Shown: positions 1 to 64,000 of the stretch, piece after piece
Layout of the letters: every line of letters begins with the position of its first letter
Position numbering within the stretch: the first letter of the stretch is position 1
Assembly: GCA_903928915.1 (NCBI GenBank)
Contig: CAIYSL010000061.1
Span: forward strand, 1-64,000
DNA length: 64,000 nucleotides
Source: an uncultured Syntrophobacterales bacterium
Lineage (GTDB): Bacteria; Desulfobacterota; Syntrophia; Syntrophales; UBA5619
Reading direction: 5' to 3'
The notes under the pieces: generated by a model
Databases searched by the model: none
Told to the model about the DNA's origin: nothing
The model's input: the letters and a program-made list of their open reading frames with translations, nothing else
Made by a program: the position numbers and the translations under genes

Positions 1-1
1 C

Positions 2-235
2 GCCTACATCCTCGAAGAAAAGATCGCACAGCGTGCCTCGGACATCGACATCATCTACATCACCGGGTATGGGTTCCCGCTGCACCGAGGTGGTCCGATG
101 TTCTATGCCGATACCGTCGGGCTTTCCCCGGTGGTCGCTGCGATGGAGCTGTACGCCAAAGGGCGCTACGGCCAGTTCTGGAAGCCCGCGCCCCTTCTGG
201 CGAAACTCGCCGGGGAGGGGAAGACGTTCAACTGA
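2..235 (+). CDS. 3-hydroxyacyl-CoA dehydrogenase / FadB-type C-terminus (partial, 5' end outside window)
   Basis: The open frame enters from the window edge and gives the last 77 residues of a larger protein. The sequence YGFPLHRGGPMFYADTVG followed by a short helix and an aromatic-rich tail (FWKPAPLLAKLA) is the C-terminal helical domain of the 3-hydroxyacyl-CoA dehydrogenase part of multifunctional fatty-acid oxidation enzymes (FadB/FadJ). That domain forms the dimer or active-site lid for NAD-dependent oxidation of 3-hydroxyacyl-CoA in beta-oxidation. The Rossmann domain and any hydratase domain lie outside the window, so monofunctional versus fused form cannot be decided. Confidence 0.75.
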   Translation, partial: AYILEEKIAQRASDIDIIYITGYGFPLHRGGPMFYADTVGLSPVVAAMELYAKGRYGQFWKPAPLLAKLAGEGKTFN

Positions 236-303
236 TGCCGCGTATTCCGCGGGCGATTGTGTGCCGGAAGAGTATTGCTCTGACAGCAATATACGTCAAA
301 GTA

Positions 304-367
304 GTCATTCCGGCGAAAGCCGGGAACCGGCACGAGAGACTGGATGCAGGATCGGGTCCGGCATGAC
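304..367. repeat. REP-like palindromic intergenic repeat
   Basis: A 64-bp element bounded by imperfect inverted ends GTCATTCCGG and CCGGCATGAC, with an internal hairpin CCGGCGAAAGCCGG. The same core occurs as dispersed intergenic repeats in many proteobacteria. It lies in the 182-bp gap between the FadB-type gene and the nitronate monooxygenase-like gene and could act as a transcript 3' stabiliser or attenuator. No second full copy was noticed in the window. Confidence 0.55.
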
Positions 368-417
368 AGGTTATCTGTTTTATCGCCGGAGCCATGAAGA
401 ATCGAAGGGAGAAGAAG

Positions 418-1530
418 ATGCTGAAAACCAGACTTACCGAACTACTCGGGATCAAACACCCAATCATCCAGGCCGGCATGGGCCCGTTCAGCAACAACAA
501 CCTCTGCGTCGCCACGGCGAATGCGGGCGTTCTCGGGCTCCTGTCCACGGCCGGACTGTTTGACAAGGAAGGACAGCCCTGGATCTACAAAGCCTTTGTG
601 GAGAGCGGCGAGGCGTCGATGGACGACGACATGGCAACGGTTCTCGAAAAGATCCTGAAGCGGACCTACCGGCTGACCAAGGACAAGGGCGGAATCTTCG
701 GCATCAACGTGATGGTGTCGACGGAGGTGCTCGACAAATCGAAGATCCTTCTCGAGACCGCGATCCGGGTTCGGGAAGAGAATCCCGCGATGAAGGAGCA
801 TTTCAAGGTGATCTTCACCTCGGCGGGCGATCCCGTCCCCTGGCGCGACGCGATCAAGGGTGCGGGGTTCACCTGGCTCCATGTCGTGCCGTCGGTCAAG
901 GGCGCCCTGCGCTGCAAGAAGGCGGGGGTCGATTGTGTCGTCGCCTCGGGCCACGAAGGGGGGTTCCACATCGCCTGGGAGCCGCTCCACACGATGGTGC
1001 TGCTCCCCGCGGTGATCGACGCCATCGCGGATGCCAACTACCCGGTCGTGGGGGCGGGCGGGTTCTGCGACGGCAAGACCCTGGCCGCGGCCATCGCGAT
1101 GGGGGCGGCCGGGGTGCAGATCGGGACGCGCTTTCTGGCGACCCAGGAGAGCGACTTCCATCCGCTGTGGAAGGAGCAGGTCGTCAAGACCGAGGATCGC
1201 GGGACGATCGTGGCCCGGGGCATCGTGGGGCCGGCCCGGTGGCTGAAGACCCCCTCCAGCGTGATCCATCTCCGCAACACCGTGGTCAAGTCTCCCGGCG
1301 TGTTCACCGGCGTCCCCGATGACTGGACCACCGTCCCGCTGGAGTTGATCGACTACGAGCGGAAGGGGATCGAGGCGGTCTGCACGGGCGACCGGGAGAA
1401 TGCGATGATGGCGGGGGGGGAATGCGCCCAGCGGGTGAACGACCTGCCCCCGGTCCAGGAACTCGTGGACCGGATCATGAACGAGGCCACCGAGATCGTC
1501 AGGAACATGCACAAGAATCTGGCCATCTGA
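418..1530 (+). CDS. nitronate monooxygenase / 2-nitropropane dioxygenase-like FMN protein
   Basis: A 370-aa TIM-barrel flavoprotein of the NPD/FabK-like enoyl reductase family. The N-terminus (LGIKHPIIQAGMGPFS) is the family signature. The SGHEGGF stretch near the middle carries the active-site His region, and VGAGGFCDGKTLAAAIAMGA followed by GVQIGTRFLAT is the FMN-phosphate loop. Family members oxidise nitronates or, in FabK, reduce enoyl-ACP, so substrate cannot be assigned. The ATG at 418 is preferred over the in-frame ATG at 394 because AGGGAGAAGA precedes it at good spacing. A FadB-type gene lies upstream, which leaves a fatty acid link possible. Confidence 0.8.
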   Translation: MLKTRLTELLGIKHPIIQAGMGPFSNNNLCVATANAGVLGLLSTAGLFDKEGQPWIYKAFVESGEASMDDDMATVLEKILKRTYRLTKDKGGIFGINVMVSTEVLDKSKILLETAIRVREENPAMKEHFKVIFTSAGDPVPWRDAIKGAGFTWLHVVPSVKGALRCKKAGVDCVVASGHEGGFHIAWEPLHTMVLLPAVIDAIADANYPVVGAGGFCDGKTLAAAIAMGAAGVQIGTRFLATQESDFHPLWKEQVVKTEDRGTIVARGIVGPARWLKTPSSVIHLRNTVVKSPGVFTGVPDDWTTVPLELIDYERKGIEAVCTGDRENAMMAGGECAQRVNDLPPVQELVDRIMNEATEIVRNMHKNLAI

Positions 1531-1612
1531 GAACGGGACCTTCCCGGGCGGCACGCGGGCGTAGGGTTTGCCGTCCGGGGCAAGACCACGGCGGTGGCTG
1601 CAAAGGGGATGC

Positions 1613-2095
1613 ATGCGGATCTTGGCCGATGCGGACGGGCTTCCGGGCGCCGCCAAAGAGCTGGCGACCAGGGCCGCGCTGCGCTTCCAGGTGCCCCTGA
1701 TCTTTGTGGCCAACAGGCGGATCCGGTGCGAACCGTCGGCCGTCGTTACGAGCATCGTCGTCCCGGAGGGGCCCGACGTCGCCGATGACCGCATCGTCGA
1801 GATGGCGGAGCCGGGGGACCTGGTGGTCACGGCCGATGTCCCCCTTGCGGACCGGGTAGTCACCAAGGGGGCGTTCGCCCTCGACCCGCGGGGCACGCTG
1901 TACACGGAGACCAACATCAAAGACAGGCTGGCCCTGCGGGACCTGCTGAGCGAACTCAGGGACGGCGGCATGACGACGGGCGGTCCGGCGAAGTTCAGCA
2001 GGAAGGACTGTCAGGCCTTCAGCAACCAACTGGACCGCTTTCTGGTCCGGCGGTTGAAGGCCGCTGGCCCGCCAAGGGCACAGGGGGAAGGATGA
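1613..2095 (+). CDS. YaiI/YqxD (UPF0178, DUF188) family protein
   Basis: A 160-aa PIN-like protein of the UPF0178 family, whose biochemical role is unknown. Recognisable family features are the N-terminal RILADADGLPGAAKE, the central FVANRRIR and the acidic VPEGPDVADDRIVEMAEPGDLVVTADVPLA with conserved Asp residues, which suggest metal binding as in PIN nucleases. The ATG at 1613 is chosen because the conserved domain begins directly there and AAAGGGG precedes it; the longer frame from 1568 adds non-conserved sequence. Its stop overlaps the next start by 4 nt (ATGA), so it is probably co-translated with the lipoprotein gene. Confidence 0.8.
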   Translation: MRILADADGLPGAAKELATRAALRFQVPLIFVANRRIRCEPSAVVTSIVVPEGPDVADDRIVEMAEPGDLVVTADVPLADRVVTKGAFALDPRGTLYTETNIKDRLALRDLLSELRDGGMTTGGPAKFSRKDCQAFSNQLDRFLVRRLKAAGPPRAQGEG

Positions 2096-3576
2096 AGAGA
2101 GCCGTTGTCGCGGCAGCGCTGGGTATCGTTCTGCTGCTGGCGGGCTGTTCCACTGACCGCGTGTCCGGAGAGGGACTGTACCTGCGGGCGCAGGCCCAGG
2201 ACGGGGCCGGGGCGCACCGGACCGCGCTCGACCTGTACACGCAGGCGCAGCCGCTCCTGCGCCGGGAGGGCAATACGGCGCTCCTCGGGGACTGCCGCCG
2301 GGCGATCAAGCGGCTGAGCCTCATCCTCGACAGCTACGCCGCCACCGAGCGGGACGTACGGGATACCCTCGGCCGGACCTTCCCGGGCATCTCCGAAATC
2401 ACGCTCGGCAGGCTCCTGGCGCGGATCGATTCGCGCCAGATCGAGGGGAGCCGGCAGTACTACCAGGATTTTATCAACACGGTGATCCATCTCGACCTTT
2501 CGCTGATGCAGCGGCTGCCCGAGGAGATGGAACGGAACCGGGCGGGGTATGCGCTGTTGAAGCCGTTCGTCGAGCAGCCGGGGCCTGCCGCGGGTGCGCC
2601 GTTCCGGAATCCCCGCACCTACACGGCCACGGCGACCTACGACGTCCCGCGCAACCTCCTTCCCGCCACCGGCACCCTGAAGATCTGGCAGCCGGTTCCG
2701 ATCCGCACCGACTGTCAGACCGACGTGACGATCGTCTCGGTCTCCCCACCGCAGTATGCGAAGAACCCCGCCTCGCTGGAGGGCGGGCTGGGAGACCTCT
2801 ACCTGGAAGTGCCGCTGGAGGAGTTGGCGGCCGATCTGAAGATCGAGGTCACGTTCCGCTTCCGGCACTTCGAGCAGCGATTCACCATGATCGATCCCGG
2901 CGACGTGGGGACCTACGACCGGGGCGGCGAGCTGTACCGGACCTACACCGCCTCCGGGAAGAACACCGCCGTCACCCCGGAGATCGCCGCCAAGGCCCGG
3001 GATGTGGCAGCGGGGGAACAGAACCCCTACCGCGCCGCCCGGAGGATCTATGACTACATCGTGGACGGCCTGACGTACAGCCACACCCCGCACGGCGCGC
3101 TGGGGGCGCTGAACACCCCGGAGTCGAACTGGGTCCACGAGCGCCAGTACGGCGACTGCGGGGCGCAGAGCATGTACTTCGCCGCGCTCTGCCGCAGCCT
3201 GGGGATACCCGCGCGGACGACGGGCGGGTACCAGCTGTTCCCGGGGATGGAGGGAGGCCATTTCTGGGCCGAGTTCTACCTGCCGAACTACGGGTGGATA
3301 CCGGTCGACACCTCGGTGGCGCAGATTGCCAACTACCTCCCGGAGCTGACCGCGGCCGAGAGGGCGGCGTTCAAGGATTATTTCTTCGGCAGCATGGACC
3401 ACTACCGCTGGGTGGTCCAGCGCGATGTGGACCTGCCCTTTGTCCCCGCCGCTCCCGAGCCCACGCTCCTGTCGATGACGCTGCAGTCACCCGCCCTCCT
3501 CTGCGACACGATGGACGAGATCCCGGAGGCGGTGATCTGGCCCCACTACCGGATCCGCTTCACCCGGGAGCCCTGA
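2092..3576 (+). CDS. transglutaminase-like lipoprotein
   Basis: A 494-aa secreted protein. The N-terminus is a lipoprotein signal with lipobox LLAGC (Cys19), so it is probably anchored in the envelope. The C-terminal third is a transglutaminase-like (papain-fold) domain with the triad visible as Cys356 (YGDCGAQSM), His390 (EGGHFWAEF) and Asp406 (IPVDTS). The region before it (about 170-290) matches the beta-rich segment usual ahead of bacterial transglutaminase-like domains. Bacterial members are peptidases or amidases rather than crosslinkers, and the substrate is unknown. It starts inside the yaiI-like stop codon. Confidence 0.8.
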   Translation: MKRAVVAAALGIVLLLAGCSTDRVSGEGLYLRAQAQDGAGAHRTALDLYTQAQPLLRREGNTALLGDCRRAIKRLSLILDSYAATERDVRDTLGRTFPGISEITLGRLLARIDSRQIEGSRQYYQDFINTVIHLDLSLMQRLPEEMERNRAGYALLKPFVEQPGPAAGAPFRNPRTYTATATYDVPRNLLPATGTLKIWQPVPIRTDCQTDVTIVSVSPPQYAKNPASLEGGLGDLYLEVPLEELAADLKIEVTFRFRHFEQRFTMIDPGDVGTYDRGGELYRTYTASGKNTAVTPEIAAKARDVAAGEQNPYRAARRIYDYIVDGLTYSHTPHGALGALNTPESNWVHERQYGDCGAQSMYFAALCRSLGIPARTTGGYQLFPGMEGGHFWAEFYLPNYGWIPVDTSVAQIANYLPELTAAERAAFKDYFFGSMDHYRWVVQRDVDLPFVPAAPEPTLLSMTLQSPALLCDTMDEIPEAVIWPHYRIRFTREP

Positions 3577-3666
3577 GGGTCTGCGGGTGCGGCGGGGATT
3601 CGCGAAGGTGCGGGCAGGGGGGCTTGATAAGAGGTTATCCGCATGGGTGCTGAGGTTGGAGCCCAT

Positions 3667-4056
3667 ATGGGGCTGATCATGTGGATAGCGGGCATGTCGC
3701 TTTTTGCCTTCATCGCGACCCTGATCGCCATCCCCTGGCTGGTCCTGCGCATCCCGGTGGATTATTTCGCCCAGGGCCGGCGGCCCCGGCAGGAGGCGCC
3801 CCGCCGGCATCCGCTCGTGCATGCGGCATTTCTGATCGGCAAGAACCTGCTCGGCTACCTGCTGATCCTGGCCGGGATCGTCATGCTGGCCCTCCCCGGC
3901 CAGGGGGTGCTGACGATCCTCCTGGGGATCATCCTGGCCGACATGCCGGGCAAATACCGCCTCGAACGGTGGGCCGTCTCCCGACCCGCAGTGCTCGGGG
4001 CGATCAACGCACTGCGGCGGCGCGCCGGCCGGGAGCCGCTGATTCTCGACGGATGA
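3667..4056 (+). CDS. PGPGW-family small membrane protein
   Basis: A 129-aa protein with an N-terminal transmembrane segment (about 3-25) and a second hydrophobic pair (about 58-90). The signature LPGQGVLTILLGIILADMPGK matches the putative transmembrane PGPGW family, whose function is unknown. The ATG at 3667 is favoured over the ATG at 3643 because GGAG lies 5 nt upstream of it. The C-terminal basic region (ALRRRAGREP) is probably cytoplasmic. The stop lies about 80 bp upstream of the best start of the citrate synthase-like gene. Confidence 0.65.
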   Translation: MGLIMWIAGMSLFAFIATLIAIPWLVLRIPVDYFAQGRRPRQEAPRRHPLVHAAFLIGKNLLGYLLILAGIVMLALPGQGVLTILLGIILADMPGKYRLERWAVSRPAVLGAINALRRRAGREPLILDG

Positions 4057-4133
4057 TCGCGGCCGGCAGTGCCGCCGAAACGGCCGCGGCGGCCGGTCGG
4101 GAGAGAACTGACCACACGGAGGAACGGCAGGCG

Positions 4134-4949
4134 ATGGATAGGGGCGCAGACTCGCGAGGGCAGCACAATCCCGATGCAGAGCTCCACTGGAAGACGGCGA
4201 TCAGCGAAGTTAGCTCCGGAAGGATCCTGATCCGGGGGTACGACCTGGCCGATCTGATCGGCCGCGCGACCTTCGCCGAGATGCTGTGGCTGGTGACCAT
4301 GGGGGAGCGGCCGTCCCCGGAGGTCGGGCGCGTTCTGGATGCGGTGCTGGTCTCGGCGGTGGAAGCCGGGGCGCAATCCCATTGCGTCCTTGCGGCGCGC
4401 ACCGTCGCCTCCTGCGGCGTCCCGGTCACCACGGCCATGGCCGCCGGCGCGCTTACGATCGGCAAGTACCACGGCGGCGCCGTGGAGGGGGCGATGCGTC
4501 AGCTGATCGCCATCCGTACGGAGGTGCGCTCCGGTTCTGCCTCGCTGGAGGAAGCCTGCCGGGTTGCGGTCGAGGCCCGGCTTGCCCGCCGCGAGCGTCT
4601 GGCAGGCTTCGGCTCCCGGGTCCACAAGGAGATCGACCCCCGCGCGGAGACGCTGTTTCGGATCACCCGGGAGGCGGGGTTCGCCGGCGGTTACCCGGAG
4701 CTCGCCCGGGCGGTGGAGCGGGCGCTGGAGGCGAAGGCCGGCAGGAAGCTCCCGATGAACATCGACGGCGCCTACGCCGCGATCCTCTGCGAAGTCGGGT
4801 TCCGGCCCGAGCTCGCCAACGCCCTGTTCCTCCTGTCGCGCTCGGTGGGGGTCATGGCCCACGCCTGCGAGGAGCAGGCGCGCATGCGCCCCCGGCGCTC
4901 CATCCACCCCGTCGACTGGGAGTACGACGGCCCGGCGCAGCGGAAATGA
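4134..4949 (+). CDS. short citrate synthase-fold protein (citryl-CoA lyase-like), catalytic His substituted
   Basis: A 271-aa protein with the citrate synthase fold, much shorter than the usual 370-430 aa; it corresponds to the short citryl-CoA lyase-like group. His113 in KYHGGAVEGA matches the first catalytic His, and Asp211 in MNIDGAYAA matches the catalytic Asp. At the second catalytic His the usual GFGHRV reads GFGSRV (Ser161). A His follows three residues later (VHK) but at a non-equivalent position. Synthase, lyase or regulatory roles are all open. The start at 4134 has GGAGGA upstream; an in-frame ATG at 4053, overlapping the preceding stop, is the alternative. Confidence 0.7.
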   Translation: MDRGADSRGQHNPDAELHWKTAISEVSSGRILIRGYDLADLIGRATFAEMLWLVTMGERPSPEVGRVLDAVLVSAVEAGAQSHCVLAARTVASCGVPVTTAMAAGALTIGKYHGGAVEGAMRQLIAIRTEVRSGSASLEEACRVAVEARLARRERLAGFGSRVHKEIDPRAETLFRITREAGFAGGYPELARAVERALEAKAGRKLPMNIDGAYAAILCEVGFRPELANALFLLSRSVGVMAHACEEQARMRPRRSIHPVDWEYDGPAQRK

Positions 4950-4997
4950 GAAACCCTCTGCGCCGGGGCGCCGGGGTTCGATCCCCGCGGGCGGCAG

Positions 4998-5393
4998 CTA
5001 CTTAGCGAGGGCTTTGAGGGCCTTCCTGTCGTCGGCGGTCTTGACCACGACGGTCATCTTGCCCTTGACCGGGCTTCCGTAGATGTAGGTGATATCGACT
5101 CCCGCGTCCGATATCTTCTTGGCGACCTTCTGCAGTTCGCCGAGCTTGTTGGGCATCTCTACGGTGATGACCTCGTCCGCGGCGATGTCGGCCCCCAGGG
5201 CGGCGAGGATCTTTTTCGCCTTGGCGTTGTTGTCGGTGATGAGCATGAAGAATCCCTGTTCGCCCATCTCATAGGCGCAGATGGCCTCGATGTTGACCTT
5301 TGCCGCCGTGATGAACGACGCCACCTCCGACAGTAACCCGATCTTGCTGGGGAGGGAAAAACTGAGCTGCTTTACCTTGTTCGCCTTGGCCAT
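4998..5393 (-). CDS. tandem ACT-domain protein
   Basis: A 131-aa protein made almost entirely of two ACT domains (about 8-70 and 75-130). The first begins QLSFSLPSKIGLLSEVASFI and the second ITVEMPNKLGELQKVAKKI, each with the Gly that usually contacts an amino acid ligand. Stand-alone double-ACT proteins bind amino acids and act as allosteric or regulatory partners; no catalytic domain is present. It converges with the citrate synthase-like gene. GGAGAAA precedes the ATG at suitable spacing. The partner is unknown, but two amino-acid biosynthetic operons lie elsewhere in the window. Confidence 0.85.
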   Translation of the reverse strand: MAKANKVKQLSFSLPSKIGLLSEVASFITAAKVNIEAICAYEMGEQGFFMLITDNNAKAKKILAALGADIAADEVITVEMPNKLGELQKVAKKISDAGVDITYIYGSPVKGKMTVVVKTADDRKALKALAK

Positions 5394-5712
5394 GTGCTGT
5401 TTCTCCTTTCATCGGTGTGGATAGGGCGGAGCCCGCCCCCGGATAATCGCGTGACACAACCCGTGCCGCAGGCCTGCCTGCGGCGGTGAACTGCGGCGCG
5501 CCGCGGCCGCAGCGAACAAGCCGGGCCTCGCTGCAATTCAGTGCGGCATGGCTGCATCATATCCGGCGGGGCCGACGGCGTCAAACAGTTCTTTCGCCGG
5601 GTTGCGGGGCGGGAGGGGAGCGAAGACTCCCGGCGGCACGCCGCGGGGAGTTGCACAGGGGGGTGAGACGATGATCGGATACATGTAGCGACACGAACGC
5701 GCGCTGAACGAG
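5394..5712. other. intergenic region with GC-rich hairpins
   Basis: A divergent intergenic region of 319 bp. It holds two strong palindromes: CCGCAGGC-CT-GCCTGCGG at 5466-5483 and CTGCGGC-N8-GCCGCAG at 5491-5512. Neither is followed by a T-run, so they are not typical intrinsic terminators. No convincing coding sequence or RNA gene was seen. Confidence 0.5.
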
Positions 5713-6054
5713 GTGCGGGGAAAAGACCTTTCCGCCGGGGCATGGGGAGAGCTGCTCGACCATCACGCTGCCCAGATCCGGTGGATGCAGCATGAACGGC
5801 TCGTCCACCTCATCGTGACGCTGTTCGTCTGCCTGTTCGCGCTGCTCACCCTGGGGTTCACCGTCATCAACCCGAGCCTCGCCGGTTTTTCCCTGACGGG
5901 GTTGCTGCTCATCCTGGCGGCGGCATACCTCATCCACTATTACCGTCTCGAAAACCGCCTCCAGCGCTGGTACGACCTGGCGAATGAGCTCCGGAGCCGC
6001 CGGCTCGCCGCCGAAGCCCCGCCGTCCGCCCCTTCCGGACATAATCCGGCCTGA
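5713..6054 (+). CDS. small two-helix membrane protein, unknown function
   Basis: A 113-aa protein with two adjacent hydrophobic helices (about 31-53 and 57-78) followed by an amphipathic, basic helix (YYRLENRLQRWYDLANELRS). It is not recognised as a named family. A GTG at 5713 is the first usable start after an in-frame stop at 5686-5688; the ribosome-binding site is weak, so the start is uncertain. The last six codons lie in the first unit of a 20-bp tandem repeat (6036-6090), so the C-terminus may have been altered by that repeat. Confidence 0.5.
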   Translation: MRGKDLSAGAWGELLDHHAAQIRWMQHERLVHLIVTLFVCLFALLTLGFTVINPSLAGFSLTGLLLILAAAYLIHYYRLENRLQRWYDLANELRSRRLAAEAPPSAPSGHNPA

Positions 6055-6090
6055 GCGGACAGAATCCGACCTGAGCGGACAGAATCCCCT
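6036..6090. repeat. 20-bp tandem repeat, 2.75 units
   Basis: Units run 6036-6055, 6056-6075 and 6076-6090. The consensus is CGGACAGAATCCGACCTGAG; the first unit differs at two positions and the third stops after 15 bases. The repeat overlaps the stop codon of the small membrane protein gene and lies 110-165 bp upstream of the sigma-54-like promoter of the hydrogenase operon. It could simply be slippage, or a multi-copy activator site. Confidence 0.7.
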
Positions 6091-6200
6091 GGCGCCCGGG
6101 CCGGATGTCCTGCCCCCCCCCAGCCCTTCCGTGCTGCGTATCCATCGGTATGATAGAGACTTTCCCTGTTGGGAAAGAATGCCGCCTCTCCCAAGGGCGA

Positions 6201-6217
6201 TTGGCACGACCTTTGTA
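6201..6217 (+). promoter_or_regulatory. sigma-54-like (-24/-12) promoter
   Basis: The sequence TTGGCACGACCTTTGTA fits the sigma-54 consensus YTGGCACGRNNNTTGCW at every defined position except the -12 C, which is T. The GG and -12 elements have the correct spacing. It points into the hydrogenase operon, and a 7-bp inverted repeat lies directly upstream. Many NiFe hydrogenase operons are known to be sigma-54 dependent. No sigma-54 activator gene is present in the window. Confidence 0.45.
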
Positions 6218-6393
6218 TCATTCCTGGTGACGACATCAGGATTGTACCGGGAGTGGACCGGTTGCACCGCGGATACTGCACAGGGCGGGATACTTCGGCG
6301 CGGGGAATAGGCCCGTAGCGCGGAATGAACGCTGCTTGTGACTCGCTGCCCCTCTCTCTCCCCGCCCCAGGTATGCCGTACGATGTCTGAAAG

Positions 6394-6423
6394 TTGACAT
6401 TCGGGAGCATCGATAGGCATAAG
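6394..6423 (+). promoter_or_regulatory. sigma-70-like promoter upstream of hydrogenase operon
   Basis: A perfect -35 TTGACA (6394-6399) is followed after 17-18 bp by GCATAA/CATAAG, a weak -10. It is nearer to the first gene than the sigma-54-like site and would give a UTR of about 95 nt. Which site is used cannot be decided from sequence. Confidence 0.35.
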
Positions 6424-6525
6424 ATTGACGGTCTGTCATGGCGGCATCGGTAGGGCACCTCGCCCACCTCTGTCGCGTCCTTTGCAGGCCTCCTCCCGAA
6501 GCTGAAAGAAAGGAGCCACCGCATC

Positions 6526-7053
6526 GTGCCCACTCTTCTGGAAACGCGTGCCTCGCTGCAGGAGGCGATGGTATTTCTCGGGGCCCTCGCCAGCGGCATC
6601 GAACAGGCGATCGGCGAATCGGCCAACAGTATCTCCTACCTCGCCGGGAAGCACCTGGGGATGGCCTTCTCCGAGGACGCCCCGCGGACCGGCGACATCG
6701 AACAGGCGCTGCGGTCGGTCACGGAGATCCTGCAGAAGAACAACTGCCTGTGGCAGTTCGAGCCGTTTCAGCCCCATGACCGCCCCGCCCTTGTCGAGAC
6801 GACCGACGCGGGGGACCAGGTCCTGCTGGTGTTTAGGGACTGCATGATCCGGCAGTCGCTGTTCAGGTTCGGCCACCACCAGAAGGGGTCCCTCTGCAAC
6901 ATGATGTACGGGTTCTTCTCCGGCGCGCTGTTGAACATCATGCGGCGCGATTCCACCCTCGAGATCCTCCACGCCGGGGAGAACGGCTGTTACAAGAAAC
7001 TGACCGTCGGGCGGACCGTCTCGGCCGACACCTCCCTGCCGGAAAGGGGATAA
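6526..7053 (+). CDS. V4R-like three-Cys protein 1 (hydrogenase operon)
   Basis: A 175-aa protein, first gene of the hydrogenase operon, starting at GTG with AGGAG 10 nt upstream. The overall pattern, ending in LHAGENGCYKKLTV, resembles V4R (4-vinyl reductase-like) small-molecule-binding domains. It is clearly alignable with the protein at 9669-10127: AGKHLGMAF/AGRDTAKKY, FRDCMIRQ/FDRCILRD, GSLCNMMYGFFSGALLNI/GAMCRLFHAYFDGIVNEL. Three cysteines (106, 124, 155) are shared with near-identical spacing, suggesting a metal, heme or redox site. Function is unknown; a sensory, assembly or electron-transfer adaptor role for the hydrogenase is inferred from position. Confidence 0.7.
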   Translation: MPTLLETRASLQEAMVFLGALASGIEQAIGESANSISYLAGKHLGMAFSEDAPRTGDIEQALRSVTEILQKNNCLWQFEPFQPHDRPALVETTDAGDQVLLVFRDCMIRQSLFRFGHHQKGSLCNMMYGFFSGALLNIMRRDSTLEILHAGENGCYKKLTVGRTVSADTSLPERG

Positions 7054-7056
7054 GCG

Positions 7057-8007
7057 ATGGAAAACGCCGCTCCGAACAACGCCGTCACCGTGAACATAGA
7101 ATGGTTGAGCGACTGTGGGGGATGCCACGTGGCGATCGTCGACCTGCACGAGAAGATCCTCCAGGTCCTGCAATCGGTCTCGATCCAGCGCTGCCCGGTG
7201 CTGACCGATCAGAAGGGGTATCCGCCGGCCCGCGTCGGCCTGGTGTCCGGGGCGATCCGCACCGAGCATGACCGCCATGCAGCCGAAGAGATGCGCAAGA
7301 GCTGCGAACTGATCATCGCCTGGGGCTCCTGCGCGGTCTACGGAGGGATCGTCGGCGCCGGGATCGTCCACAGCCGCCGGGAGATCTTCGACACGGTGTA
7401 CGGGAACAACAAGACGACCCTGACCCACGCCGATCCGACGAGCCGCGTCTCGCCTTTCGAGCAGAGCGTCCTGCCGCTCGACCGGGTGATCGACGTGGAC
7501 CTGTACCTTCCCGGCTGTCCCCCCCACCCGGCCTTCGTGTTCGACGCCCTGATCGCTCTGGTCGAGGGACGGACCCCGAAGGCGACCAAGAAGACGGTGT
7601 GCAGCCGCTGCACCCGCAGGATGGAAAAGACGGACGTCGACCGGATCAGATCCGCATCCGAGGGGATCCCGGACCCCGAGAAGTGCTTCCTGAGCCAGGG
7701 ATACATCTGCATGGGGTCGACGACGCTCGACCGCTGCCTGTCCCCCTGTCCCACCAACGGGGTGGTATGCACGGGGTGCGCCGGGGCCACCATGCAGATC
7801 CTCACCGAGCCCAACCGGGACATCCGCACGGAGATCGCCGAGCGGATGTCGCGGCTCACCGCCATTCCCCGCGACGCCGTGGTCAGGGAGATCGAGCGGA
7901 CGGCGAAGTCGCACTATTCCTACACCATGGCCACTTCGATGATCGGGGAGAAACCGACCTTCCTGATCAGGAAATGGCTCGCAGACGCGGAGGCAACTTA
8001 TGAATAG
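7057..8007 (+). CDS. [NiFe] hydrogenase small subunit (group 3-like, MvhG type)
   Basis: A 316-aa electron-transfer subunit without a Tat signal, so cytoplasmic. Proximal-cluster ligands are Cys20/Cys23 (LSDCGGCHV), Cys92 (WGSCAVYGG) and Cys154 (LPGCPPHP). A C-terminal Cys-rich extension (Cys182, 185, 210, 218, 227, 231, 238, 241) supplies ligands for further Fe-S clusters, as in MvhG/F420-non-reducing-type small subunits. It follows the V4R-like gene by 3 nt and overlaps the large subunit by 8 nt. No MvhD, HdrA or diaphorase genes follow, so the electron partner is probably the small ferredoxin encoded downstream. Confidence 0.9.
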   Translation: MENAAPNNAVTVNIEWLSDCGGCHVAIVDLHEKILQVLQSVSIQRCPVLTDQKGYPPARVGLVSGAIRTEHDRHAAEEMRKSCELIIAWGSCAVYGGIVGAGIVHSRREIFDTVYGNNKTTLTHADPTSRVSPFEQSVLPLDRVIDVDLYLPGCPPHPAFVFDALIALVEGRTPKATKKTVCSRCTRRMEKTDVDRIRSASEGIPDPEKCFLSQGYICMGSTTLDRCLSPCPTNGVVCTGCAGATMQILTEPNRDIRTEIAERMSRLTAIPRDAVVREIERTAKSHYSYTMATSMIGEKPTFLIRKWLADAEATYE

Positions 8008-9424
8008 AACGATCACGATCGATCCGGTCACCCGGATCGAGGGGCACGCCCGGGTCTTCCTCAACCTCGCCGAGGACGGGTCGCTCGCCTCGGCGGGCCT
8101 GGTGGTGAACGAGCTCAGGGGGTTCGAACGGATCCTCGTCGGCATGGAGGCCGACCGGATGCCCCTGATCACCGCCCGGATCTGCGGGGTCTGCCCGGCC
8201 GCCCACCACCTGGCCGCCTCGCACGCCCTGGACAACGCGGCGGGCGTGGAGGTGCCCCCGGCGGGCAAGCTGCTCCGCGAGCTTCTGTACATGGGGCATA
8301 TCATCCATTCCCACGCCCTGTCGCTGTTCGTCCTGCAGGGGCCCGACCTGGCGCTGGGGCTCGACGCCGATCCCGCGGCGCGCAACGTCGTGGGGATCGT
8401 CAAGGCAAACCCCGAGCTGGCGAAGAAGGCCCTCCGCTGCCGGACCCTCGGCCAGAAGATCAACGAGCTCGTCGGCGGCAGGGGGGTGCACCCGGTCACC
8501 TCCGTGGCCGGCGGGATCGCCTTCGTCCTCGACGCCGAGAAGCGGCGCATCCTCGCGGAATGGAGCGCCGAGCTGGCCGCGCTGGCCCCCGAGCTTGCCG
8601 CCGCCGCCAAGGGGCTGCTCCTGAAGCAGCTCGAACTCCACCCGTCGCTGATGCAGGACTGGGTCGCTCCCCTCTGGAACCTCGGGACCGTCAAGGACGG
8701 CCGGGTATCGCTGCTCGAGGGGCAGCTTTGCGCCGTCGACGAGACGGGCGCCCTGCGCGCCGAGTTCCCCGTCACCGAGTACGCCGAGCGCCTGGCAGAG
8801 TCCGTCGTCGACTGGTCCTACATGAAGGAGGTCCGGATCAGCCACGAGGGGGAACGCTACGACTACCGCGTGGGCCCGCTGGCCCGGGTGAACTGCGCCG
8901 ACGGGTTCGGCACCCCCGCCGCTGACGCCGAACTCGCGGCGCTGCGCGGGCTCGGGGGGCGCCCCTGCCACGTCACGGTGTTCAACACCTACGCCCGGGT
9001 GATCGAGCTGCTGTACGCGGTCGAACGGGCCCAAGAGATCGTCGCCGACCAGGCCATCCTCGGTCCGGCCCGGGTCCCGGTCCGGTTCCGCGGGGGGAGG
9101 GGGGTCGGCCACGTGGAGGCCCCGCGGGGGACGCTGATCCACGACTACGAGATCGACGAGAACGGGATCGTCCGGTCCGCGAACCTGATCGTGGCAACGC
9201 AGCAGAACTACGTCTCCATCAACCGGACGATCGCCCAGGCTGCGGCATCGCACGTCATCGGTAAGGGGGACGACGCGGCCCTGCTCAACGCCGTCGAATT
9301 CGGGATCCGCTGCTACGATCCCTGCCTCTCCTGCGCGACCCACGCCCTCGGCGCCATGCCGCTCGAGGTGGTCGTCACCCGCGGCGGCAGGCCCCTGCGG
9401 ACCGTACGGAGGAACGAGCAATGA
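8000..9424 (+). CDS. [NiFe] hydrogenase large (catalytic) subunit, group 3-like
   Basis: A 474-aa catalytic subunit. The active-site Cys pairs are Cys62/Cys65 in ARICGVCPAAHH and Cys442/Cys445 in YDPCLSCATH; Glu14 (TRIEGH) is conserved. A 26-residue tail follows His448 and is expected to be removed by the maturation protease encoded at 10100-10636. DPCLSCATH is typical of soluble group 3 enzymes such as MvhA and HoxH. The intact ligand set argues for a real Ni-Fe site, so H2 binding or turnover is expected. Its role here (catabolic or sensory) is not given by the sequence. It overlaps the ferredoxin gene by ATGA. Confidence 0.92.
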   Translation: MNRTITIDPVTRIEGHARVFLNLAEDGSLASAGLVVNELRGFERILVGMEADRMPLITARICGVCPAAHHLAASHALDNAAGVEVPPAGKLLRELLYMGHIIHSHALSLFVLQGPDLALGLDADPAARNVVGIVKANPELAKKALRCRTLGQKINELVGGRGVHPVTSVAGGIAFVLDAEKRRILAEWSAELAALAPELAAAAKGLLLKQLELHPSLMQDWVAPLWNLGTVKDGRVSLLEGQLCAVDETGALRAEFPVTEYAERLAESVVDWSYMKEVRISHEGERYDYRVGPLARVNCADGFGTPAADAELAALRGLGGRPCHVTVFNTYARVIELLYAVERAQEIVADQAILGPARVPVRFRGGRGVGHVEAPRGTLIHDYEIDENGIVRSANLIVATQQNYVSINRTIAQAAASHVIGKGDDAALLNAVEFGIRCYDPCLSCATHALGAMPLEVVVTRGGRPLRTVRRNEQ

Positions 9425-9672
9425 TCGAGATCGAGATCCACGACCAATCCTGCCGGGGCTGCCAGCTCTGCGTCGACATCTGCCCGACGAAGGTGTTCGA
9501 GTACGACGCGGCCCAGGCCAAGGCGGTGATCCGCCACGCCGAAGACTGCATCGCCTGTCTGAGCTGCGCCTACCTGTGCCCCTCGGGCGCCCTCACCCAT
9601 GGGAACTACCACGTCGTGAAGAACTTCTACCGCGACTTGGACTTTTCGCAGAAGATGGAGAAATTTCTATGA
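9421..9672 (+). CDS. 2[4Fe-4S] ferredoxin
   Basis: An 83-aa ferredoxin. Two clusters are ligated by Cys11/14/17 with Cys53, and Cys43/46/49 with Cys21 (CRGCQLCVDICP and CIACLSCAYLCP). A 25-residue C-terminal tail (HVVKNFYRDLDF...) extends beyond the usual fold and may dock to the hydrogenase or the downstream V4R-like protein. It is translationally coupled on both sides (ATGA overlaps), which marks it as the likely immediate electron acceptor or donor of this hydrogenase. Confidence 0.92.
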   Translation: MIEIEIHDQSCRGCQLCVDICPTKVFEYDAAQAKAVIRHAEDCIACLSCAYLCPSGALTHGNYHVVKNFYRDLDFSQKMEKFL

Positions 9673-10127
9673 CGCAGGAAACGGCCCTGGGGCTGACCAG
9701 CGAGGATCATCAGAAGGCGTTCACGGAGGTCGCCTTCCTGATCGACATCTTCACCTCCACGATCGACACGATCATGGGGGGATCGACGGCATCGGTCGGG
9801 CGCATGGCGGGACGCGATACGGCGAAGAAGTATCCGCTCCACCTGGAGAACCCGTCGCTCGCCGAGGCCCTGGAGGTGATCGCCCGCCGCATGCAGGCGG
9901 GGTTTGCCCTGGCCCTCGAGGGTGAGGGGGCAGACGCGACCATCCGCTTCGACCGTTGCATCCTGCGGGATGTCTGCGAACTGCGGGGTATCCCGCCGGG
10001 GGGGGCGATGTGCAGGCTGTTCCATGCCTATTTCGACGGGATCGTCAACGAGCTGATCAGCCGGCCGGTAAAATCGGAGATCATCGCCTGCGGGGGGCAA
10101 TGCCGAACCAGCGTGAAAGTCCAGTAG
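9669..10127 (+). CDS. V4R-like three-Cys protein 2 (hydrogenase operon)
   Basis: A 152-aa paralogue of the protein at 6526-7053. Shared cysteines are Cys97, Cys115 and Cys145; the 97-115 spacing of 18 is identical to 106-124 in the paralogue, and the third spacing is 30 versus 31. It has extra Cys103 and Cys141. The C-terminus SEIIACGGQCRTSVKVQ matches the V4R-type closing strand. It begins inside the ferredoxin stop codon and its 3' end overlaps the protease gene by 28 nt. No function can be assigned; the pair flanking the hydrogenase-ferredoxin genes suggests a hetero- or homodimeric accessory unit. Confidence 0.7.
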   Translation: MTQETALGLTSEDHQKAFTEVAFLIDIFTSTIDTIMGGSTASVGRMAGRDTAKKYPLHLENPSLAEALEVIARRMQAGFALALEGEGADATIRFDRCILRDVCELRGIPPGGAMCRLFHAYFDGIVNELISRPVKSEIIACGGQCRTSVKVQ

Positions 10128-10636
10128 ACCCCGGCGCCCGGGCCGCGGCGCTCGTGGCCTGCATCGGGAACGAGCTCGTCGCCGACGACGCGATCGGCTA
10201 CGAGGTGTATCAGCGCCTCCGGCGGATGGCGCTGCCCGGCGAGACCCGGGTCGAGTTTGTCGGGGTGGGGGGGCTGGCGCTTCTGGATCTTCTGAAAGGC
10301 GACGAACGGCTGCTCGTCACGGTCGATGCAGTCCAGCTGGGGGCCGCCGCCGGGACGATCCACCGCCTCTCCTGGGACGAGCTCCCCGCGGCCGCGGCCT
10401 GCGCCGTATCGGTGCACGGCATCGGGCTTCGGGAGACGGTAGAAATCGGCAGGATCCTCTACCCCGAGCTGATCCCGCCGGTAATCCGGCTGGTCGGCGT
10501 CGAGGGACGGTGTTTCGACCGGATGCGCGCGGCGATGACTCCGGCGACCGCAGCGGCGGCCGACGGGGCCGCGGAGGCGGTCCGGCAACTGATTACCACG
10601 CATGAGGTGCAGTCAGATGGATACGGTACGGCATGA
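10100..10636 (+). CDS. hydrogenase maturation protease (HyaD/HycI family)
   Basis: A 178-aa endopeptidase that cleaves the C-terminal tail of the hydrogenase large subunit after nickel insertion. Family marks are the N-terminal ACIGNELVADDAIGYEVYQRL with the metal-binding Glu/Asp, FVGVGGLALLDLL, TVDAVQLG and HGIGLRETV. Start at 10100 (ATG preceded by a G-run) lies inside the V4R-like gene 2; the frame upstream of it is a shadow. It overlaps the receptor gene by 20 nt. Its presence supports the large subunit being processed into an active Ni-Fe enzyme. Confidence 0.85.
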   Translation: MPNQRESPVDPGARAAALVACIGNELVADDAIGYEVYQRLRRMALPGETRVEFVGVGGLALLDLLKGDERLLVTVDAVQLGAAAGTIHRLSWDELPAAAACAVSVHGIGLRETVEIGRILYPELIPPVIRLVGVEGRCFDRMRAAMTPATAAAADGAAEAVRQLITTHEVQSDGYGTA

Positions 10637-12227
10637 CAGGGAGTCTGCGCAGGCATCGGTGACGGCGACCGAAGAGATCGCCCGGCTCGCCGAGGCGATG
10701 ATGAACGGCCGTCTCGACGAACGGGGCGACCCGGCCCGGTTCGCCGCGGAAGATGCGAAGCTGATCGGCTTGGTCAACGGGATGCTCGACTCGCTCGTGA
10801 GCCCGCTCCGCCTGGCCGCCGGCGCCATCGAACAGATCTCCCGCGGGATGATCCCGGCGTTCGTCGTCGACGATTACCGGGGCGAGTACAACGACCTCAA
10901 ACGGAACCTGAACGTCCTTTTGGCCACGCTGTACGGGATGCACAACGAGACGCAGAATCTGATCACCAGCATCACCGAGGGCAAGCTCCGCACGCGGGGC
11001 AACGATTGGGACTTCGACGGTATCTGGCGGGACCTGATCGGCGGGGTGAACGGAACTCTGGACGCGGTCATCGATCCCGTGAACGAGGCCAGCACGGTCC
11101 TGAGCCGCCTGGCGAGCTACGACCTGCAGGCCCGCATGCGGGGCAAATACCGGGGCGAGCATGCGGTGATCAAGAAGGCCATGAACGGGACCGCAGAATC
11201 GCTCCATGCGGCAATCGCCCAGGTCGCCGAATCGGTGGGCAGCGTGACCGAGGTCGGCAACCGCATCGCCCGGAGCAGCCGGGCGGTCGAGCAGGGGGCC
11301 ACCGAACAGGACCGCCAGATCTCCGAGGCCTCGAACAACCTGAGCATCATCACCGAGAGCTCCGCCCGGATGGCGGAGAATACGGCAGACGCCCAGCGCA
11401 GCGCCCAAAGCTCCGTCGAATCGATCACGACCGGCAAGGAGACGATGGAGCGGATGCTCGCCGCGATGCTGGAGATCCGCTCCGCCGCGGACAACACCGT
11501 GACCATCGTCCAGGAGATCGACGCGATCGCCAAGGAGACCGAACTGCTGTCGTCGAGCGCCGGCGACAAGGCGGTGAAGATCCGCTCTTCGGCGGGCGGA
11601 TTTGCGGTGGTGGCGGGCGAGATCCGCAAGCTCTCGGCCCGGTCCCGGGAGGCGGCCAAGAGGCTGGACGACTTCGGGGGGCGGTTCCACACCGGCTCCC
11701 AGGAGAACGGACTGGAGGCCCTCGAAGCGATGAAGAAGGAGTTTGCCGCCATCATCGGGGACCTCAGCAACGTGGCCCTGGTCTCGCATTACCTCGGCCT
11801 GAATGCCGCCACCGAGGCGGCCCACGTGGAAGTGGCGGGGGACAGTTTCGAGGGGTTGACCGAGCAGATCCGCCAGCTCGCCCTGCGCGCGACCACCGCC
11901 GCCAAGAAGACCGGGGAGCTGATCCGGTGCTCCGTCGAGAATGCCCGCAAGGGGGAGTCCCTCTCCCAGGAGATCGACGGCCAGCTCGCCGTGGCCGTAC
12001 AGGGGGGGGAGTCGATCAGCCGGTTGACCGAGGAGATCACTCTCGGCAGCCGGGAACAGGCCAGCCGGCTCGACGAGATCAGCGGCGCCGTCGCGCAGAT
12101 CAACGAGGTGACGCGGCAGAACGCCGAGAGCGCCCGCGAGTCCGCCGCCGCGGCAAAGGCCCTCGAACAGGAAACCCTGAAGCTCTCCCGGATGGTGAAC
12201 AAGTTCCAGCTCGGCGGTGCCAGGTAA
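10617..12227 (+). CDS. soluble poly-HAMP methyl-accepting chemotaxis-like protein with duplicated tip
   Basis: A 536-aa protein without transmembrane segments. Residues about 20-200 form four HAMP-like repeats (for example AMMNGRLDERGD..., SITEGKLRTRGNDW...). Residues 200-536 are an MCP signalling coiled coil. Two stretches resemble the kinase-binding hairpin tip: 303-345 (ending GGFAVVAGEIRKLSARS) and 386-430 (LGLNAATEAAHVEVAGDSFE then TEQIRQLALRA). Neither is fully canonical: the first lacks NLLALNAAIEAA and the second lacks GRGFAVVADEVR. The C-terminus AVAQINEVTRQNAESARES is typical. The ATG at 10617 has GAGG upstream. No cheA or cheW is nearby; output may go to the adjacent GGDEF protein. 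Confidence 0.8.
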   Translation: MDTVRHDRESAQASVTATEEIARLAEAMMNGRLDERGDPARFAAEDAKLIGLVNGMLDSLVSPLRLAAGAIEQISRGMIPAFVVDDYRGEYNDLKRNLNVLLATLYGMHNETQNLITSITEGKLRTRGNDWDFDGIWRDLIGGVNGTLDAVIDPVNEASTVLSRLASYDLQARMRGKYRGEHAVIKKAMNGTAESLHAAIAQVAESVGSVTEVGNRIARSSRAVEQGATEQDRQISEASNNLSIITESSARMAENTADAQRSAQSSVESITTGKETMERMLAAMLEIRSAADNTVTIVQEIDAIAKETELLSSSAGDKAVKIRSSAGGFAVVAGEIRKLSARSREAAKRLDDFGGRFHTGSQENGLEALEAMKKEFAAIIGDLSNVALVSHYLGLNAATEAAHVEVAGDSFEGLTEQIRQLALRATTAAKKTGELIRCSVENARKGESLSQEIDGQLAVAVQGGESISRLTEEITLGSREQASRLDEISGAVAQINEVTRQNAESARESAAAAKALEQETLKLSRMVNKFQLGGAR

Positions 12228-12261
12228 GCGGGAAGCCCGGAACGGGAAGAACGGAAGGAAT

Positions 12262-13305
12262 ATGGAAGCGGAACAGGATCTCTTTCACCGGACATCGGAC
12301 ATTGCCCGCAGTGTCCTGTCTTTCATGGTGCAGAACAGGATCCCGGTCACGCCGAACTACTACACGGTGTGGTTTACATACCGCTACGGCAGCAACGAGG
12401 AGCTGACGCGGGACATCCGGGAGAGGGAACGCCGAAACGCGCCCTTCAATCAGGAAGTGACCGAGGAGTTGTATGCCCGGTATTTCGGCGACAAGGAGAA
12501 GCAGCGGATCATCGGCCTGGTGCAGACCGAGGCGGCCAGAATTCTGCAGGAGATCGTCGAAACGGCGCTGGCCGGGCTCGCCGCCACGACGGAGTATACC
12601 CAAGAGCTGCAGCAGTATTCCCGGGACCTGCGCGAGGCGCGCGGCGCTGCGGACGTGAAGCGCATCGTCGTGGGGATCATCAGGGTTACCGTGAAGCTCG
12701 AGGAATCGAACGCCCTGCTCCGGGCAAAGTTCGCAGTGATCGCCGAGGAATCCGCCAACCTGAAGAAACTGGTCGAGCAGAAAGAGGAGGAGCTGCTGAA
12801 AGATCACCTGACGGACCTGTACAACCGCCGGGCGCTGGACAAGAAACTGTGCGAGTTCTACGACGAATTCCAGAAGAACGGCTCCGTGTTCTCCGTCATC
12901 ATGTTCGACATCGATCTGTTCAAGGAGTTCAACGACCAATACGGGCACCGGATCGGCGATGAAGCCCTGCAGATCGTGAGCGGTTCGGTACGGGAGAACA
13001 CGAAGGGGAAAGACTTCACCGCGCGCTACGGTGGTGATGAATTCATCATCCTGCTCCCCTTGACGCCGCTGTACAGCGGCGCCGTGGTGGCCGAGAATCT
13101 CAGAAAGGTGGTCTCCGAGAAGAAGCTCAAGCTGAAGAATACGGGGGAACTGCTACCGAAGCTCAGCATAAGCCTCGGACTGTCACAGGTGCGCAGCGGC
13201 GACACCGTCGAATCGGTGGTCGAGCGCGCCGATGCGGCCCTCGCCCTGGCCAAGCAGTTCGGCCGCAACCATGTCAAGTCGGAGCTGGACCTCGCGCTGC
13301 GCTGA
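12262..13305 (+). CDS. GGDEF diguanylate cyclase
   Basis: A 347-aa soluble protein. Residues about 10-75 (NRIPVTPNYYTVWFTYRYGSN...) form an N-terminal helical domain often found before GGDEF domains; 80-180 is a coiled coil; 180-347 is the GGDEF domain with MFDIDLFKEFND and an intact GGDEF signature at 257-261. It should convert two GTP into cyclic di-GMP. The inhibitory I-site (RxxD five residues before GGDEF) reads KGKD (248-251), so product inhibition may be weak. The start at 12262 follows AAGGA. It lies 34 nt after the receptor gene, last in the hydrogenase operon. Confidence 0.88.
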   Translation: MEAEQDLFHRTSDIARSVLSFMVQNRIPVTPNYYTVWFTYRYGSNEELTRDIRERERRNAPFNQEVTEELYARYFGDKEKQRIIGLVQTEAARILQEIVETALAGLAATTEYTQELQQYSRDLREARGAADVKRIVVGIIRVTVKLEESNALLRAKFAVIAEESANLKKLVEQKEEELLKDHLTDLYNRRALDKKLCEFYDEFQKNGSVFSVIMFDIDLFKEFNDQYGHRIGDEALQIVSGSVRENTKGKDFTARYGGDEFIILLPLTPLYSGAVVAENLRKVVSEKKLKLKNTGELLPKLSISLGLSQVRSGDTVESVVERADAALALAKQFGRNHVKSELDLALR

Positions 13306-13321
13306 CCCTGGTTCCGCAAGC

Positions 13322-13429
13322 AAGCTATTTCAAGAGCGCGAGGATCACAAGGAGTTCGACCGCTGGACGTTGAAACGCATCTTAAGAGAGGTCGAAATCC
13401 CTGAAGAGGAGTTGAAAAAGTATCTGTAA
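13322..13429 (+). pseudogene. possible gene remnant
   Basis: The frame at 13322-13429 reads a charged, protein-like sequence (HKEFDRWTLKRILREVEIP then EEELKKYL) ending in TAA. It has no start codon or ribosome-binding site of its own and is less GC-biased than its neighbours. It looks like the C-terminal end of a lost gene, but no family was recognised and chance cannot be excluded. Confidence 0.2.
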
Positions 13430-13464
13430 CCGGCTCCCGCCCCGATATTCATCGGGTGGCTCGC

Positions 13465-13491
13465 CGGGGTGACGGCATTCTTGCCACCCCG
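13465..13491. terminator. hairpin between convergent hydrogenase and trp operons
   Basis: CGGGGT at 13465-13470 pairs with ACCCCG at 13486-13491, and an inner GGCA/TGCC stem closes a short loop. There is no T-run on either side, so it is at most a weak or factor-dependent bidirectional terminator between convergent operons. Confidence 0.35.
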
Positions 13492-13500
13492 ACAAATTCA

Positions 13501-14328
13501 CTACACCGCATTTCCTCCGCTTTTCTCACCCGCAGTATCGATGGCCCGTCGAATCGCAGCCGCGTAGGCGGCGGCTGCCGGGATGAGGTCGGCGCCGCCG
13601 CTCTTCTCGGCGATCAGGCGGACCAGGGCGCTGCCGATGACCACGCCGTCGGCCGCAGGCGCGATCGCCGCGGCCTGCTCCGGGGTCGAGATCCCGAACC
13701 CCACGGCGATGGGAAGGCGCGTCAGGCCGCGGAGCCGCTCCACGTCGGCCCGGATGTTCTCCGGTTTCGGGACGGCCGTCCCGGTGACGCCGGTCACCGA
13801 GATGTAGTAGACGAACCCCGCCGCGCCCCGGAGGATCTTCCGCGCCCGGCTCGGGTCGGTCGTGGGGGCGACCAGGGTGATGAAGGCCAGCCCGGCCGGG
13901 TCCGTGTACCGGCGCAGCTCTGCTGCCTCCTCGGGGGGGAGATCGACGACGAGGAGCCCGTCCGCGCCGGCGGCTGCCGCGTCCGCGGCGAACCGCTCCG
14001 GGCCGTAGCTCAAGATCGGGTTGAAGTAGCCGAACAGGACGATCGGGACCGAACATTTCATGCGCAGGGCCGTGACCATGGCGAGGATCTTCGCCGGGGT
14101 TGCCCCGTTCTTCAAGGCGCGCTGCGAGGCGGCCTGGATGACCGGACCGTCCGCCGTGGGGTCGGAAAAGGGGATCCCGACCTCCACCACGTCCACCCCG
14201 GCGGCCTCGAGCGCGGGGATCAGCCGTGCCGTTGTCTCCAGGTCCGGGTCGCCCGCGGTCAGGTAGGCGACGAAGGCCCTGCGCCCCTCCTTTTTCAGTG
14301 CCGCGAATCGCGCTTCGATCCTTCCCAT
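13501..14328 (-). CDS. trpA: tryptophan synthase alpha chain
   Basis: A 275-aa TIM-barrel enzyme cleaving indole-3-glycerol phosphate to indole and glyceraldehyde 3-phosphate; indole passes to TrpB. Catalytic Glu49 (VEVGIPFSDP) and Asp60 (TADGP) fall at the positions known from Salmonella TrpA. The phosphate-binding loop is GVTGT and GFGISTP. The ATG at 14328 overlaps the trpB stop by 4 nt. The frame runs open far upstream, but that part is only a shadow of trpB. It is the last gene of the trp operon. Confidence 0.96.
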   Translation of the reverse strand: MGRIEARFAALKKEGRRAFVAYLTAGDPDLETTARLIPALEAAGVDVVEVGIPFSDPTADGPVIQAASQRALKNGATPAKILAMVTALRMKCSVPIVLFGYFNPILSYGPERFAADAAAAGADGLLVVDLPPEEAAELRRYTDPAGLAFITLVAPTTDPSRARKILRGAAGFVYYISVTGVTGTAVPKPENIRADVERLRGLTRLPIAVGFGISTPEQAAAIAPAADGVVIGSALVRLIAEKSGGADLIPAAAAYAAAIRRAIDTAGEKSGGNAV

Positions 14329-15524
14329 CACTCGCCCCCTTCTTTCCTGGCCGCGATCGTCTCGGCGTCCTTGTCCCCCCGGCCGGAGAGGTTGACGATC
14401 AGGATCCGGTCCTTTGCCATGGCGGGCGCGGCCTTGAGCACGTGCGCCACGGCGTGGGCGCTCTCCAGCGCGGGGATGATCCCCTCCAGGCGCGAGAGGG
14501 CGATAAAGGCCTCCACCGCCTCCGCGTCGGTCACGGCCACGTACCGGGCGCGGCCGGTGTCGTTGAGCCAGGCATGCTCCGGCCCCACGCCGGGGTAGTC
14601 GAGGCCGGCGGCGATCGCGTAGGCGTCCCGGACCTGCCCCTCCGGGTCCTGCAGGAGATAGGTCTTGTTCCCGTGGAGCACCCCGACCCTGCCGGCGGTG
14701 ATGCTTGCCGAATGGAGATCGGTGGCGAGTCCTTTCCCCGCCGCCTCGACGCCGGTCATGGCGACGCCGGCGTCGCCGATGAAGGGGGAGAACAGCCCCA
14801 GGGCATTGCTCCCCCCGCCCACGCAGGCGACCAGGCCGTCGGGGAGGCGCCCCTCCCGCTTCAGGATCTGCCGCTTCGCCTCCCGGCCGATGACGCTCTG
14901 GAAGTCGCGGACCATCACCGGGTAGGGGTGGGGGCCGGCCACGGTGCCGATGACGTAGAAGGTGTCCCGGACCGCCGCGACCCAATAGCGCATCGCCTCG
15001 TTCATCGCGTCCTTGAGGGTCGCCGTTCCGGCCGCGACCGGGACGATCTCGGCCCCGAGGATCCGCATCCGGTGGACGTTGTGGGCCTGCCGCCGGATGT
15101 CCTCCTCGCCCATGAAGATCCGGCACTCCATCCCGAACAGCGCCGCCGCCGTGGCGGTCGCCACGCCGTGCTGGCCCGCCCCGGTCTCGGCGATCACCTT
15201 CTTCTTTCCCATCCGCCGCGCCAGGAGGCATTGGCCGAGGGTGTTGTTGATCTTGTGCGAGCCCGTGTGGTTCATGTCCTCCCGTTTCAGGTAGATCTTC
15301 GCGCCGCCGAGCGTTTCGGTGAGCCGCCGCGCCTCGTACAGCGGCGTCTCCCTGCCCGCGTATTCGCGGAGATGGAAGGCGAACTCCTTCCTGAAGGCGG
15401 CGTCCCGGCTGGCGGCGCGGTAGGCCGCCTCCAGTTCCAGGAGGGCGGGCATCAGCGTCTCGGCCGCGTACCTGCCGCCGAAGATCCCGAAATGGCCGCG
15501 ACTGTCCGGTTGTGTTCGTGTCAT
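14328..15524 (-). CDS. trpB: tryptophan synthase beta chain
   Basis: A 398-aa PLP enzyme that joins indole and serine to form tryptophan. The PLP lysine is Lys91 in [10 protein letters not shown], and [10 protein letters not shown] is the phosphate-binding loop. [10 protein letters not shown] and the C-terminal GRGDKD segment are typical of the TrpB1 type that pairs with TrpA. It is coupled to trpA by an ATGA overlap. The 59-bp gap to trpF contains no obvious signal beyond a ribosome-binding site (AAAGG). Confidence 0.96.
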
Positions 15525-15583
15525 GGTGTTCCTTTCCCAAGACGCCCAGTGGCGAAAAAGTCTAGACTTCCGTCCCCCTCGCC

Positions 15584-16297
15584 TTAATCCCCTCCCGCCC
15601 AGGGAGGGGAAACGCTTCTTGTTGCGGATTTGGCGAAGATGATGCTCGGCCCGGGCATCCCGCGTGCATGGATCTTCCCCAGGGGCATATCCCGAACCAT
15701 CCCGACGATGTGCTGCATCATGCCATGATCCTTGATCCCCGGGCTGCGTTCGCAGCCGCTGTTGATGTCCACGGCGCAGGGGGCAACGGCCGCCAGCGCC
15801 GGGCCGATGCTTTCGGCGTCGAGCCCCCCCGCGAGGATGAGCGGGTGCCGCTCCCCGATCCGCGCCGCCAGCTCCCAGTCGGCCCGCTTCCCGGTCCCGC
15901 CGTAGCGGCCGGCATCGCGGGCGTCGGCGAGAAAGGCCCGTACGGCATACTCTTCGAGCCTCCGGAGCTCTTCGGCCGTTTTGGGGGAGACGGCCTTGAT
16001 GATCCGTTCCGCCGGAAAGCGGCGGCAGTAGTCGGGGGATTCGTCGCCATGGAGCTGGATCAGGTCGATCCCGCAGGTCGCGACGATCCGTTCCACCTCC
16101 TCTGCCGGCCGGTTGACGAACACCCCCACCGTGACGATCCCCCGGGGAAGCTCCGCGATGATCGCCCGGGCCTGCTCCGCCGTCACAGAGCGAGGGCTCG
16201 GCCGGTGGAAGATGAACCCCAGGGCGTCGGCCCCGCTCTCGGCGGCGCAGAGGGCGTCTTCGCGGCGAGTGATCCCGCAGATCTTGATCTCGGTCAT
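15584..16297 (-). CDS. trpF: phosphoribosylanthranilate isomerase with unusual C-terminal tail
   Basis: A 237-aa TIM barrel that isomerises N-(5-phosphoribosyl)anthranilate. Cys7 (KICGIT) is the catalytic base and [14 protein letters not shown] carries the acid Asp and the phosphate loop. Family members usually end soon after the KD...VR helix at about 205-210 aa. Here some 25-30 extra residues follow ([20 protein letters not shown]...). The last codons are encoded by a perfect hairpin, CCCCTCCC-GCCCA-GGGAGGGG at 15589-15609, so the 3' end appears to have been extended by a GC-rich repeat. It overlaps trpC by ATGA. Confidence 0.93.
15589..15609. repeat. GC-rich palindrome inside the trpF 3' end
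   Basis: Perfect 8-bp inverted repeat CCCCTCCC/GGGAGGGG with a 5-base loop, followed by TTAA (the trpF stop lies at 15584-15586). The sequence type matches the dispersed GGGAGGGG intergenic repeats of many proteobacteria and resembles the repeat inside the HlyD gene near 57.1 kb. Confidence 0.55.
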
Positions 16298-17067
16298 CGC
16301 TCGAGCAGCCCCCGCAGTGCAGCCCCGCTGTCCGGCGCCGCGACCAGCGTCTCGCCGATCAGGAAGGCCCGGACCCCGGTCCGCATCAGGGTCTCGATCT
16401 CCTGCCGCGACCTGATCCCGCTTTCGCTGACCACGATCCTGTCCGCGGGGACGAGCGGGGCGAGGGCCGCCGAAGTCCCGATGTCGGTGACGAAGGTCCT
16501 GAGGTCCCGGTTGTTGATCCCGACGATTTCGGCCCCGGACGCCAGCGCCGCATCCAGCTCCCGGCGATCGTGGACTTCCACCAGCGAGGCGAGCCCCAGC
16601 GAGGCGGCCAGTTCGCGATACTCGGCCAGCGCGCATTCGCTCAGGACGGCGGCGATCAGCAGCAGCGCGTCCGCGCCGATCGCCCGCGTCTCGTGGACCT
16701 GCCAGGGGTCGATGATGAACTCCTTCCTGAGGACCGGAAGCGAGACCGCCGCTTTCACGGCGGTCAGGTCCCCGTTGCTCCCGCCGAAGAAGGAGGCGTC
16801 GGTCAGGACGGAGACGGCTGCCGCGCCGTTTGCCTGATACGCTTCCGCGATCCGGACGGGATCGAAATCCGCGCGGATCACCCCGCGGGAGGGGGAGCGC
16901 CGCTTCACCTCGGCGATGATCGCGCCCGGTGCGCCGGCCAGGGCCTGCCGGAAATCGCGGGTCGGCGGCAACCCGGCGATGCGGGCCTCCAGCGCGGCAA
17001 GCGGGGTCTCCCGTTTTCCTTCGGCCACCTCGCGGCGCTTGACCGCGATAATCTCATCCAGAATCAT
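16294..17067 (-). CDS. trpC: indole-3-glycerol phosphate synthase
   Basis: A 257-aa stand-alone enzyme (not fused to TrpF) closing the indole ring from CdRP. Lys55 ([11 protein letters not shown]) and Lys115 (LRKEFIID) are the catalytic lysines; [16 protein letters not shown] and GETLV are family motifs. It overlaps trpF by 4 nt. It is separated from trpD by 266 bp that contain a MITE-like element, unlike the tight spacing elsewhere in the operon, so internal polarity or an internal promoter is possible there. Confidence 0.96.
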
Positions 17068-17206
17068 GCCGCTATTCCCCTCACTCGAAGAACTCTGTAC
17101 AGATCCCGCGAAATCATTTGTCCTTCCCGCATCCTTGCCGCTTAATCACTTCGTCGATCCCCTTGATTTGCTCCCCGTCGGGGACTGCGAAGCAATCGCG
17201 TGACAG

Positions 17207-17327
17207 CGGCTCTGCAAAAAGTCCGCAGGCAGGGCGCGCGAGGCTTGAGGAGTGAGGCGTACTTTGACGTACGCCGCAATGACGAGGGCCGAAGCGCAAC
17301 GCCGCATCCGGACCTTTTCCGGAGCCG
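17207..17327. mobile_element. MITE/REP-like element copy 1 (between trpD and trpC)
   Basis: A 121-bp element with imperfect terminal inverted repeats, CGGCTCTGCAAAAAGTCC at the left and the complement of CGGCTCCGGAAAAGGTCC at the right. The core contains GAGGAGTGAGGCGTAC, ACGTACGCCGCAATGACGAG and GAAGCGCAACGCCGCAT. The same architecture and core recur at 40680-40804. It encodes no transposase and would need one in trans. Translation of such copies gives spurious peptides only. Confidence 0.75.
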
Positions 17328-17333
17328 CCCGCG

Positions 17334-18347
17334 TCAACTGTTGCTCCTCTCGATCAAGGCCCGGAGCTTCTTCAGGGCTGCGCCGCTGTCGATCAGCTCG
17401 GCCGCCGCCGCCAGCCCCTCCCCGACCGTTTCGGCCTTCCCCCCGGCCATGATGGCCAGCGCCGCGTTGAGGAGCACGATCTGGCGGCAGGCCCCCTGTC
17501 TGCTGCCGCTGAGCACCTCCGTGGTGATCCGGGCATTGGCCTCGGCATCCCCGCCCTTGAGGTCCGCGGCCGGGTATGCCTCGCCGAACAGCTCCAGCGG
17601 GTCGAGGTTGTAGGTGGAGATCAGGCCGTCTTTCAATTCGGCGACCCGGGTCTTGCCGGTGACCGTCGCCTCGTCGAGGCCGTCGGACCCGTGGACCACG
17701 AAGGCGCGGCGCGTCCCCAGGTTCTTCAGGACCCCGGCGAACATCTCCGTCAGCTTCGGGTCGTACACCCCGATCAGCTGGGAGGTGGCGCCGGCGGGGT
17801 TGGTGAGCGGGCCGAGCATGTTGAAGATCGTCCGGATCCCGATCTCCCGGCGCGGGCCGATCGCGTACTTCATCGCCCCGTGCAGCCGGGGGGCGAACAG
17901 GAACCCGATGCCGATCTCCTGGAGACACTCCTCCACCACCTCCGGGTCGGCGTCGATCTTGACCCCGAGGGCCTCCAGGACGTCCGCGCTTCCGCAGCTG
18001 CTGGAGACCGCCCGGTTGCCGTGCTTGGCCACGGTCAGCCCCGCCGCGGCCACGACGAAGGCGGTGGTCGTGGAGATGTTGAAGGTGTTGCTCCCGTCTC
18101 CCCCGGTCCCGCAGGTGTCCACCACGACCGACGAGCGGGCGTCGATCCGGGTCGCCTTCTGCCGCATGATCCGGGCCGCGCCGGTCGTCTCCTCGACCGT
18201 CTCCCCCTTGATCCTCAGCGCCGTGATGAAGGCGGCGATCTGGGCCGGTGTCGCCTGGCCTTCCATCACCTCGGTCATGACGGCCATCATCTCCGCTTCC
18301 CGCAGGTCCTCCGCCCGGACGACCCGGGCAATCGCTTCCTTGATCAT
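17334..18347 (-). CDS. trpD: anthranilate phosphoribosyltransferase
   Basis: A 337-aa enzyme transferring phosphoribose from PRPP to anthranilate. The PRPP loop is [38 protein letters not shown] and the Met-rich [10 protein letters not shown] are typical. Full family length and not fused to TrpG. The ATG at 18347 overlaps the trpG stop by 4 nt. The gene ends only 7 bp before the MITE-like element. Confidence 0.96.
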
Positions 18348-18934
18348 ACGTCAGCCCCCTTGTGTCTGTCGATCAGTTTGAGAAAATTCCTGATGATCCG
18401 TTTTCCGGCCGGCGTCAGGATCGACTCGGGATGGAACTGGATCCCCTCCACCGGCCACCGTTTGTGCCGAAACCCCATGATCTCCCCTTCGGCAGTCTCC
18501 GCGCTGATCTCGAGGCAGGCGGGCAGGCTCTCCCGCTCCACGAGGAGCGAATGGTAGCGGCCGGCGGGAAAGGGGGAGGGGAGCCCCGCGAAGATCGTCC
18601 TGCCGTCGTGGAGGATCGGCGAGGTCTTCCCGTGCATGATCCTGTCCGCCCGGACGACCCGGCCGCCGAAGGCGTGGCCGATCGCCTGGTGGCCCAGGCA
18701 GACCCCCATGATCGGGATCCGGGCGTGGAAGGTCCTGACCACGTCGCAGGTGATCCCGGCCTGCTCGGGCGAACAGGGGCCCGGAGAGAGGAAGATCGCC
18801 TCCGGCTTCATCGCCTCGATTTCCACCAGGGTCACCTCGTCGTTCCGGCGGACCACCACCTCCTCCCCGAGCTGGCCCAGGTACTGGACCAGGTTGTAGG
18901 TGAAGGAATCGTAGTTGTCGATCATCAGTATCAT
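18344..18934 (-). CDS. trpG: anthranilate synthase component II (glutamine amidotransferase)
   Basis: A 196-aa class I glutamine amidotransferase supplying ammonia to TrpE. Catalytic Cys79 is in [10 protein letters not shown], and the His/Glu pair is in IQFHPESIL. The N-terminus [15 protein letters not shown] is canonical. It starts 4 nt after the trpE stop and overlaps trpD by ATGA. The same subunit may serve PabB elsewhere in the genome; no pab gene is in this window. Confidence 0.95.
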
Positions 18935-18938
18935 GGCG

Positions 18939-20432
18939 TTACTCCTTCTCTAGTTCGAATCCGCCCTCGGCGAGGCGGACCGCCTGGACCATTCCCTCCG
19001 CCTTGCCGAGCGTTTCCCGGTACTCCGCTTCCGGGTCGGAATCGGCCACGATGCCGGCGCCGGCCTGGACGGTGATCTTCCCGTCGGCGATCAGCATCGT
19101 CCGGATCGTGATGCAGAAATCCATGTTGCCGTCGAACCCGAAGTACCCCACGGCGCCGCCGTAGGGGCCCCGGCGGGAGGGCTCCAGCTCGGCGATGATC
19201 TCCATCGCCCGGACCTTGGGCGCCCCCGAGAGGGTCCCTGCGGGAAAGGTGGCCTTGATCACGTCGAAGCAGTCCTTGCCCGGCATGAGCTGCGCCCGGA
19301 CGTCCGAGACGAGGTGCATCACGTGGGAGTAACGCTCCACCGCCATCAGCTGTCCCACCTGGACGCTCCCGATCCGGGCGATCCGGCCGAGGTCGTTCCT
19401 GCCCAGGTCGACGAGCATCACGTGCTCGGCCCGTTCCTTGGGATCTTCGAGCAGCTCGTCCGCCAGCCGCCGGTCCTCCTGCTCGCCTGCCCCCCGCCGC
19501 CGCGTCCCGGCGATCGGTTTGAGTTCTGCGATCCCCCCCTCGAGACGGACCATGACCTCCGGCGAGGAGCCGATCAGGTGCATCCCGCCGAGGCGGAGGA
19601 AGAAAAGATAGGGCGAAGGGTTGACGTGGCGGAGCGCCCGGTACAGGTCGACCGGATCGGCGGCGGAATCCCGTTGGAACCGCTGGGAGAGGACCACCTG
19701 GATGATGTCCCCCTGGAGGATGTACTCCTTCGCCTTGACGACCATCGCCCGGAACTCCTCGGGGGTCATGTTGGAGCGAAAGGGCTCCGCGGCCTGCCCT
19801 GCCGGGGCCGCAGGCTGCGCGGGCCGCGGGGCCGTGAGCAGGGCCGTCAGCGCCTCGATCCTCTCCAGCGCCCGATCGTAGGCGGCCCGCAGCCCCTCCC
19901 CGCCGTCCGTGAACGCGCAGGCAACGATCTTGATCGTGTGGCGGACGTTGTCGAAGATGACGAGCGTTTCGGTGATCAGGAAGACCGCATCGTCGGCCGG
20001 GACGCCGTTGCCGGCCGCGGCCGGGATCCGCTCGAAGTACCGCACCATGCCGTAGCCGAGGTATCCCACGGCCCCCCCGAAGAACCGCGGGAGTCCCTCC
20101 AGGTGGACGGGCCGGTAGCGGCCGAGGAATTCCTTCAGGATAGCGAGCGGGTCCCCCCCGTGGCGCTGACGCCGCAGCTCGCCCTGCTCCTCGATCAGGA
20201 CCTCCTCGCCGCGCACCCGGACCGTTGCCCGGAGGTCCGCCCCGAGGAAGCTGTACCGCGCCCATTTTTCTCCCCCCTCCACACTCTCCAGGAGGAAGAG
20301 ATTGGGCGCCTGGCTGAGCTTCATCAGGGCCGTGACCGGGGTTTCCGTGTCGGCGATGATCTCCCGGTACACGGGGATCAGGTTTCCCTGCGCCGCCAGC
20401 CTGGTAAACGTCTCGAAATCCGGTGTATGCAT
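18939..20432 (-). CDS. trpE: anthranilate synthase component I
   Basis: A 497-aa chorismate-binding enzyme making anthranilate with TrpG. The N-terminal domain ([29 protein letters not shown]) includes the LLES element known for tryptophan feedback inhibition. The C-terminal domain shows [24 protein letters not shown] and [15 protein letters not shown]. The ATG at 20432 is used because GAGGGATGG precedes it and the conserved domain starts there; the open frame continues upstream through the leader terminators. Expression is expected to be attenuated by trpL. Confidence 0.95.
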
Positions 20433-20460
20433 GGTCCATCCCTCGTCGGTTGTTGAGCGA

Positions 20461-20490
20461 AAAAAAGGCCGTGAATCGTCACGGCCTTTT
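20461..20490 (-). terminator. second trp leader terminator (proximal to trpE)
   Basis: On the minus strand AAGGCCGTGA and TCACGGCCTT form a perfect 10-bp stem with a 4-base loop followed by a T-run. It lies between the first leader terminator and trpE. A strong intrinsic terminator inside the leader implies most transcription stops here unless read-through is promoted. Confidence 0.8.
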
Positions 20491-20500
20491 GGCAAACAAA

Positions 20501-20535
20501 AAAGCCGTGGGGTCCCGGAAGGGGTCCCCACGGCT
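20501..20535 (-). terminator. first trp leader terminator (attenuator)
   Basis: On the minus strand AGCCGTGGGG-A-CCC and GGG-A-CCCCACGGCT form a long stem interrupted by one A-A mismatch, closed by a 5-base loop and followed by TTTTTTG. It starts some 20 nt after the trpL stop codon, the arrangement expected for ribosome-mediated attenuation. The competing antiterminator pairing was not resolved by eye. Confidence 0.8.
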
Positions 20536-20556
20536 CGTATCGTTCAGTTCATCTGA

Positions 20557-20634
20557 TCAGCAGTGGATAGACCCCTCCGTCGTGTCGTTCCACCACCACC
20601 AGTTTCTGCGTACGCTGAGCTTCTGCACGGTCAT
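20557..20634 (-). CDS. trpL: trp operon leader peptide with four consecutive Trp codons
   Basis: A 25-codon open frame whose centre reads RRNWWWWND; the four Trp codons (TGG x4) are consecutive. It lies about 23 nt after the predicted transcription start and directly before two tandem terminators ahead of trpE. Stalling at the Trp run when charged tRNA-Trp is scarce should prevent terminator formation. The start is ATG with a weak upstream GGAA. Four Trp codons exceed the two in E. coli trpL. Too short for ordinary gene calling, but the codon run and context make it convincing. Confidence 0.9.
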   Translation of the reverse strand: MTVQKLSVRRNWWWWNDTTEGSIHC

Positions 20635-20663
20635 TCCATTCGTTTCCGAAAAAAAGGTGACCC

Positions 20664-20692
20664 CTTGTAGCAACTTTTCCCGCGGCTGTCAA
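20664..20692 (-). promoter_or_regulatory. sigma-70 promoter of the trp operon
   Basis: On the minus strand a perfect -35 TTGACA (20687-20692) and -10 TACAAG (20664-20669) are separated by exactly 17 bp. Transcription would start near 20657, about 23 nt before the trpL ATG. It is divergent from the promoter at 20762-20790. No Trp-repressor-like palindrome was noticed. Confidence 0.75.
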
Positions 20693-20761
20693 CCGGAAAT
20701 TTCCGCTGCCCCCGGACCCCCCGGGGCGCGGCCCGGGGAGCGGGGCTGCCGCCATTGGACG

Positions 20762-20790
20762 TTGTAAGGAGAAACGGGCTGTGGTATAGT
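20762..20790 (+). promoter_or_regulatory. sigma-70 promoter directly abutting the spermidine synthase-like gene
   Basis: TTGTAA (20762-20767) and TATAGT (20785-20790) are spaced by 17 bp. The expected start site near 20797 is only about 2 nt before the ATG at 20799, and no Shine-Dalgarno sequence lies between them, which suggests a leaderless mRNA. Confidence 0.6.
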
Positions 20791-20798
20791 GCCGTCCA

Positions 20799-23021
20799 AT
20801 GAAGAAAGTCTCTCTTCTCTACGCACTCAGCTTCCTTGCAGCCTTTCTGCTCTTCCAGATCGAGCTGATCATCGCCAAGATATTCCTGCCCAAGTTCGGC
20901 GGCAGTTACCTGGTCTGGGGCGCCTGTCTGGTTTTTTTCCAGTTCGCCCTGCTGGGGGGGTACTGGTATTCCCATGTTGCAATCAAGAAGTTCGGGATGT
21001 ACCGGTACAGCTTTCTCCACCTCTTGATCATGGCGCTTCCCCTGCTCTCCTTCCCGGGGCGGTCGCTGCCGGAGATCACGGCCCACGGCTCCATTCCGCT
21101 GGTGATCGACGTGTTTCTCCAGCTGACGCTTACCATCGGGCCGGCCTTCTTTGTCCTTTCCACGATCAGCATCGTCACCCAGAGCTGGCTCGCCCACAGC
21201 GACCTGCCCGAACAGCGCAACCCCTACATGCTGTATGCCGTTTCCAATGTCGGGTCGTTTCTGGGGCTCTTGAGCTACCCCTTCCTGTTCGAGCTGTATT
21301 TCGACCTCGAAACCCAGCTTACCCTCTGGAGGATCCTGTATTTCCTGTTTCTGCTGTTCTATCTGCTGGCCCTGGCGACGATCCGGTTTGCCGACCGGAG
21401 CGTTGCCGGGTTCACCTTCTTCGACAAGTCCCGCTTTCGCAGGCATTACCGTCTCGCCGACGAGTCGGTGCGGCTCAGGCTGTACTGGCTGCTGCTGTCC
21501 GCGGGGGGGTGCATCATCTTTCTGGCCGTCACCAACGTCATTACCTACGAAATCACCCCCGGCCCGCTTCTGTGGATCATCCCCCTGTGCATCTATCTGG
21601 GCTCGTTCGCGCTGACCTTCCGGGACCGGCCGCTGTATCCCCGGTGGATCGGGGACAAGCTCCCCGTGGTGCTGGGGTTGAGCGTCGTGCTCTACTACTT
21701 CGCCCAGGCGCGGGTGCTGCCCGTATCGCCGTTCCTGATCGCCTTCATCGGCGCCCTGTTCGTCCTGTGCATGTTCTGCCAGTATGAGCTGTACCGGAGC
21801 CGGCCGGAGGGAAAGGCGGACCTCACCGGTTTCTACCTCTGGGTCTCCTTCGGCGGGTTTGCGGGGAGCTTCTTCGTGGCCTGGCTGGCGCCCCTGCTGT
21901 TCACGGCGCCCATCGAATTTCTCGTGGGGCTGTTCGTGATCGGCCTGGCGCAGCTTGTGCGGCAGGGCGGCGTCCGTCCGGCCTTTGTCGATTGGCGCCT
22001 GATCGCCTACCTCGCCGTCTTCCTGATCGCCTGGCCGCTCGTGTTCAAACAGTACAACCTGTTCGGCGTGGCGCTGATCCTGGTGAGCTTCGGGCTCATC
22101 TTCCGGGCATTGAGCCCCCGGGCGAGCGCACTGAGCACGGCCCTGCTGGTGGTCCTGGTCCTCACCCCCTTCAGCGACCGGAATTGGAACCGCGACGGCA
22201 CGTCGATCGGCACCCACCGGAACTACTACGGAATCTACAAGGTTAACCTCCGCTGGCCGGTGCTGTCCCTGCTGAACGGCACGACCCTGCACGGGGCCCA
22301 GTACCTCAACGACGACCGGGCGAAGAGGGAACCCCTGACCTACTACCACCGCAACACGGGGGTGGGGAAGGTGCTCGACAGCGACCGGTTTCCCGCCCGC
22401 CGGGTCGGCGTCGTCGGGCTCGGGATCGGCACGCTCAGCGCTTACGGGAAACGGGGGGACAGGATCGACTTCTTCGAGCTGGACCCCGATCTGGCGTTCC
22501 TCACCGAGCCGTTCGACTATCTGCGGAATGCGCAGGCGAAGCTGACCATCACCTACCAGGACGCCCGGATCGCCCTGCGGCAGACCCCCCGCGGGATCTA
22601 CGATATCCTGATCATCGATGCCTTCAGCGGCGATTCGGTCCCCACCCACCTGCTGACGACGGAGGCGATCGGGGAATACCGGGAACGCATCAAGGGCCCG
22701 GGGATGCTCCTGTTCCATGTGAGCAACAGGTACCTCACCCTGGAGCCGGTCCTGGTGAGCAATGCGCGGAGCGTCGGCGCCCTCGCCCTGTCCTACGTGA
22801 ACCCGCATGAGAGCGACGTCCTGCTGTCCTCCGAGTGGGTGGCCCTGACGTGGGACCCCGATACCCATGCGGCCCTCGCCGCCCTCTGGCGGAAGGACCC
22901 CCGCCAGCCGGCCGCGGGGACGGTGCGGCCCTGGACCGACGGGTACTCCCATGTCCTGTCGGTGCTGAAGCCGGAAACCCTCCTCACCTCGCTCAAGACC
23001 TTCACCCCCTTCAACTGGTAA
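20799..23021 (+). CDS. membrane-anchored spermidine synthase-like protein
   Basis: A 740-aa protein with an N-terminal polytopic membrane part (about 10-14 hydrophobic segments in residues 1-445) and a C-terminal spermidine synthase-like Rossmann domain (about 480-730). The latter shows GVVGLGIGTLSAYG (decarboxy-SAM/SAM loop), FFELDPDL and LIIDAFSGDSVPTHLLT. This matches the fused MFS/transporter-aminopropyltransferase-like family found in many bacteria, whose substrate is not established. Alternatively it is a SAM-dependent methyltransferase-like enzyme. No polyamine genes are adjacent. It is divergent from the trp operon and appears to be translated from a leaderless transcript. Confidence 0.8.
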   Translation: MKKVSLLYALSFLAAFLLFQIELIIAKIFLPKFGGSYLVWGACLVFFQFALLGGYWYSHVAIKKFGMYRYSFLHLLIMALPLLSFPGRSLPEITAHGSIPLVIDVFLQLTLTIGPAFFVLSTISIVTQSWLAHSDLPEQRNPYMLYAVSNVGSFLGLLSYPFLFELYFDLETQLTLWRILYFLFLLFYLLALATIRFADRSVAGFTFFDKSRFRRHYRLADESVRLRLYWLLLSAGGCIIFLAVTNVITYEITPGPLLWIIPLCIYLGSFALTFRDRPLYPRWIGDKLPVVLGLSVVLYYFAQARVLPVSPFLIAFIGALFVLCMFCQYELYRSRPEGKADLTGFYLWVSFGGFAGSFFVAWLAPLLFTAPIEFLVGLFVIGLAQLVRQGGVRPAFVDWRLIAYLAVFLIAWPLVFKQYNLFGVALILVSFGLIFRALSPRASALSTALLVVLVLTPFSDRNWNRDGTSIGTHRNYYGIYKVNLRWPVLSLLNGTTLHGAQYLNDDRAKREPLTYYHRNTGVGKVLDSDRFPARRVGVVGLGIGTLSAYGKRGDRIDFFELDPDLAFLTEPFDYLRNAQAKLTITYQDARIALRQTPRGIYDILIIDAFSGDSVPTHLLTTEAIGEYRERIKGPGMLLFHVSNRYLTLEPVLVSNARSVGALALSYVNPHESDVLLSSEWVALTWDPDTHAALAALWRKDPRQPAAGTVRPWTDGYSHVLSVLKPETLLTSLKTFTPFNW

Positions 23022-23125
23022 CCGCAGCGGTTGCCCGTCCCCTGCTTTCGCGCCGGCGCCTTCGGCCCGGGAAACGGCCCGGGTTCCGCGGCCGGGCAGG
23101 ATCGGCAGCGGTCCGTCATTTTGCG

Positions 23126-23154
23126 TTGACAGCGGCCCGGCAGGTTCATTAAGG
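23126..23154 (+). promoter_or_regulatory. putative sigma-70 promoter of the M24 gene
   Basis: TTGACA (23126-23131), 17-bp spacer, TTAAGG (23149-23154). The -35 is perfect and the -10 weak. It would give a UTR of about 55 nt before the ATG at 23215. The rest of the 193-bp gap shows nothing else. Confidence 0.4.
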
Positions 23155-23214
23155 TTCTCCGGCAGGGCGGATTCGACCGGCGGGGATGTTCCGGCAACGG
23201 GAAAGGAGAGGGGA

Positions 23215-24432
23215 ATGGAAGAGGTTCTGAATCGGGCGGACCGGCGGGCGTATTGCCTCCCCACCCACGAACTCGAGCGCCGGTGGAAGGCGGTGCGCGA
23301 GCGGATGGCCCTCCGGGGGCTCGACTTTCTGGTCGTCCAGAGCCAGCAGCGGTTCGCCGGCGGCTACTTCCGCTGGTTTACGGACATCCCGGCCGCCAAT
23401 TTCCCCATCAGCGCCGTGTTTTCCCGCGCAGAGGAGATGACGATCATCGCGCACGGGCCGGAGGCGCCCGCCCCCCCGGGGAACCCGCCGGGCTGGGCCC
23501 TCCGGGGGGTACGGGAGCGGATCAACACGCCGGCCATGCCGAATGTCTGGTGGGAGGACGGCTGGAATGCCGAGCAGGCAGTAGCCGTGATGATGCGCAG
23601 GAAACCGAAGGCAGTCGGCGTCGTCGGCCTGGGCAACATGTCGGGGGCGCTGTACGCGAACCTCCTGGCGGGGCTCAGGGGGGTGGACGTCGTCAACGCC
23701 AGCGACCTGGTCGACGAGGTGCGGATGGTCAAGAGCGAAGAGGAGCTCAGGCTGCTGAGGGCCTCGGCGGAGCTGCACGAGATGAGCTACGCGGCGGCCA
23801 GAAGGGCGATCCGGCCGGGCCGCACCGCCGCGGAGGCGATCGAGGATATCCGCCACGCCCAGGTCCTGGCAGGGAGCGAGGAGCAGCAGATTTCGCTCGC
23901 CTTCGGCCCCTGGGGCAGCGCGCCCCAGTCGCAGCACAACTGGGGCAACACCCGGCTGCGCCGTACCCTCCGCGAGGGCGACGTGGTCAACCTGCTGGTC
24001 GAGTCGAGCGCCGCGGGCGGCTACTTTTACGACCTGCGGCGGTTCCTCTGCATCGGCGCGCCGCCGCCGGAGCTCCGGCGGGCCCATGCAATCGCCCGTG
24101 AGGCGCGGGCGATCATGGCGGCGCAGCTCAAACCCGGCGGCACGCCGAGGGCCGCGCTTGAGGCCAGCGACCGGTTTCTGGCGCGCAACGGTTTTCCGCC
24201 CGAGTCCCGGATGGCGGGGCACGGCCAGGGGCTCGACCTGGGGGAGCGGCCGGTGCTGCGCCGGGACGAGCCGGCGGTCCTGCGGGCCGGCATGGTGGTT
24301 TCGGTCCATCCCACGGCGCAGGCGGGACACGCGGCGGTGTGCATCGCCGACACGTACGTGATCACGGAATCGGGGGCCCTGCCGCTCTACCGGCCGCTGG
24401 CCGATGACGACGGGATCGCCCGTATCGACTGA
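23215..24432 (+). CDS. M24 family (creatinase/prolidase fold) protein with incomplete metal site
   Basis: A 405-aa protein: an N-terminal creatinase-like domain (about 10-155) and a C-terminal pita-bread domain (about 165-400). The usual five metal ligands are only partly kept. The first Asp is Glu (LLVESSAAGG), the second Asp is present (YDLRR) and the His is present (GHGQGLD). The Glu of the EPG motif is replaced (VSVHPTAQAG), and the last Glu is Ala (CIADTYVITE). Metal-dependent peptidase activity is therefore unlikely. Creatinase itself uses this fold without metal, so a C-N hydrolase is possible. GGAAAGGAGAGGGG precedes the start. Confidence 0.8.
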   Translation: MEEVLNRADRRAYCLPTHELERRWKAVRERMALRGLDFLVVQSQQRFAGGYFRWFTDIPAANFPISAVFSRAEEMTIIAHGPEAPAPPGNPPGWALRGVRERINTPAMPNVWWEDGWNAEQAVAVMMRRKPKAVGVVGLGNMSGALYANLLAGLRGVDVVNASDLVDEVRMVKSEEELRLLRASAELHEMSYAAARRAIRPGRTAAEAIEDIRHAQVLAGSEEQQISLAFGPWGSAPQSQHNWGNTRLRRTLREGDVVNLLVESSAAGGYFYDLRRFLCIGAPPPELRRAHAIAREARAIMAAQLKPGGTPRAALEASDRFLARNGFPPESRMAGHGQGLDLGERPVLRRDEPAVLRAGMVVSVHPTAQAGHAAVCIADTYVITESGALPLYRPLADDDGIARID

Positions 24433-24521
24433 TCCGCGGGCGGGGACGCCCTTTGCCCGGAGCGGCCGCGCCTCGCAGAGGGTCGGCGAGAGGGTCTCCT
24501 GCCGCCGGCCGGAGGGCTGCA

Positions 24522-26159
24522 CTATGCCAGTCCGTATTCCTCGATCGCCATCTCCCGGAGCCGGAACTTCTGGACCTTGCCCAGGGGGGTCATCGGGAAC
24601 TCGGTGACGAACTTGATGTACCGGGGCTGATGGCGCTCGGGGAGGTTCTCCCGGCAGAACCGGCGCAGCTCCTCTTCCGTGGCCGAGGCCCCCTCCTCCA
24701 GTTTGATCCAGGCCGCGATCTCCTCCCCTGCGGCCCTGTCCGGGACGCCGAACACCTGGACGTGGGAGATCTGCGGGTGGCTGAACAGCACCTCCTCGAC
24801 CTCGGCGGGATAGATCGTCTCCCCGCCGCGGAGGATCGCCTCCTTCAGCCGTCCCGTGGTCCGCACGTACCCGTCCCGGTCCATCGTGGCCAGGTCGCCG
24901 GTATGGAGCCATCCCTGCGCGTCGATCGCAGCCGCTGTTGCAGCGGGCATCTTGTAGTAGCCTTTCATGTTGAGGCCGCGGACGCAGACCTCGCCCGCCT
25001 CGCCGGTGGAGACCTCCCGGCCGGTCGCAGGGTCGATCAGCTTCACCGCGACGTTCGCCAGCGGCCTGCCCACGGTGGATACCCTAAGCTCGAGCGGGTC
25101 GTCCGGCCGGGTCATCGTGACCCAGGAGGAGGCCTCGGTCTGGCCATACCCGATGACGATCTCCCGCACCCCCATCTCTTCGACGACCCGCTTCATCACC
25201 TCCAGCGGACACTGGGCGCCCCCCATGATCCCGGTCCTGAGGGAGCGGAGGTCGAACCGCCGGTAGTCGGGGGCCTCCATCAGGGCGATGAAGGAGGCGG
25301 GCGAGCCGTACAGGGCGGTGCACCGCTCGGCGGCGATCGCCGCGAGGACCTTGGGGGCGTCGAAGGCGGGCGCCGGGATGACCACGGCGGCCCCTGTAGC
25401 CGCCGCGGCCAGGGTGACGCAGACGCACCCGAACATGTGGGCCAGCGGGACCGAAAGGCAGAGCCGGTCCTCCGCGGTCAGGCGCTGGTTTCGGGCGCTG
25501 GCCAGGGTGGTGTTGATGATCCCGAAGTGGGTCGACATCACCCCCTTGGGGGCCCCCGTCGTCCCGGAGGTGTACAGGAGCGTCACCACGTCGTCGGGCC
25601 GGCAGGCGGCCTGCCGCTCGGCCAGCCGGCCGGCGGGAAGGTCCCGTCCCGCTTCCCGGAGGTCCTCCCAGGCGATCATCCCGGGAAGGGGCCGCCCTGC
25701 GATGACGATCAGCCGCTTCAGCTCCGGCAGTGCGGCGCATGGCTGCCCGCCCGTCCCGGGGTTGCCGGCCTCGGGACAGAGCCGGCGGAAGGTCTCGAGC
25801 TGCAAAGAGCCCTCCCCTCCCGGCAGGACGAGGGTCTGGGAGTCGGACTGCCGGAGGAGGTATTCGAGCTGCTCGGGCCGGGCATTGGGGTCCACGCTCA
25901 CCAGGACCGCGCCGATCTTCGCGGCGGCAAACTCGGTGATGATGTATTCGGCGAGGTTGGGCGTCCAGAGGGCCAGGTGTTCGCCCCGCTCGACGCCGAT
26001 CTTCAGCAGTCCTCCGGCCAGGGCATCGACGGTCCGGACCAGTTCCCGGTAGGTGTACCTCCTGCCTGCGGGGATATCCACGAGCGCTTCCCGGTCGGGG
26101 AAGCGGGAGGCGACCCGATCGACCAGGTCGCCGACGGTGGTCCGTACCAGCTCTTCCAT
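24522..26159 (-). CDS. AMP-forming acyl-CoA synthetase
   Basis: A 545-aa member of the ANL superfamily activating a carboxylic acid to its CoA thioester. Motifs are the P-loop-like LLYTSGTTGAPKGV, GYGQTEASSW, GWLHTGDLATMDRDGY, GRLKEAILRGGE, and a C-terminal catalytic Lys in MTPLGKVQKF. The length and motif set resemble medium- or long-chain fatty acid CoA ligases; the chain length cannot be read. The ATG at 26159 has GGAGGCTCCC upstream; the frame before it is non-conserved. It converges with the M24 gene and is divergent from the rhodanese gene. Confidence 0.9.
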   Translation of the reverse strand: MEELVRTTVGDLVDRVASRFPDREALVDIPAGRRYTYRELVRTVDALAGGLLKIGVERGEHLALWTPNLAEYIITEFAAAKIGAVLVSVDPNARPEQLEYLLRQSDSQTLVLPGGEGSLQLETFRRLCPEAGNPGTGGQPCAALPELKRLIVIAGRPLPGMIAWEDLREAGRDLPAGRLAERQAACRPDDVVTLLYTSGTTGAPKGVMSTHFGIINTTLASARNQRLTAEDRLCLSVPLAHMFGCVCVTLAAAATGAAVVIPAPAFDAPKVLAAIAAERCTALYGSPASFIALMEAPDYRRFDLRSLRTGIMGGAQCPLEVMKRVVEEMGVREIVIGYGQTEASSWVTMTRPDDPLELRVSTVGRPLANVAVKLIDPATGREVSTGEAGEVCVRGLNMKGYYKMPAATAAAIDAQGWLHTGDLATMDRDGYVRTTGRLKEAILRGGETIYPAEVEEVLFSHPQISHVQVFGVPDRAAGEEIAAWIKLEEGASATEEELRRFCRENLPERHQPRYIKFVTEFPMTPLGKVQKFRLREMAIEEYGLA

Positions 26160-26352
26160 CGGGAGCCTCCTTCGCAGCCGTTGCCTGCTGTGCGCACGCG
26201 GCCCGGGAATCCCCCGGTGGTGCGCTGCGGAGGTGCATTGTACCAGACATCGCCCCCCCTGCAAACCGGATTCATCGCCGGCGAGAGGCCGATCGGGACC
26301 CCGCTGCGCAGGACGGCCCGGCGGTATTCCCGGGGAAAACGAGGCACGATCC

Positions 26353-26381
26353 TTGACAGGGAGGCCTGCAATCCTTATCTA
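26353..26381 (+). promoter_or_regulatory. sigma-70 promoter of the rhodanese gene
   Basis: TTGACA (26353-26358), 17-bp spacer, TATCTA (26376-26381). Expected start near 26388, giving a UTR of about 40 nt with GGAAGGG before the ATG at 26428. Confidence 0.55.
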
Positions 26382-26427
26382 TACCACTGGTCCTGTAACG
26401 GATACACCAGCACAAAGGCGGAAGGGT

Positions 26428-26775
26428 ATGAAGAACTGGGCTCTATCGATCACGATGCTCGCGCTCGTCGCGGGTATGGTCCTGCCCTGCGTGGGGGCCG
26501 ACGGCGGTGCGCCGCTGATTCTCGACGTGCGGACCGAGGCGGAATGGAACAACGGCCACGTGGAGGGGGCGGTGTTGATCCCCCATGACCAGGTCGGGGA
26601 AAAGATCGGCGCGGTGGCCAAGGACAAGAACAAACGCATCTACCTGTACTGCCGGACGGGCAGACGGACGAAGATCGCCGAGGAGACCATCAGGAAGCTC
26701 GGGTACCGGGACGTGGTGAACCTGGAAACCCTGGAAAACGCGGCGAAGACGCTGAAGCGGAAGATCGTCAAGTAG
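26428..26775 (+). CDS. exported single-domain rhodanese (sulfurtransferase)
   Basis: A 115-aa protein with an N-terminal signal peptide (hydrophobic 5-20, likely cleavage near residue 24) and one rhodanese domain. LILDVRTEAEWNNGHVEGAV is the entry motif, and the active-site loop starts at Cys75 in YLYCRTGRR. It would carry a persulfide in the periplasm, like PspE or GlpE-type proteins. The start is supported by GGCGGAAGGG. The following 150 bp up to the convergent hemerythrin gene are GC-rich without a clear terminator. Confidence 0.85.
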   Translation: MKNWALSITMLALVAGMVLPCVGADGGAPLILDVRTEAEWNNGHVEGAVLIPHDQVGEKIGAVAKDKNKRIYLYCRTGRRTKIAEETIRKLGYRDVVNLETLENAAKTLKRKIVK

Positions 26776-26929
26776 ACAGGCGGGAGCGACGCCCCACCGG
26801 GCCCGGCGGCCGGTGACAGCGCGCGCGGGCCGGGGCGGCGGTCGGCGAACCATCCCCGGGTGCCGGGCCGGTTCCGGTGGGCCGCCACCGGGCGCTCTCG
26901 CTGCGCCGGCAGCAGTCCCCGGGGCGTAC

Positions 26930-27331
26930 CTACTTCAGGCCGTTCGCGTTGAAGCAGGCGCTGTAGCTCTTGTCCGTGCCCTTGATGTGCTTGCCGAGCC
27001 AATCGGAAAGGAAGTTCATCACATCGATCGAGATGCCGAGCTCGCCGCTCTTGAATCGCGTGGCGAAATCGTCGACCTTCGCGGAGAAGGCCCGGTGCTC
27101 CTGGACGTGCTGGCCGGCCTCCGGAAAGGCGAACTGGGCGAAGTACTTCTCCTCGGTGGCGAAGTGGACCCCCACGTACCCGATCAGCCCGCCCACGATC
27201 TTGCCGAGTATCTCCCTGGATTTCCCCACCCGCATGGCATCGTTCAGCTCGTTGATCATCTTCACCAGCCGCTGATGCTGGAGATCGATCTCCGCCACGT
27301 TCACGCTCAAGCTGCTGTCCCACTGGATCAT
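26930..27331 (-). CDS. bacteriohemerythrin
   Basis: A 133-aa four-helix O2-binding di-iron protein. All seven ligands are visible: His19 (DLQHQRL), His56 and Glu60 (HFATEEKYF), His75 and His79 (HVQEHRAF), His115 (GKHIKGTD) and Asp120. The N-terminus MIQWDSSLSVNV is typical of single-domain prokaryotic hemerythrins. It may deliver or sense oxygen. A sigma-28-like promoter lies about 110 bp upstream, suggesting expression with motility genes. GGGGAGAG precedes the ATG. Confidence 0.92.
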   Translation of the reverse strand: MIQWDSSLSVNVAEIDLQHQRLVKMINELNDAMRVGKSREILGKIVGGLIGYVGVHFATEEKYFAQFAFPEAGQHVQEHRAFSAKVDDFATRFKSGELGISIDVMNFLSDWLGKHIKGTDKSYSACFNANGLK

Positions 27332-27440
27332 ACGTCTCTCCCCTTCGCGCGGATTTGTCGCGCCGGCCGGGTCCGTCCGGAACGGCGCGACGGGGCGTCT
27401 TCCCGGCGGCGGCCGCCGCGGAGAAGGCCCGTCATCCCTA

Positions 27441-27468
27441 TAGTCGGCATTTCCCCGGCGAAACTTTA
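27441..27468 (-). promoter_or_regulatory. sigma-28 (FliA)-like promoter upstream of hemerythrin
   Basis: On the minus strand TAAAGTTT (27461-27468) is identical to the E. coli sigma-28 -35 element, and GCCGACTA (27441-27448) matches 6 of 8 of the -10 GCCGATAA. The spacer is 12 rather than 11 bp. It would drive the hemerythrin gene with a UTR of about 100 nt. Confidence 0.4.
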
Positions 27469-27529
27469 TTTCTTATCGGACCGTGCAGGGATGCGGCGGC
27501 GGGCGCGGACGGCAACGGGGATGGGGGTG

Positions 27530-27556
27530 AAAAACCGGGCGCCGCGGGGCGCCCGG
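27530..27556 (-). terminator. intrinsic terminator after the cyclophilin gene
   Basis: On the minus strand CCGGGCGCC-CCGC-GGCGCCCGG is a perfect 9-bp stem with a 4-base loop followed by TTTTT, starting 5 bp past the cyclophilin stop. Confidence 0.85.
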
Positions 27557-27560
27557 CCGG

Positions 27561-28166
27561 TTACTCGACGGGCTTGACCGATTCGATGATGACCGGAGCG
27601 AGCGGGACGTCGGGAATCCGGTTCCGTATCCCCGTCCGCACGGCTGCGATCTTGTCGACGACGTCCATTCCTTCGACGACCTTTCCGAACACGGCGTATC
27701 CGTATCCCTTCGTCGTCTTGTCCTGGTGGTCGAGGTAGGCGTTATCGACTACGTTGATGAAGAACTGCGACATGGCCGAATCGACCATCATGGTGCGGGC
27801 CATGGCGATCGTGCCGCGCAGGTTCTTCAGGCCGTTGTCCGCCTCGTTCTTGATCGGCGCGCTGCCCTTCTTTTGCTTCAGGTCGGGGGTGAACCCGCCG
27901 CCCTGGATCATGAACCTGGGTATCACCCGGTGGAAAATGGTGCCTGCGTAGAAGCCGGCGGCGGCATAGTCGAGGAAGTTCTTCACCGACAGCGGCGCCT
28001 CGCGGCGGAAGAGCTCGACCTTGATCGCCCCCAGGTTCGTCTGGATCAGGACGAGGGGATTCTTTGCGGCCGCCGTCTCGGCCGTCGGCTCGGCGGCCTG
28101 GGCGATGGCGGCCAAGGCCAGGAACAGCAGGGCATACAGGAGCCCGCGGATCGTCTTGCGCAGCAT
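27561..28166 (-). CDS. exported cyclophilin-type peptidyl-prolyl cis-trans isomerase
   Basis: A 201-aa protein with a signal peptide (hydrophobic core [14 protein letters not shown], likely cleavage after about residue 24) and a cyclophilin domain (about 38-195). [15 protein letters not shown] carries the catalytic Arg and the FxxQGG motif; [10 protein letters not shown] and [17 protein letters not shown] are also canonical. It catalyses proline isomerisation of envelope proteins. Two adjacent ATG codons (28166, 28169) are possible; 28166 has better spacing from GGAG. A strong terminator follows. Confidence 0.9.
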
Positions 28167-28255
28167 CATTCTCTCCTTGGGGAACGGCAGTTCAGGCGTA
28201 CCCGCCCCTCCGGGCGGGTACGGTGTAGCCGACGGCTGCCCCGAACGGCAGGGTC

Positions 28256-28441
28256 CTACAGGTCGCACGCCAGTTTCCCGGCCTTCCCGCGGTTTTCCTT
28301 CTTCTGTTCGTGCAGGAGGATGGTGACCGCCTGCGGTTCCACTTTGTAGTGACGACAGACGGCGTCGGTGATGTCCTTAACGAGAGCCCGCTTCTGGTCG
28401 ATGGTCCTTCCCTCATCCGCTTCAACGATTATGGTCGGCAT
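28256..28441 (-). CDS. 4-oxalocrotonate tautomerase family protein
   Basis: A 61-aa small tautomerase (family length about 62) with catalytic Pro as the residue after the initiator Met ([13 protein letters not shown]). The rest ([35 protein letters not shown]) fits the 4-OT/DmpI fold with the conserved basic residues. It tautomerises an enol/keto acid; the substrate is unknown, and no aromatic catabolism genes are adjacent. GAGGAGGAAA before the ATG fixes the start; the longer frame upstream is not supported. Confidence 0.85.
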
Positions 28442-28539
28442 GGTTCGTTTTCCTCCTCGATGGTTGTAGTAGCGTCGATTATAGAACATGCCGGCCTCCG
28501 GCGCAAGGGGCGGCTGCACTGGGCGGCTGCACGGACTTC

Positions 28540-29157
28540 TTACGACGGGCGCTCCTGAGCGGGCAGTGTCCCCGCTTCGGACCGGTTGATGAGGTGCACG
28601 ACTCGCCGGATCTTCCAGATGTACTGCATCTCCTCGGGATCGAACCCTCTGCCCAGGCGGTACTCCAGTTTCGCCGGGCCGAGGTTGTACGCCGCCAATG
28701 CCAGGTCGCGATCCTTGAATTTTCCCAGCAGCATTCGATAGTACTTTGTCCCCGCGCTGAGGTTGCGCAGGGGGTGCTCCACGTCGGAAAAGCCCATCGC
28801 CGCCCCGGTCGTCCGCTTGACCCCCATCAGGCCGATTGCGCCTTCGCCGGACTTTGCCGCTTCATCCATCAATGACTCGACGATGGCGATGGCCTTGATC
28901 TCCTGCGGGTTGGCGCCGTACTGCCGTGAAATCTGCGCGATCTGGCGGCCGTATTTCCTCTCCGCCTGGGTGGCCAGCCGGAGAATCTCCTCGTCCCTGG
29001 CCCAGCGGACGGATTTCGCGATCGCCCGCCTGACGGTTTCGTTGTAGGGCCTGGGGGCGAGGGAGCTTTCTCCGCCCGTATCAAAATGGGGGGCTGCGTA
29101 CAGCACGAGGGCCGCAGCCGTGAACAGCGACAGGGGAAATTTTCGTATGGTTTTCAT
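28540..29157 (-). CDS. exported lytic transglycosylase (SLT family)
   Basis: A 205-aa protein with an N-terminal signal peptide (hydrophobic 8-22) and an SLT-type lysozyme-fold domain. Catalytic Glu94 lies in AIAIVESLMDEAAKSGEGAIGLMGV; AGTKYYRMLLGKF and LALAAYNLGPAKL are the remaining signatures. The usual GLMQ reads GLMG. It cleaves peptidoglycan glycan strands with 1,6-anhydro ring formation. The start at 29157 has GGAGG upstream; the frame before it is non-conserved. Confidence 0.88.
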   Translation of the reverse strand: MKTIRKFPLSLFTAAALVLYAAPHFDTGGESSLAPRPYNETVRRAIAKSVRWARDEEILRLATQAERKYGRQIAQISRQYGANPQEIKAIAIVESLMDEAAKSGEGAIGLMGVKRTTGAAMGFSDVEHPLRNLSAGTKYYRMLLGKFKDRDLALAAYNLGPAKLEYRLGRGFDPEEMQYIWKIRRVVHLINRSEAGTLPAQERPS

Positions 29158-29568
29158 GGTACAAAACCTCCCGGAGGGATCGTCGTGCAAATCGTTTCGT
29201 GAAGGCTTGCTGAATCGACCCGGTATCCGGGCCACCGTCGTGCGGCGGAGAGCAAGTATGGTTGAGCGATGGGCAGGTCGAGAGGGCCGGGTGGCCGTTC
29301 GCCGAATCTCGCTTTTCTTGGGTGCCATGCTACTGTGACGGGCCGGTCAACTCAATGAGGATTGATTGGAAGCACATTGGGAGGTATAACCTACCAAGAA
29401 AATCGTAACCATCGGAGAGGGGGGCGTTATGGGACGCCGCAAGGGGTTGCGAGTCAGACCTTAGCCCGCTCCTCGGCAGCGTTCCGCCGGAAGTGCACAG
29501 CGGCGCCGCGAACCAGCGGCTCCTGCGGGCCCTTCCGCGGGCAGCTGTTCCTGTCGTTTCCGTGATCG
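29158..29568. other. intergenic region, no gene recognised
   Basis: A 411-bp stretch between the receiver gene and the lytic transglycosylase gene, both on the minus strand. It is less GC-rich in its middle and has only weak frames. The motif around 29420-29450 (GGGCGTTATGGGACGCC) can form a small stem but does not match a riboswitch I know. Nothing else was identified. Confidence 0.5.
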
Positions 29569-29964
29569 TCAGCGGTCCTGGGGGTAGCCGGCCTTTTCGT
29601 CGAGGACATAGATCAATTTTACCAGGACGCATGTTTCGAGATACTCGATGTTGATGGGCTTGGTGATGTAATCGTACGCCCCCAGCTCTATCAACCTGCT
29701 GCCCAGTTCTTCATCGACGACTGCCGTGACCATGATGACGCCGATGCGGGGATCGATCTTCTTGATCTCTTTGAGCGTGTCGATACCGCCCATCCCCGGC
29801 ATCATTATGTCCAGCAGCACGATGTCGGGTTTCGTTTCCTTGACCCTTGCGATTGCCTCGGCACCGTTCAGGGCCGTTTCGACCTCGTGCCCTTTCGCGG
29901 TCAGAAAACTCTGCAGGAGCCGCACGACTTCGACTTCATCATCGACAACCAGAATTTTCCCCAT
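29569..29964 (-). CDS. stand-alone response regulator receiver (CheY-like)
   Basis: A 131-aa receiver domain without an output domain. DD at residues 8-9, the phospho-acceptor Asp in DIVLLDIMMPGMGG, Thr in IMVTAV and Lys in YDYITKPINIEYLE are all present. It follows the 1304-aa kinase gene by 3 nt and is presumably its phosphorylation target. The output must be through protein interaction. Confidence 0.92.
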   Translation of the reverse strand: MGKILVVDDEVEVVRLLQSFLTAKGHEVETALNGAEAIARVKETKPDIVLLDIMMPGMGGIDTLKEIKKIDPRIGVIMVTAVVDEELGSRLIELGAYDYITKPINIEYLETCVLVKLIYVLDEKAGYPQDR

Positions 29965-29967
29965 ACT

Positions 29968-32900
29968 TCATCTCCTTTGCTCTGCTATGCTTTCATCCTC
30001 GTCCGTCGTGATCGGGATTTCGAACATGAAGGAGGCCCCCCCCCATTCGTTGTTCTCCGCCCAGATCCGACCGCCGTGATTCTGGATGATGCCGAAGGAT
30101 ATGGATAGTCCCAGCCCTGTCCCCTTGCCGGCATCCTTGGTGGTGAAAAAAGGTTCGAAGAGCTTCCGCATGTCCTGCTTGCGGATGCCGGTTCCGGTGT
30201 CGGCGATCGTGACCCGCAGGAACATATTCCGCCCGATAACGGTTCCGTGATCGATCGTGATCCGCAGAACCCGTTCCTGCCTGCTCTCCATTGCGGAGAC
30301 CGCATTATCGAACAGGTTCATGACGACCTGTTCGATTTTCTGCATGTCCATGACCGTCTTCGGCAGGTCCGGCGTATGCCGGACATCCGTCTTGATGCCG
30401 TTCATCTTAAGCCGCGGCCGGTACAGCGTCAGGACATGATCGACGACCGCGGCGATGTCGCCCGCCGCAGTACCCGTTCCCTTGACGCGGGCCGCACGCT
30501 TGAGATTATCGGCGATGGTAACGATGCGGTCGATCTGCTCCATGCAGACGGTCATCTCCTGCTTGGCCTGCGCTGAAATCTCGCTTTCTCTCATCAGAAT
30601 CTGCAGTGCCAGGGAGATGATGTTCACGGGGTTGAGGATTTCGTGGGCCACCCCGGCTGCCAGCCGTCCTATGGCAGCGAGTTTATCAAACTGGAGCAGA
30701 TAATCCTGGGCTTTCTGCAGCTCTTCCATGGCCTTGACGCGATCGGTGATGTCGATGATCGCCCCGCGGATACCCATGACTACGCGCTGCCGGATGATCG
30801 GGCTGACATAGATCAACCCGGTGAAGGTAGTCCCGTCTTTCCGGAGCAACTTGTACTCGAGGGACGATCTTGACGCCCCGTCCATCACCTTCCACGCATC
30901 CTTCTCCAGCCTCGCCCATTCCTCGGGCAGGAAGAATTGGCGTCCGTCCATGGCTATAATCGGATCCCCGGCCGTATACCGGAAGGTTTCCAGGGCGGTT
31001 TGGTTGAAGGAGGTGATTCGCAGGGCGCCGTCGGCTTCGAAAACAGAAATAGGTAAGAATTCCACCAAGTCCCTGTACTTCTCCTCGCTGTCCCGGAGCG
31101 ACTTCTCCGTAGCACTGAGGTCTTTGAACAGCTGGGAATTGGCGATCGCGCCGGCAATCTGCGCCCCGATGCTCTCCGCCATATTCAGCAGCCCTTCGTC
31201 GTACAGGTCCTTTTCCTTCGACCGGAAGACCAGTAACGCGATTACCTTGTCCCGGGAGATCAGGGGAACGGCCATCAGGGAACGCAAACCCGCCCGCAGC
31301 GCATGGATGAACTGGGGGAATTGCTCGCCGGCCTGTCCGTCGTCCAGATTGAGGAACATGCCCTTCCGCGCACGGACGATCGCCGCGCTGAAGGACTGCT
31401 GAAAGGGAATCCTGGCCCCCTGCCGCCGCTCGGGGATATCCGTTCCGGACACATAGGCGATCACCAGGGCATCCTCCTCCTGGTGTATCAGGGTGATCAT
31501 GAGGTTGTCGCAGGGAATGAGCTTCCGGGCCTCCGTCACGAACCGCTCGTACACCTCCTCGATGTCCAGCGTGGAACTGATTATCCGCCCGATCTCGGCG
31601 ATGATCACCTTCTCGCCAGCCAGCCGCTCGGCGATATCCTGGTTCCGGCGGAGTTCCTCTTCGGCCCGTTTGCGGCCGGCGATGTCTTCGGCCACGATCA
31701 TGTTGCGCGTCGGCGTTTCCCCGGGCTTCCAGAGCGGCGACACGGTGATATTCACCCAGACGCTCTCTCCATCCCTCCGGAGGTAGCGCTTCTCCATGCT
31801 GTAGTAGCCGATTTCCCCGGTCCGCAGCATGCGTGTTTTTTCCCGGTGCAGTTGGAGGTCCTCCGGATGGGTGATCGCCGTGAACGTCGTGGCCAGCATC
31901 TCTTCCTCGGTTCTGCCGAGGAGTTCGCAAAACCGCCTGTTGACGGTAACGAACCGGCCGGTCTCCATGATGATCTCTGCGACGCCCACCGCGGCCTGCT
32001 GGACCAGGCCGCGGAACCGCCCCTCGCTTTCCCGGAGCGAATCTTCCGTCCGCTTGAGGTCATTATAAAGCTGCGCATTGGCGATGGCGCCGGCAATCCG
32101 CGCCCCGATCCTCTCCGCCAGGCGGAGATCCCGCTCGGTGTAGGCGTTCGGCATTTTCGATCGGAAGTGCAGGCCGCCGATTACTTCGTCCCGCGCGATC
32201 AGGGGGACACTCATGAACGAGCGTATCCCCGCCTGAAAGGAGGATACGGACGTGGAATACTGCCTTGCAAAGTCATCGACGCCCGTTGGATGGAAGAGCA
32301 TGCCGGTTCTGGTGCGTGCGAGCGCCTCATTCGCCGACCCCCGCGCGGGGAAAGACACTCCCGGTACCCGCCCGGGAACGGGTAATCCGAAAACGTAAGC
32401 GGTGGTTATGGTATCCTGATTATCGTCATTCACGGTTATGCTGAGTCTGTCAAAGGTGAGCAGTTTCCGGGTCTCGGCGGCGAATCGCTCGTACACCTCG
32501 TCGATGTTCAGGGTGGAACCGATCACCCGCCCGATCTCGGCGAGGAGGGCCATCTCCTGCTCCGCCCGTTTCTGCTCGGTGATGTCGCGCGCCGAAGCAA
32601 GTGCGCCGACGACCCTCCCCTGTTCGTCCTTTCGTCCCCGGCACCACCAGGCCAGCAGCCGCTTCTCCCCATCCCGGCGCCGCTGCCAGCTTTCCAGATA
32701 AATCACCTCTTCCGAGCCGCTGAAAATAGGCTGCACGGCATCGTAGGTTTTCTGTTCGCCTGCGAAGTAGAACGCGGCGTCCTTCCCGATCACATCCGCT
32801 CCGAAGAAATCCCTGCCCGGCTGATTGGCCCAGGTATAGGTCTTGCTGCCGTCCACCTCCATGATGATGTCCGGTATGGACGCGAGCAGGGATTCCTGGC

Positions 32901-33882
32901 GGGCGGAAATCCTCCGCAGCGCCGCTTCCACGCGCGTGCGTTCGGTGATGTCGCGGATGATCATGCTCGTCTTTGCGTTGCCGTCGCGATCCGTGAAGAT
33001 GACGGAGGAAATCTCGCCGGGAAACGATACACCGTCTTCGCGGACAAAGGTGAGTTCGCCCCGAAACCGGCCGGTTCGCTCCCGCTCGCGTAGCGCCGCC
33101 GCCAGGCGCGGGTCTGTCGGGTCTATCAGTCCGGCCCTGCCGATCCGGCACAGTTCCTCTTCGGTGCGCCCGAAGATCCGGCAGGCCTCGGGGTTTGCCG
33201 CCAGGATGCTTCCGTCCGGCGCAGTGAGCAGGACCGCATCGATGCTGTTGTCAAAGAGCGAGCGGTACCGGTCCTCACTCTCCCGCAGCGTCTGCTCCGT
33301 CCGCTCGCTTTGCAGCCGGTTCACCATCAGCACTCCCAGCAGCACGGTTCCCAGCGGATAGATCGATATCACCGGCAGGGCGATGCGGGAGAGGACCGGC
33401 AGGGCTGTTGCCCAGGGCAGGGTGAGCATCAAAAGCAGCATGGCGAAATGAACCACGATGCCGAACAGGTACAGTTCACGCCAGGAAATATCCGCCAGCG
33501 GCCGACGGCGGACATACCGCCATGCGATTCCGATCGTCCCGGAGGTGAGGATCACCGCGATTCCGGTCCAGGTCCCGGTCCCTCCCTGTAAGAACCGAAA
33601 CGCGGCGGTCGTGGCCATCGCCGTTGCGGTGGCAACCGGTCCGAAAAAAAGGCCGGCTATGCCGAGCAGCACCGATCGCGTATCGAATACGATCCCCTGC
33701 GCGAATTGCCAGGGCGTCAGCATGACGGTGACGGCGACGGCGCCGATGGCAAGCCCGATGGGCACCTGCCAGAAGGGCGACCGGCCCGTACGCCACCGGC
33801 TCGTGGCAAGGTCAAACAGGAAGGCAATTGCCAAAAGCAGCGTTACGTTGTGAACCAGGCTGATAAGGGGTGTACCATCCAT
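29968..33882 (-). CDS. large multidomain sensor histidine kinase (5TM-PAS2-GAF-PAS-GAF-PAS-HK)
   Basis: A 1304-aa membrane kinase. Residues 1-195 hold five or more TM segments with a 5TMR-LYT-like pattern. Then follow PAS (about 205-325), PAS (330-445), GAF (460-620), PAS (630-755), GAF (775-935) and PAS (945-1065). The kinase core has phospho-acceptor His1080 (GVAHEILNPVN), N-box about 1189-1193 (MNLFDNA), G1 box at 1228 (DTGTGI) and G2 (GKGTGLGL). The two GAF domains share repeated wording (IAEIGRxI.STLxI.EVYERF), indicating internal duplication. It phosphorylates the receiver encoded next. The signal is unknown. Confidence 0.9.
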   Translation of the reverse strand: MDGTPLISLVHNVTLLLAIAFLFDLATSRWRTGRSPFWQVPIGLAIGAVAVTVMLTPWQFAQGIVFDTRSVLLGIAGLFFGPVATATAMATTAAFRFLQGGTGTWTGIAVILTSGTIGIAWRYVRRRPLADISWRELYLFGIVVHFAMLLLMLTLPWATALPVLSRIALPVISIYPLGTVLLGVLMVNRLQSERTEQTLRESEDRYRSLFDNSIDAVLLTAPDGSILAANPEACRIFGRTEEELCRIGRAGLIDPTDPRLAAALRERERTGRFRGELTFVREDGVSFPGEISSVIFTDRDGNAKTSMIIRDITERTRVEAALRRISARQESLLASIPDIIMEVDGSKTYTWANQPGRDFFGADVIGKDAAFYFAGEQKTYDAVQPIFSGSEEVIYLESWQRRRDGEKRLLAWWCRGRKDEQGRVVGALASARDITEQKRAEQEMALLAEIGRVIGSTLNIDEVYERFAAETRKLLTFDRLSITVNDDNQDTITTAYVFGLPVPGRVPGVSFPARGSANEALARTRTGMLFHPTGVDDFARQYSTSVSSFQAGIRSFMSVPLIARDEVIGGLHFRSKMPNAYTERDLRLAERIGARIAGAIANAQLYNDLKRTEDSLRESEGRFRGLVQQAAVGVAEIIMETGRFVTVNRRFCELLGRTEEEMLATTFTAITHPEDLQLHREKTRMLRTGEIGYYSMEKRYLRRDGESVWVNITVSPLWKPGETPTRNMIVAEDIAGRKRAEEELRRNQDIAERLAGEKVIIAEIGRIISSTLDIEEVYERFVTEARKLIPCDNLMITLIHQEEDALVIAYVSGTDIPERRQGARIPFQQSFSAAIVRARKGMFLNLDDGQAGEQFPQFIHALRAGLRSLMAVPLISRDKVIALLVFRSKEKDLYDEGLLNMAESIGAQIAGAIANSQLFKDLSATEKSLRDSEEKYRDLVEFLPISVFEADGALRITSFNQTALETFRYTAGDPIIAMDGRQFFLPEEWARLEKDAWKVMDGASRSSLEYKLLRKDGTTFTGLIYVSPIIRQRVVMGIRGAIIDITDRVKAMEELQKAQDYLLQFDKLAAIGRLAAGVAHEILNPVNIISLALQILMRESEISAQAKQEMTVCMEQIDRIVTIADNLKRAARVKGTGTAAGDIAAVVDHVLTLYRPRLKMNGIKTDVRHTPDLPKTVMDMQKIEQVVMNLFDNAVSAMESRQERVLRITIDHGTVIGRNMFLRVTIADTGTGIRKQDMRKLFEPFFTTKDAGKGTGLGLSISFGIIQNHGGRIWAENNEWGGASFMFEIPITTDEDESIAEQRR

Positions 33883-34060
33883 AGGGCGTCCTTCGTGCCG
33901 TCCGGCGGTGCGATGTCTTTCCTGAAGCTTGCCGTAGAGTGTGATGCGGCCGGGGGGGGAATGTTTGGATGATCCTCTGTCCTGAGAAGGTATTGGTATT
34001 CCCGCTGCTTCAGCGTAGCAGATTTTTCACGAGAGTTCCACGGAGAAATTGCAATTGCCC

Positions 34061-35176
34061 TTACAGGCCGTAGGCCTTGTAGCAGGTGCGGCAGAGATCG
34101 GCGAGGGGAGGGGGCGCCTGCTCGGCGGGGACGGGCCGGGCATTCGCGAGCAGATCCAGGATTTCGATCGCCTCGTTCCGGGCCCGCCTCCGCTCCGCAA
34201 AGACCCGCCGGAACTCCCGGTAGGGCTCTTTCTGCCAGATCGCGCGGAACTCCTCATCCCGGACGTTTCCGAAGGCGGTCTGGGGGACGCGGTAGGGTTT
34301 GTTCATGAAGATCCGGGGGATGTCGCCCTTCTTGGGAATCCGCAGGTATGGACAGGGGGCTACCGAGCCGTCGGCGCTGAAGAAGACGTTGTTGGGCGGG
34401 TCGGGTTCGCAGACGGGCACCTCCTGCGCCTTGAGCGGGTATACGGCGACCGGGAGCCCTGCCGCGCTTGCCCGGCGGCGGACCTCATCGAGGACCTCGC
34501 GAAAGGCCGGGGTCGGAGACTCGTGGTAGAAGGCCCTGAGGATGTTGCCGCGCTCGTCGGGGAGATAGTCGAGGTGGCCGAGGGTCATCTGGTCGACCCC
34601 CAGTCTTGCCGCCAGGGGTACGAAGTCCGGGAGGTTGCCCATGGTCAGCCGGGTCATGGGCAGGCTGAGCTTCACGAGCGGCCGGGTCCGGTTCGCCCCC
34701 TTCCTCTCCAGCACGATGCCCCGGACCTGACTCAGGATCCGGTGAAGATCGGACCCGTCCGTATTGGCGCTCGCCAGCGCCGCCGGGGTGGCGTATTCCA
34801 GCGAGATCACCAGTTCGTCCAGCCCGGTTTCCATCAGCTCGCGGGAGAGCTCTTCGGTCAGCAGGGCGCCGTTGGTGGTGAGGTTGGTCAGACAGCCGGC
34901 TTCGTTCGCCCGGCGGAGCATGGCCAGGATGGACTGATTCTCCAGGGGGTCTCCCCACCCCCGGAAGGAGACCCAGCGGACCCGGGGGAACACGGGGGCG
35001 ATCTGCTGAAAAGTCTCCGGCGACATGCTGGCGAAGGTCCACTGTTCCGCGAAGACCGCCCGGGGGCAGATATCGCACTCCAGTGCGCTGTAGGTGGAGG
35101 CCTCGATCTGGAACAGCCCGTACTCCCGCCGGTATCCCCGGAGGAACTTGGCCATGTCCTTGAGAATCGGCATCAC
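34061..35176 (-). CDS. radical SAM/SPASM-like protein with altered CxxxCxxC motif
   Basis: A 371-aa protein with the partial TIM-barrel layout of radical SAM enzymes: FRGWGDPLEN (GGE-like SAM loop), LTTNGALLTEEL and LDELVISLEYATP. A SPASM-like C-terminal Cys set is present (VPVCEPDPP, SVAPCPYLR, LCRTCYKAYGL). The cluster motif reads SALECDIC: Cys34 and Cys37 are present, but the first Cys position is Ser30 (codon AGC, one base from TGC). If real, canonical Fe-S binding is compromised. The start is GTG at 35176 (GGAGG 10 nt upstream) or ATG at 35173. It follows the SDR gene by 53 bp. Confidence 0.75.
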   Translation of the reverse strand: MMPILKDMAKFLRGYRREYGLFQIEASTYSALECDICPRAVFAEQWTFASMSPETFQQIAPVFPRVRWVSFRGWGDPLENQSILAMLRRANEAGCLTNLTTNGALLTEELSRELMETGLDELVISLEYATPAALASANTDGSDLHRILSQVRGIVLERKGANRTRPLVKLSLPMTRLTMGNLPDFVPLAARLGVDQMTLGHLDYLPDERGNILRAFYHESPTPAFREVLDEVRRRASAAGLPVAVYPLKAQEVPVCEPDPPNNVFFSADGSVAPCPYLRIPKKGDIPRIFMNKPYRVPQTAFGNVRDEEFRAIWQKEPYREFRRVFAERRRARNEAIEILDLLANARPVPAEQAPPPLADLCRTCYKAYGL

Positions 35177-35229
35177 GCGGGAACGGCCTCCTGCGGAATG
35201 GGGCGGGCATCGGGCATGCTGCGCTCCTT

Positions 35230-36000
35230 TCAGGCGTGGGCGATCAGGAACTTCACTTCCTTGTCGTCGAAGGAGAGGTATTCTCCGTTGATCCCGTCGG
35301 CCGCCGCGGAGGCGAGATAGAGGATCAGTCTGGCCGGCTCGGCCGGCGTGTGGAGCATCCCCTCCTCCTTGAGCCGGTCGAACATGTCCGTACCGATGGC
35401 CTTGGGGCCCGCCGACCGGATCTCCTCCTGCATCCGCGTATCCATGACCCCGGGGTGAACGGCGTTCACCTGGATGTGGAAGTCCTTGAGTTCCCGGGAA
35501 AGCTGCTTCGTGAACTGGACCATGCCCGCCTTGGCGACCATGTACGGCGTAAGGTTGGGGCGGGGATTCAGCGTGGTCGCTACGTTGATGATCTTGCCCT
35601 GTTTCTTCCCCATCAGCGTCGGCAGAACGGCCTTCGCACAGAGGAACGCCGAGGTCAGATTGACCCGCAGCGTCTCCTCCCAGTCCGCCAGCGAGATCTC
35701 CTGAATGGGGCCGATCGGGCCGCGCGAACCGGCGTTGTTCACCAGGATATCGATCGTGCCGTAGGCGTCGAGGGCCCTCTGCACCAGGCGGTTCACCTCT
35801 GCCTCACGGGAGACGTCGACGGCGACGGCGACGGCCTCCTTCCTGAGCGCCCGCAGTTCCTCTGCCACGTGTTCGATCTCCTCGGCGCTGCGCGCGGCCA
35901 GGACCAGCTTGGCCCCTTCCCTGGCGAAGGCAAGGGCTGTGCAACGCCCCAGGCCCCGGCCTGCCCCGGTGATGATCGCTGTCTTACCCTGCAGTTTCAT
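35230..36000 (-). CDS. short-chain dehydrogenase/reductase
   Basis: A 256-aa Rossmann-fold oxidoreductase. TGAGRGLG (11-18) binds the cofactor, NNAG is present (LVNNAGSRG), and the catalytic Tyr/Lys are in PYMVAKAG. The usual catalytic Ser region reads NVATTLNP, with Thr in place of Ser. Classical SDRs of this type reduce 3-oxoacyl or alcohol/ketone substrates. It is probably co-transcribed with the radical SAM-like gene. A promoter and a palindrome lie upstream. Confidence 0.88.
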   Translation of the reverse strand: MKLQGKTAIITGAGRGLGRCTALAFAREGAKLVLAARSAEEIEHVAEELRALRKEAVAVAVDVSREAEVNRLVQRALDAYGTIDILVNNAGSRGPIGPIQEISLADWEETLRVNLTSAFLCAKAVLPTLMGKKQGKIINVATTLNPRPNLTPYMVAKAGMVQFTKQLSRELKDFHIQVNAVHPGVMDTRMQEEIRSAGPKAIGTDMFDRLKEEGMLHTPAEPARLILYLASAAADGINGEYLSFDDKEVKFLIAHA

Positions 36001-36051
36001 GCCTTCTTCCCGAAGGAGATCGCCCTGATGCCCGGTACTGTTCTGGATGGG

Positions 36052-36071
36052 AAATCGTTCCTAGGCGATTT
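36052..36071. promoter_or_regulatory. palindrome in the SDR leader (possible operator)
   Basis: AAATCG (36052-36057) and CGATTT (36066-36071) are inverted with an 8-bp centre containing CCTAGG. It lies between the predicted SDR promoter and start codon, where a repressor could block elongation. No regulator gene is nearby. Confidence 0.3.
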
Positions 36072-36102
36072 AACTGATGAAAATCAACCGCTACCCGCCT
36101 TG

Positions 36103-36131
36103 AACATAAGGACTGCGGCCATCTCTGTCAA
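36103..36131 (-). promoter_or_regulatory. sigma-70 promoter of the SDR gene
   Basis: On the minus strand TTGACA (36126-36131), a 17-bp spacer and TATGTT (36103-36108). It would give a 5' UTR of about 95 nt. Confidence 0.55.
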
Positions 36132-36194
36132 GGGGATTTTATCGTCCGGGCCGCGGCGGGAACCGCAATCGGAGACGCGGCCGGGCCTGAACGC

Positions 36195-36227
36195 GGAAGG
36201 GGAGGGCATTCTCGCCCCTCCCCTTCC
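36195..36227 (-). terminator. strong hairpin downstream of the 31-codon gene
   Basis: GGAAGGGGAGGG (36195-36206) pairs perfectly with CCCTCCCCTTCC (36216-36227). There is no T-run, so it is a pause, mRNA-stabilising or factor-dependent site. It follows the small membrane-peptide gene by about 40 bp. Confidence 0.5.
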
Positions 36228-36269
36228 TGTAATGCTTTGCGAATGAATGAGTGCAGACCCAACGGGAAA

Positions 36270-36365
36270 CTAAAAAATTCTGACGATCGTTTCGACAATC
36301 GGGTCAACCGTCGCTATCGGAATCGACAGGACGGCCAAGAGTGCTCCGACCAAAATCAGTTTCAT
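36270..36365 (-). CDS. 31-residue hydrophobic membrane peptide
   Basis: A 32-codon frame beginning MKLILVGALLAVLSIPIA and ending in VRIF. It is one hydrophobic helix with a Lys at the N-terminus and an Arg near the C-terminus. AAAGGAG lies 7 nt upstream of the ATG, and a -10 TATAAC (36384-36389) sits just before it. The gene is isolated between a terminator and a hairpin, so it has its own transcript. Candidates are a small membrane regulator or a type I toxin-like peptide; the sequence gives no homology-based answer. Confidence 0.5.
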   Translation of the reverse strand: MKLILVGALLAVLSIPIATVDPIVETIVRIF

Positions 36366-36440
36366 TGCCGTGCTCCTTTCTCTGTTATATTAAGATGATA
36401 TCCCGTTGTTTGGCCTCCCCCCGCTGTGGCCACAAAACGC

Positions 36441-36470
36441 AAAACCCCGTCACAGGTTGCTGTGACAGGG
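36441..36470 (-). terminator. intrinsic terminator after the beta-helix protein gene
   Basis: On the minus strand CCCTGTCACAG and CTGTGACGGGG form an 11-bp stem with one G-U pair and a 4-base loop, followed by TTTTGCGTTTTG. It lies 120 bp after the stop of the beta-helix gene. Confidence 0.75.
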
Positions 36471-36589
36471 CTTGGAGATCCTCTTTCACTTCTCGCGCGG
36501 GGAAGATCAAACTGGGGATATATCCAAGTCGATGGCGGCGTTATACGCCTTTTCCCGGGGATGTCAAGAAAAAAAATTGCTCCTGCCGG

Positions 36590-39445
36590 TCAGTCGACCC
36601 CGGGAAGGCTGGGCAGCCCGTCGAGCATCGTGCCGTCCGCGCTGGCGTTGAGCTGAAACCCCACGACATGCCTGTCCGAGGAGTAGGCGATGTAGGTGGC
36701 GTTCGCGATTCCCGCAGGGAAGAGCGCCTCCACGGTGTTGACCACCTTGGCATAGCCGCCGACAACAAGCTGCCGCGTCGCCGCCGCGGCGCCGGAGTCG
36801 GCATAGGCGGTCAGGGTGACCGAGGCCGGTGCGGCTTCCGTGTTGACAAAGGCGATCCCGGTCCAGCCGTCCCTCTCGATCTTGGCAAACACCCCGGTCC
36901 GTGCGGCGGCCCCGCCGCTGCCCGCGTAGGCGGCAAGTTGGCTGCCGGTGACCGTTCCGAACAGCTCGAACCCGGCGAGGGGGCGCGTGGAGTCGATTCG
37001 GAACCACGCGGTCTCGGCGGGCAGCCCGAGGTCCGGAACCGCGCCGACGAATTTTTCCTTCGCGGCGAGGGCGCGGGTCACGGGGGGAGCGGAGACCCCC
37101 TCGGCGCTGTAGGGGGTTATGGTTATCGTACATCCGAGGTCCGCGGGGTTGTAGGCGACGACCCCCGTCCACCAGCCGTTGCTGTCCACGTGCGGGTAGT
37201 ACAGCGTCGAAACGGTGTCGTCCGTCAGGAGAATTCCATCCAGCAGGCTGCCGCTTCCGTAACTGCCGAACAGCTCCAGCCCGACGATGCCCTGCCCGTT
37301 GGTGATCACCGCCGATTGGATGGCGGGCTGGAGCTGCTGATTCAGCAGGCTTCCGATCGTAAACACCCGGTGCTGGTTGGCGTAAAGCCTGTAGGGAACG
37401 CTCTGCCCGTTGTTGAAGGTGATGGTGAGGTCCTTCGTTGCGGCGGTCGTGTTCACGAGGCTCACCCCGGTCCACCACTGGGCGCTCGAATCGATGTGGG
37501 AAATGAAGATGTCCGCGGTGTTGACCTCCGTTACCGCGGGGACAGCGGCGCGGTACAGTCCCGCCTGGTAGAATTTCGTGTACCCCTGCGCTGCCGTCGA
37601 GGTCGTGGCGAATACGAGGTAGCCGATCTGGGTGTGGTTGGTAAACTCATTCGCCACGGTGATCTCTCTCCGGCCGCGGGCGGGAAGCGTGATCTCCCTG
37701 GCTTCCACGAACCGGCCTTCGTCGCTGAGCCCCCTGAGCGTGCCGACGACGGCTTGATCGCCCGTATTGATGACGGCGATCTCCGTCTGCCAGGGCAGGC
37801 TCGTGTCTACGTGGGGAAAGACGAGGGAGGCGCTGGTGGCCAAGGCCCCGGGCGGACCGGGGGCGGTCCGCCGGCTGTGCGCGTAATCGTCGGAAACGGC
37901 GTTGTCCAGGTTTCCCTCCGGGGCCAGGGGGGGCTGGGGTCGGTCGTTGCCGGCAAAGCGGGGAATCGCGAACACCGGCGTCGCGAAGATGCTGCTGCCG
38001 GGGGCGGGGTGCACATCCCCCTGGGCCGGGTCCCTGAACTGCGGCTGGGTCAGGTTGATGCGGTTGTCCGCCCGCAGCTGGGATGCATTGCAGGTCGCGT
38101 TCGCGGGCTGGCACCCCTGGGCGGTATCCTCCACGCCCAGGGGATGGTCGACGGGGCCGTTCCAGATCAGGTTGCCGCGGATCTGCACGCCGCCATCGGC
38201 ATCGGCGGGGCTGGGAATGTTCGTGCCGGCAGGAGGAGTTGCCGGTCCGAAGATGGTAAAATGGCCCTCCCGGGTCTGGAGCGGGAGGGGGTTGTAAAAG
38301 ATGTTGTTGAAGACCAGGATGTTTCTGTTCGGTATCCATTCGCCCGCTTCTCCGGCGGCCACGGGCCCCCATCCGCCCAGGGTGTGCCGCTGCAGACAGG
38401 CGGCCGCGTTCCCGTCACAACTGCGCCCCCCCTGGCTGAGCAGCAACAGTCCGGCGCCCCGGGGATCGGTGCCGATCCGGTAGAGGGTATTGTAGGCCAG
38501 CAGGATATTGTACCCGCCGCGTACCGCCAGACCGGCATTGACCACGTCGTGCAGGATGTTGTTGATGAACTTGATGTCGTACGCTTCGTAGTGGACCCAG
38601 GGGGAAACCAGGTACTCGAACCCGGTTCCCTGGCCGGCGCTGAACCCGGTTACCCCGCAGTCGTAGATTTCATTCCCGGCGACGGTCAGAGAGGCTGTGC
38701 CGCCTTTGAGGAGCAGGCAGTCGTCCCCGGAATCATGGATGCGGCTGGAGAGAATGTGGCCGTATTGCACAGCCACGAAATCCAGCGGAAACCAGAAGGC
38801 CCCAGACAGGTCGGAATGCTCCACATAGATGTATTGGACCTGATTCACCTTCAAGGTTTCCTGGGGCTGGCGGACCGCCCCGTCGTGGCCGCTCAGGGCG
38901 CAGCCCCGAACCAGGACGTGATTGCTGTCGGCGATGTGGATTACATTGCCGCCCCCTCCATAACCGGGATCGGTGACGACGTCGAGGTTGATGAGATAGA
39001 AGTAGCTTACCCGGTTGATGTTGAGATATCCGTGCAGCCTGACCGATCGCGGACCATCCGCCGCTTCGATGATCAGCGGATATAGATGGGTCCCCTGCCG
39101 TGATTCGATCCACCCGCCGCCCGGCAGATGTCCCTCGGGGTAATCGCCCGGAAGCAGCAGGATCCGGTATCCGCCCGTGGTAAAGGGTGTGCCGGCCGGG
39201 ACGCGGTTCAGGGCTTCCGTCAGGGTTCGCAGGGGCTGCGATCGGGAGGCGCCGCTTAGGCTGTCGTTGCCGAGCACCGGGTCGACCCAGAGGTCGGTGA
39301 CCACGGGCGAACCGATGTCGTAGTACCCGGCGCCCGACGCCTCGGCGGCAGCAAACAGCAGTACCGTGAACACCCAGATCGCCCAATGCAGCTTCCGCCG
39401 GGACCGGTCGCCGGGCATCGAGGCCGCCGAGATCGCTCCCCCCAT
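36590..39445 (-). CDS. secreted right-handed beta-helix protein with four C-terminal repeats
   Basis: A 951-aa exported protein. The signal peptide has hydrophobic core WAIWVFTVLLFAAAEA with likely cleavage near residue 39. Residues about 45-500 are a parallel beta-helix of the DUF1565/pectate-lyase-like kind, starting DLWVDPVLGNDSLSG. Many short strand repeats follow, such as ILSSRIHDSGDDCLLL, FINNILHDV and VFNNIFYN. The C-terminal 410 residues contain four repeats of about 100 aa opening FPHVDTSLPWQTEIAVIN, SHIDSSAQWWTGVSLVN, YPHVDSNGWWTGVVAYN and KIERDGWTGIAFVN. It is probably a surface polysaccharide-binding or -cleaving protein. GGGAGGT precedes the ATG. Confidence 0.8.
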   Translation of the reverse strand: MGGAISAASMPGDRSRRKLHWAIWVFTVLLFAAAEASGAGYYDIGSPVVTDLWVDPVLGNDSLSGASRSQPLRTLTEALNRVPAGTPFTTGGYRILLLPGDYPEGHLPGGGWIESRQGTHLYPLIIEAADGPRSVRLHGYLNINRVSYFYLINLDVVTDPGYGGGGNVIHIADSNHVLVRGCALSGHDGAVRQPQETLKVNQVQYIYVEHSDLSGAFWFPLDFVAVQYGHILSSRIHDSGDDCLLLKGGTASLTVAGNEIYDCGVTGFSAGQGTGFEYLVSPWVHYEAYDIKFINNILHDVVNAGLAVRGGYNILLAYNTLYRIGTDPRGAGLLLLSQGGRSCDGNAAACLQRHTLGGWGPVAAGEAGEWIPNRNILVFNNIFYNPLPLQTREGHFTIFGPATPPAGTNIPSPADADGGVQIRGNLIWNGPVDHPLGVEDTAQGCQPANATCNASQLRADNRINLTQPQFRDPAQGDVHPAPGSSIFATPVFAIPRFAGNDRPQPPLAPEGNLDNAVSDDYAHSRRTAPGPPGALATSASLVFPHVDTSLPWQTEIAVINTGDQAVVGTLRGLSDEGRFVEAREITLPARGRREITVANEFTNHTQIGYLVFATTSTAAQGYTKFYQAGLYRAAVPAVTEVNTADIFISHIDSSAQWWTGVSLVNTTAATKDLTITFNNGQSVPYRLYANQHRVFTIGSLLNQQLQPAIQSAVITNGQGIVGLELFGSYGSGSLLDGILLTDDTVSTLYYPHVDSNGWWTGVVAYNPADLGCTITITPYSAEGVSAPPVTRALAAKEKFVGAVPDLGLPAETAWFRIDSTRPLAGFELFGTVTGSQLAAYAGSGGAAARTGVFAKIERDGWTGIAFVNTEAAPASVTLTAYADSGAAAATRQLVVGGYAKVVNTVEALFPAGIANATYIAYSSDRHVVGFQLNASADGTMLDGLPSLPGVD

Positions 39446-39542
39446 AAGGCACCTCCCTGCAACGCGTCTTGTACCGCAGGATCTTTTCTGCGGCGCAGTG
39501 TACCATCGTCACGAGGAATCGGCAATAGTCCGCAGACCCGGG

Positions 39543-39872
39543 TCAATTTCTCCGCAGCTTCCCGCGCCGGTCGAGGATCTCCGCGAAAAGCGGAAGCAGC
39601 AGCGAGCCGAGCGGCAGGAGCAGGAGTATCAGGGCGGGCACATACAGCAGCAGATGCCGGACATGGGATTTGAGTCGGGTTCGGTCCTCCGGCGTCCATG
39701 CCTCCCCCGTATTGCGCTGCTTCATCAACAGGCGCATGAACTCCGACATATGCTCGCTTTCCCGGAGTATCGCTGCCCGGTTCTTCCGGATCATCCTCGT
39801 GAGGAACGGGCGAAGCATCGCCCCGGAAGGATGTGCGCCGGCGACTCCGGGAATGTCACCCCGACGTCCCAT
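39543..39872 (-). CDS. small membrane protein, unknown function, coupled to tyrA
   Basis: A 109-aa protein: a basic amphipathic N-terminal region (RMIRKNRAAILRESEHMSEFMRL in outline) and one long C-terminal hydrophobic segment (about 74-98) ending in basic residues. The LLLPLGSLLLPLFAE stretch is reminiscent of LETM1-type membrane segments, but this is only a resemblance. The ATG overlaps the tyrA stop (ATGA), with GGAG upstream, so it is the last gene of the aromatic operon. No role in aromatic biosynthesis is evident. Confidence 0.6.
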   Translation of the reverse strand: MGRRGDIPGVAGAHPSGAMLRPFLTRMIRKNRAAILRESEHMSEFMRLLMKQRNTGEAWTPEDRTRLKSHVRHLLLYVPALILLLLPLGSLLLPLFAEILDRRGKLRRN

Positions 39873-40633
39873 CAGGACTCCTTCAGCAGGCCGGCGAGGC
39901 CGTCGGCGTCACGCTGTCCGATCAACTTTTTCAGGCGCGCGAGGTTCTTTTCGTACCGGGCGATGATCTCCGGAAGTGCAGGGTTGCCCGCGAGGATGGC
40001 CGCGTACATCTCGGGGCGAAGGCCGAAGACCTTGGCGACGATGGCCTGTTTGGTTCGAAAGACAGGGGTGGAAAAGCGCTCCAGCGCCGCCGGCTCCACG
40101 CCGGAATCGCGGAGCGCGAGCCCCATCAGGATCGTGTCGAGGTGGGTCAGCCCCTGGACGAGGGCCATCATCCGGTCGTGTTCGGCGGGCGTCGTTACCG
40201 TCACGCGGGCGCCCCCCGCGGTAAAGAGCCGTTCCATCCGGCCGAGCCAGCGCTCGCCTCGCCCCGGACACAGGACGATGTTCTGTCCCGCGAGGGAGGG
40301 GCAATCCGGCCCGAACAGGGGGTGGCAGCCGACCACCTCCGCCCGCGTCGCGGCGACCATCGCCCGGACCGGTTCTTCCTTGAGGGAGGTGAGGTCCATC
40401 AGGAGCGCCTCTTTGGCAAGGTGCGGCCCCACCGCGTCGATGACTTCGCGGGTCGCCGCGATCGGGACGGCGACGATGATAACCGGGCAGCGGCCGGCGA
40501 GCTCCGGGATCGACATCCCGCTCGTCCGTCCGCTCCGCTGGACCGCATAGCCTGCCCCGGCGAAGTAATCGGCGAACCACCCGCCGATCCCGCCCGTCCC
40601 GCCGATGATCCCGATTTCAAAATCTTTCATCAT
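39872..40633 (-). CDS. tyrA: prephenate (or arogenate) dehydrogenase
   Basis: A 253-aa monofunctional TyrA for the tyrosine branch. The N-terminal NAD(P) loop is IGGTGGIGGWFA, and the conserved His is in VVGCHPLFGPD. The C-terminal helical dimer domain is complete, but there is no chorismate mutase or ACT domain, so feedback control must come from elsewhere. Prephenate versus arogenate use cannot be read from sequence. A MITE-like element separates it from aroC by 172 bp. Confidence 0.9.
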   Translation of the reverse strand: MMKDFEIGIIGGTGGIGGWFADYFAGAGYAVQRSGRTSGMSIPELAGRCPVIIVAVPIAATREVIDAVGPHLAKEALLMDLTSLKEEPVRAMVAATRAEVVGCHPLFGPDCPSLAGQNIVLCPGRGERWLGRMERLFTAGGARVTVTTPAEHDRMMALVQGLTHLDTILMGLALRDSGVEPAALERFSTPVFRTKQAIVAKVFGLRPEMYAAILAGNPALPEIIARYEKNLARLKKLIGQRDADGLAGLLKES

Positions 40634-40679
40634 GCATTCTTTCCCCGTGACCTAGTACTCCTGGTATCCCCTGGCGTGG

Positions 40680-40804
40680 ACGGCTTCTCAAAAAGCTCCA
40701 GAGGCAAGGCGCGCAAGGCGCGAGGAGTGCGGCTTACTCTTGCGTACGCCGCAACGACGAGGGCTGAAGCGCAACGCCGCATATGGGGCTTTTTCAGAAG
40801 CCGT
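40680..40804. mobile_element. MITE/REP-like element copy 2 (between aroC and tyrA)
   Basis: A 125-bp element with terminal inverted repeats ACGGCTTCTCAAAAAGC and, on the right, the complement of ACGGCTTCTGAAAAAGC. The core GCGTACGCCGCAACGACGAG and GAAGCGCAACGCCGCAT is shared with copy 1 at 17207-17327. It ends one base before the aroC stop codon. It carries no gene. Confidence 0.8.
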
Positions 40805-40805
40805 A

Positions 40806-41861
40806 TCAATCCGTGATCGCCCGCTGCCGGAGCAGATGATCCGCCAGCACAATCGCCACCATGGCTTCGCAGACCGGGACGATCCGCGGGATGACCGAGG
40901 CGTCGTGCCGGCCGCCGATCGTCACGACCGCGGGCCGGCCCTGTGCGTCCACGGTCTCCTGGGGGCGGGCGATTGACGGGATGGGCTTGCAGGCGACCCG
41001 CAGGACGATCTCGGCGCCGGTGGTGATCCCGGCGAGGACCCCCCCGGCGTTGTTGCTCGTGAATCCGCCGGGGCAGATCGGGTCGTTGCAGGCGGAGCCC
41101 TGCATCCGCGCGGCCGCGAACCCCGCGCCGATCTCCACCCCCTTGACGGTTCCGATCCCCATCAGCGCCCCTGCCAGGTCCGCGTCGATCTTGCCGAAGA
41201 CCGGCTCGCCCAGGCCCGGCGGGCAGCCCTGAACCCGGATCTCCACGATCCCGCCGAGGGTGTCGCCCGCGGCCCGCGCCTCCGTGAGGCGCGCGAGCAT
41301 CTCCTGCTCCGCCCCGGGGTCGGGACAACGCAGCGGACTTGCCGCTGCCGCCTCGGGGGAACCGGGCTGTGCGACCACGCCGCCCAGCTCCCGCGTCCAG
41401 GCCTTGACGACGATCCCGGCCCGGCCGATCACCCGGCGGGCCACGGCGCCGGCGGCCACCCGGGCCGCCGTCTCCCGGCCCGAGGCGCGGCCGCCGCCCC
41501 GGTGGTCCCGGATCCCGTACTTGGCCTGGTAGGTGATGTCGCCGTGGCCCGGCCGGTACAGGTCGCGCAGGCCATCGTAGGCGTCGGCGGTGGCATCGGC
41601 GTTGCGGATCAGAAGGCTGATCGGCGTTCCGGTCGTCTTCCCCGCGAACAGGCCGGAGAGGATCTCGACTCTGTCCGCCTCCCGGCGGGGGCTTGCCGAC
41701 GGGATCAGGCCCGGCCGCCGCCGGTCGAGCTCGGCTTGGATATCGGCCGCGGCAATGGCGAGCAGGGGCGGGCAGCCGTCGATCACGGCCCCGGTGGCCG
41801 GGCCGTGCGACTCTCCCCAGGTGGTGACCCGAAACAGGACGCCGATTGAGTTTCCGGACAT
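40806..41861 (-). CDS. aroC: chorismate synthase
   Basis: A 351-aa FMN-dependent enzyme converting EPSP to chorismate. Signatures are VTTWGESHGPATG near the N-terminus, GDITYQAKYGIRDHRGGGRASGRET in outline, and the C-terminal VTIGGRHDASVIPR. Family length is normal. AGGAG precedes the ATG, 12 nt after the aroK stop. The stop lies at the edge of the MITE-like element, so the insertion just spared the gene. Confidence 0.97.
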   Translation of the reverse strand: MSGNSIGVLFRVTTWGESHGPATGAVIDGCPPLLAIAAADIQAELDRRRPGLIPSASPRREADRVEILSGLFAGKTTGTPISLLIRNADATADAYDGLRDLYRPGHGDITYQAKYGIRDHRGGGRASGRETAARVAAGAVARRVIGRAGIVVKAWTRELGGVVAQPGSPEAAAASPLRCPDPGAEQEMLARLTEARAAGDTLGGIVEIRVQGCPPGLGEPVFGKIDADLAGALMGIGTVKGVEIGAGFAAARMQGSACNDPICPGGFTSNNAGGVLAGITTGAEIVLRVACKPIPSIARPQETVDAQGRPAVVTIGGRHDASVIPRIVPVCEAMVAIVLADHLLRQRAITD

Positions 41862-41873
41862 GGTTCGCTCCTC

Positions 41874-42437
41874 TTAGCGGTTTTCTCCGGGATCGGCACT
41901 GATCCCCGCCGTCTCCGGGAACCGCTCCCGCAGGGCAGTGCGGATCGCCCCCACCACCGCCGCGACGGGGATGCCGGTCGTGTCGACGACGATATCGGCG
42001 AGCTGCCGGTACAGCGGCTCCCGCTCGGCCAGTACCGCCCGCATCTCCTGTACGCTCGGCTCGCCCGTGAGCGACGGCCGTTCGGTCCCGCGCTCTTTGT
42101 CCCGGACCATCCGGCCGGCGATCGCCTCGGGACTGGCGGAAAGCCAGATGAAGAACCCCTTGGCCTTGAGGTCCGCCACGTTTTCGGGGGCGCAGACCGT
42201 GCCGCCTCCCAGGGAGATGACCCCGCCGTCGGTGCCGGCAAGCTCCCGGACCACCTCCCGCTCGGCCGCGCGGAAGGCGGGCCAGCCATTTTCGGCCACG
42301 ATCCGGGAGATCGGGCGGCCGGTCCGCTGTTCGATCATCTCGTCCGTGTCGAAGAAGGGGGCCCCGAGCTCCTCGGCCAGGCAGCGGCCGGCGGTGCTCT
42401 TGCCGGTGCAGCGGAACCCCATCAGGATCACGTTCAT
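41874..42437 (-). CDS. aroK: shikimate kinase
   Basis: A 187-aa P-loop kinase phosphorylating shikimate. Walker A is GFRCTGKSTAG; FFDTDEMIEQRTG carries the metal/substrate Asp, and SLGGGTV is the shikimate-binding GGG motif. The lid region has RPSLTG. The start at 42437 overlaps the aroA stop (ATGA) with GGAGGGG upstream; the frame before it is a shadow. Confidence 0.95.
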   Translation of the reverse strand: MNVILMGFRCTGKSTAGRCLAEELGAPFFDTDEMIEQRTGRPISRIVAENGWPAFRAAEREVVRELAGTDGGVISLGGGTVCAPENVADLKAKGFFIWLSASPEAIAGRMVRDKERGTERPSLTGEPSVQEMRAVLAEREPLYRQLADIVVDTTGIPVAAVVGAIRTALRERFPETAGISADPGENR

Positions 42438-43696
42438 GAAAGCCCCTCCAGGGCCTGCCAGAACCCGGGGAAGGATTTCCCGACGCACCCCTCTCCCTCG
42501 ATCTTCATCCCCGGGACCGCCAGCCCCAGGACCGCGAAGCTCATGGCAATCCGGTGGTCGTCGTAGGTGGCGATCGTCGCGCCGCGGGGGGCTCCCCCGG
42601 TGACGGCGATCCCGTCGGGGAGCTCCTCGGCGGCAATCCCGGTCTTTCGCAGTTCCTTCACCATCGCGGCCAGCCGGTCGCTCTCCTTGATCCGGAGGTG
42701 GGCCACGTTGCGGATCAGGGTCCGGCCCGGACGGAGCGCCGCGAGCACGGCCAGGGTCGGCACCATGTCGGGCATTGCGGCCAGGTCGAAGGTCATCTCC
42801 CCGGGCGGGAGTTGACCGCCGACGACCTCCACTGCGCCCTCCCCCCGGGCGACCCGGCAGCCGAGCCGCTCCAGGAGCGTGAGGAACCCCGCGTCCCCCT
42901 GGCCGGAACGCGGGTTGACGTTCTCCACCCTGATGCGGCCCTTGGTGAGCGCCGCGGCGAGAAAGAAGTACGAGGCGCTGGAGAGGTCCCCTTCGACCCG
43001 GTACTGCCGGCCGCGGTAGCGCTGGCCGCTCTTTACCACGTAGCGGCCGGCCCCGTCCAGGGCCACGTCGACGCCGAAGGCCCCCATCGTCTCCACGGTG
43101 AGCGCCACGTAGGGGAGCGACGGGACCCGCCCCTCCAGGGCGATGGTCACCTCGCCCGCCGCGTACGGAGCGGCGATCAAGAGCGCCGAGACGTACTGGC
43201 TGCTCTCGATGTCCCGCAGCCGCAGCTTTGCCCCCCGCAGGCCTCCGCCGCGGACCGTCACCGGCGGAAAGCCGCGGTCCCCCTCGGTTTCGCAGCGGGC
43301 CCCGAGTGCCGCCAGGGCGTCGATGAGGGGCTTCAGCGGCCGCTGCCGCAGCCGCGGGGTCCCGGTCAGGACGGCCGGGCCGTCGCCGAGCGCGGCCACC
43401 GCGGTGAGGATCCGCATCGCCGTTCCGTTGTTCCCCAGCCGGATCTCCCCCGCCGGGCGGGCCAGCTTCCCGCCGGTTCCGCGGATGGCCATCTCCGTGC
43501 CCGTCGTCCCGATGCCGGCCCCAAGCGCCGCGAGCGCCCGGCCCAGCAGTTTTGTGTCCTCGGCCACGAGGACCTCCGTCAGGCGCGACTCCCCCTCGGC
43601 GAGGGCCGCGATCACCATCGCCCGCTGGGTGTAGCTCTTCGATCCGGGGATCCGGACCGTCGCGTCGAGCGCTTCGCGCGGCGTTATCTCAATCAT
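42434..43696 (-). CDS. aroA: 3-phosphoshikimate 1-carboxyvinyltransferase (EPSP synthase)
   Basis: A 420-aa enzyme joining shikimate 3-phosphate and PEP. The N-terminus IPGSKSYTQRAMVIAALA contains the substrate-binding Lys, LGNNGTAMRILTAV is the PEP-loop motif (NGT), and the C-terminal IKESDRLAAMVKEL and DDHRIAMSFAVLGL are canonical. The stretch is complete and 9 bp separate it from aroE. Length and motif variants would be needed to place it in glyphosate-sensitive or -insensitive classes. Confidence 0.96.
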   Translation of the reverse strand: MIEITPREALDATVRIPGSKSYTQRAMVIAALAEGESRLTEVLVAEDTKLLGRALAALGAGIGTTGTEMAIRGTGGKLARPAGEIRLGNNGTAMRILTAVAALGDGPAVLTGTPRLRQRPLKPLIDALAALGARCETEGDRGFPPVTVRGGGLRGAKLRLRDIESSQYVSALLIAAPYAAGEVTIALEGRVPSLPYVALTVETMGAFGVDVALDGAGRYVVKSGQRYRGRQYRVEGDLSSASYFFLAAALTKGRIRVENVNPRSGQGDAGFLTLLERLGCRVARGEGAVEVVGGQLPPGEMTFDLAAMPDMVPTLAVLAALRPGRTLIRNVAHLRIKESDRLAAMVKELRKTGIAAEELPDGIAVTGGAPRGATIATYDDHRIAMSFAVLGLAVPGMKIEGEGCVGKSFPGFWQALEGLS

Positions 43697-43705
43697 GCTG
43701 TTTCC

Positions 43706-44521
43706 CTACCCATCGCTATCCGTTAATCGTTCCAGGACCACCCGCCGCATCTCCTCGACCGGCGGCTCCTGCCCGGTCCAGAGGCGGATCTGCTCGGCCC
43801 CCTGGTGGACGAGCATCCCGATCCCGGAGCGGACGGCGCACCCGGCCGCCCGGGCCTCCCTGAGGAGCCGCGTCAACGGCGGGTTGTAGATCATGTCCAT
43901 CACCCGGGGAAACCGGGCGAGGAGCCGCGCCTCCACGGGGGTTTGCCCCGTCTCGGGGTGCATCCCCCGGGGGGTCGTGTTGATCAGGCAGTCCGCCCGC
44001 AGGCCGGCGAGCGCCGCAGCGGGCTCCCATCGGCACCCAAGACTGCGGGCCAGCTCCTGCGCCCTGGCCGGTGTCCGGTTGACGCAGATCGGCGTCCCGC
44101 CTGCTTCCCGGAGCGCGTACAGGGCCGCCCGGGCCGCCCCGCCGGCGCCGAGGACGACGAACACCCTGGCCGGGACCGCCATCCACTCCCCCAGGTCGCG
44201 CAGGAACCCCGGGGCGTCGGTGTTGCATCCGCTGAGCCTGCCGTTGCGGTTGACGATCGTGTTTACCGCCCCGATCGCGGCGGCCGCCGGGTCGATCTCG
44301 TCGAGGAGCTCCATCACCGACTCCTTGAACGGGATGGTGACGCTCGCCCCGGCGATGCCTTCGTCCCGGATCAGTCGGACGACCTCGGCGGCCCGATCCA
44401 CCCGGAAGGCCCGGTAGTCGGCGGCGATCCCCATGCGGGCGTAGGCCGCGGCGTGCATGGCAGGCGAGAGGCTCTGGCTCACGGGGTTCCCGAACAGGGC
44501 ATACCGGACGGTTTCAGTCAC
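43706..44521 (-). CDS. aroE: shikimate dehydrogenase
   Basis: A 271-aa NADP-dependent enzyme reducing 3-dehydroshikimate. Catalytic Lys66 (TIPFKESV) and Asp102 (CNTDAPGF) are present; GAGGAARAALYAL is the nucleotide loop and NRTPARAQEL fits NADP binding. The start is GTG at 44521 with GGGAGGT 7 nt upstream; it overlaps the end of aroD by 8 nt. Frame sequence further upstream is a shadow of aroD. Confidence 0.95.
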   Translation of the reverse strand: MTETVRYALFGNPVSQSLSPAMHAAAYARMGIAADYRAFRVDRAAEVVRLIRDEGIAGASVTIPFKESVMELLDEIDPAAAAIGAVNTIVNRNGRLSGCNTDAPGFLRDLGEWMAVPARVFVVLGAGGAARAALYALREAGGTPICVNRTPARAQELARSLGCRWEPAAALAGLRADCLINTTPRGMHPETGQTPVEARLLARFPRVMDMIYNPPLTRLLREARAAGCAVRSGIGMLVHQGAEQIRLWTGQEPPVEEMRRVVLERLTDSDG

Positions 44522-45200
44522 GACCCGCACCTCCCAGGATTCGGCCGACCTCCCGCAGCTCGGCGATCGTGAGCTGGCCCGGGGCCGAGGCCTCGTCGCG
44601 GTCGAGCGAGGCATAGTCGATCGCGGAGCCGAAAAGCGGCGCGGCGATCCGGCTGACTTTCCCGGCCGCCCCCATGCAGAAGGCGGCGATCGCCTGCCCC
44701 TGCTCGCGGGCCAGGGGGATGAGCTCCAGGACCCGCAGGCAGTCGGCGGCGGCATCGGCGGTGGTGACGATCTTGACGATCGCCGGTGCATCCGCCCTGC
44801 ACGCGTCGAGCTTCCGCCGGAGCGATTCGGCGGGGGGCGTCCCGGAGAAGTCGTGCCACGAGGAGATCAAGCGCGTGCGGCCGCCTGCCAGCACGGCGCG
44901 CAGCTCCGCCTTCAGGCCCGGGTCGGTCGCCTGCTCGCAGTCCACGTAGTCGGCCCCGAGGCGCGCTGCGGCCGCGAGCGAGGCGATCCGCTTTGCCTCG
45001 GCGCCGGCGAACCCGCCCCCCTCGGCGGCGCTGCGGTTGGTGACGATCACGGCGCAGCGCCGCGGCGCGAGCAGGCGCTCCAGGTCGGCGCCGGGGATCC
45101 GGTCGATCCTGAGCTCCACGACGTCGGCCAGCGGGGCGGCCCGTTCCATGAGCGCCAGGGCCGCGTCGGTCGTGGCCGCGCTGACGGGGATGCAGATCAC
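44514..45200 (-). CDS. aroD: 3-dehydroquinate dehydratase, type I
   Basis: A 228-aa class I (Schiff-base) enzyme. His116 (SSWHDFSGTP) and Lys143 (IVKIVTTA) are the catalytic residues; VELRIDRI and YASLDRDEASAPGQLTI are also typical. The start is GTG at 45200, overlapping the pheA stop, with GGAGGAG upstream. Type I was chosen over the smaller type II AroQ because of the Lys/His pair and length. Confidence 0.94.
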   Translation of the reverse strand: MICIPVSAATTDAALALMERAAPLADVVELRIDRIPGADLERLLAPRRCAVIVTNRSAAEGGGFAGAEAKRIASLAAAARLGADYVDCEQATDPGLKAELRAVLAGGRTRLISSWHDFSGTPPAESLRRKLDACRADAPAIVKIVTTADAAADCLRVLELIPLAREQGQAIAAFCMGAAGKVSRIAAPLFGSAIDYASLDRDEASAPGQLTIAELREVGRILGGAGRD

Positions 45201-46300
45201 GGCAGCTCCTCCCCCCGGGGGTAGGACCCCAGGACCTTGAGGAAGGCGGTTCTGTTTTTCAGTTCGGTGAGACACTCCTCCGCCTTCTCCTCTGTGGCGT
45301 GGCCGGCGAAGTCGGCGAAGAAGAGGTACTCCCACATCCGGTCCCGCATCGGGAAGGACTCGATCCGGAGCAGGTTGAGCCCCGCCTCCGCAAAGGGGGC
45401 CAGGGCCCGCTGCAGGGCGCCGGGGACGTGGGGGGTCCCGAAGAGGATCGAGGTCTTGTCGCGGCCGGTGACCCCGCCGCCTTTTTCCCCGGGCCGCGGT
45501 CCGATCACCAGGAAGCGGGTGGTGTTGCCGGGGTTGTCCTCGATCCCCTCGGCCAGGACGTTCAGGCCGTACGTCTCGGCGGCCAGGATGCTCGCCACGG
45601 CTGCCGCCCGTTTGTCCTCCCTGACCCGGCGGGCCGCCCCGGCCGTGCTCTCCACTTCGACGAGCGGGACGCCGGGGATGTGGGTGCGGAGCCACACCTG
45701 GCACTGGGCAAGGGCCTGGGGGTGGGAGTAGATCTTCCGGATCGCGTCCCGGTCGTCGCCGCCGGACAGCAGACAGTGCCGCACCCGCAGGTACACCTCC
45801 GCCCGGATCGAAAGCGGCGTCGAGATGAGCCGGTCGAGGGTCGCCTTGACCGACCCCTCGGCGGAGTTTTCCACCGGCACGATCCCCCACTGCTCCCGGC
45901 CCCGCTCCACCTCGTCGAACACCTCGGGGATCGTGGCCGTGGGGATCGCGGCGATCCCGCCGCCGAAGTGGGCGAGGGCCGCCTGGTGGCTGAAGGAGGC
46001 CTCCGGTCCGAGGAAGGCCACGGTGGTGGGCTTCTGGAGGAAACGCGACGCCGAGAGGATCTCCCGGAAGATCCCCCGGAGCGCCGCCTCGGAGAGGATC
46101 CCCTCGTTGAACTCCTCCAGGTGGCGGTAGACCACGGCCTCCCGCGAGGGGTCGTACACCTCGCGGCCGGCGGCGCGCTTGGTCTTGCCGATCGCGAGCG
46201 AAACGGCCGCCCGTTCGTTCAGGAGCCGGACGATCTCCCGGTCGGCCTGCTCGATCTTTTCCCTGAGCTGCTCCATCGTCTCTGCGGTGTTCTCGTTCAT
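45197..46300 (-). CDS. pheA: bifunctional chorismate mutase / prephenate dehydratase
   Basis: A 367-aa P-protein. Residues about 8-90 are an AroQ-type chorismate mutase (LREKIEQADREIVRLLNERA), about 93-275 the prephenate dehydratase (VAFLGPEASFSHQAA, and the TRF motif in NTTRFLVIG), and about 285-360 an ACT domain. The Phe-binding ESRP motif reads ESFP here, so feedback strength may differ. It is the branch enzyme to phenylalanine, located unusually in the middle of the shikimate genes and coupled to aroB and aroD by 4-nt overlaps. Confidence 0.95.
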   Translation of the reverse strand: MNENTAETMEQLREKIEQADREIVRLLNERAAVSLAIGKTKRAAGREVYDPSREAVVYRHLEEFNEGILSEAALRGIFREILSASRFLQKPTTVAFLGPEASFSHQAALAHFGGGIAAIPTATIPEVFDEVERGREQWGIVPVENSAEGSVKATLDRLISTPLSIRAEVYLRVRHCLLSGGDDRDAIRKIYSHPQALAQCQVWLRTHIPGVPLVEVESTAGAARRVREDKRAAAVASILAAETYGLNVLAEGIEDNPGNTTRFLVIGPRPGEKGGGVTGRDKTSILFGTPHVPGALQRALAPFAEAGLNLLRIESFPMRDRMWEYLFFADFAGHATEEKAEECLTELKNRTAFLKVLGSYPRGEELP

Positions 46301-47394
46301 CCCTTTTTCAATCCTTCCAGCGTCTTGGTCAACAGCTCCTCGGGGATGCTCCCGTTGACGATCGGGACCCCCAGTTTCTTCAGCAGGACGAACCGGACGG
46401 TCTGTCCCTGCCGCTTCTTGTCCCGGCCGATCCGGGTGCGGATCTCGGTCAGGTCGAGGTTTGCCGGGATCCGGTCGGGCAGGCCCAGCGCCCGGATGGT
46501 CGCGACGATCCGCCGGCCGTCGTCGGCGGGCAGATGGTGGAGCTGCTCGGAGAGCCGCGCCGCGGCCACCATGCCGATCGCCACCGCCTCGCCGTGGGAC
46601 AGGGCGTAGGCCGAGGCCGCCTCGACGGCGTGGCCGATCGTGTGGCCGAAGTTCAGGACCTTGCGCAGCCCGTTGTCCCGCTCGTCGAGCTCGACGAACC
46701 CCTTCTTGATCCGGCAGGCCGTCGCCACGATCCGCTCGAGGAATGCCGGTTCCCGGAGCGATCCCTCCGTTGCGGCGGCGTCGAGGCTGTCCAGGAGGTC
46801 CGGGGCGTCTATGGCCCCGTATTTTACCACCTCGGCGAGGCCGCTTGCGAGCTGGCGGTCGGGGAGCGTCCCGAGGAAGGAGGTGTCGATGAACACCCCC
46901 TTGGGCTGGTAAAAGGTCCCGAGGATGTTCTTGCCCCAGGCGGTGTCCACCCCGGTCTTCCCGCCGATGCTGCTGTCCACCTGGGCCAGGAGGGTGGTGG
47001 GGACCTGGATCACCGGGATCCCCCGCATGTAGATCGAGGCGGCAAACCCCGTCAGGTCGCCGATGACGCCGCCGCCCAGGGCGATCAGGGCGGTCTGCCG
47101 GTCCGCCCCGAGGCCGGTCAGCCGTTCGGTAACGCCGAGGACCGTCCCGATCTCCTTGGCGGCCTCGCCGGGGGGGACCGTGATCCGCTCGACCTTGAGG
47201 TCGGTCTGCCGCAGGGCCTGCTGCACCCGCTCGCCGTGGAGGGCGTCGATCGCGGTGTCGGTGACGATGACGTACCGCTCGGCCCAGTTGTTCCGCGCCA
47301 GGATCATGGCCATGCGGTCCAGGATCGCCTCGCCGATGTGGATCTCGTAGGAGTTCCCGGCCTTCCGGGTGAGGTTGACGGTGATCTTGTTCAT
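46297..47394 (-). CDS. aroB: 3-dehydroquinate synthase
   Basis: A 365-aa NAD- and metal-dependent cyclase. GGGVIGDLTGFAASIYMRGI, VPTTLLAQVDSSIGGKTGVD, the metal ligands in AEVVKYGAI and NFGHTIGHAVE, and LSHGEAVAIGM are all canonical. The ATG at 47394 overlaps the aroF stop; the frame upstream of it is a shadow of aroF. Confidence 0.97.
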   Translation of the reverse strand: MNKITVNLTRKAGNSYEIHIGEAILDRMAMILARNNWAERYVIVTDTAIDALHGERVQQALRQTDLKVERITVPPGEAAKEIGTVLGVTERLTGLGADRQTALIALGGGVIGDLTGFAASIYMRGIPVIQVPTTLLAQVDSSIGGKTGVDTAWGKNILGTFYQPKGVFIDTSFLGTLPDRQLASGLAEVVKYGAIDAPDLLDSLDAAATEGSLREPAFLERIVATACRIKKGFVELDERDNGLRKVLNFGHTIGHAVEAASAYALSHGEAVAIGMVAAARLSEQLHHLPADDGRRIVATIRALGLPDRIPANLDLTEIRTRIGRDKKRQGQTVRFVLLKKLGVPIVNGSIPEELLTKTLEGLKKG

Positions 47395-48419
47395 CAGAGC
47401 CTCCCGATGCCGTTGCGCATCGTCTCCGCCAGGAGGGTCACCTCGTCCATCATCCGGTAGAACTGCTCGGGTCTCAGCGACTGGGGGCCGTCCACCAGGG
47501 CCTTTTCCGGTTCCGGATGGACCTCGACGATGACGCCGTCGGCCCCGACGGCCACGGCCGCCCGGGCCAGGGGGATGACGTACCGGGCGTGGCCCGAGGC
47601 GTGGCTCGGGTCGAGGATCACCGGCAGGTGGGTCAGCTCCTTCAGGACCGGCACGGCGCTGATGTCGAGGGTGTTGCGGGTCGTCGTCTCGAAGGTGCGG
47701 ATCCCGCGCTCGCAGAGGATGACCTGCTCGTTGCCCTCGGAGAGGATGTACTCCGCCGACATCAAGAGCTCCTCGATCGTGGTCATCATCCCCCGTTTGA
47801 GCAGAACCGGTTTGCGGCAGTGGCCGACCTTCTTCAGGAGCGCGAAATTCTGGACGTTCCGCGCGCCGATCTGGAGGATGTCGCTGTACTGCTCCACCAC
47901 ATCGACTTCCGTCGTGTTCATCACCTCGGTCACCACCGGCATCCCCACCTTCTCGCCGACCTTCTTCAAGAGCTTCAGCCCCTCCTCTTCGAGCCCCTGG
48001 AAGCTGTAGGGCGAGGTCCGGGGCTTGAAGGCGCCGCCGCGGAGGATCTTCGCCCCCGCCTTCTTGACGACGTAGCCGGACTCCATCAACTGCTCCTCGC
48101 TCTCGATCGAGCAGGGGCCGGCCATGACGACGAAATCCCCCCCGCCGATCTTCACGTCGCCGACCTGGATGATGGTGGCCTGGTCGTGGAACTCCCGGCC
48201 GGCGAGCTTGTAGGGCTTGAGGATCGGGACCACCTTCTCTACCCCGGGGAGGAAGGCCGCCGCCTTCAGGTGGGTCTTTCCCCGGTCGTCCCCGATGGCG
48301 CCGATCAGGGTCCGCTCCACCCCCTGGGAGACGTGGGGCTTGTACCCCACCGACGCGATCCATTCGGTCACCTGGTCGATCTGTTCCTGCGTCACGTTTC
48401 TCTTCATCAGAATGATCAT
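47394..48419 (-). CDS. aroF: 3-deoxy-7-phosphoheptulonate (DAHP) synthase, type I-beta with N-terminal FL domain
   Basis: A 341-aa enzyme that starts the shikimate pathway from PEP and erythrose 4-phosphate. Residues 1-70 form a ferredoxin-like (ACT-like) regulatory domain as in Thermotoga DAHP synthase. The catalytic barrel shows [34 protein letters not shown] and DPSHASGH. The N-terminal domain usually binds Tyr or Phe for feedback. AGAGGTG precedes the ATG. It is the first structural gene of the operon and lies behind two leader terminators. Confidence 0.96.
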
Positions 48420-48433
48420 GGTTCACCTCTTTC

Positions 48434-48478
48434 GAAAAAAAATGGCCGTGGTGATCTCGGCGCTGCCACCACGGCCAT
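48434..48478 (-). terminator. second aro leader terminator (proximal to aroF)
   Basis: On the minus strand ATGGCCGTGGTG and CACCACGGCCAT form a perfect 12-bp stem followed by an unbroken T-run, ending about 15 bp before the aroF start codon. Confidence 0.85.
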
Positions 48479-48486
48479 GCAGAAAC

Positions 48487-48527
48487 AAAAAAGCCATGGG
48501 CAGCGTCTTGCGGTCTGTCCATGGCTT
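48487..48527 (-). terminator. first aro leader terminator (attenuator)
   Basis: On the minus strand AAGCCATGGACAG and CTGCCCATGGCTT pair over 13 bp with one G-U pair and are followed by TTTTTTG. It begins about 25 nt after the leader peptide stop, placing it where a ribosome stalled on the leader could influence folding. Confidence 0.8.
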
Positions 48528-48552
48528 AGTGCGTTACGGTGTTTGGCTTCCC

Positions 48553-48636
48553 CTACGTCCTCCTAAGCAACGGGCAGACCGATGCATAAAAGTAATAAAA
48601 CCAAAACAGGTTGCGATAGGAGTTTGCCGTTGCCAT
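48553..48636 (-). CDS. aromatic operon leader peptide with Phe/Trp/Tyr run
   Basis: A 27-residue open frame containing SYRNLFWFYYFYASV: three Phe, three Tyr and one Trp codon lie within seven consecutive positions. It precedes two tandem terminators ahead of aroF, the same design as trpL. Stalling for lack of charged tRNA-Phe, tRNA-Tyr or tRNA-Trp would allow read-through into the entire shikimate-Phe-Tyr operon. The ribosome-binding site is weak and distant (GAAGGA about 14 nt upstream). Function is inferred from codon content and position. Confidence 0.85.
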   Translation of the reverse strand: MATANSYRNLFWFYYFYASVCPLLRRT

Positions 48637-48717
48637 CGTCGGTGCTCGTTTCCTTCTTATTGCATCTGCGTTGTATCTGTTCTTCCCGCACGGCCCGATT
48701 CTCCGCCGGGAGGGCGT

Positions 48718-48746
48718 ATGAAAACACAACCCTGCGGCCCTGTCAA
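48718..48746 (-). promoter_or_regulatory. sigma-70 promoter of the aromatic operon
   Basis: On the minus strand TTGACA (48741-48746), a 17-bp spacer and TTTCAT (48718-48723). The start site would be near 48710, about 74 nt before the leader ATG. Confidence 0.6.
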
Positions 48747-48800
48747 GAAAAATTATCGAAAATGTCCGGAGCACGTGGTATGCCGGCCCTCAGGATCCCG

Positions 48801-48829
48801 TTGACATTCGGGGGGCCATTTCCTATGGT
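48801..48829 (+). promoter_or_regulatory. sigma-70 promoter of the dtnK-pdxA2 genes
   Basis: TTGACA (48801-48806), 17-bp spacer, TATGGT (48824-48829). The UTR to the GTG at 48899 would be about 63 nt. It is divergent from the aromatic operon promoter. Confidence 0.6.
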
Positions 48830-48898
48830 CCTCCCAGGCGGCCCGGCTGCGGAGAGGAAACCCGGCCAAAGGATCCGCCGCAGTGCAGGAGGCTGGAA

Positions 48899-50248
48899 GT
48901 GACGGCAGTGCCCGGCGTCCGAACGCGGATCGCTGTCATCGCCGACGACCTGACGGGCGCCGGCGACACGGCGGTGCAGTTCGTAAAACAGGGGCTGAGG
49001 ACCATCGTCCTTTTGGGGAGCGCCGTGCCCCCCGGCGGGAGCGAAGCGGAGGTCGTCGCGATCGACAGCCGGAGCCGCTCCCTGCCGCCGGAGGAGGCCT
49101 ACGGCCGGGTGGCCGGGATCGCGGCGCACCTCAGGGACAGCCGGTTCGGCCTCCTGTTCAAGAAGATCGACTCCACCTTCCGGGGGAATATCGGCCGCGA
49201 GATCGACGCGGTGCTGGATGTCTGGGGCCAGGGGCTGGCCCTGGTGGTCCCCGCCTTCCCCGGGAACGGGCGGACCACCGTGGCCGGGTATCTCCTCCTG
49301 CGGGGCGCGCCGGTGGAGGCGACCGAAATCGGCCGGGACCCCCTGGGTCCGGTCACGGAGTCCCACATCCCCACGCTCCTTGCCGGCCAGACGGCCCGCC
49401 GCGTCGGCCACGTGGGGATCAAGGACGTGGCCGCAGGCGCCGAAGGCATCCGTGCGGCCCTGGAACGGCTGGCCGCTGCCGGCAAACAGGTCATCCTCTG
49501 CGATGCCTGGCAGGACGAGCACCTGCGGCTGGCGGCTGGCGCGGCGCTCTGTCTCGGCCGGCCGGTCCTGTGGGTCGGCTCGGCCGGTCTGGCCGGGCAC
49601 CTGCCTGCGGCGCTGGGCTTGGCGGCGGCCCCGCCGGCGACTTCCCGGGCGGCGCGGCCGCCCGGAGCGGGCAGCCCCGTAGTGGTCCTGGCCGGGAGCG
49701 GAAGCGACGTCACCCGCGGCCAGGTCAGGATGCTCGCGGCCCGGCCGACGGTCGCCCGGGTCGTGGCAGACCCCGGCGGGCTCCTCCGGCCGGAGGAGGC
49801 AGCCCGGGAAATCGGCCGCTGTGCCGCGGCGGCCCTTGCCGCGGCGGCCGCCGGCAAGGACGTGGTGATCACCGTCGGCCGGGGCGGCGCCAGCCGGGAA
49901 CCGGTCCGGGCGGGCGCGCCGGGCGCCACCCGTTTTGTTCAGGAGGCTGCGGAGCGGGTCGCCGCCGGCCTGGGGGAGCTCTGCCGCCGCATCGCCACGG
50001 GTACGGCCCTGGGCGGCCTCGTCCTGACGGGCGGGGACACGGCGCGGGGCTGTATCGACAGCCTATCGGCCGCAGGGTTCGCGGTCCGTGCGGAGGTGGC
50101 CCCGGGGATCCCCCTGGGGTTCTTGCAGGGCGGCCCCTGCGACGGTCTTCCGGTCGTCACGAAGGCGGGCGCCTTCGGGGACGCGGACGCCCTGGTCCGG
50201 GCCGTAGATTGCCTCCGGGCGCCGGGGCGGGAAGGAGCGGGGTCATGA
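48899..50248 (+). CDS. dtnK: four-carbon acid sugar kinase (DUF1537 family)
   Basis: A 449-aa kinase of the DUF1537 family, shown in other bacteria to phosphorylate threonate or erythronate at C4. The N-terminal substrate domain starts IAVIADDLTGAGDTAVQF and contains FKKIDSTFRGNIGREIDA; the C-terminal nucleotide domain has GSGSDVTRGQV, GRGGAS and LTGGDTARG. GTG start at 48899 with AGGAGG 7 nt upstream. The ATGA overlap with the PdxA-like gene is the classical DtnK-PdxA2 pairing, which makes a D-threonate or erythronate pathway likely; the stereochemistry is not readable. Confidence 0.88.
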   Translation: MTAVPGVRTRIAVIADDLTGAGDTAVQFVKQGLRTIVLLGSAVPPGGSEAEVVAIDSRSRSLPPEEAYGRVAGIAAHLRDSRFGLLFKKIDSTFRGNIGREIDAVLDVWGQGLALVVPAFPGNGRTTVAGYLLLRGAPVEATEIGRDPLGPVTESHIPTLLAGQTARRVGHVGIKDVAAGAEGIRAALERLAAAGKQVILCDAWQDEHLRLAAGAALCLGRPVLWVGSAGLAGHLPAALGLAAAPPATSRAARPPGAGSPVVVLAGSGSDVTRGQVRMLAARPTVARVVADPGGLLRPEEAAREIGRCAAAALAAAAAGKDVVITVGRGGASREPVRAGAPGATRFVQEAAERVAAGLGELCRRIATGTALGGLVLTGGDTARGCIDSLSAAGFAVRAEVAPGIPLGFLQGGPCDGLPVVTKAGAFGDADALVRAVDCLRAPGREGAGS

Positions 50249-51276
50249 AGCGCAGGCAGAAGTATCGGCCCGTGATCGGGATCACCATGGGGGACGCCGC
50301 GGGCGTCGGTCCGGAGATCATCGTCAAGGCCCTGCGGGACGGGAGGCTCCTCAGGGCCTGCCGGCCGCTCGTCATCGGCGACCGGGCCATCATGGAGCGG
50401 GCCGCCGCCGTGGTGCAGGCCCCCGTGACGGTCAGGGGGATCGGCGCCCCCGGGGAAGCGATGTTCGTTCCCGGGACCCTGGACGTGATCGATCTGAACA
50501 ACCTGCCGCGGGACCTGGCCTTTGCCGTCGTGGACGCCCGGGCGGGAAAGGCGGCCTATGCATACGTCGAGCGGGCCGTCCGGCTCGCCCTGGCGGGGGA
50601 GCTGGACGCCGTGGCCACGGCCCCGCTCAACAAGGAGGCCCTGGCCCTGGGGGGCTGCCCCTTTCCGGGACACACGGAAATCCTCAGCGCCCTGTCCGGG
50701 AGCAGCGAGTTCGCCATGCTGCTCCTGGCGAAGCGGCTCCGGGTCATCCACGTCTCCACCCACGTCCCGCTCCGCAGGGCCTGCGGCCTGGTGAAGAAAG
50801 AGCGGGTCCTGCGGACCATCCGCCTGGCTGCTTCCGCGGTGCGGGACCTGGGCGTGGCCGTCCCCCGCATCGCCGTGGCCGGCCTGAACCCCCATGCCGG
50901 GGAGGGGGGGCTGTTCGGCGCCGAGGAGGCCGCAGAGATCGTCCCGGCCGTGGCTGCGGCCCGGGCGGAGGGGATCGACGCGGTCGGCCCGGTCTCCCCG
51001 GATACGGTCTTCTACCGGGCCGCGGTGCGGCGCGACTTCGACATCGTCGTGGCCATGTACCACGACCAGGGGCACATTCCGCTGAAGGTGCTCGGGTTCG
51101 CCGACGGCGTGAACGTGACGGTGGGGCTGCCCTTTGTCCGCACCTCCGTGGACCACGGCACCGCCTTCGAGGTGGCGGGGAAGGGGACCGCCGACAGCCG
51201 CAGCATGACCGCGGCGATCCGGACGGCGGCGGCCATGGCCCGGACCAGGCGCGGGAAACGGCGGACGGCAGGCTGA
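50245..51276 (+). CDS. pdxA2: 4-phospho-threonate/erythronate dehydrogenase (PdxA2-like)
   Basis: A 343-aa PdxA-family NAD dehydrogenase. Metal-binding His residues appear in PFPGHTEIL, LNPHAGEGG and MYHDQGHIPLK. PdxA of vitamin B6 synthesis and PdxA2 of acid-sugar catabolism look alike, and assignment to PdxA2 rests on the overlap with dtnK. The PdxA2 reaction oxidises and decarboxylates the 4-phospho acid to dihydroxyacetone phosphate and CO2. A basic C-terminus (ARTRRGKRRTAG) ends the protein. Confidence 0.86.
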   Translation: MKRRQKYRPVIGITMGDAAGVGPEIIVKALRDGRLLRACRPLVIGDRAIMERAAAVVQAPVTVRGIGAPGEAMFVPGTLDVIDLNNLPRDLAFAVVDARAGKAAYAYVERAVRLALAGELDAVATAPLNKEALALGGCPFPGHTEILSALSGSSEFAMLLLAKRLRVIHVSTHVPLRRACGLVKKERVLRTIRLAASAVRDLGVAVPRIAVAGLNPHAGEGGLFGAEEAAEIVPAVAAARAEGIDAVGPVSPDTVFYRAAVRRDFDIVVAMYHDQGHIPLKVLGFADGVNVTVGLPFVRTSVDHGTAFEVAGKGTADSRSMTAAIRTAAAMARTRRGKRRTAG

Positions 51277-51371
51277 AGTCACGGGAGGATCGCGCGGCAG
51301 AAACGGCGCCCCTCCTCCCGAGGCGGCCATCATCCCGGGAGCGGCAAAGGTCCGGCGGCTGACGGCGCGGG

Positions 51372-52682
51372 ATGGACAGGCAGGAAGGGAGTGCAAAACA
51401 GATGGGCGAGCGGAGCGTGGATATCCCCTACGGCGCCGGGTCGGTCAGGGTGACCGTGCCGGAGGAAAACCTGATGGGGGTCTACTCCCCGAACGACGTG
51501 CCCGGCCTTGCCGACGTGCAGGCCGAGATCCGCCGCAGCCTGGCCGGGCCGATCGGGTCGCCCCCGTTTCGGGAGCTCCTGCGCGGAAAGAAGCGGGTGG
51601 TCCTCGTCGCCGACGACATCACCCGGACGACCCCGACCGCGGTTATCGTCCCGATCCTGCTCGATGAATGCAACGCCGCCGGCGTGCCGGACGGCGCAAT
51701 CAGCGTCGTCATCGCCCTGGGGACCCACCGGTTCATGACTGCCGCCGAAATCCGCGCGAAGTTCGGCGCGGAGGTCCTCCGCCGGGTGGCGGTCGTCAAC
51801 CATCCCTTCCGGGATCCGGCGGCCCACGTGGACCTGGGGCAGACGAAAAACGGCGGCCCGATCCTGATCAACCGCCAGGTGTACGAGGCGGACTTCAAGA
51901 TCGGGATCGGGAGCATCGTCCCGCACCACATCTGCGGGTTCTCCGGCGGGGCGAAGATCGTCCAGCCCGGGATCTCCGGGGAGGCCACCACCGCCTACAC
52001 CCACCTCCTGTCCGTCCGGGCGCCCAGGTCCTGGCTGGGAGTCCTCGACAACCCCATCCGCGCGGAGATGGACGAGATCGCCCGCCGGATCGGCCTGACC
52101 ACGATCCTGAACACCGTCCCGAACCGCCGCGGCGAGCCCGCGGCCGCCTTCTTCGGGGACGTGACGCTGGCCTTCGCGGCCGGCGTCCGGAAGGCCGTGG
52201 AGGTCTACGCCGTCCGGCTTCCCCAAGAGGCCGACATCGTCCTGGCCGGTTCCCACCCCTGCGACATCGATTTCTGGCAGGCCCACAAGACCCAGTACCC
52301 CGCCGACCTGGCCGTGAAGGCCGGGGGGATCGTCATCGTGGTGGCCCCTTGCGACGAGGGGGTGGCCCCGACCCACTGCGGGATCACGGAGATCGCCTGC
52401 CGCTCCGCGGCTGCCATCCGCGACCTGGTGGCTGCGGGGCGCCTGGCCGACGAGGTTGCCGCGGCCCTGGCCATCGCCTGGGCCCAGGTCAGGGAGCGCG
52501 AGCAGGTCTTTCTCGTCTCCGGCGGCATCGGCCCGGCAGAGGCGAAGAAGCTCGGGTTCAGCCATTTCGCGACGGCCCAGGCCGCGCTGGACGAGGCGCT
52601 CCGGCGCAGGGGGGCCGGCGCGAAGGTGGCCGTCCTCACCCATGCCCCGGAGATGCTCCCGGTGGTCGAGCAGAGGGGATAG
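51372..52682 (+). CDS. LarA-family nickel-dependent hydroxyacid racemase/epimerase homologue
   Basis: A 436-aa DUF2088/LarA-like protein. Residues matching the nickel-pincer (NPN) cofactor site of Lactobacillus LarA are all present: Arg85 in DDITRTTP, His119 in GTHR, His185 and Lys195 in PHHICGFSGGAKIVQPG, and His211. The spacings 119-185-195-211 equal those of LarA 108-174-184-200. Homologues racemise or epimerise various 2-hydroxyacids. It lies about 95 bp after pdxA2, so a four-carbon acid sugar substrate is inferred. The ATG at 51402 is an alternative start. The cofactor genes larB/C/E are not in the window. Confidence 0.85.
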   Translation: MDRQEGSAKQMGERSVDIPYGAGSVRVTVPEENLMGVYSPNDVPGLADVQAEIRRSLAGPIGSPPFRELLRGKKRVVLVADDITRTTPTAVIVPILLDECNAAGVPDGAISVVIALGTHRFMTAAEIRAKFGAEVLRRVAVVNHPFRDPAAHVDLGQTKNGGPILINRQVYEADFKIGIGSIVPHHICGFSGGAKIVQPGISGEATTAYTHLLSVRAPRSWLGVLDNPIRAEMDEIARRIGLTTILNTVPNRRGEPAAAFFGDVTLAFAAGVRKAVEVYAVRLPQEADIVLAGSHPCDIDFWQAHKTQYPADLAVKAGGIVIVVAPCDEGVAPTHCGITEIACRSAAAIRDLVAAGRLADEVAAALAIAWAQVREREQVFLVSGGIGPAEAKKLGFSHFATAQAALDEALRRRGAGAKVAVLTHAPEMLPVVEQRG

Positions 52683-52695
52683 CGGCGCGGTCCGG

Positions 52696-53604
52696 TCAGG
52701 CGCCCTTCATCCTCTTGGCGTAGGCGGCGGCCTCCAGCCCCGCCACGCACCCCTCGCCCACCGCCTTGGCGACCTGCCAGGGGGGGCCGCAGATATCGCC
52801 CGCCGCGTACAGTCCGGCGATGTTGGTTTCCTGCTTCTTGTCGGTGGCGATGTACTTCATCGTTTCCGCGTCCAGGGCGACGCCGAGCTCGGCGGCGAGG
52901 TCGACGGCCCCTTTTGCCCCCAGGACGATGAACATCCCGGTCAGCTCGATGCGGGTGCCGTCGTCGAGGACGATCCCCTGTACGGCCCGGTCGGCGATGA
53001 TCTCCGTCACCCGGCGCCCCTCGTGGAAGATGATGTCGCTCTGCCGCATCCTATCGGCCAGCTCGGCGGCCACGTCGAGCCGTTCGCACACCAGATGCAC
53101 CGACTTGGCGTACAAAAGCAGCGTCAATGCGCTGCTGACGGCCGCGCTTTCACAGCCGATGACGGCCACCGTCTGGTCCCGGTAGAACCCTGCATCGCAG
53201 TCCACGCAGTAGCTCACCCCCCGGCCGATGAATTCGCCTTCCCTCTTCAGCCCCAGCTTGTTGCGGGAGATCCCCATGGCCAGGATCACCGCGCGGCCGG
53301 TCACGGTCCTGCCCCCCTCCAGGGCCAGAGCGAAGGCCCCGTCCTTCTCCGTCAGGGCCGTCACGTCCTCTTCCCGGAATTCCACCCCTGCGCTCGATGC
53401 CTTTTCATACCCCCCCCGCAGCAGATCGGCCCCGGTGTCCCCGTCGACGCAGCAGTAGTTCTCGATATGCGCCTTGAAGGTGCTGCTCTTGCGGAGTTTT
53501 CCGAGCACGAGCACCGATACCTTCCTGCGCACCGCGTGGATGGCAGCCTGGAGGCCCGCCGGACCCGCTCCCAGAATGATCACGTCGTACACCTGCTCGC
53601 TCAT
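52696..53604 (-). CDS. thioredoxin reductase-like FAD/NAD(P) oxidoreductase
   Basis: A 302-aa two-dinucleotide-binding-domain flavoprotein. The FAD loop is IILGAGPAGLQAAIHAV, the redox-active disulfide Cys133/Cys136 is in SYCVDCDAGF, the NAD(P) loop region is VIGCESAAVSSAL, and AGLYAAGDICGPPWQ binds FAD. It resembles TrxB but has CVDC instead of the usual CATC, plus a Cys pair at 51-52, so its partner may not be thioredoxin. The start at 53604 has GGAGGAAAAG upstream. It follows the RND gene by 42 bp. Confidence 0.85.
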   Translation of the reverse strand: MSEQVYDVIILGAGPAGLQAAIHAVRRKVSVLVLGKLRKSSTFKAHIENYCCVDGDTGADLLRGGYEKASSAGVEFREEDVTALTEKDGAFALALEGGRTVTGRAVILAMGISRNKLGLKREGEFIGRGVSYCVDCDAGFYRDQTVAVIGCESAAVSSALTLLLYAKSVHLVCERLDVAAELADRMRQSDIIFHEGRRVTEIIADRAVQGIVLDDGTRIELTGMFIVLGAKGAVDLAAELGVALDAETMKYIATDKKQETNIAGLYAAGDICGPPWQVAKAVGEGCVAGLEAAAYAKRMKGA

Positions 53605-53646
53605 CTTTTCCTCCTTATGTACGGGATACGCGAGGGTTCGCAACAA

Positions 53647-56600
53647 TCAGCGCCGGCTGTCCGGAAGGTTTCGCGCCTGCCCGCCCTCCGCGGACGCGTT
53701 CCCGGCCGGAGACCCCTCCGGCGCGACGGCCGCCTCCCGCGCCCGATCCCGGCCGTGGTCGCGGGCGATCAGCAGGTAGATCGAAGGCACCACGAACAGC
53801 GTGAACAGGGTGCCGATGAACATCCCGCCCACCAGGACCAGCCCGATGGAGTTGCGGGCCGCGGCGCCGGCGCCGCTGACGAGGGTCAGCGGGAAATGGC
53901 CGGCGATGGTGGCGGCGCTGACCATCAGGATCGGCCGCAGGCGGATGACCGCCGCCCGGTGCACCGCCTCCCGCTTGGACAGCCCCTCGCGCTGCAGCCG
54001 GTTGGCGAACTCGACGATCAGGATGCCGTTCTTCGACACCAGCCCCACCAGGGTCACCAGCCCCACCTGCGAGTAGATGTTGAGCGTGGTCGTCCAGCCG
54101 CTCGTCCAGAACGGGACGTTCGGGTCGGGTATCTTCAGGAAGGTGAACAACAGCGCGCCGGACATGGCCAGCGGCACCGACCCGGCCAGGATGACGAAGG
54201 GATCGCGGAAGCTGTTGAACTGGGCGGCCAGGGCCAGGAAGATCAGAACCACCGCTAGGTTGAAGGCGGGCAGGAATTTGTTTCCCTCGGTGCGCAGCTG
54301 CCGGGACTCGCCGGTGTAGTCGATGACGTATCCCCGCGGCAGGATCCGGGCGGCCTCGTCCTCCAGAAACCGGAGCGCCTCGTCCAGCGGCCGAAGCGGC
54401 ACTCCGCTGATCTTCACGGCGTTGAGCTGCTGAAACCGGTTGAGCGAACGCGGTACCACCGACTCGCTGAGGGTGGCCACGGTGGCAAGCGGGACCAGCT
54501 TGCCGTTCGGGCCGGTGACGTACACGTCCTTGAGCTGGTCGGGGTTGAGGCGGTCGACCCGCTGGATCTGCGGGATCACCTTGTAGCTGCGGCCGGCGAT
54601 ATCGAAGCGGTTGACGAAGTCGCCGCCCACCAGCCCCCCCAGGTCGCCGGCGATCTGGCCGAGGTTCAGCCCCAGCGAAGCCACCTTGTCCCGGTCGATC
54701 ACGAACCGGGTCTCGGGCTGGTCCACCTTCACGTCGATCAGGGGCGGAAAGGCGAACATCTTGCTTGCCATCGCCTTCTGCCGCAACTGGTGCGCGAATT
54801 CCAGGATCTGCCCGGTTTCGGCGGTCGATGCCAGGATGATCTCCACCGGAAAATCGCCGCCGCCGGGCAGCGCCGGCCGGATCGTCGCAAAGGCCCTGAT
54901 CCCGGGGACCTGCTGGAGCTGCCGCTGGACCTCGGGGAGCATCTGGAAGATGGTCCGCTCCCGTTCGGCCCAGGGTTTTACCACCATGCCGGCAAACCCG
55001 CTGCTGGGGAAAGTGATCTGGAAGGTGTAGGCGGTTTCCGGAACGGCCATGAACACCCGGTTGACCTCCGCGGTGTAGCGGACGTTCTGGTCGAGGGTGG
55101 AGTTTGCCGCGGCCTCGACGATGCCGAAGATCACCCCCTGGTCCTCGGTGGGGGCGAGCTCCGTCGCGGAGAGGAAGAACAGCGCCGGGCCGGTCAGGGT
55201 GACGCAGATCCAGACGGTGATGATCGCCGGCCGCACCGCCAGGGTCCCGGCGAGGAGACGGCCGTAGAGGTTCTTGAACCGTTCGAAGTCGCGGGTTATG
55301 CGGCCCGCCAGGCCGCGCCCCTCCCCGCCGGGTTTGAGGAGCTTCGCCGACATGACCGGCGACAGGGTCAGGGCCACGACCCCGGAGATGGCGACCGCCC
55401 CGGCCAGGGTGACGGCGAACTCGCGGAAGAGCGAACCGGTCAGCCCCCCCTGCAGGCCGATCGGGAGGTAGACCGTTGCCAGGGTGACGGTCATGGCGAT
55501 GATCGGTCCGACCAGCTCGCGGGCGCCCACCAGCGCGGCCTCGGTCGGCGATTTCCCGTCGCGCAGATGGCGCTCCACGTTCTCCACCACAACGATGGCG
55601 TCGTCGACGACCAGCCCCACGGACAGGACGATGGCCAGGAGCGTCAGCAGGTTGATCGTGAACCCGAACACCTGCATCAGAAAGACCCCGCCGACGAGCG
55701 ATAGCGGGATCGCCACGATCGGCACCAAGACGGTGCGGAAGGAGCCGAGGAACAGAAAGATGACGACCATGACGATCACCAGCGTGTCGCCGAGGGTCCG
55801 GAGCACCTCGCGGACGGCGCTGGAGATGTAGGTCGTGGCATCATAGCCGATCACCGCCTTCAGCCCGACCGGGAGGTCGCGCTGGAGGCCGTCCAGCTCC
55901 TGGCGGACCCGCTTGATCACGTCGAGCGAGTTGGCGGTGGGCAGCGGCCAGATCCCCATGAACACGGCGGTCCTGCCGGAAAAACGGACCTCCGCGTCGT
56001 AGTCCTCGGCCCCGAGCACCACGTCGGCGATGTCGGCCAGCCGCACGATGATCCCGCCGCGCTCGCTCACCACGAGGCGCTTGAACTCGTCGACCGTGTT
56101 GAGGTTGGTGTCGGCGGTGAGGTTGACCTGGATGTACTGCCCCTTGGTGCGGCCGAGGGCGGCCAGGAAGTTGTTGGCGGCCAGGGCCCGGCGCACCTGC
56201 GCGGGGCTCACGTTCAGGGCGCCCATCCGTTCCGGTTTGAGCCAGACCCGCATGGCAAAGGTCCGGGCGCCGAGGATGTCGGCCCGTTGCACCCCGGGGA
56301 TGGCGGAGAGACGCGGCTGGACGACCCGCACCAGGAAATCGGTGATCTCGTTGTGGGCGAGGATGTCGGAGCTGAAGCTCAGGTAGGCCGAGGCAAACCG
56401 GCTGTCGGCCGACACGATGTTGATGACCGGCACCTCCGCCTCCGGGGGGAGGTCGCGGCGCACCTGGTCTACCTTGGAGCCGATCTCGGCCAGGGCCTTG
56501 GTGGAGTCGTAGTTGAGCCTGAGGCGCGCGGTGATCGTCGACAGGCCCAGGGTGCTCTGCGACTCCAGGTATTCGATGCCGTCGGCCGCGGCGATGACCC

Positions 56601-56805
56601 GCTCCAAGGGCGAGGTGATGAACCCGCGCACCAGCTCGGCGCTGGCGCCCACGTACGCCGTCGTCACGGTCACCGAAGCGATCTCGCTTGCCGGATACTG
56701 GCGGACGTTCAGGGCCCGGATCGCCTGCAGGCCGGCGACGATGATCAGCAGGTTGACCACGATGGCCAGCACGGGGCGGCGGATGAACAGGTCGGTGATC
56801 TTCAT
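53647..56805 (-). CDS. RND efflux pump inner membrane transporter (HAE1/AcrB-like)
   Basis: A 1052-aa proton-driven pump protein. The N-terminus ITDLFIRRPVLAIVVNLLIIV is the first TM of the family. Two large periplasmic loops follow TM1 and TM7, and TM4 carries the paired Asp in LVVDDAIVVVENVERHL. FRTVLVPIVAIPLSLVGGVF and the C-terminal LVSKNGILIVEFAN are typical of drug- or hydrophobe-exporting members (MexB/AcrB) rather than CusA metal pumps. The ATG at 56805 is used; a GTG at 56811 overlapping the HlyD stop is an alternative. Confidence 0.93.
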   Translation of the reverse strand: MKITDLFIRRPVLAIVVNLLIIVAGLQAIRALNVRQYPASEIASVTVTTAYVGASAELVRGFITSPLERVIAAADGIEYLESQSTLGLSTITARLRLNYDSTKALAEIGSKVDQVRRDLPPEAEVPVINIVSADSRFASAYLSFSSDILAHNEITDFLVRVVQPRLSAIPGVQRADILGARTFAMRVWLKPERMGALNVSPAQVRRALAANNFLAALGRTKGQYIQVNLTADTNLNTVDEFKRLVVSERGGIIVRLADIADVVLGAEDYDAEVRFSGRTAVFMGIWPLPTANSLDVIKRVRQELDGLQRDLPVGLKAVIGYDATTYISSAVREVLRTLGDTLVIVMVVIFLFLGSFRTVLVPIVAIPLSLVGGVFLMQVFGFTINLLTLLAIVLSVGLVVDDAIVVVENVERHLRDGKSPTEAALVGARELVGPIIAMTVTLATVYLPIGLQGGLTGSLFREFAVTLAGAVAISGVVALTLSPVMSAKLLKPGGEGRGLAGRITRDFERFKNLYGRLLAGTLAVRPAIITVWICVTLTGPALFFLSATELAPTEDQGVIFGIVEAAANSTLDQNVRYTAEVNRVFMAVPETAYTFQITFPSSGFAGMVVKPWAERERTIFQMLPEVQRQLQQVPGIRAFATIRPALPGGGDFPVEIILASTAETGQILEFAHQLRQKAMASKMFAFPPLIDVKVDQPETRFVIDRDKVASLGLNLGQIAGDLGGLVGGDFVNRFDIAGRSYKVIPQIQRVDRLNPDQLKDVYVTGPNGKLVPLATVATLSESVVPRSLNRFQQLNAVKISGVPLRPLDEALRFLEDEAARILPRGYVIDYTGESRQLRTEGNKFLPAFNLAVVLIFLALAAQFNSFRDPFVILAGSVPLAMSGALLFTFLKIPDPNVPFWTSGWTTTLNIYSQVGLVTLVGLVSKNGILIVEFANRLQREGLSKREAVHRAAVIRLRPILMVSAATIAGHFPLTLVSGAGAAARNSIGLVLVGGMFIGTLFTLFVVPSIYLLIARDHGRDRAREAAVAPEGSPAGNASAEGGQARNLPDSRR

Positions 56806-56807
56806 GG

Positions 56808-58166
56808 TCACCTGTTCTCGGGCGCGGGCGACTGCTCGAACTGAAGCGCCTTGGTGTTGTCGATAACCACCGCCTGGCCGGTGCGGAGCTTGAACACGCC
56901 GGTGCTGACGATCTCGTCCCCCTCCTTCAGCCCGTCGGTGACGGCAACGAAGTCGCCGCGTTTCTCGCCGAGCCGGATGAACTGCTGGCGGACTACCGTA
57001 CCCCCCTCCCTGTATGCCTCCCCCGCACGGGGGGAGGGAGCAGGGTTATTCCCCCCCGCACTGGTTGGGGGAGGAGGTTCCTTCCCCCTTCCCGCACTAG
57101 CTGAGAGAGGGCGCTCTTGCCCCTCCCCCTTGACGGGTGAGGGCAGGGCGGGGGTGACGACTCCCGCACCAGTCGAGGGAGGAGGTTCCTTCCCCTTTCC
57201 CGCACTAGCCATGGGAGGAGATTCTTTCCCCTCCCCCTTGACGGGGGTGGGTGGGGTGGGGGTGACCACGAACACCGAGTCGCCGTACGGGGCGTACAGC
57301 ACGGCCGTGGCGGGGATGGCGATCACGCGCTTGCGGACGGGGAGCCGGACCGCCACGGTGACGAACATGCCGGGCAGGAGCTTTTCCGCGCGGTTTGCCA
57401 GCGTCGCCTGGAGCTGGATGGTGCGGGTTTCCGCGTCGACCAGCGGGTTCACCGCCGTGATATGCCCCTCCACGGTCACGCCGGGAAGGACATCGCAGGT
57501 CACCCGTACCGGGAGGCCGGGGCGGAGCAGACCCAGCTGCTGCTGCGGCAGGCTGAAGTTGGCGAAGATCGGGTCCAGGGCCTGCAGCGTGACGATCGGG
57601 TCTCCCTCGCGGAGTATCTGCCCGAGGTTCGCCTGCCGGATGCCCAGGCGGCCGCTGAACGGGGCGCGGATCGTCTTCTTGGCGATCAGGGTAGCGATGG
57701 CGTCGGCCTGGGCCGTTGCCTGCTCGTGGCCGGCGACGGAGGCGTCGTAGTCGGCCTGCGAGACGATCCGCTCCGGCAGCAGCTGTCTGTTGCGGTCGAG
57801 GACGGTCCCGGCCAGCTTCGTCTGGGCGATGGCGCCGGCAATCTGGGCCTCTTCCGAGGCGGTGTCCTGGCGGATCAGCAGGTCCCCTTTCCGCACGTTC
57901 GTCCCCGGCTGAAAGGCGATTTCCACCACCTTCCCGGGCAGTTCGGCGGCAATGGTTACCCCCTGGACCGCAGTCAGAGAGCCGACGGCCGTGAGGGCGG
58001 TCTCCCAGGTTGCCGACCGGGCACGGGCGGTGGTTACCGTCTCCGGCGGCGGAACCGCCTTCCGGCCCGCTTCGTCCATTGCCCGGAACTGCAGCAGCTT
58101 GACGCCGGCCAGGACTGCGACGAAAATCGACAGGCAAAGCACGGTGAGTGCGATGGCTTTCTTCAT
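56808..58166 (-). CDS. RND membrane fusion protein (HlyD/AcrA-like) with in-frame repeat insertion
   Basis: A 452-aa periplasmic adaptor. One N-terminal TM anchor (about 4-25), then the beta-barrel/lipoyl/hairpin order: VTIAAELPGKVVEIAFQPG, ADYDASVAGHEQA coiled coil, RAPFSGRLGIRQANLGQ and LLPGMFVTVAVRL. Residues about 301-388 are a Pro/Gly/Ser-rich insertion in the membrane-proximal domain, encoded by a GC-rich repeat. Without it the length would be about 365 aa, normal for the family. The fold resumes at VVRQQFIRLGEK. It lies between the TolC-like and RND genes. Confidence 0.88.
   Translation of the reverse strand: MKKAIALTVLCLSIFVAVLAGVKLLQFRAMDEAGRKAVPPPETVTTARARSATWETALTAVGSLTAVQGVTIAAELPGKVVEIAFQPGTNVRKGDLLIRQDTASEEAQIAGAIAQTKLAGTVLDRNRQLLPERIVSQADYDASVAGHEQATAQADAIATLIAKKTIRAPFSGRLGIRQANLGQILREGDPIVTLQALDPIFANFSLPQQQLGLLRPGLPVRVTCDVLPGVTVEGHITAVNPLVDAETRTIQLQATLANRAEKLLPGMFVTVAVRLPVRKRVIAIPATAVLYAPYGDSVFVVTPTPPTPVKGEGKESPPMASAGKGKEPPPSTGAGVVTPALPSPVKGEGQERPLSASAGRGKEPPPPTSAGGNNPAPSPRAGEAYREGGTVVRQQFIRLGEKRGDFVAVTDGLKEGDEIVSTGVFKLRTGQAVVIDNTKALQFEQSPAPENR
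57001..57267. repeat. 108-bp direct repeat inserted within the HlyD-like gene
   Basis: Two direct units of 108 bp start at 57071 and 57179, both opening GAGGAGGTTCCTTCCCC, and a partial unit precedes them (about 57051-57070). The core CCTCCCCCTTGACGGG is a GC-rich palindromic intergenic repeat type. The period of 36 codons keeps the reading frame open, which explains the in-frame insertion. Confidence 0.75.
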
Positions 58167-58269
58167 GGTCGCGCCCGGGGTATCGTAGGGGTTGTCTCTG
58201 CTTGCTATGTAACCCAACTGGCTCCCCTGCTGAATGGGGGGTTCTCCGGTAGGTATCGGGTGGACAAAT

Positions 58270-59763
58270 CTATGGTGCCGCGGCCGGCGCGGCATCGCCG
58301 GTCTGGGGGGGACGGTTCCACCATCCGCCCCCCAGCGCCTGGAACAGCGCCGCCGTATCGGCGAGGCGGGCGGCCTGCGCCTGCACCAGGTCGATCCGCA
58401 CCTGCCGGTACTGGCGTTCGGCGCTGAGCAGGGAAAGGGCGCCTACGGCCCCCAGCGCGAACTGCTTCTCGGTGAGTGCGACGGTTGCTCTCGCCTCGGC
58501 CTCCGCCTCCGCCAGCGCCGCGAGGGTGCGGGCGTCCGCCTCCAGGGCCCTGAGCACGTCGGCCACGTTCTGGAAGGCCTGCAGGACCGTGGCCCGGTAC
58601 TGGGCGGCGGCCTGGTCGTAGGCGGCAAGCGCGGCGCGCCGCCGGGCATCCAGCTCCCCGCCTCGGAACAGCGGCTGCAGCAAACCCGCCCCCAGGGAAA
58701 AGACGGAGGTGCCGCTGCCGAAGAGGCCGCCGATCCTGTCGGCCTCGGTCCCGTAGCTGCCGGTCAGCGTGAGCTGCGGATAGAGATTCGCCGTTGCCAC
58801 CCCAACCTGGGCGCTGGCCGCGTGCAGCAGCTCTTCCGCGGCGCGGATGTCGGGACGCTGCCGCGCCAGCGACGAGGGCAGGCTCACCGGAAGCTCCTCG
58901 GGCAGCCGCAGGGTATCGATGCCGAATTCGGGCAGGGTCTCCGCTTCGTGGGGATACCGCCCCGCAAGCACGGCGAGCAGATGGCGGGTCTGGGCCAGTT
59001 CCTTTTCCAGCGGCGGCAGGGCGGCCCGGGTCCGGGCGATCTCCGTCCGCTGCGCCAGCAGGTCGGCGCGGGAAACGCTGCCGAGCCGAAGCTGACTGTC
59101 GATCAGGGCGAGCTGCCTCTCCTGCAGGCTGAGAATATCGCGCGTGACCGCCAGCCGGGCGCGGAGCGCCGCTTCCTTCACCGCGGTCGTGACGATGTTG
59201 GCGGTGAGCGCCAGATAGACGCCTTCGAGCTGGAAGCGCTGAAAATCGACCTGCGCCTGGAGCGCCTCCAGTTGGCGGCGCACGCCTCCGAACAGGTCGA
59301 GGGTGTAGGAGACGCTCACCGAGGCGTTGAACAGCGTAGAGGCCCCGGACCCGGTCCGGCCGGTCGCCGCCTCGGACTGCCGGGTGCGGTAGGCGGAGGC
59401 GGTCGCATCGACGGCGGGAACGAGCTGCCCCGCCTGGGCCTGCCTGATTTCCTGGGCCTGGAGGAGGGCCGCCTGTGCGGCGGCGGTGGTCGGGTTGTCC
59501 GCCAGGGCCCGGCGGATCAGCGCGGTCAGCGCCTCGGAGCGAAACAGGGTCCACCACTGCTCGGGGATGTCCCGGCCGGGGACGAAGCGCTGCGCCGCGC
59601 CGGCGCCGGGCGCAGCGGCCGTCTGAGCCGGGAAGGTCCCCCCCGTATAGGCGGCAGCACCCGGGTCATCGGGCCGCCGGTAGTCGGGTCCGACGGCGCA
59701 CCCGCTCAGCGCCGCTGCCGCAAGCGCGAACCCCGCCATCAGGATGCAAAATCGGTTACGCAT
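58270..59763 (-). CDS. outer membrane efflux lipoprotein (TolC/OprM/NodT family)
   Basis: A 497-aa outer membrane channel with a lipoprotein signal (lipobox LSGC). The mature N-terminus CAVGPDYRRPD is the NodT/OprM hallmark, with a WWTLF motif following. Two OEP repeats with long coiled coils (LTALIRRALADNPTTAAAQA and the matching half near 280-480) and TLDLFGG are present. It is the first gene of the tripartite pump operon; the 103-bp gap to the HlyD gene has no strong signal. A promoter candidate abuts the start codon. Confidence 0.92.
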   Translation of the reverse strand: MRNRFCILMAGFALAAAALSGCAVGPDYRRPDDPGAAAYTGGTFPAQTAAAPGAGAAQRFVPGRDIPEQWWTLFRSEALTALIRRALADNPTTAAAQAALLQAQEIRQAQAGQLVPAVDATASAYRTRQSEAATGRTGSGASTLFNASVSVSYTLDLFGGVRRQLEALQAQVDFQRFQLEGVYLALTANIVTTAVKEAALRARLAVTRDILSLQERQLALIDSQLRLGSVSRADLLAQRTEIARTRAALPPLEKELAQTRHLLAVLAGRYPHEAETLPEFGIDTLRLPEELPVSLPSSLARQRPDIRAAEELLHAASAQVGVATANLYPQLTLTGSYGTEADRIGGLFGSGTSVFSLGAGLLQPLFRGGELDARRRAALAAYDQAAAQYRATVLQAFQNVADVLRALEADARTLAALAEAEAEARATVALTEKQFALGAVGALSLLSAERQYRQVRIDLVQAQAARLADTAALFQALGGGWWNRPPQTGDAAPAAAP

Positions 59764-59769
59764 ACAAAC

Positions 59770-59797
59770 AACCTAATCATCGCCGTCGGGATGTCAA
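59770..59797 (-). promoter_or_regulatory. putative sigma-70 promoter abutting the efflux operon start codon
   Basis: On the minus strand TTGACA (59792-59797), a 16-bp spacer and TAGGTT (59770-59775). Only six bases lie between the -10 and the ATG at 59763, so a transcript from here would be leaderless. The -10 match is modest. Confidence 0.35.
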
Positions 59798-59866
59798 AGC
59801 CCGCCGCCGCGGCAACAGCGGAGAATGGTCTGCCCCGTACGGACGCCGGAGTAATGACGGCGGATG

Positions 59867-60538
59867 TCACCCCAGACGCCCGAGCGCCTCTGTTGCGAGT
59901 CTGCCGACGGTTACGGAACGGAACTCCCCCTGCTCGTACAGCCGCAGCGGTGCGGGATCGTCCTGGAGGCGCGCGATGCACCCCCGGGCCGCATCGACCC
60001 CCAGCAGGCCTGCCGCGCGGGCCGCAAGCCCCCGGACCTCCGGGTCTTCCGAAACCAGGTAGGGCATTAGCAGGACCGGCGCCTCCCCGGCCCGGAGAAC
60101 GTCCGGCCGGGCAGCGGCCAGGCGTCCGATGCCCCACAGCAGGCCCCGCCGCAGGCCGGGCAGCTCCAGGGTGAAACCATCCGCCCGCATGCAGGCCGTG
60201 AGAAAAAAGGCATATTCCGCCGCGAGCCCCGCATGGTCGGCCATGATTTCCGCCAGCGCCTCGGGGGCCCCCCAGCCGACGCAGCCCGACTCGTCGTTCA
60301 GGTTCCACATCAGCCGCCGCATAATCGCGCGGGCGGCTTCGATGTCCTGGTCGGCGAGTTCCGCCGTCAGGATGCCGAGGCAGGAGACGGCGTGCCACTT
60401 GATGCGCTCCTCGGTGCGGCACAGGGCGCCGATCAGGGGTGAGAGCACCCGGCGGGGCGGGAGGCGGCGCAGCCCGGCCAGAACCGCCGCGAGCGGCCCT
60501 TCGCCGAGTATCGTGATGATCCTGCTGTTCGATTTCAT
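59867..60538 (-). CDS. HEAT-repeat-like protein of the DVU0298 family
   Basis: A 223-aa all-helical protein. Conserved wording of the DVU_0298 family is visible: ERIKWHAVSCLGILTAELA, RRLMWNLNDESGCVGWGAPEALAEIMA and GRLAAARPDVL. It likely forms a HEAT-like scaffold; the function is unknown. The family is known mainly from sulfate- and metal-reducing Desulfobacterota, which supports the taxonomic guess. The start at 60538 lacks a strong ribosome-binding site. It lies 55 bp after the DUF72 gene. Confidence 0.75.
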   Translation of the reverse strand: MKSNSRIITILGEGPLAAVLAGLRRLPPRRVLSPLIGALCRTEERIKWHAVSCLGILTAELADQDIEAARAIMRRLMWNLNDESGCVGWGAPEALAEIMADHAGLAAEYAFFLTACMRADGFTLELPGLRRGLLWGIGRLAAARPDVLRAGEAPVLLMPYLVSEDPEVRGLAARAAGLLGVDAARGCIARLQDDPAPLRLYEQGEFRSVTVGRLATEALGRLG

Positions 60539-60593
60539 CGGGATATCCGGACTGTCGGACCGGGTAGTTTGCCGCGGCGGGCCAAACCCCGGA

Positions 60594-61295
60594 TCAGGGG
60601 AGCGATAGCTCCCGGAAACGGATCGCCGCCTCCGGCCCTCTGGCCTCCTCCTCGTGCTTGAAAAAGACGAAGGCGCGCTCCCAGTTCTGCGCGCGGATGT
60701 TCTCCCGCCAGCGCAGCAGGTCGGCCTCCCGGTACTCGGACCGGCGCAGCCGCAGGTACCCCCAGGAGGCCCCGCCGGGGAGATCGCCGGCCGGTTGTTC
60801 GTCCGTGTCGGCTGCGCAGAGGCTGTAGCCCCGCGCTGCGAGGAGTTCCAGGACCGCACCGGCGGGCCGGGCGGCGCCCCTGAACTCGAAGGCGCATGCC
60901 GCCCCGCCGGGGATCAGCCCGAGAAAGTATTCCATCTGCGCCGGTTCCGGCCGGAAGCCCTTGGGAAACTGGAACAGGACCGGCCCCAGTCTTCCCCCCA
61001 GGATCGCAAGCGTCCGGAAGAGGTACCCGGTCTCCTCGTCCACGTCCTTCAGCCGCTTCAGGTGCGTGATCGTCCGGGGCGCCTTGAAGGCGAACAGAAA
61101 ATCGCCGGGGACCTGGTCCGCCCAGGAGCGCAGGAGGTTTTCCGTGGGCATGCGGTAGAAGGTGTTGTTGATCTCCACCGCAGCGAGGCGTTCCGCGTAG
61201 AACCGCAGCATCTCCGCAGCGCGGATTTGCGGGGGATAGAACTTCCCCTTCCACTCCTTGTAGCCGTAGCCGCTGGTGCCGACATGGATCTTCAT
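60594..61295 (-). CDS. DUF72 family TIM-barrel protein
   Basis: A 233-aa protein of the DUF72 (YecE-like) family. Signature segments are HVGTSGYGYKEWKGKFYP, VEINNTFYRMP, FAFKAPRTITHLKRL, LGPVLFQFPKGF and the closing YLRLRRSEY. The family has a TIM-barrel fold and unknown activity, with a proposed link to nucleic-acid or Fe-S repair unproven. The ATG overlaps the ligD stop (ATGA), so it is translationally coupled to the DNA-end-joining ligase. Confidence 0.85.
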   Translation of the reverse strand: MKIHVGTSGYGYKEWKGKFYPPQIRAAEMLRFYAERLAAVEINNTFYRMPTENLLRSWADQVPGDFLFAFKAPRTITHLKRLKDVDEETGYLFRTLAILGGRLGPVLFQFPKGFRPEPAQMEYFLGLIPGGAACAFEFRGAARPAGAVLELLAARGYSLCAADTDEQPAGDLPGGASWGYLRLRRSEYREADLLRWRENIRAQNWERAFVFFKHEEEARGPEAAIRFRELSLP

Positions 61296-63898
61296 CCCCG
61301 TGCCCCTCCTGTGCCGGCCGGCGGGACGCGCCGTTTCTTCCCCAAGGCCGGTCGAGCCTTGCCTGCCGCGGCTGATTCCGGCCGGGGCGTCTCGGCCGCC
61401 GCCTCGCGCGGGTCCTTGTCCGTGCGAAGCCGCAGGAAGACCGGCTGCCGCATGATCCCCTCGGCGGTCCAGCCGCTGAATTGCACCTCGCAGACCAGCT
61501 CCGGTCTTACCCAGGTGACCGGTGTATTCGTGGGCGGCTCGGTGCGGAAGGGGCATCGCTTCCGGATCAGGGGGCGGAGTCTCGCCGAGAGCTCCGCCAG
61601 CTCCGCGGCCCCGAGCCCGCCCCCGGCATGGCCGATGTACACCAGCTCCGCCCCTGCGTAGACGCCGAGCACCAGTGCGCCCAGGTGCCTTCGCCGCCCG
61701 CGCGGCTCCGTGAACCCCGCGATCACCCCCTCCTGGGTGAGATGCGTCTTCACCTTCAGCCATTGCCGGCTCCTCCGGCCGATCCGGTAGGGGCTTTGGG
61801 AGTGCTTGGCCACGATTCCCTCCAGCCCCTGTTCCCTGACCACCCGGAAGAACAGGATGCCCTCCCCGGCGACGTGGTCGCTGAATTTGACGTTCGGGAC
61901 CGCCGGGAGGATCTTCTTCAGGAGCTCTTTGCGCCTGATGAGCGGGAGGTTCGTCAGGTCGCGGCCGGCCAGGTGCAGGAGGTCGAAGACGTAGTAGACA
62001 AGCTGCCCCTTCCCGGAGCGCGGGTAGTCCTGGAGCATCTGGAAGTGCGGGTGCCCCCGATCGTCCACGACGACGATTTCGCCGTCCAGGAGGGCCTCGA
62101 ACCGGAATTCCCCGAGCGAATCGACGAGGGGCGGGTACTTCCCGGCCAGGGAGATCCCGTTGCGGGAGGTGAGCGACGCCCCGCCGTCCCGGACCGCGGC
62201 GATCGCCCGGTACCCGTCCCACTTCATCTCGAAGATCCAGTCGGGGTGGTCGAAGGGCTCCTTGACCAGGGTCGCGAGCATCGGCCGGATCCCCTGCGGC
62301 ATCGGCCGCAGCGGCGCCAGCCGCAGCTCCGCGGCTTCCAGGGCCTCGCGGAGGCGGACCTGGTCGAGTTTCCGCCGGCGGGAAGGCGCGCGGGGATTGT
62401 CCGCGGAGACATCCTCCAGGGTACGGCCGGAGACCACGGAGCGGTTCTCCCGGAGGATGTCCCCGGCCGTCGCAAAGGGGTCCCTCTTCTTCAGCAGGAG
62501 CCAGGACTTTTCGTCGCTGCGCGTCTTCACCAGCGCGAATTCGCCCCGCAGCTTTTCACCCTCCAGGAGGAACTTCAGGTCGCCCTTCCGCAGCCCCTCC
62601 CGGAGGAGCCGCTCGCTTTCTTTTCGATCCCGCGCGGCGGGGTGGCGGTACACCCCCCTGTCCCAGATGATCACGCTGCCCGCGCCGTAATTGTGGTCGG
62701 GGATGATGCCCTCGAACTTGCGGTAGTCGAGCGGATGGTCCTCCACCATCACGGCCAGCCGCTTCACCGCAGGATCCAGCGACGGCCCCCGCGGGACGGC
62801 CCAGCTCTTCAGGACCCCCTCCATCTCGAGCCGCAGGTCGTAATGGAGCGCCCGGGCCGCGTGTTTCTGGATGACGAAGGCGAGCTCGGCGCCGCCCCGC
62901 TTGGCCCGGGGTTTGGGTTCGGGCGTGTCTGCGAAGGTGCGCTTCGCTGCGTAGGCCGTCAATCCGCCGGTGTGGTGAACCGGGCGGCCGTCGCCGAGCG
63001 CGGCGGGAAGCTTCTGCTTCCTCGTGAGCACCTCCCGGAAGAGGTCCCCCTGCCGTTCGGTCCGGCTCAGGGCCTCGGCATGCAGGACCTGCAGCCGTTC
63101 CGGATCGCCCCGCCCGCTCAGCCCCTCCAGCTCCTCCCAGGCCAGGGGGAAGGAGACGGAGGGCTTTTCCCGGGCCCGGAGCGAGTAGACGCAGACCATC
63201 GTCTTGGCGGCGTCGTTCTGCGACCAGTTGATGAAGACCTTGCCGCTGCGCTCTTCCTTGGCCATCCGCGCCGTCACCAGCTGCGGCTCGGTGCGCTGGA
63301 GGAGCTCCGCCACGGCCTTCGAGAAGCGCTTGGTGTCGCTGAAGGTCGCCGAGGCGCGGTTCAGCGGGACGTAGACGTGGAGCCCCTTCTGGCCTGAGGT
63401 CTTGACGTACCCCGCCAGACCGAGCGGCAGGAGCAGCTCCCGGAGGATCAGCGCCACCCGGGCGCAGGCGGGGATGCCGGCCCCCTCGCCGGGGTCCAGG
63501 TCGAACACCAGGGAATCGGGTGTCCCGGGGGAGGCGGCCCTGGCCAGGGGCACGTGCAGTTCGAGCGAGGCGAGGTTCTCCACCCAGATGAGCGTCGGGA
63601 GGTCGTCGATCAGGCAGGCCGTGAGCGGCTCCCCCTTGCCCCGGCGGACCTCCGCGGTTTTCACCCAGGGCGGGCGGTGGGCGGGGCAGCGCTTCTCGAA
63701 GAAGTACGCCTCGGCCACGCCGTTGGGGTACCGCTTCAGGGTCAGGGCCCGGCCGGCCAGGTGGGGCAGGATGTACGGGGAGATCCGGTGGTAGTATTCG
63801 AGGATGTGGGCCTTGGTGAAACCGTAGGACGGATACAGGTCCTTGTCCAGGTTCGTGAGGGTGAGTCTTTCCCCGGCAACCTCCGCGACCTTCTTCAT
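61292..63898 (-). CDS. ligD: multifunctional ATP-dependent DNA ligase D
   Basis: An 868-aa LigD. Domain order is polymerase/primase (about 10-290; catalytic Asp133/Asp135 in FDLDPGEG), 3'-phosphoesterase (about 335-475; QKHAARALHYDLRLEMEGVLKSW in outline, with the metal His/Asp), and ligase (about 540-840; adenylated Lys559 in EMKWDGYRA). This Pol-PE-Lig order is that of the mycobacterial protein, whereas Pseudomonas LigD is PE-Lig-Pol. With Ku it repairs double-strand breaks by NHEJ. The basic, Ala-rich C-terminus is specific to this copy. It overlaps ku and the DUF72 gene by 4 nt each. Confidence 0.95.
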   Translation of the reverse strand: MKKVAEVAGERLTLTNLDKDLYPSYGFTKAHILEYYHRISPYILPHLAGRALTLKRYPNGVAEAYFFEKRCPAHRPPWVKTAEVRRGKGEPLTACLIDDLPTLIWVENLASLELHVPLARAASPGTPDSLVFDLDPGEGAGIPACARVALILRELLLPLGLAGYVKTSGQKGLHVYVPLNRASATFSDTKRFSKAVAELLQRTEPQLVTARMAKEERSGKVFINWSQNDAAKTMVCVYSLRAREKPSVSFPLAWEELEGLSGRGDPERLQVLHAEALSRTERQGDLFREVLTRKQKLPAALGDGRPVHHTGGLTAYAAKRTFADTPEPKPRAKRGGAELAFVIQKHAARALHYDLRLEMEGVLKSWAVPRGPSLDPAVKRLAVMVEDHPLDYRKFEGIIPDHNYGAGSVIIWDRGVYRHPAARDRKESERLLREGLRKGDLKFLLEGEKLRGEFALVKTRSDEKSWLLLKKRDPFATAGDILRENRSVVSGRTLEDVSADNPRAPSRRRKLDQVRLREALEAAELRLAPLRPMPQGIRPMLATLVKEPFDHPDWIFEMKWDGYRAIAAVRDGGASLTSRNGISLAGKYPPLVDSLGEFRFEALLDGEIVVVDDRGHPHFQMLQDYPRSGKGQLVYYVFDLLHLAGRDLTNLPLIRRKELLKKILPAVPNVKFSDHVAGEGILFFRVVREQGLEGIVAKHSQSPYRIGRRSRQWLKVKTHLTQEGVIAGFTEPRGRRRHLGALVLGVYAGAELVYIGHAGGGLGAAELAELSARLRPLIRKRCPFRTEPPTNTPVTWVRPELVCEVQFSGWTAEGIMRQPVFLRLRTDKDPREAAAETPRPESAAAGKARPALGKKRRVPPAGTGGARG

Positions 63899-64000
63899 CG
63901 CCGGCTCTTTTTCGCCTCGCGCATGCTCTCCTCCAGGGCCGCGATCAGGTCCACCGGCCCCTCTCCCTCCCGCTCCTCGAGGGCCGGGGCCTCCACCGGG
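63895..64000 (-). CDS. ku: Ku protein C-terminus (partial, 5' end outside window)
   Basis: The last 34 residues of a protein are visible, including VDLIAALEESMREAKKSRR. The V-D-L-x-A-A-L-x-x-S motif followed by a basic tail is the C-terminal signature of bacterial Ku, which binds DNA ends and recruits LigD. The stop overlaps the ligD start (ATGA), the usual ku-ligD arrangement. The DNA-binding ring domain lies outside the window. Confidence 0.8.
   Translation of the reverse strand, partial: PVEAPALEEREGEGPVDLIAALEESMREAKKSRR

Follow-up and report, generated by a model that had tools for sequence, protein, structure and literature searches.

Mycofactocin-coupled short-chain dehydrogenases (SDRs; TIGR03971) are functionally linked to a radical-SAM/SPASM protein, and the radical-SAM proteins BtrN and BlsE are known as active enzymes. 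Pseudo-radical-SAM/SPASM proteins have already been catalogued (TIGR04347, pseudo_SAM_Halo, whose name marks a radical-SAM-like family without SAM function), and non-Cys cluster ligands are also known. In the twitch domain of BtrN, four cysteines fully ligate a single [4Fe-4S] cluster (PMC6231123). In the thuricin CD system, TrnD with mutated SAM-cluster cysteines still lets TrnC make product (PMC12093266), and in the two-protein Dph1–Dph2 system, too, the radical-SAM-type cluster of one subunit is non-essential or regulatory (PMC11048331). Both systems differ from the one described here in that the partner is another radical-SAM protein rather than an SDR, and in that the cysteines are naturally present. 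Searches of the open-licence PMC literature, judged by titles and abstract openings, turned up neither a natural SxxxCxxC radical-SAM protein nor the pairing of such a protein with an SDR.

The locus analysed here lies in a stretch of 64,000 nucleotides of contig CAIYSL010000061.1, from an uncultured Syntrophobacterales bacterium; we refer to this whole stretch as the window. Positions 34061–35176 of the minus strand encode a putative radical-SAM-fold, twitch-type protein of 371 amino acids, recognized from its open reading frame and Pfam matches. The gene starts with GTG, and a Shine–Dalgarno-like AGGAGG can be read ten bases 5' of it (35187–35192, minus strand). The cluster motif of the protein is IEASTYSALECDICPR, and the stretch around Ser30 reads FQIEASTYSALECDICPR. 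Codon 30 (35087–35089, minus strand) is AGC, which places Ser in the column of the first cluster cysteine; Cys34 and Cys37, the CxxC remnant of the SAM-cluster motif, follow at 35066–35077 (minus strand). The initial annotation had drawn attention to the absent first cysteine and to the single base, AGC vs TGC, that accounts for it. Both observations are borne out, as the reading frame is confirmed and canonical members carry TGY at this column.

The window protein scores 26.8 bits against PF04055 (Radical_SAM), below the gathering cut-off of 29.5, and 41.5 bits against PF13186 (SPASM), above the cut-off of 21.5. It is the weakest, and last, of the 59 PF04055 matches in its own genome. All of the other 58 carry the three cysteines, 54 of them as CxxxCxxC and four with other spacing (judged by eye on printed stretches), and given this the missing first cysteine is more than chance.

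No nearby NCBIfam family has its cut-off reached by the window protein. The best library matches, over most of its length, are TIGR04317 (tungsten cofactor oxidoreductase radical SAM maturase) and TIGR04311 (radical SAM/SPASM putative metalloenzyme maturase), with scores far under the cut-offs (119.3 vs 380 bits and 107 vs 400, respectively). Unlike these families, the window protein lacks the first cysteine and is paired with an SDR. Similarity to TIGR04347 is weak (1.2e-10; 41.2 bits, cut-off 525); compared by the name and description of that family rather than by its sequences, the window lineage differs in showing intermediate states and in having an SDR partner. BtrN and BlsE were the sole PDB sequence relatives at the thresholds used. 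The window protein resembles BtrN in its four auxiliary cysteines; in the alignment, the position that is Ser in the family profile is Cys in BtrN. Radical-SAM structures, headed by BlsE (E 3.5e-8), were also the best Foldseek matches of an AlphaFold2 model built from eight sequences, a low-confidence query that lends weak support to a partial TIM-barrel fold. Because its pLDDT was low (mean 55, and below 50 at the motif), the model was not used for geometry.

Searches covered 396 genomes of a 'relatives' set, 155 genomes of the order and 395 of the phylum, with thresholds set to drop most paralogues. The gene family was found in 11 of the 396 relatives, a lower bound because the searches were limited to sampled genomes: the window's own genome, three of the same genus, three of the same family and four from outside the order. 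The genus search (seven genomes) gave three orthologues, 52–54% identical and with the same Ser. A contig search with the single window protein as query gave no match, and a contig search with alignment A1 gave seven loci, all from seven genomes already counted and hence not added again. Three further genomes exceeded the threshold, two (G171 and G208) with a canonical outgroup and one (G350) with a paralogue; a paralogue was also found in the family genome G003.

Eight of the 11 members have SxxxCxxC (SCC), one, from genome G180 (locus L068), has CxxxCxxC (CCC), and two, from G012 and G011 (loci L069 and L070), have SxxxSxxS (SSS). CxxxCxxC is also the motif of the canonical outgroup (loci L071 and L072; 36% identical) and of more distant paralogues, including one (L002) from the window's own genome. 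Across the 13 family and outgroup rows (alignment A3), position 30 is thus Ser in 10 and Cys in three; all 13 match TIGR04317 and TIGR04311, and all match PF13186 at E ≤ 0.01. At L068 a canonical radical-SAM/SPASM gene (10080–11168, in G180:C3), whose product is ~29% identical to the window protein, adjoins the sole CxxxCxxC member and converges with it. In L071 (9939–14537) and L072 the outgroup gene has CGGC, Nitro_FeMo-Co and two ferredoxin-fused MinD/ParA-type ATPase genes as neighbours; this metal-cofactor setting may be a clue to the ancestral role.

One explanation of the missing cysteine, raised by the initial annotation, is a sequencing error, and the change of only one base is what would be expected of it. 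Seven orthologues from other assemblies, 52–57% identical to the window protein, share the Ser at this column, and in two others all three cluster columns are Ser; the codon is AGY in all eight SxxxCxxC members. Sequencing error was rejected on these grounds. Because the orthologues share Ser30 while the canonical outgroup and the paralogues are CxxxCxxC, it is a conserved feature of the clade. Nor was the first cysteine displaced in the orthologues, as had been envisaged: an alignment check found no compensating cysteine unique to the Ser-bearing clade. The only other widely shared Cys column, C95, occurs in the canonical members as well and is absent from two SxxxCxxC members (L073 and L074). 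A decaying pseudogene, the related possibility, would have to be reconciled with intact reading frames, with the strict SDR pairing described below and with whole-gene dN/dS values, calculated by two methods for five pairs within the Ser clade, of 0.11–0.35. We give next to no credence to either error or decay.

The individual dN/dS values of these close pairs, by the two methods, were 0.24 and 0.35 (L075/L074), 0.19 and 0.19 (the SxxxSxxS pair), 0.27 and 0.34 (L077/L076), 0.11 and 0.16 (L077/L079), and 0.15 and 0.18 (L078/L079). In pairs where changes were few, single domains reached ~0.5. The SDR gene gave 0.07–0.22. The radical-SAM-like gene is under purifying selection, and neither it nor the SDR gene appears to be decaying.

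We then compared the SAM site and the auxiliary-cluster site in an alignment of 46 distinct sequences, in which the 13 family and outgroup rows were joined by 33 more distant relatives that BLAST had picked out from the fetched loci; L010 (< 60 bits) was dropped, and L037, which has no N-terminus owing to an in-frame stop, leaves 45 rows at the three cluster columns. Thirty-six rows were classed as canonical and 10 as Ser-bearing. The GGE glutamate is present in 36/36 canonical vs 2/10 Ser-bearing rows; Asp replaces it in the other eight, among them the window protein (Asp76 of GWGDP, 34949–34951, minus strand). Ser125 of strand 4, which the window protein retains, is found in 36/36 vs 3/10 rows, and Gly or Ser at position 128 in 36/36 vs 0/10. 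For Arg or Lys at position 139 the counts are 36/36 vs 2/10, the alignment there being uncertain owing to a one-residue insertion nearby in the window protein and L073. Two SxxxCxxC members, L074 and L075, retain both the GGE glutamate and Ser125. GG(E/D)P and TNG are partly kept, TNG being intact in all eight SxxxCxxC members and changed to THG in the SxxxSxxS pair. We take the GGE, Ser125, 128, Arg139 and TNG positions to be SAM-contacting motifs.

The view that the SAM-binding segment is kept therefore fails, since the GGE glutamate is so largely confined to canonical rows and other residues of the SAM site are eroded; in the window protein itself Glu76 has become Asp, and the Gly that follows strand 4 (position 128) and Arg139 are gone. 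At the auxiliary site, Cys256 and Cys275 (34352–34411, minus strand) and Cys362 and Cys365, the C-terminal CxxC (34082–34093, minus strand), are Cys in 46/46 rows. The SPASM-type cysteines noted in the initial annotation are thus indeed present, but as a twitch-like set for one cluster, not as the full seven-Cys SPASM set; the four cysteines with the C-terminal CxxC match the twitch type. The pattern indicates that the SAM site as a whole is relaxing while the auxiliary-cluster site is held.

The main rival to this reading, foreseen by the initial annotation as an alternative ligand, is that the SxxxCxxC members are working radical-SAM enzymes, in which Ser30, water or another side chain would ligate the third iron and SAM would still be cleaved, the SxxxSxxS pair alone being dead. 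It draws on the fact that all 10 non-Cys members have Ser, and no random residue, at position 30, and on the retention of Cys34, Cys37 and an intact TNG throughout the eight SxxxCxxC members. There are also precedents in the superfamily for non-Cys ligands, namely Ser in LipA, Arg in BioB and Asp in PqqE (PMC6231123). The erosion in the Ser clade of the GGE glutamate, Ser125, position 128 and Arg139 speaks against such chemistry, as does the SxxxSxxS pair, which with no cluster cysteine at all retains the same SDR and is under selection of similar strength. On balance we consider Ser-ligated SAM chemistry unlikely. The initial annotation had entertained a dead enzyme, and with regard to SAM chemistry this is supported, because other SAM-site residues are eroded and the SxxxSxxS pair exists; with regard to the gene it does not hold, since the dN/dS values and the constant presence of the partner gene are not those of a decaying gene.

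Even so, all eight SxxxCxxC members keep Cys34 and Cys37 (both are Ser in the two SxxxSxxS members), suggesting that this portion of the motif retains some role in them, perhaps in binding a cluster. A further explanation is that, besides the auxiliary cluster, the former SAM site of these members houses either a cluster or a redox or metal site formed by the CxxC, with a task other than SAM chemistry such as electron transfer or sensing. Classical SDRs, as far as is known, rely on hydride chemistry and present no evident one-electron partner for such a site, and the SxxxSxxS pair does without both cysteines. The invariance of Cys34-x2-Cys37 in eight sequences, seven of them only 52–57% identical to the window's, is what one would predict, but the same eight-row alignment (A5) has 135 invariant positions out of 371 (36%), and for this reason two invariant cysteines are weak by themselves. 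According to PMC10470005, electrons can pass from the clusters of a SPASM radical-SAM protein to a different protein. A non-SAM CxxC site strikes us as improbable.

The direction of change was taken to be from Cys to Ser because the outgroup is Cys and because a tree with paralogues as outgroups places the CCC member from G180 as the sister of the whole Ser group (100/99); a tree of the 13 rows from which the three motif columns were removed leaves the placement of this member open. Codon 30 is TCC in both SxxxSxxS members, as compared with AGY in the SxxxCxxC members. Parsimony gives one change at position 30; because AGY and TCC are two base changes apart, the position changed once or twice, and a second, independent Cys-to-Ser change is possible from the codons. 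Every observed replacement of the three cluster cysteines is Ser. Of the seven amino-acid-changing neighbours of a Cys codon two are Ser; under blind change, the chance of three or four events all yielding Ser would then be ~0.02 to 0.007, which we regard as no more than suggestive.

The cassette's first gene encodes the SDR (256 amino acids; 35230–36000, minus strand; PF00106, E 2e-58) and lies 53 bases upstream of the radical-SAM-like gene. A sigma-70-like promoter match, by consensus only, lies upstream of the SDR gene (36103–36131, minus strand); it is the single match in all of 33700–36500 (0.3 expected), and none was found between the two genes. Downstream of the cassette, on the same strand, are genes for a response-regulator domain protein and a PAS/GAF histidine kinase of 1304 amino acids (29569–33882). 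Elsewhere in the window are a gene for a 951-amino-acid protein with right-handed beta-helix and DUF5719 matches (36590–39445) and a shikimate-pathway cluster of chorismate synthase and EPSP synthase genes (40806–43696).

The SDR gene is directly upstream, on the same strand, in 11/11 family genomes, the CCC and SSS members included; for the window this adjacency was taken from the ORF list and the SDR search, as its row in the flank comparison showed antisense ORFs there. At E ≤ 1e-90 the SDR occurs in exactly those 11 of the 396 genomes that hold the radical-SAM-like family, and the orthologues, in the ten rows of alignment A6, are 68–75% identical to the window's SDR. Within the fetched flanks no other gene is common to all family members, and the canonical outgroup in L071 and L072 lacks an SDR of this kind beside it. 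Across the 11 genomes the distances of the two proteins are correlated (r = 0.92, Mantel p = 1e-4), as is expected of any two genes that travel together; co-occurrence and adjacency are no proof of physical contact. From its patchy spread over families and orders, the cassette seems to move as one unit.

Classical SDRs have a catalytic tetrad that includes a Ser. The window's SDR has the Rossmann SDR domain and YxxxK, with Y153 and K157 invariant in 10/10 rows of A6; Thr142, equally invariant, stands in the place of the catalytic Ser. It matches TIGR03971 at 5e-44 (150.6 bits, cut-off 300) and, unlike the mycofactocin system, has a partner without the radical-SAM motif.

The best reading of these observations is that a radical-SAM protein may be undergoing stepwise conversion to a SAM-independent Fe–S partner of an SDR. 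We put the probability at roughly 60% that the window protein, a radical-SAM-fold protein, no longer cleaves SAM or is on the way to losing that activity, keeps a twitch-type auxiliary Fe–S site and is now the partner of the upstream SDR. Because the gene is conserved in related bacteria beside the same dehydrogenase gene, it is probably neither broken nor the result of a sequencing error, but has taken on a different function. In such a system the N-terminal SAM site would no longer be used for radical chemistry, while the auxiliary cluster would still be assembled. The SDR would carry out NAD(P)-dependent hydride chemistry, and the genetic pairing is consistent with the two proteins sharing a substrate or forming a complex, in which the radical-SAM-like protein might act as a substrate-binding, structural or redox-sensing subunit. 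TrnD/TrnC is a laboratory precedent for a radical-SAM subunit with a disrupted SAM cluster that supports its partner.

A natural CCC/SCC/SSS series inside one two-gene cassette with a fixed partner is unusual. We propose tentatively, accepting that so specific a picture may well prove wrong, that the SDR and the radical-SAM-like protein form an obligate two-gene system caught at the CCC, SCC and SSS stages of SAM-cluster loss with auxiliary cluster and partner fixed, and that the auxiliary cluster, in place of the SAM cluster, would be the working part of a protein that is a subunit of an Fe–S-equipped SDR complex. There is also a warning here for annotation, since such proteins get called radical-SAM enzymes: at E ≤ 0.01, PF04055 picks up every one of the 13 A3 rows. 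The role of auxiliary Fe–S clusters in SPASM and twitch proteins is debated, with the SAM cluster dominating the chemistry. A series found in nature in which the SAM cluster is lost while the auxiliary cluster and the same partner stay separates the two roles, and the CxxxCxxC member can serve as its control.

Follow-up and report, generated by a model that had tools for sequence, protein, structure and literature searches.

A putative Phe/Trp/Tyr leader attenuator with two terminators upstream of a shikimate-Phe-Tyr operon in Syntrophales

The window, i.e., the whole stretch of 64,000 nucleotides that was analyzed, carries on its minus strand a nine-gene operon in which all seven steps of the shikimate pathway are combined with pheA and tyrA. 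A first-pass annotation of this DNA had reported these genes in one operon, and a leader with FWFYYFY and two intrinsic terminators ahead of aroF. NCBIfam assignments bear out the gene content, the order of which is conserved, and ORF translation and hairpin folding place the leader and both terminators on the minus strand. The features are as follows, in the order of transcription.

48741..48746, minus strand: TTGACA, candidate -35 element upstream of the leader, read from the sequence and absent from the consensus scan
48553..48636, minus strand: leader ORF of 27 codons, MATANSYRNLFWFYYFYASVCPLLRRT followed by the stop (ATG at 48636, TAG ending at 48553)
48625..48633, minus strand: arm 1, GCAACGGCA, able by sequence to pair with arm 2 (protector hairpin)
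48586..48606, minus strand: control codons F W F Y Y F Y, residues 11-17 of the leader ORF
48563..48581, minus strand: arm 2, CGGTCTGCCCGTTGCTTAG, overlapping the leader ORF at its 3′ end and forming the antiterminator together with arm 3 (folding, pair counts)
48511..48529, minus strand: arm 3, CTAAGCCATGGACAGACCG, 5′ side of terminator 1, which can also pair with arm 2
48487..48525, minus strand: terminator 1 (hairpin 48525-48493, U tract of U6 at 48492-48487)
48493..48505, minus strand: arm 4, CGCTGCCCATGGC, 3′ side of terminator 1; arm 5 is its proposed partner in the relay
48435..48476, minus strand: terminator 2 (hairpin 48476-48444, then A and U8 to 48435)
48461..48475, minus strand: arm 5, GCCGTGGTGGCAGCG, 5′ side and loop of terminator 2, able to form 13 bp with arm 4
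47394..48419, minus strand: aroF, DAHP synthase, start at 48419 (NF006421 and TIGR01361, above cut-off)
46297..47394, minus strand: aroB, 3-dehydroquinate synthase (TIGR01357)
45197..46300, minus strand: pheA, chorismate mutase / prephenate dehydratase (NF008865)
44514..45200, minus strand: aroD, type I 3-dehydroquinate dehydratase, start approximate (TIGR01093, slightly under cut-off)
43706..44536, minus strand: aroE, shikimate dehydrogenase, start approximate (TIGR00507)
42434..43696, minus strand: aroA, EPSP synthase (TIGR01356)
41874..42437, minus strand: aroK/aroL, shikimate kinase, start approximate (best matches shikimate kinases, below equivalog cut-offs)
40806..41861, minus strand: aroC, chorismate synthase (NF003793, TIGR00033)
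39872..40633, minus strand: tyrA, prephenate dehydrogenase (best matches prephenate dehydrogenases, below cut-offs)

Gene order and neighbors leave little doubt regarding the identities of aroD, aroK, and tyrA despite their scores below the cut-offs. All nine genes occur in the same order in 20 of the 26 leader-bearing loci with at least 8.5 kb of downstream sequence, and trpE is the next gene after the operon in several leader-bearing loci. The same genome has a second DAHP synthase gene (L002, C49:8080-9060), 53% identical and without an aromatic leader.

The translated leader ORF of the window contains a run of seven consecutive aromatic codons. At least six aromatic residues per eight codons were found in 6 of 1000 first-order Markov shuffles versus 66 of 70 real upstream regions; the aromatic-dense leader ORF is more than chance. 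Regarding initiation signals, no clear -10 element was seen downstream of TTGACA (48746-48741), the promoter/terminator consensus scan returned no minus-strand promoter, and the leader ORF has no good Shine-Dalgarno sequence in the window, AAGGA lying 14 nt from the ATG. For comparison, DAHP synthase relatives were drawn from whole genomes and GTDB contigs, and Syntrophales aroF loci were defined at 68% identity or more. A short ORF with a dense F/W/Y run and a VCP-like end motif precedes aroF in 75 of the 76 such loci with enough upstream sequence, L084 being the sole one without a leader; L079 was left out for too little upstream sequence. The VCP-like motif is the coding reading of arm 2. 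The order of the aromatic residues varies among leaders (FWFYYFY, YWFGFYYF, FGYWFYYYY, SYYYFFA) and the residue class stays, as expected if the codons and not the peptide were under selection. The leader, the antiterminator pairing, and the terminators are kept across Syntrophales and beyond, which answers the conservation check proposed in the first-pass annotation. Most aroF relatives at 56-61% identity, in other groups, are without a leader, and L097 has a weaker one.

The consensus scan listed no terminators on either strand because its rule admits no loop longer than 8 nt; both were found by hairpin folding. Automatic picking yielded two or more hairpins resembling terminators in 63 of 75 loci, and both terminators were definable in 70 loci by hand or by a relaxed rule. 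By sequence, the region combines the components of a trp/phe-type attenuator: a control-codon leader, a terminator, an antiterminator excluding it, and a protector 1:2. The protector 1:2-type pairing is predicted in the absence of a ribosome in 66 of 69 loci. On an alignment of 44 sequences (A1), the 10-bp 2:3 helix has 91% of its cells paired versus at most 47% when slid, and shows 15 further pair types; its covariation score is 0.228 versus 0.201 in shuffles, 2 of 500 of which reach it. One locus (L043) alters both sides of the helix, CATTCTGCCC with GGGTAGAATG. When the window leader is folded with the ribosomal A-site at W12, F13, Y14, Y15, or F16, 2:3 forms at 0.62-0.98; with the ribosome at the leader stop codon, terminator 1 forms at 1.0. 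Mutually exclusive terminator and antiterminator pairings, for which folding had been proposed as a check, are thus present in the leader RNA. The leader region is, on these sequence-based grounds, very probably a full trp/phe-type ribosome-mediated transcription attenuator.

Such a switch is poorly tested by folding complete transcripts to equilibrium, and truncated transcripts were used in their place. In complete transcripts at equilibrium, a stall reopens terminator 1 in only 32 of 70 loci, and in the other 38 the terminator persists. Timing decides in the classical trp attenuator, and it would have to decide here as well, since terminator 1 prevails in those 38 loci despite the stall. In transcripts ending before arm 4, 2:3 retains at least five pairs at 520 of 522 aromatic stall codons; thus, Phe, Trp, and Tyr codons all lie at positions where a stall would work. 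Sensing of all three aromatic amino acids, an earlier suggestion from the leader peptide, is supported by the codons of the sensing stretch, as F, W, and Y all occur within one 10-residue stretch in 64 of 70 leaders.

The second terminator adjoins the aroF ribosome-binding site on its upstream side, and its strong stem (-12 to -25 kcal/mol) is followed by a U tract. In the window, arms 4 and 5 can pair through 13 bp interrupted by a 2-nt bulge, and arms 1 to 6 with both pairing sets constitute a six-arm alternating chain. All 70 loci are predicted to be able to form the 4:5 duplex, whose energies (-12.5 to -25.8 kcal/mol) resemble those of terminator 2. The 4:5 core is mostly invariant and, owing to bulges that vary from locus to locus, shows only weak covariation by column; an energy-based swap test was used. 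Among aroF loci, own 4:5 pairs reach -19.2 kcal/mol versus -17.35 kcal/mol for swapped pairs; outside the shared CCATGG core, the values are -5.33 versus -4.20 kcal/mol, and this advantage persists after thinning to 37 and 20 dissimilar loci. The part outside the core extends into the loop of terminator 2, and the stem of that terminator does not depend on it. Compensating changes are exemplified by L043 (arm 4 GCTCCCC, arm 5 GGGGGC) and L083 (arm 4 ATACC, arm 5 GGTGT), and L090 has both cores altered (CCGCGG and CGCGGG). In phylogenetically independent pairs, i.e., loci joined by paths that do not overlap on the aroF dendrogram, own 4:5 is the stronger in 16 comparisons and swapped 4:5 in 5 (sign p 0.027, Wilcoxon p 0.013). 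The positive controls 3:4 and 5:6 behave as expected in this test, and the negative control, arm 3 with arm 6, unpaired in the model, gives p 0.72; with the 4:5 comparison restricted to the apical parts, significance is lost in the sign test (p 0.19) and the Wilcoxon p is 0.018. In transcripts cut before arm 6, the 4:5 occupancy index is 0.95 at the best aromatic stall versus 0.16 at the stop codon. At the window locus, the index is likewise high with the ribosome at the stop codon (1.04), and terminator 1 must therefore act there before arm 5 appears. Once arm 6 is complete in the window RNA, 5:6 beats 4:5 at equilibrium; together with the reopening of terminator 1 in only 32 of 70 loci, this implies that both switches must be kinetic.

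The effect sizes for 4:5 are moderate, and from the comparative data we infer a relay of this kind; the balance tilts toward its operating in the aro family. The first-pass annotation had seen the two terminators and missed the 4:5 pairing that links them. This putative coupling is the more novel element, and the comparative data support it.

Two other readings of the second hairpin bear on this inference. It could be mainly an mRNA-stabilizing or RNA-processing element at the 5′ end of the aroF mRNA, which would suit its position directly before the aroF ribosome-binding site; however, a U tract follows it in most loci, a stabilizer needs none, and we regard this reading as very improbable. 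Alternatively, the shared hairpin cores could reflect terminator duplication only, with a leader sensing just one of the three amino acids. Both hairpins do have a core in common, CC(A/G)TGG among aro loci and CCGTG among trp loci, but the apical halves of hairpins 1 and 2 differ, arm 4 covaries with arm 5 and not arm 3 with arm 6, and most leaders keep F, W, and Y, whereas related transporter leaders hold mainly Phe and trp leaders hold Trp runs. This combination is judged improbable.

The preferred reading is an attenuator that would respond to charged tRNA-Phe, -Trp, and -Tyr and control the whole shikimate-Phe-Tyr operon through two terminators in series, which we consider likely. Briefly, when Phe, Trp, and Tyr are plentiful, the ribosome would reach the leader stop codon and cover arm 2, so that 3:4 forms as terminator 1, and polymerases leaking past it would meet terminator 2 (5:6). 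When Phe, Trp, or Tyr is short, the ribosome would stall in FWFYYFY, the free arm 2 would pair with arm 3, and terminator 1 would be blocked; the freed arm 4 would then pair with arm 5 (5′ side and loop of terminator 2) ahead of the synthesis of arm 6, and terminator 2 would fail. The off state would thus comprise 1:2, 3:4, and 5:6, and the on state 2:3 and 4:5. Since 2:3 both blocks terminator 1 and frees arm 4 to block terminator 2, one stall would lift both stops. With a strong terminator past the switch, the operon would stay off unless terminator 2 were liftable too. A classical single switch at terminator 1, with terminator 2 as an independent, unswitched, leaky back-up lowering basal expression, appears rather unlikely. 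It would accord with the equilibrium preference for 5:6, with the few aroF loci that have no recognizable terminator 2 (e.g., L027 and L053), and with swap tests in which own 4:5 is not better than swapped in the trp, transporter, and ADTHS leaders, the trp result being weakened either way because the leader hairpin was picked as the first terminator in L146, L147, L150, and L153. By contrast, a fixed terminator 2 with a strong stem and U tract would cap expression, the 4:5 complementarity covaries and extends into a loop dispensable to the stem, and in the same genomes the ilv genes with Ile leaders manage without a second terminator.

Textbook attenuators serve one branch and read one amino acid with one terminator. 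The enterobacterial his leader has six arms, A to F, in which A:B, C:D, and E:F alternate with B:C and D:E, and only E:F is a terminator. The present leader resembles it in the chain of alternating pairings along six arms and differs in that the his leader has histidine codons and one final terminator, whereas here the leader is aromatic and 3:4 and 5:6 are both terminators. Attenuation of the Escherichia coli trp and pheA operons is described in two sources (PMC11802643, PMC4046766). E. coli trpL and pheL are similar in the control-codon leader, the arms 1:2, 2:3, and 3:4, and the location of arm 2 at the leader end, and each involves one amino acid and one terminator, as opposed to three amino acids, two terminators in series, and the whole common pathway here. 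In Corynebacterium glutamicum, the same sources present aroR, a Phe-Tyr-Phe leader before the aroF operon (Neshat 2014, cited in PMC11802643; PMC4046766), for which the review reports induction under Phe limitation (PMC11802643). Leader-peptide attenuation of DAHP synthase is thus common to both; aroR has FYF only, and the passages on it that were consulted describe neither a Trp codon nor a coupled second terminator. The uORFC-13-1 motif upstream of aroF in Acholeplasma (PMC8632094) likewise combines a short upstream ORF with a terminator before aroF, although its lineage and structure are different and it is restricted to Acholeplasma and environmental sequences without assignment. The rimP-leader of some Gammaproteobacteria combines an antiterminator with two terminators in tandem (PMC2965389), and it is not described there as a leader-peptide system. 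The claim of novelty in the first-pass annotation is therefore to be narrowed: leader control of aroF has precedents in Corynebacterium and Acholeplasma, and no three-amino-acid, pathway-wide, two-terminator attenuator was found described in the openly accessible literature that was searched. Its reading of the function is probably right.

A covariance model (R1) built from A1, with matches accepted at E 0.001 or better, matches 149 of 155 genomes of the class, the matched copy not always being at aroF, and 206 of 395 genomes sampled across the phylum. All 17 best phylum matches outside the class have an aromatic leader; 10 precede aroF, and 6 precede the gene for 2-amino-3,7-dideoxy-D-threo-hept-6-ulosonate synthase (ADTHS), the first enzyme of the archaeal-type route. 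L222 resembles the ADTHS-type leaders, its downstream gene being hidden by the contig end. Since the leader device is found upstream of either of two first enzymes, the RNA switch seems to have been retained or redeployed through a change in the chemistry. In Rfam, nothing in the window reached the gathering score, with sub-threshold chance matches only, and matches up to E 5 around aroF and trpE included no Trp, Phe, His, Leu, or Thr leader and no T-box; a search of plasmid sequences found nothing similar. A comparative survey held that amino-acid attenuators may stem from gammaproteobacteria with few transfers (PMC3766115), a picture into which the Syntrophales-type aromatic leader family does not easily fit.

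A broader proposal is that these loci belong to a relay-attenuator class widespread in the phylum, in which one stall at any of three aromatics would trigger 2:3 and then 4:5, and that the related leaders on DAHP-type and ADTH-type operons, trp, the Phe-leader transporter, and the Trp-leader porin form one aromatic regulon; we regard the case for it as evenly balanced. In the proposed attenuator, the trunk of aromatic biosynthesis would be under one leader that polls its three end products. The linkage of two terminators suggests a simple circuit in RNA in which repression is multiplied and one sensor is kept; such a relay, if true, would sharpen the off state without cost to the on state. The aromatic two-terminator leader offers a specific, testable design, and the RNA family is missing from Rfam and resides in syntrophic bacteria with few genetic tools.

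Related leaders were also observed before other genes; those before the periplasmic binding protein, porin, and AroH genes listed below came up as secondary matches within the class. The window itself has a trp leader (MTVQKLSVRRNWWWWNDTTEGSIHC followed by the stop, with a WWWW run) before trpE at 20634-20467 on the minus strand, with two tandem terminators (20534-20504 and 20486-20467), and a trp leader with two terminators is kept in nearly all relatives read. Phe-rich leaders with tandem terminators precede a Peripla_BP_6 (LivJ-like) gene in L175, which belongs to the same genome as the window (C40:66944-67091), and in L179, L182-L189, L192, L193, and L196, which suggests a Phe-controlled transporter. 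Trp-rich leaders with tandem terminators precede a Phenol_MetA_deg outer-membrane protein (porin) gene in L180, L181, L190, and L191. F/W/Y leaders with two terminators stand before archaeal-type (ADTHS, DHQ synthase II) shikimate operons of other classes in L212, L216, L219-L223, and L255-L257; the ADTHS operon of L255 continues with DHQ synthase II, aroD, aroE, aroA, aroK, aroC, and pheA. The 4:5 pairing is long in the aro family, in aroF loci of other classes, and in the porin and one ilv leader, and spans approximately 5-9 bp in most others. Leu/Val leaders with two terminators sharing a CCGCGG-like core precede ilvB in L177 (same genome as the window, C18:48452-48611), L228, L235, L236, and L242-L244. 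Val-rich ilv leaders have two terminators, as opposed to a single one in the Ile-rich ilv leaders and in the leuA leader L178; the single terminator of the Ile-rich ilv leaders indicates that doubling is not a general habit of these genomes. In three Syntrophales aroF loci (L063, L066, and L067), an extra stretch of approximately 130-150 nt of similar sequence lies between terminator 2 and aroF, and in L194 a leader, MFCCFWDSYCFPLRRPLLRRN, precedes an AroH-type chorismate mutase gene.
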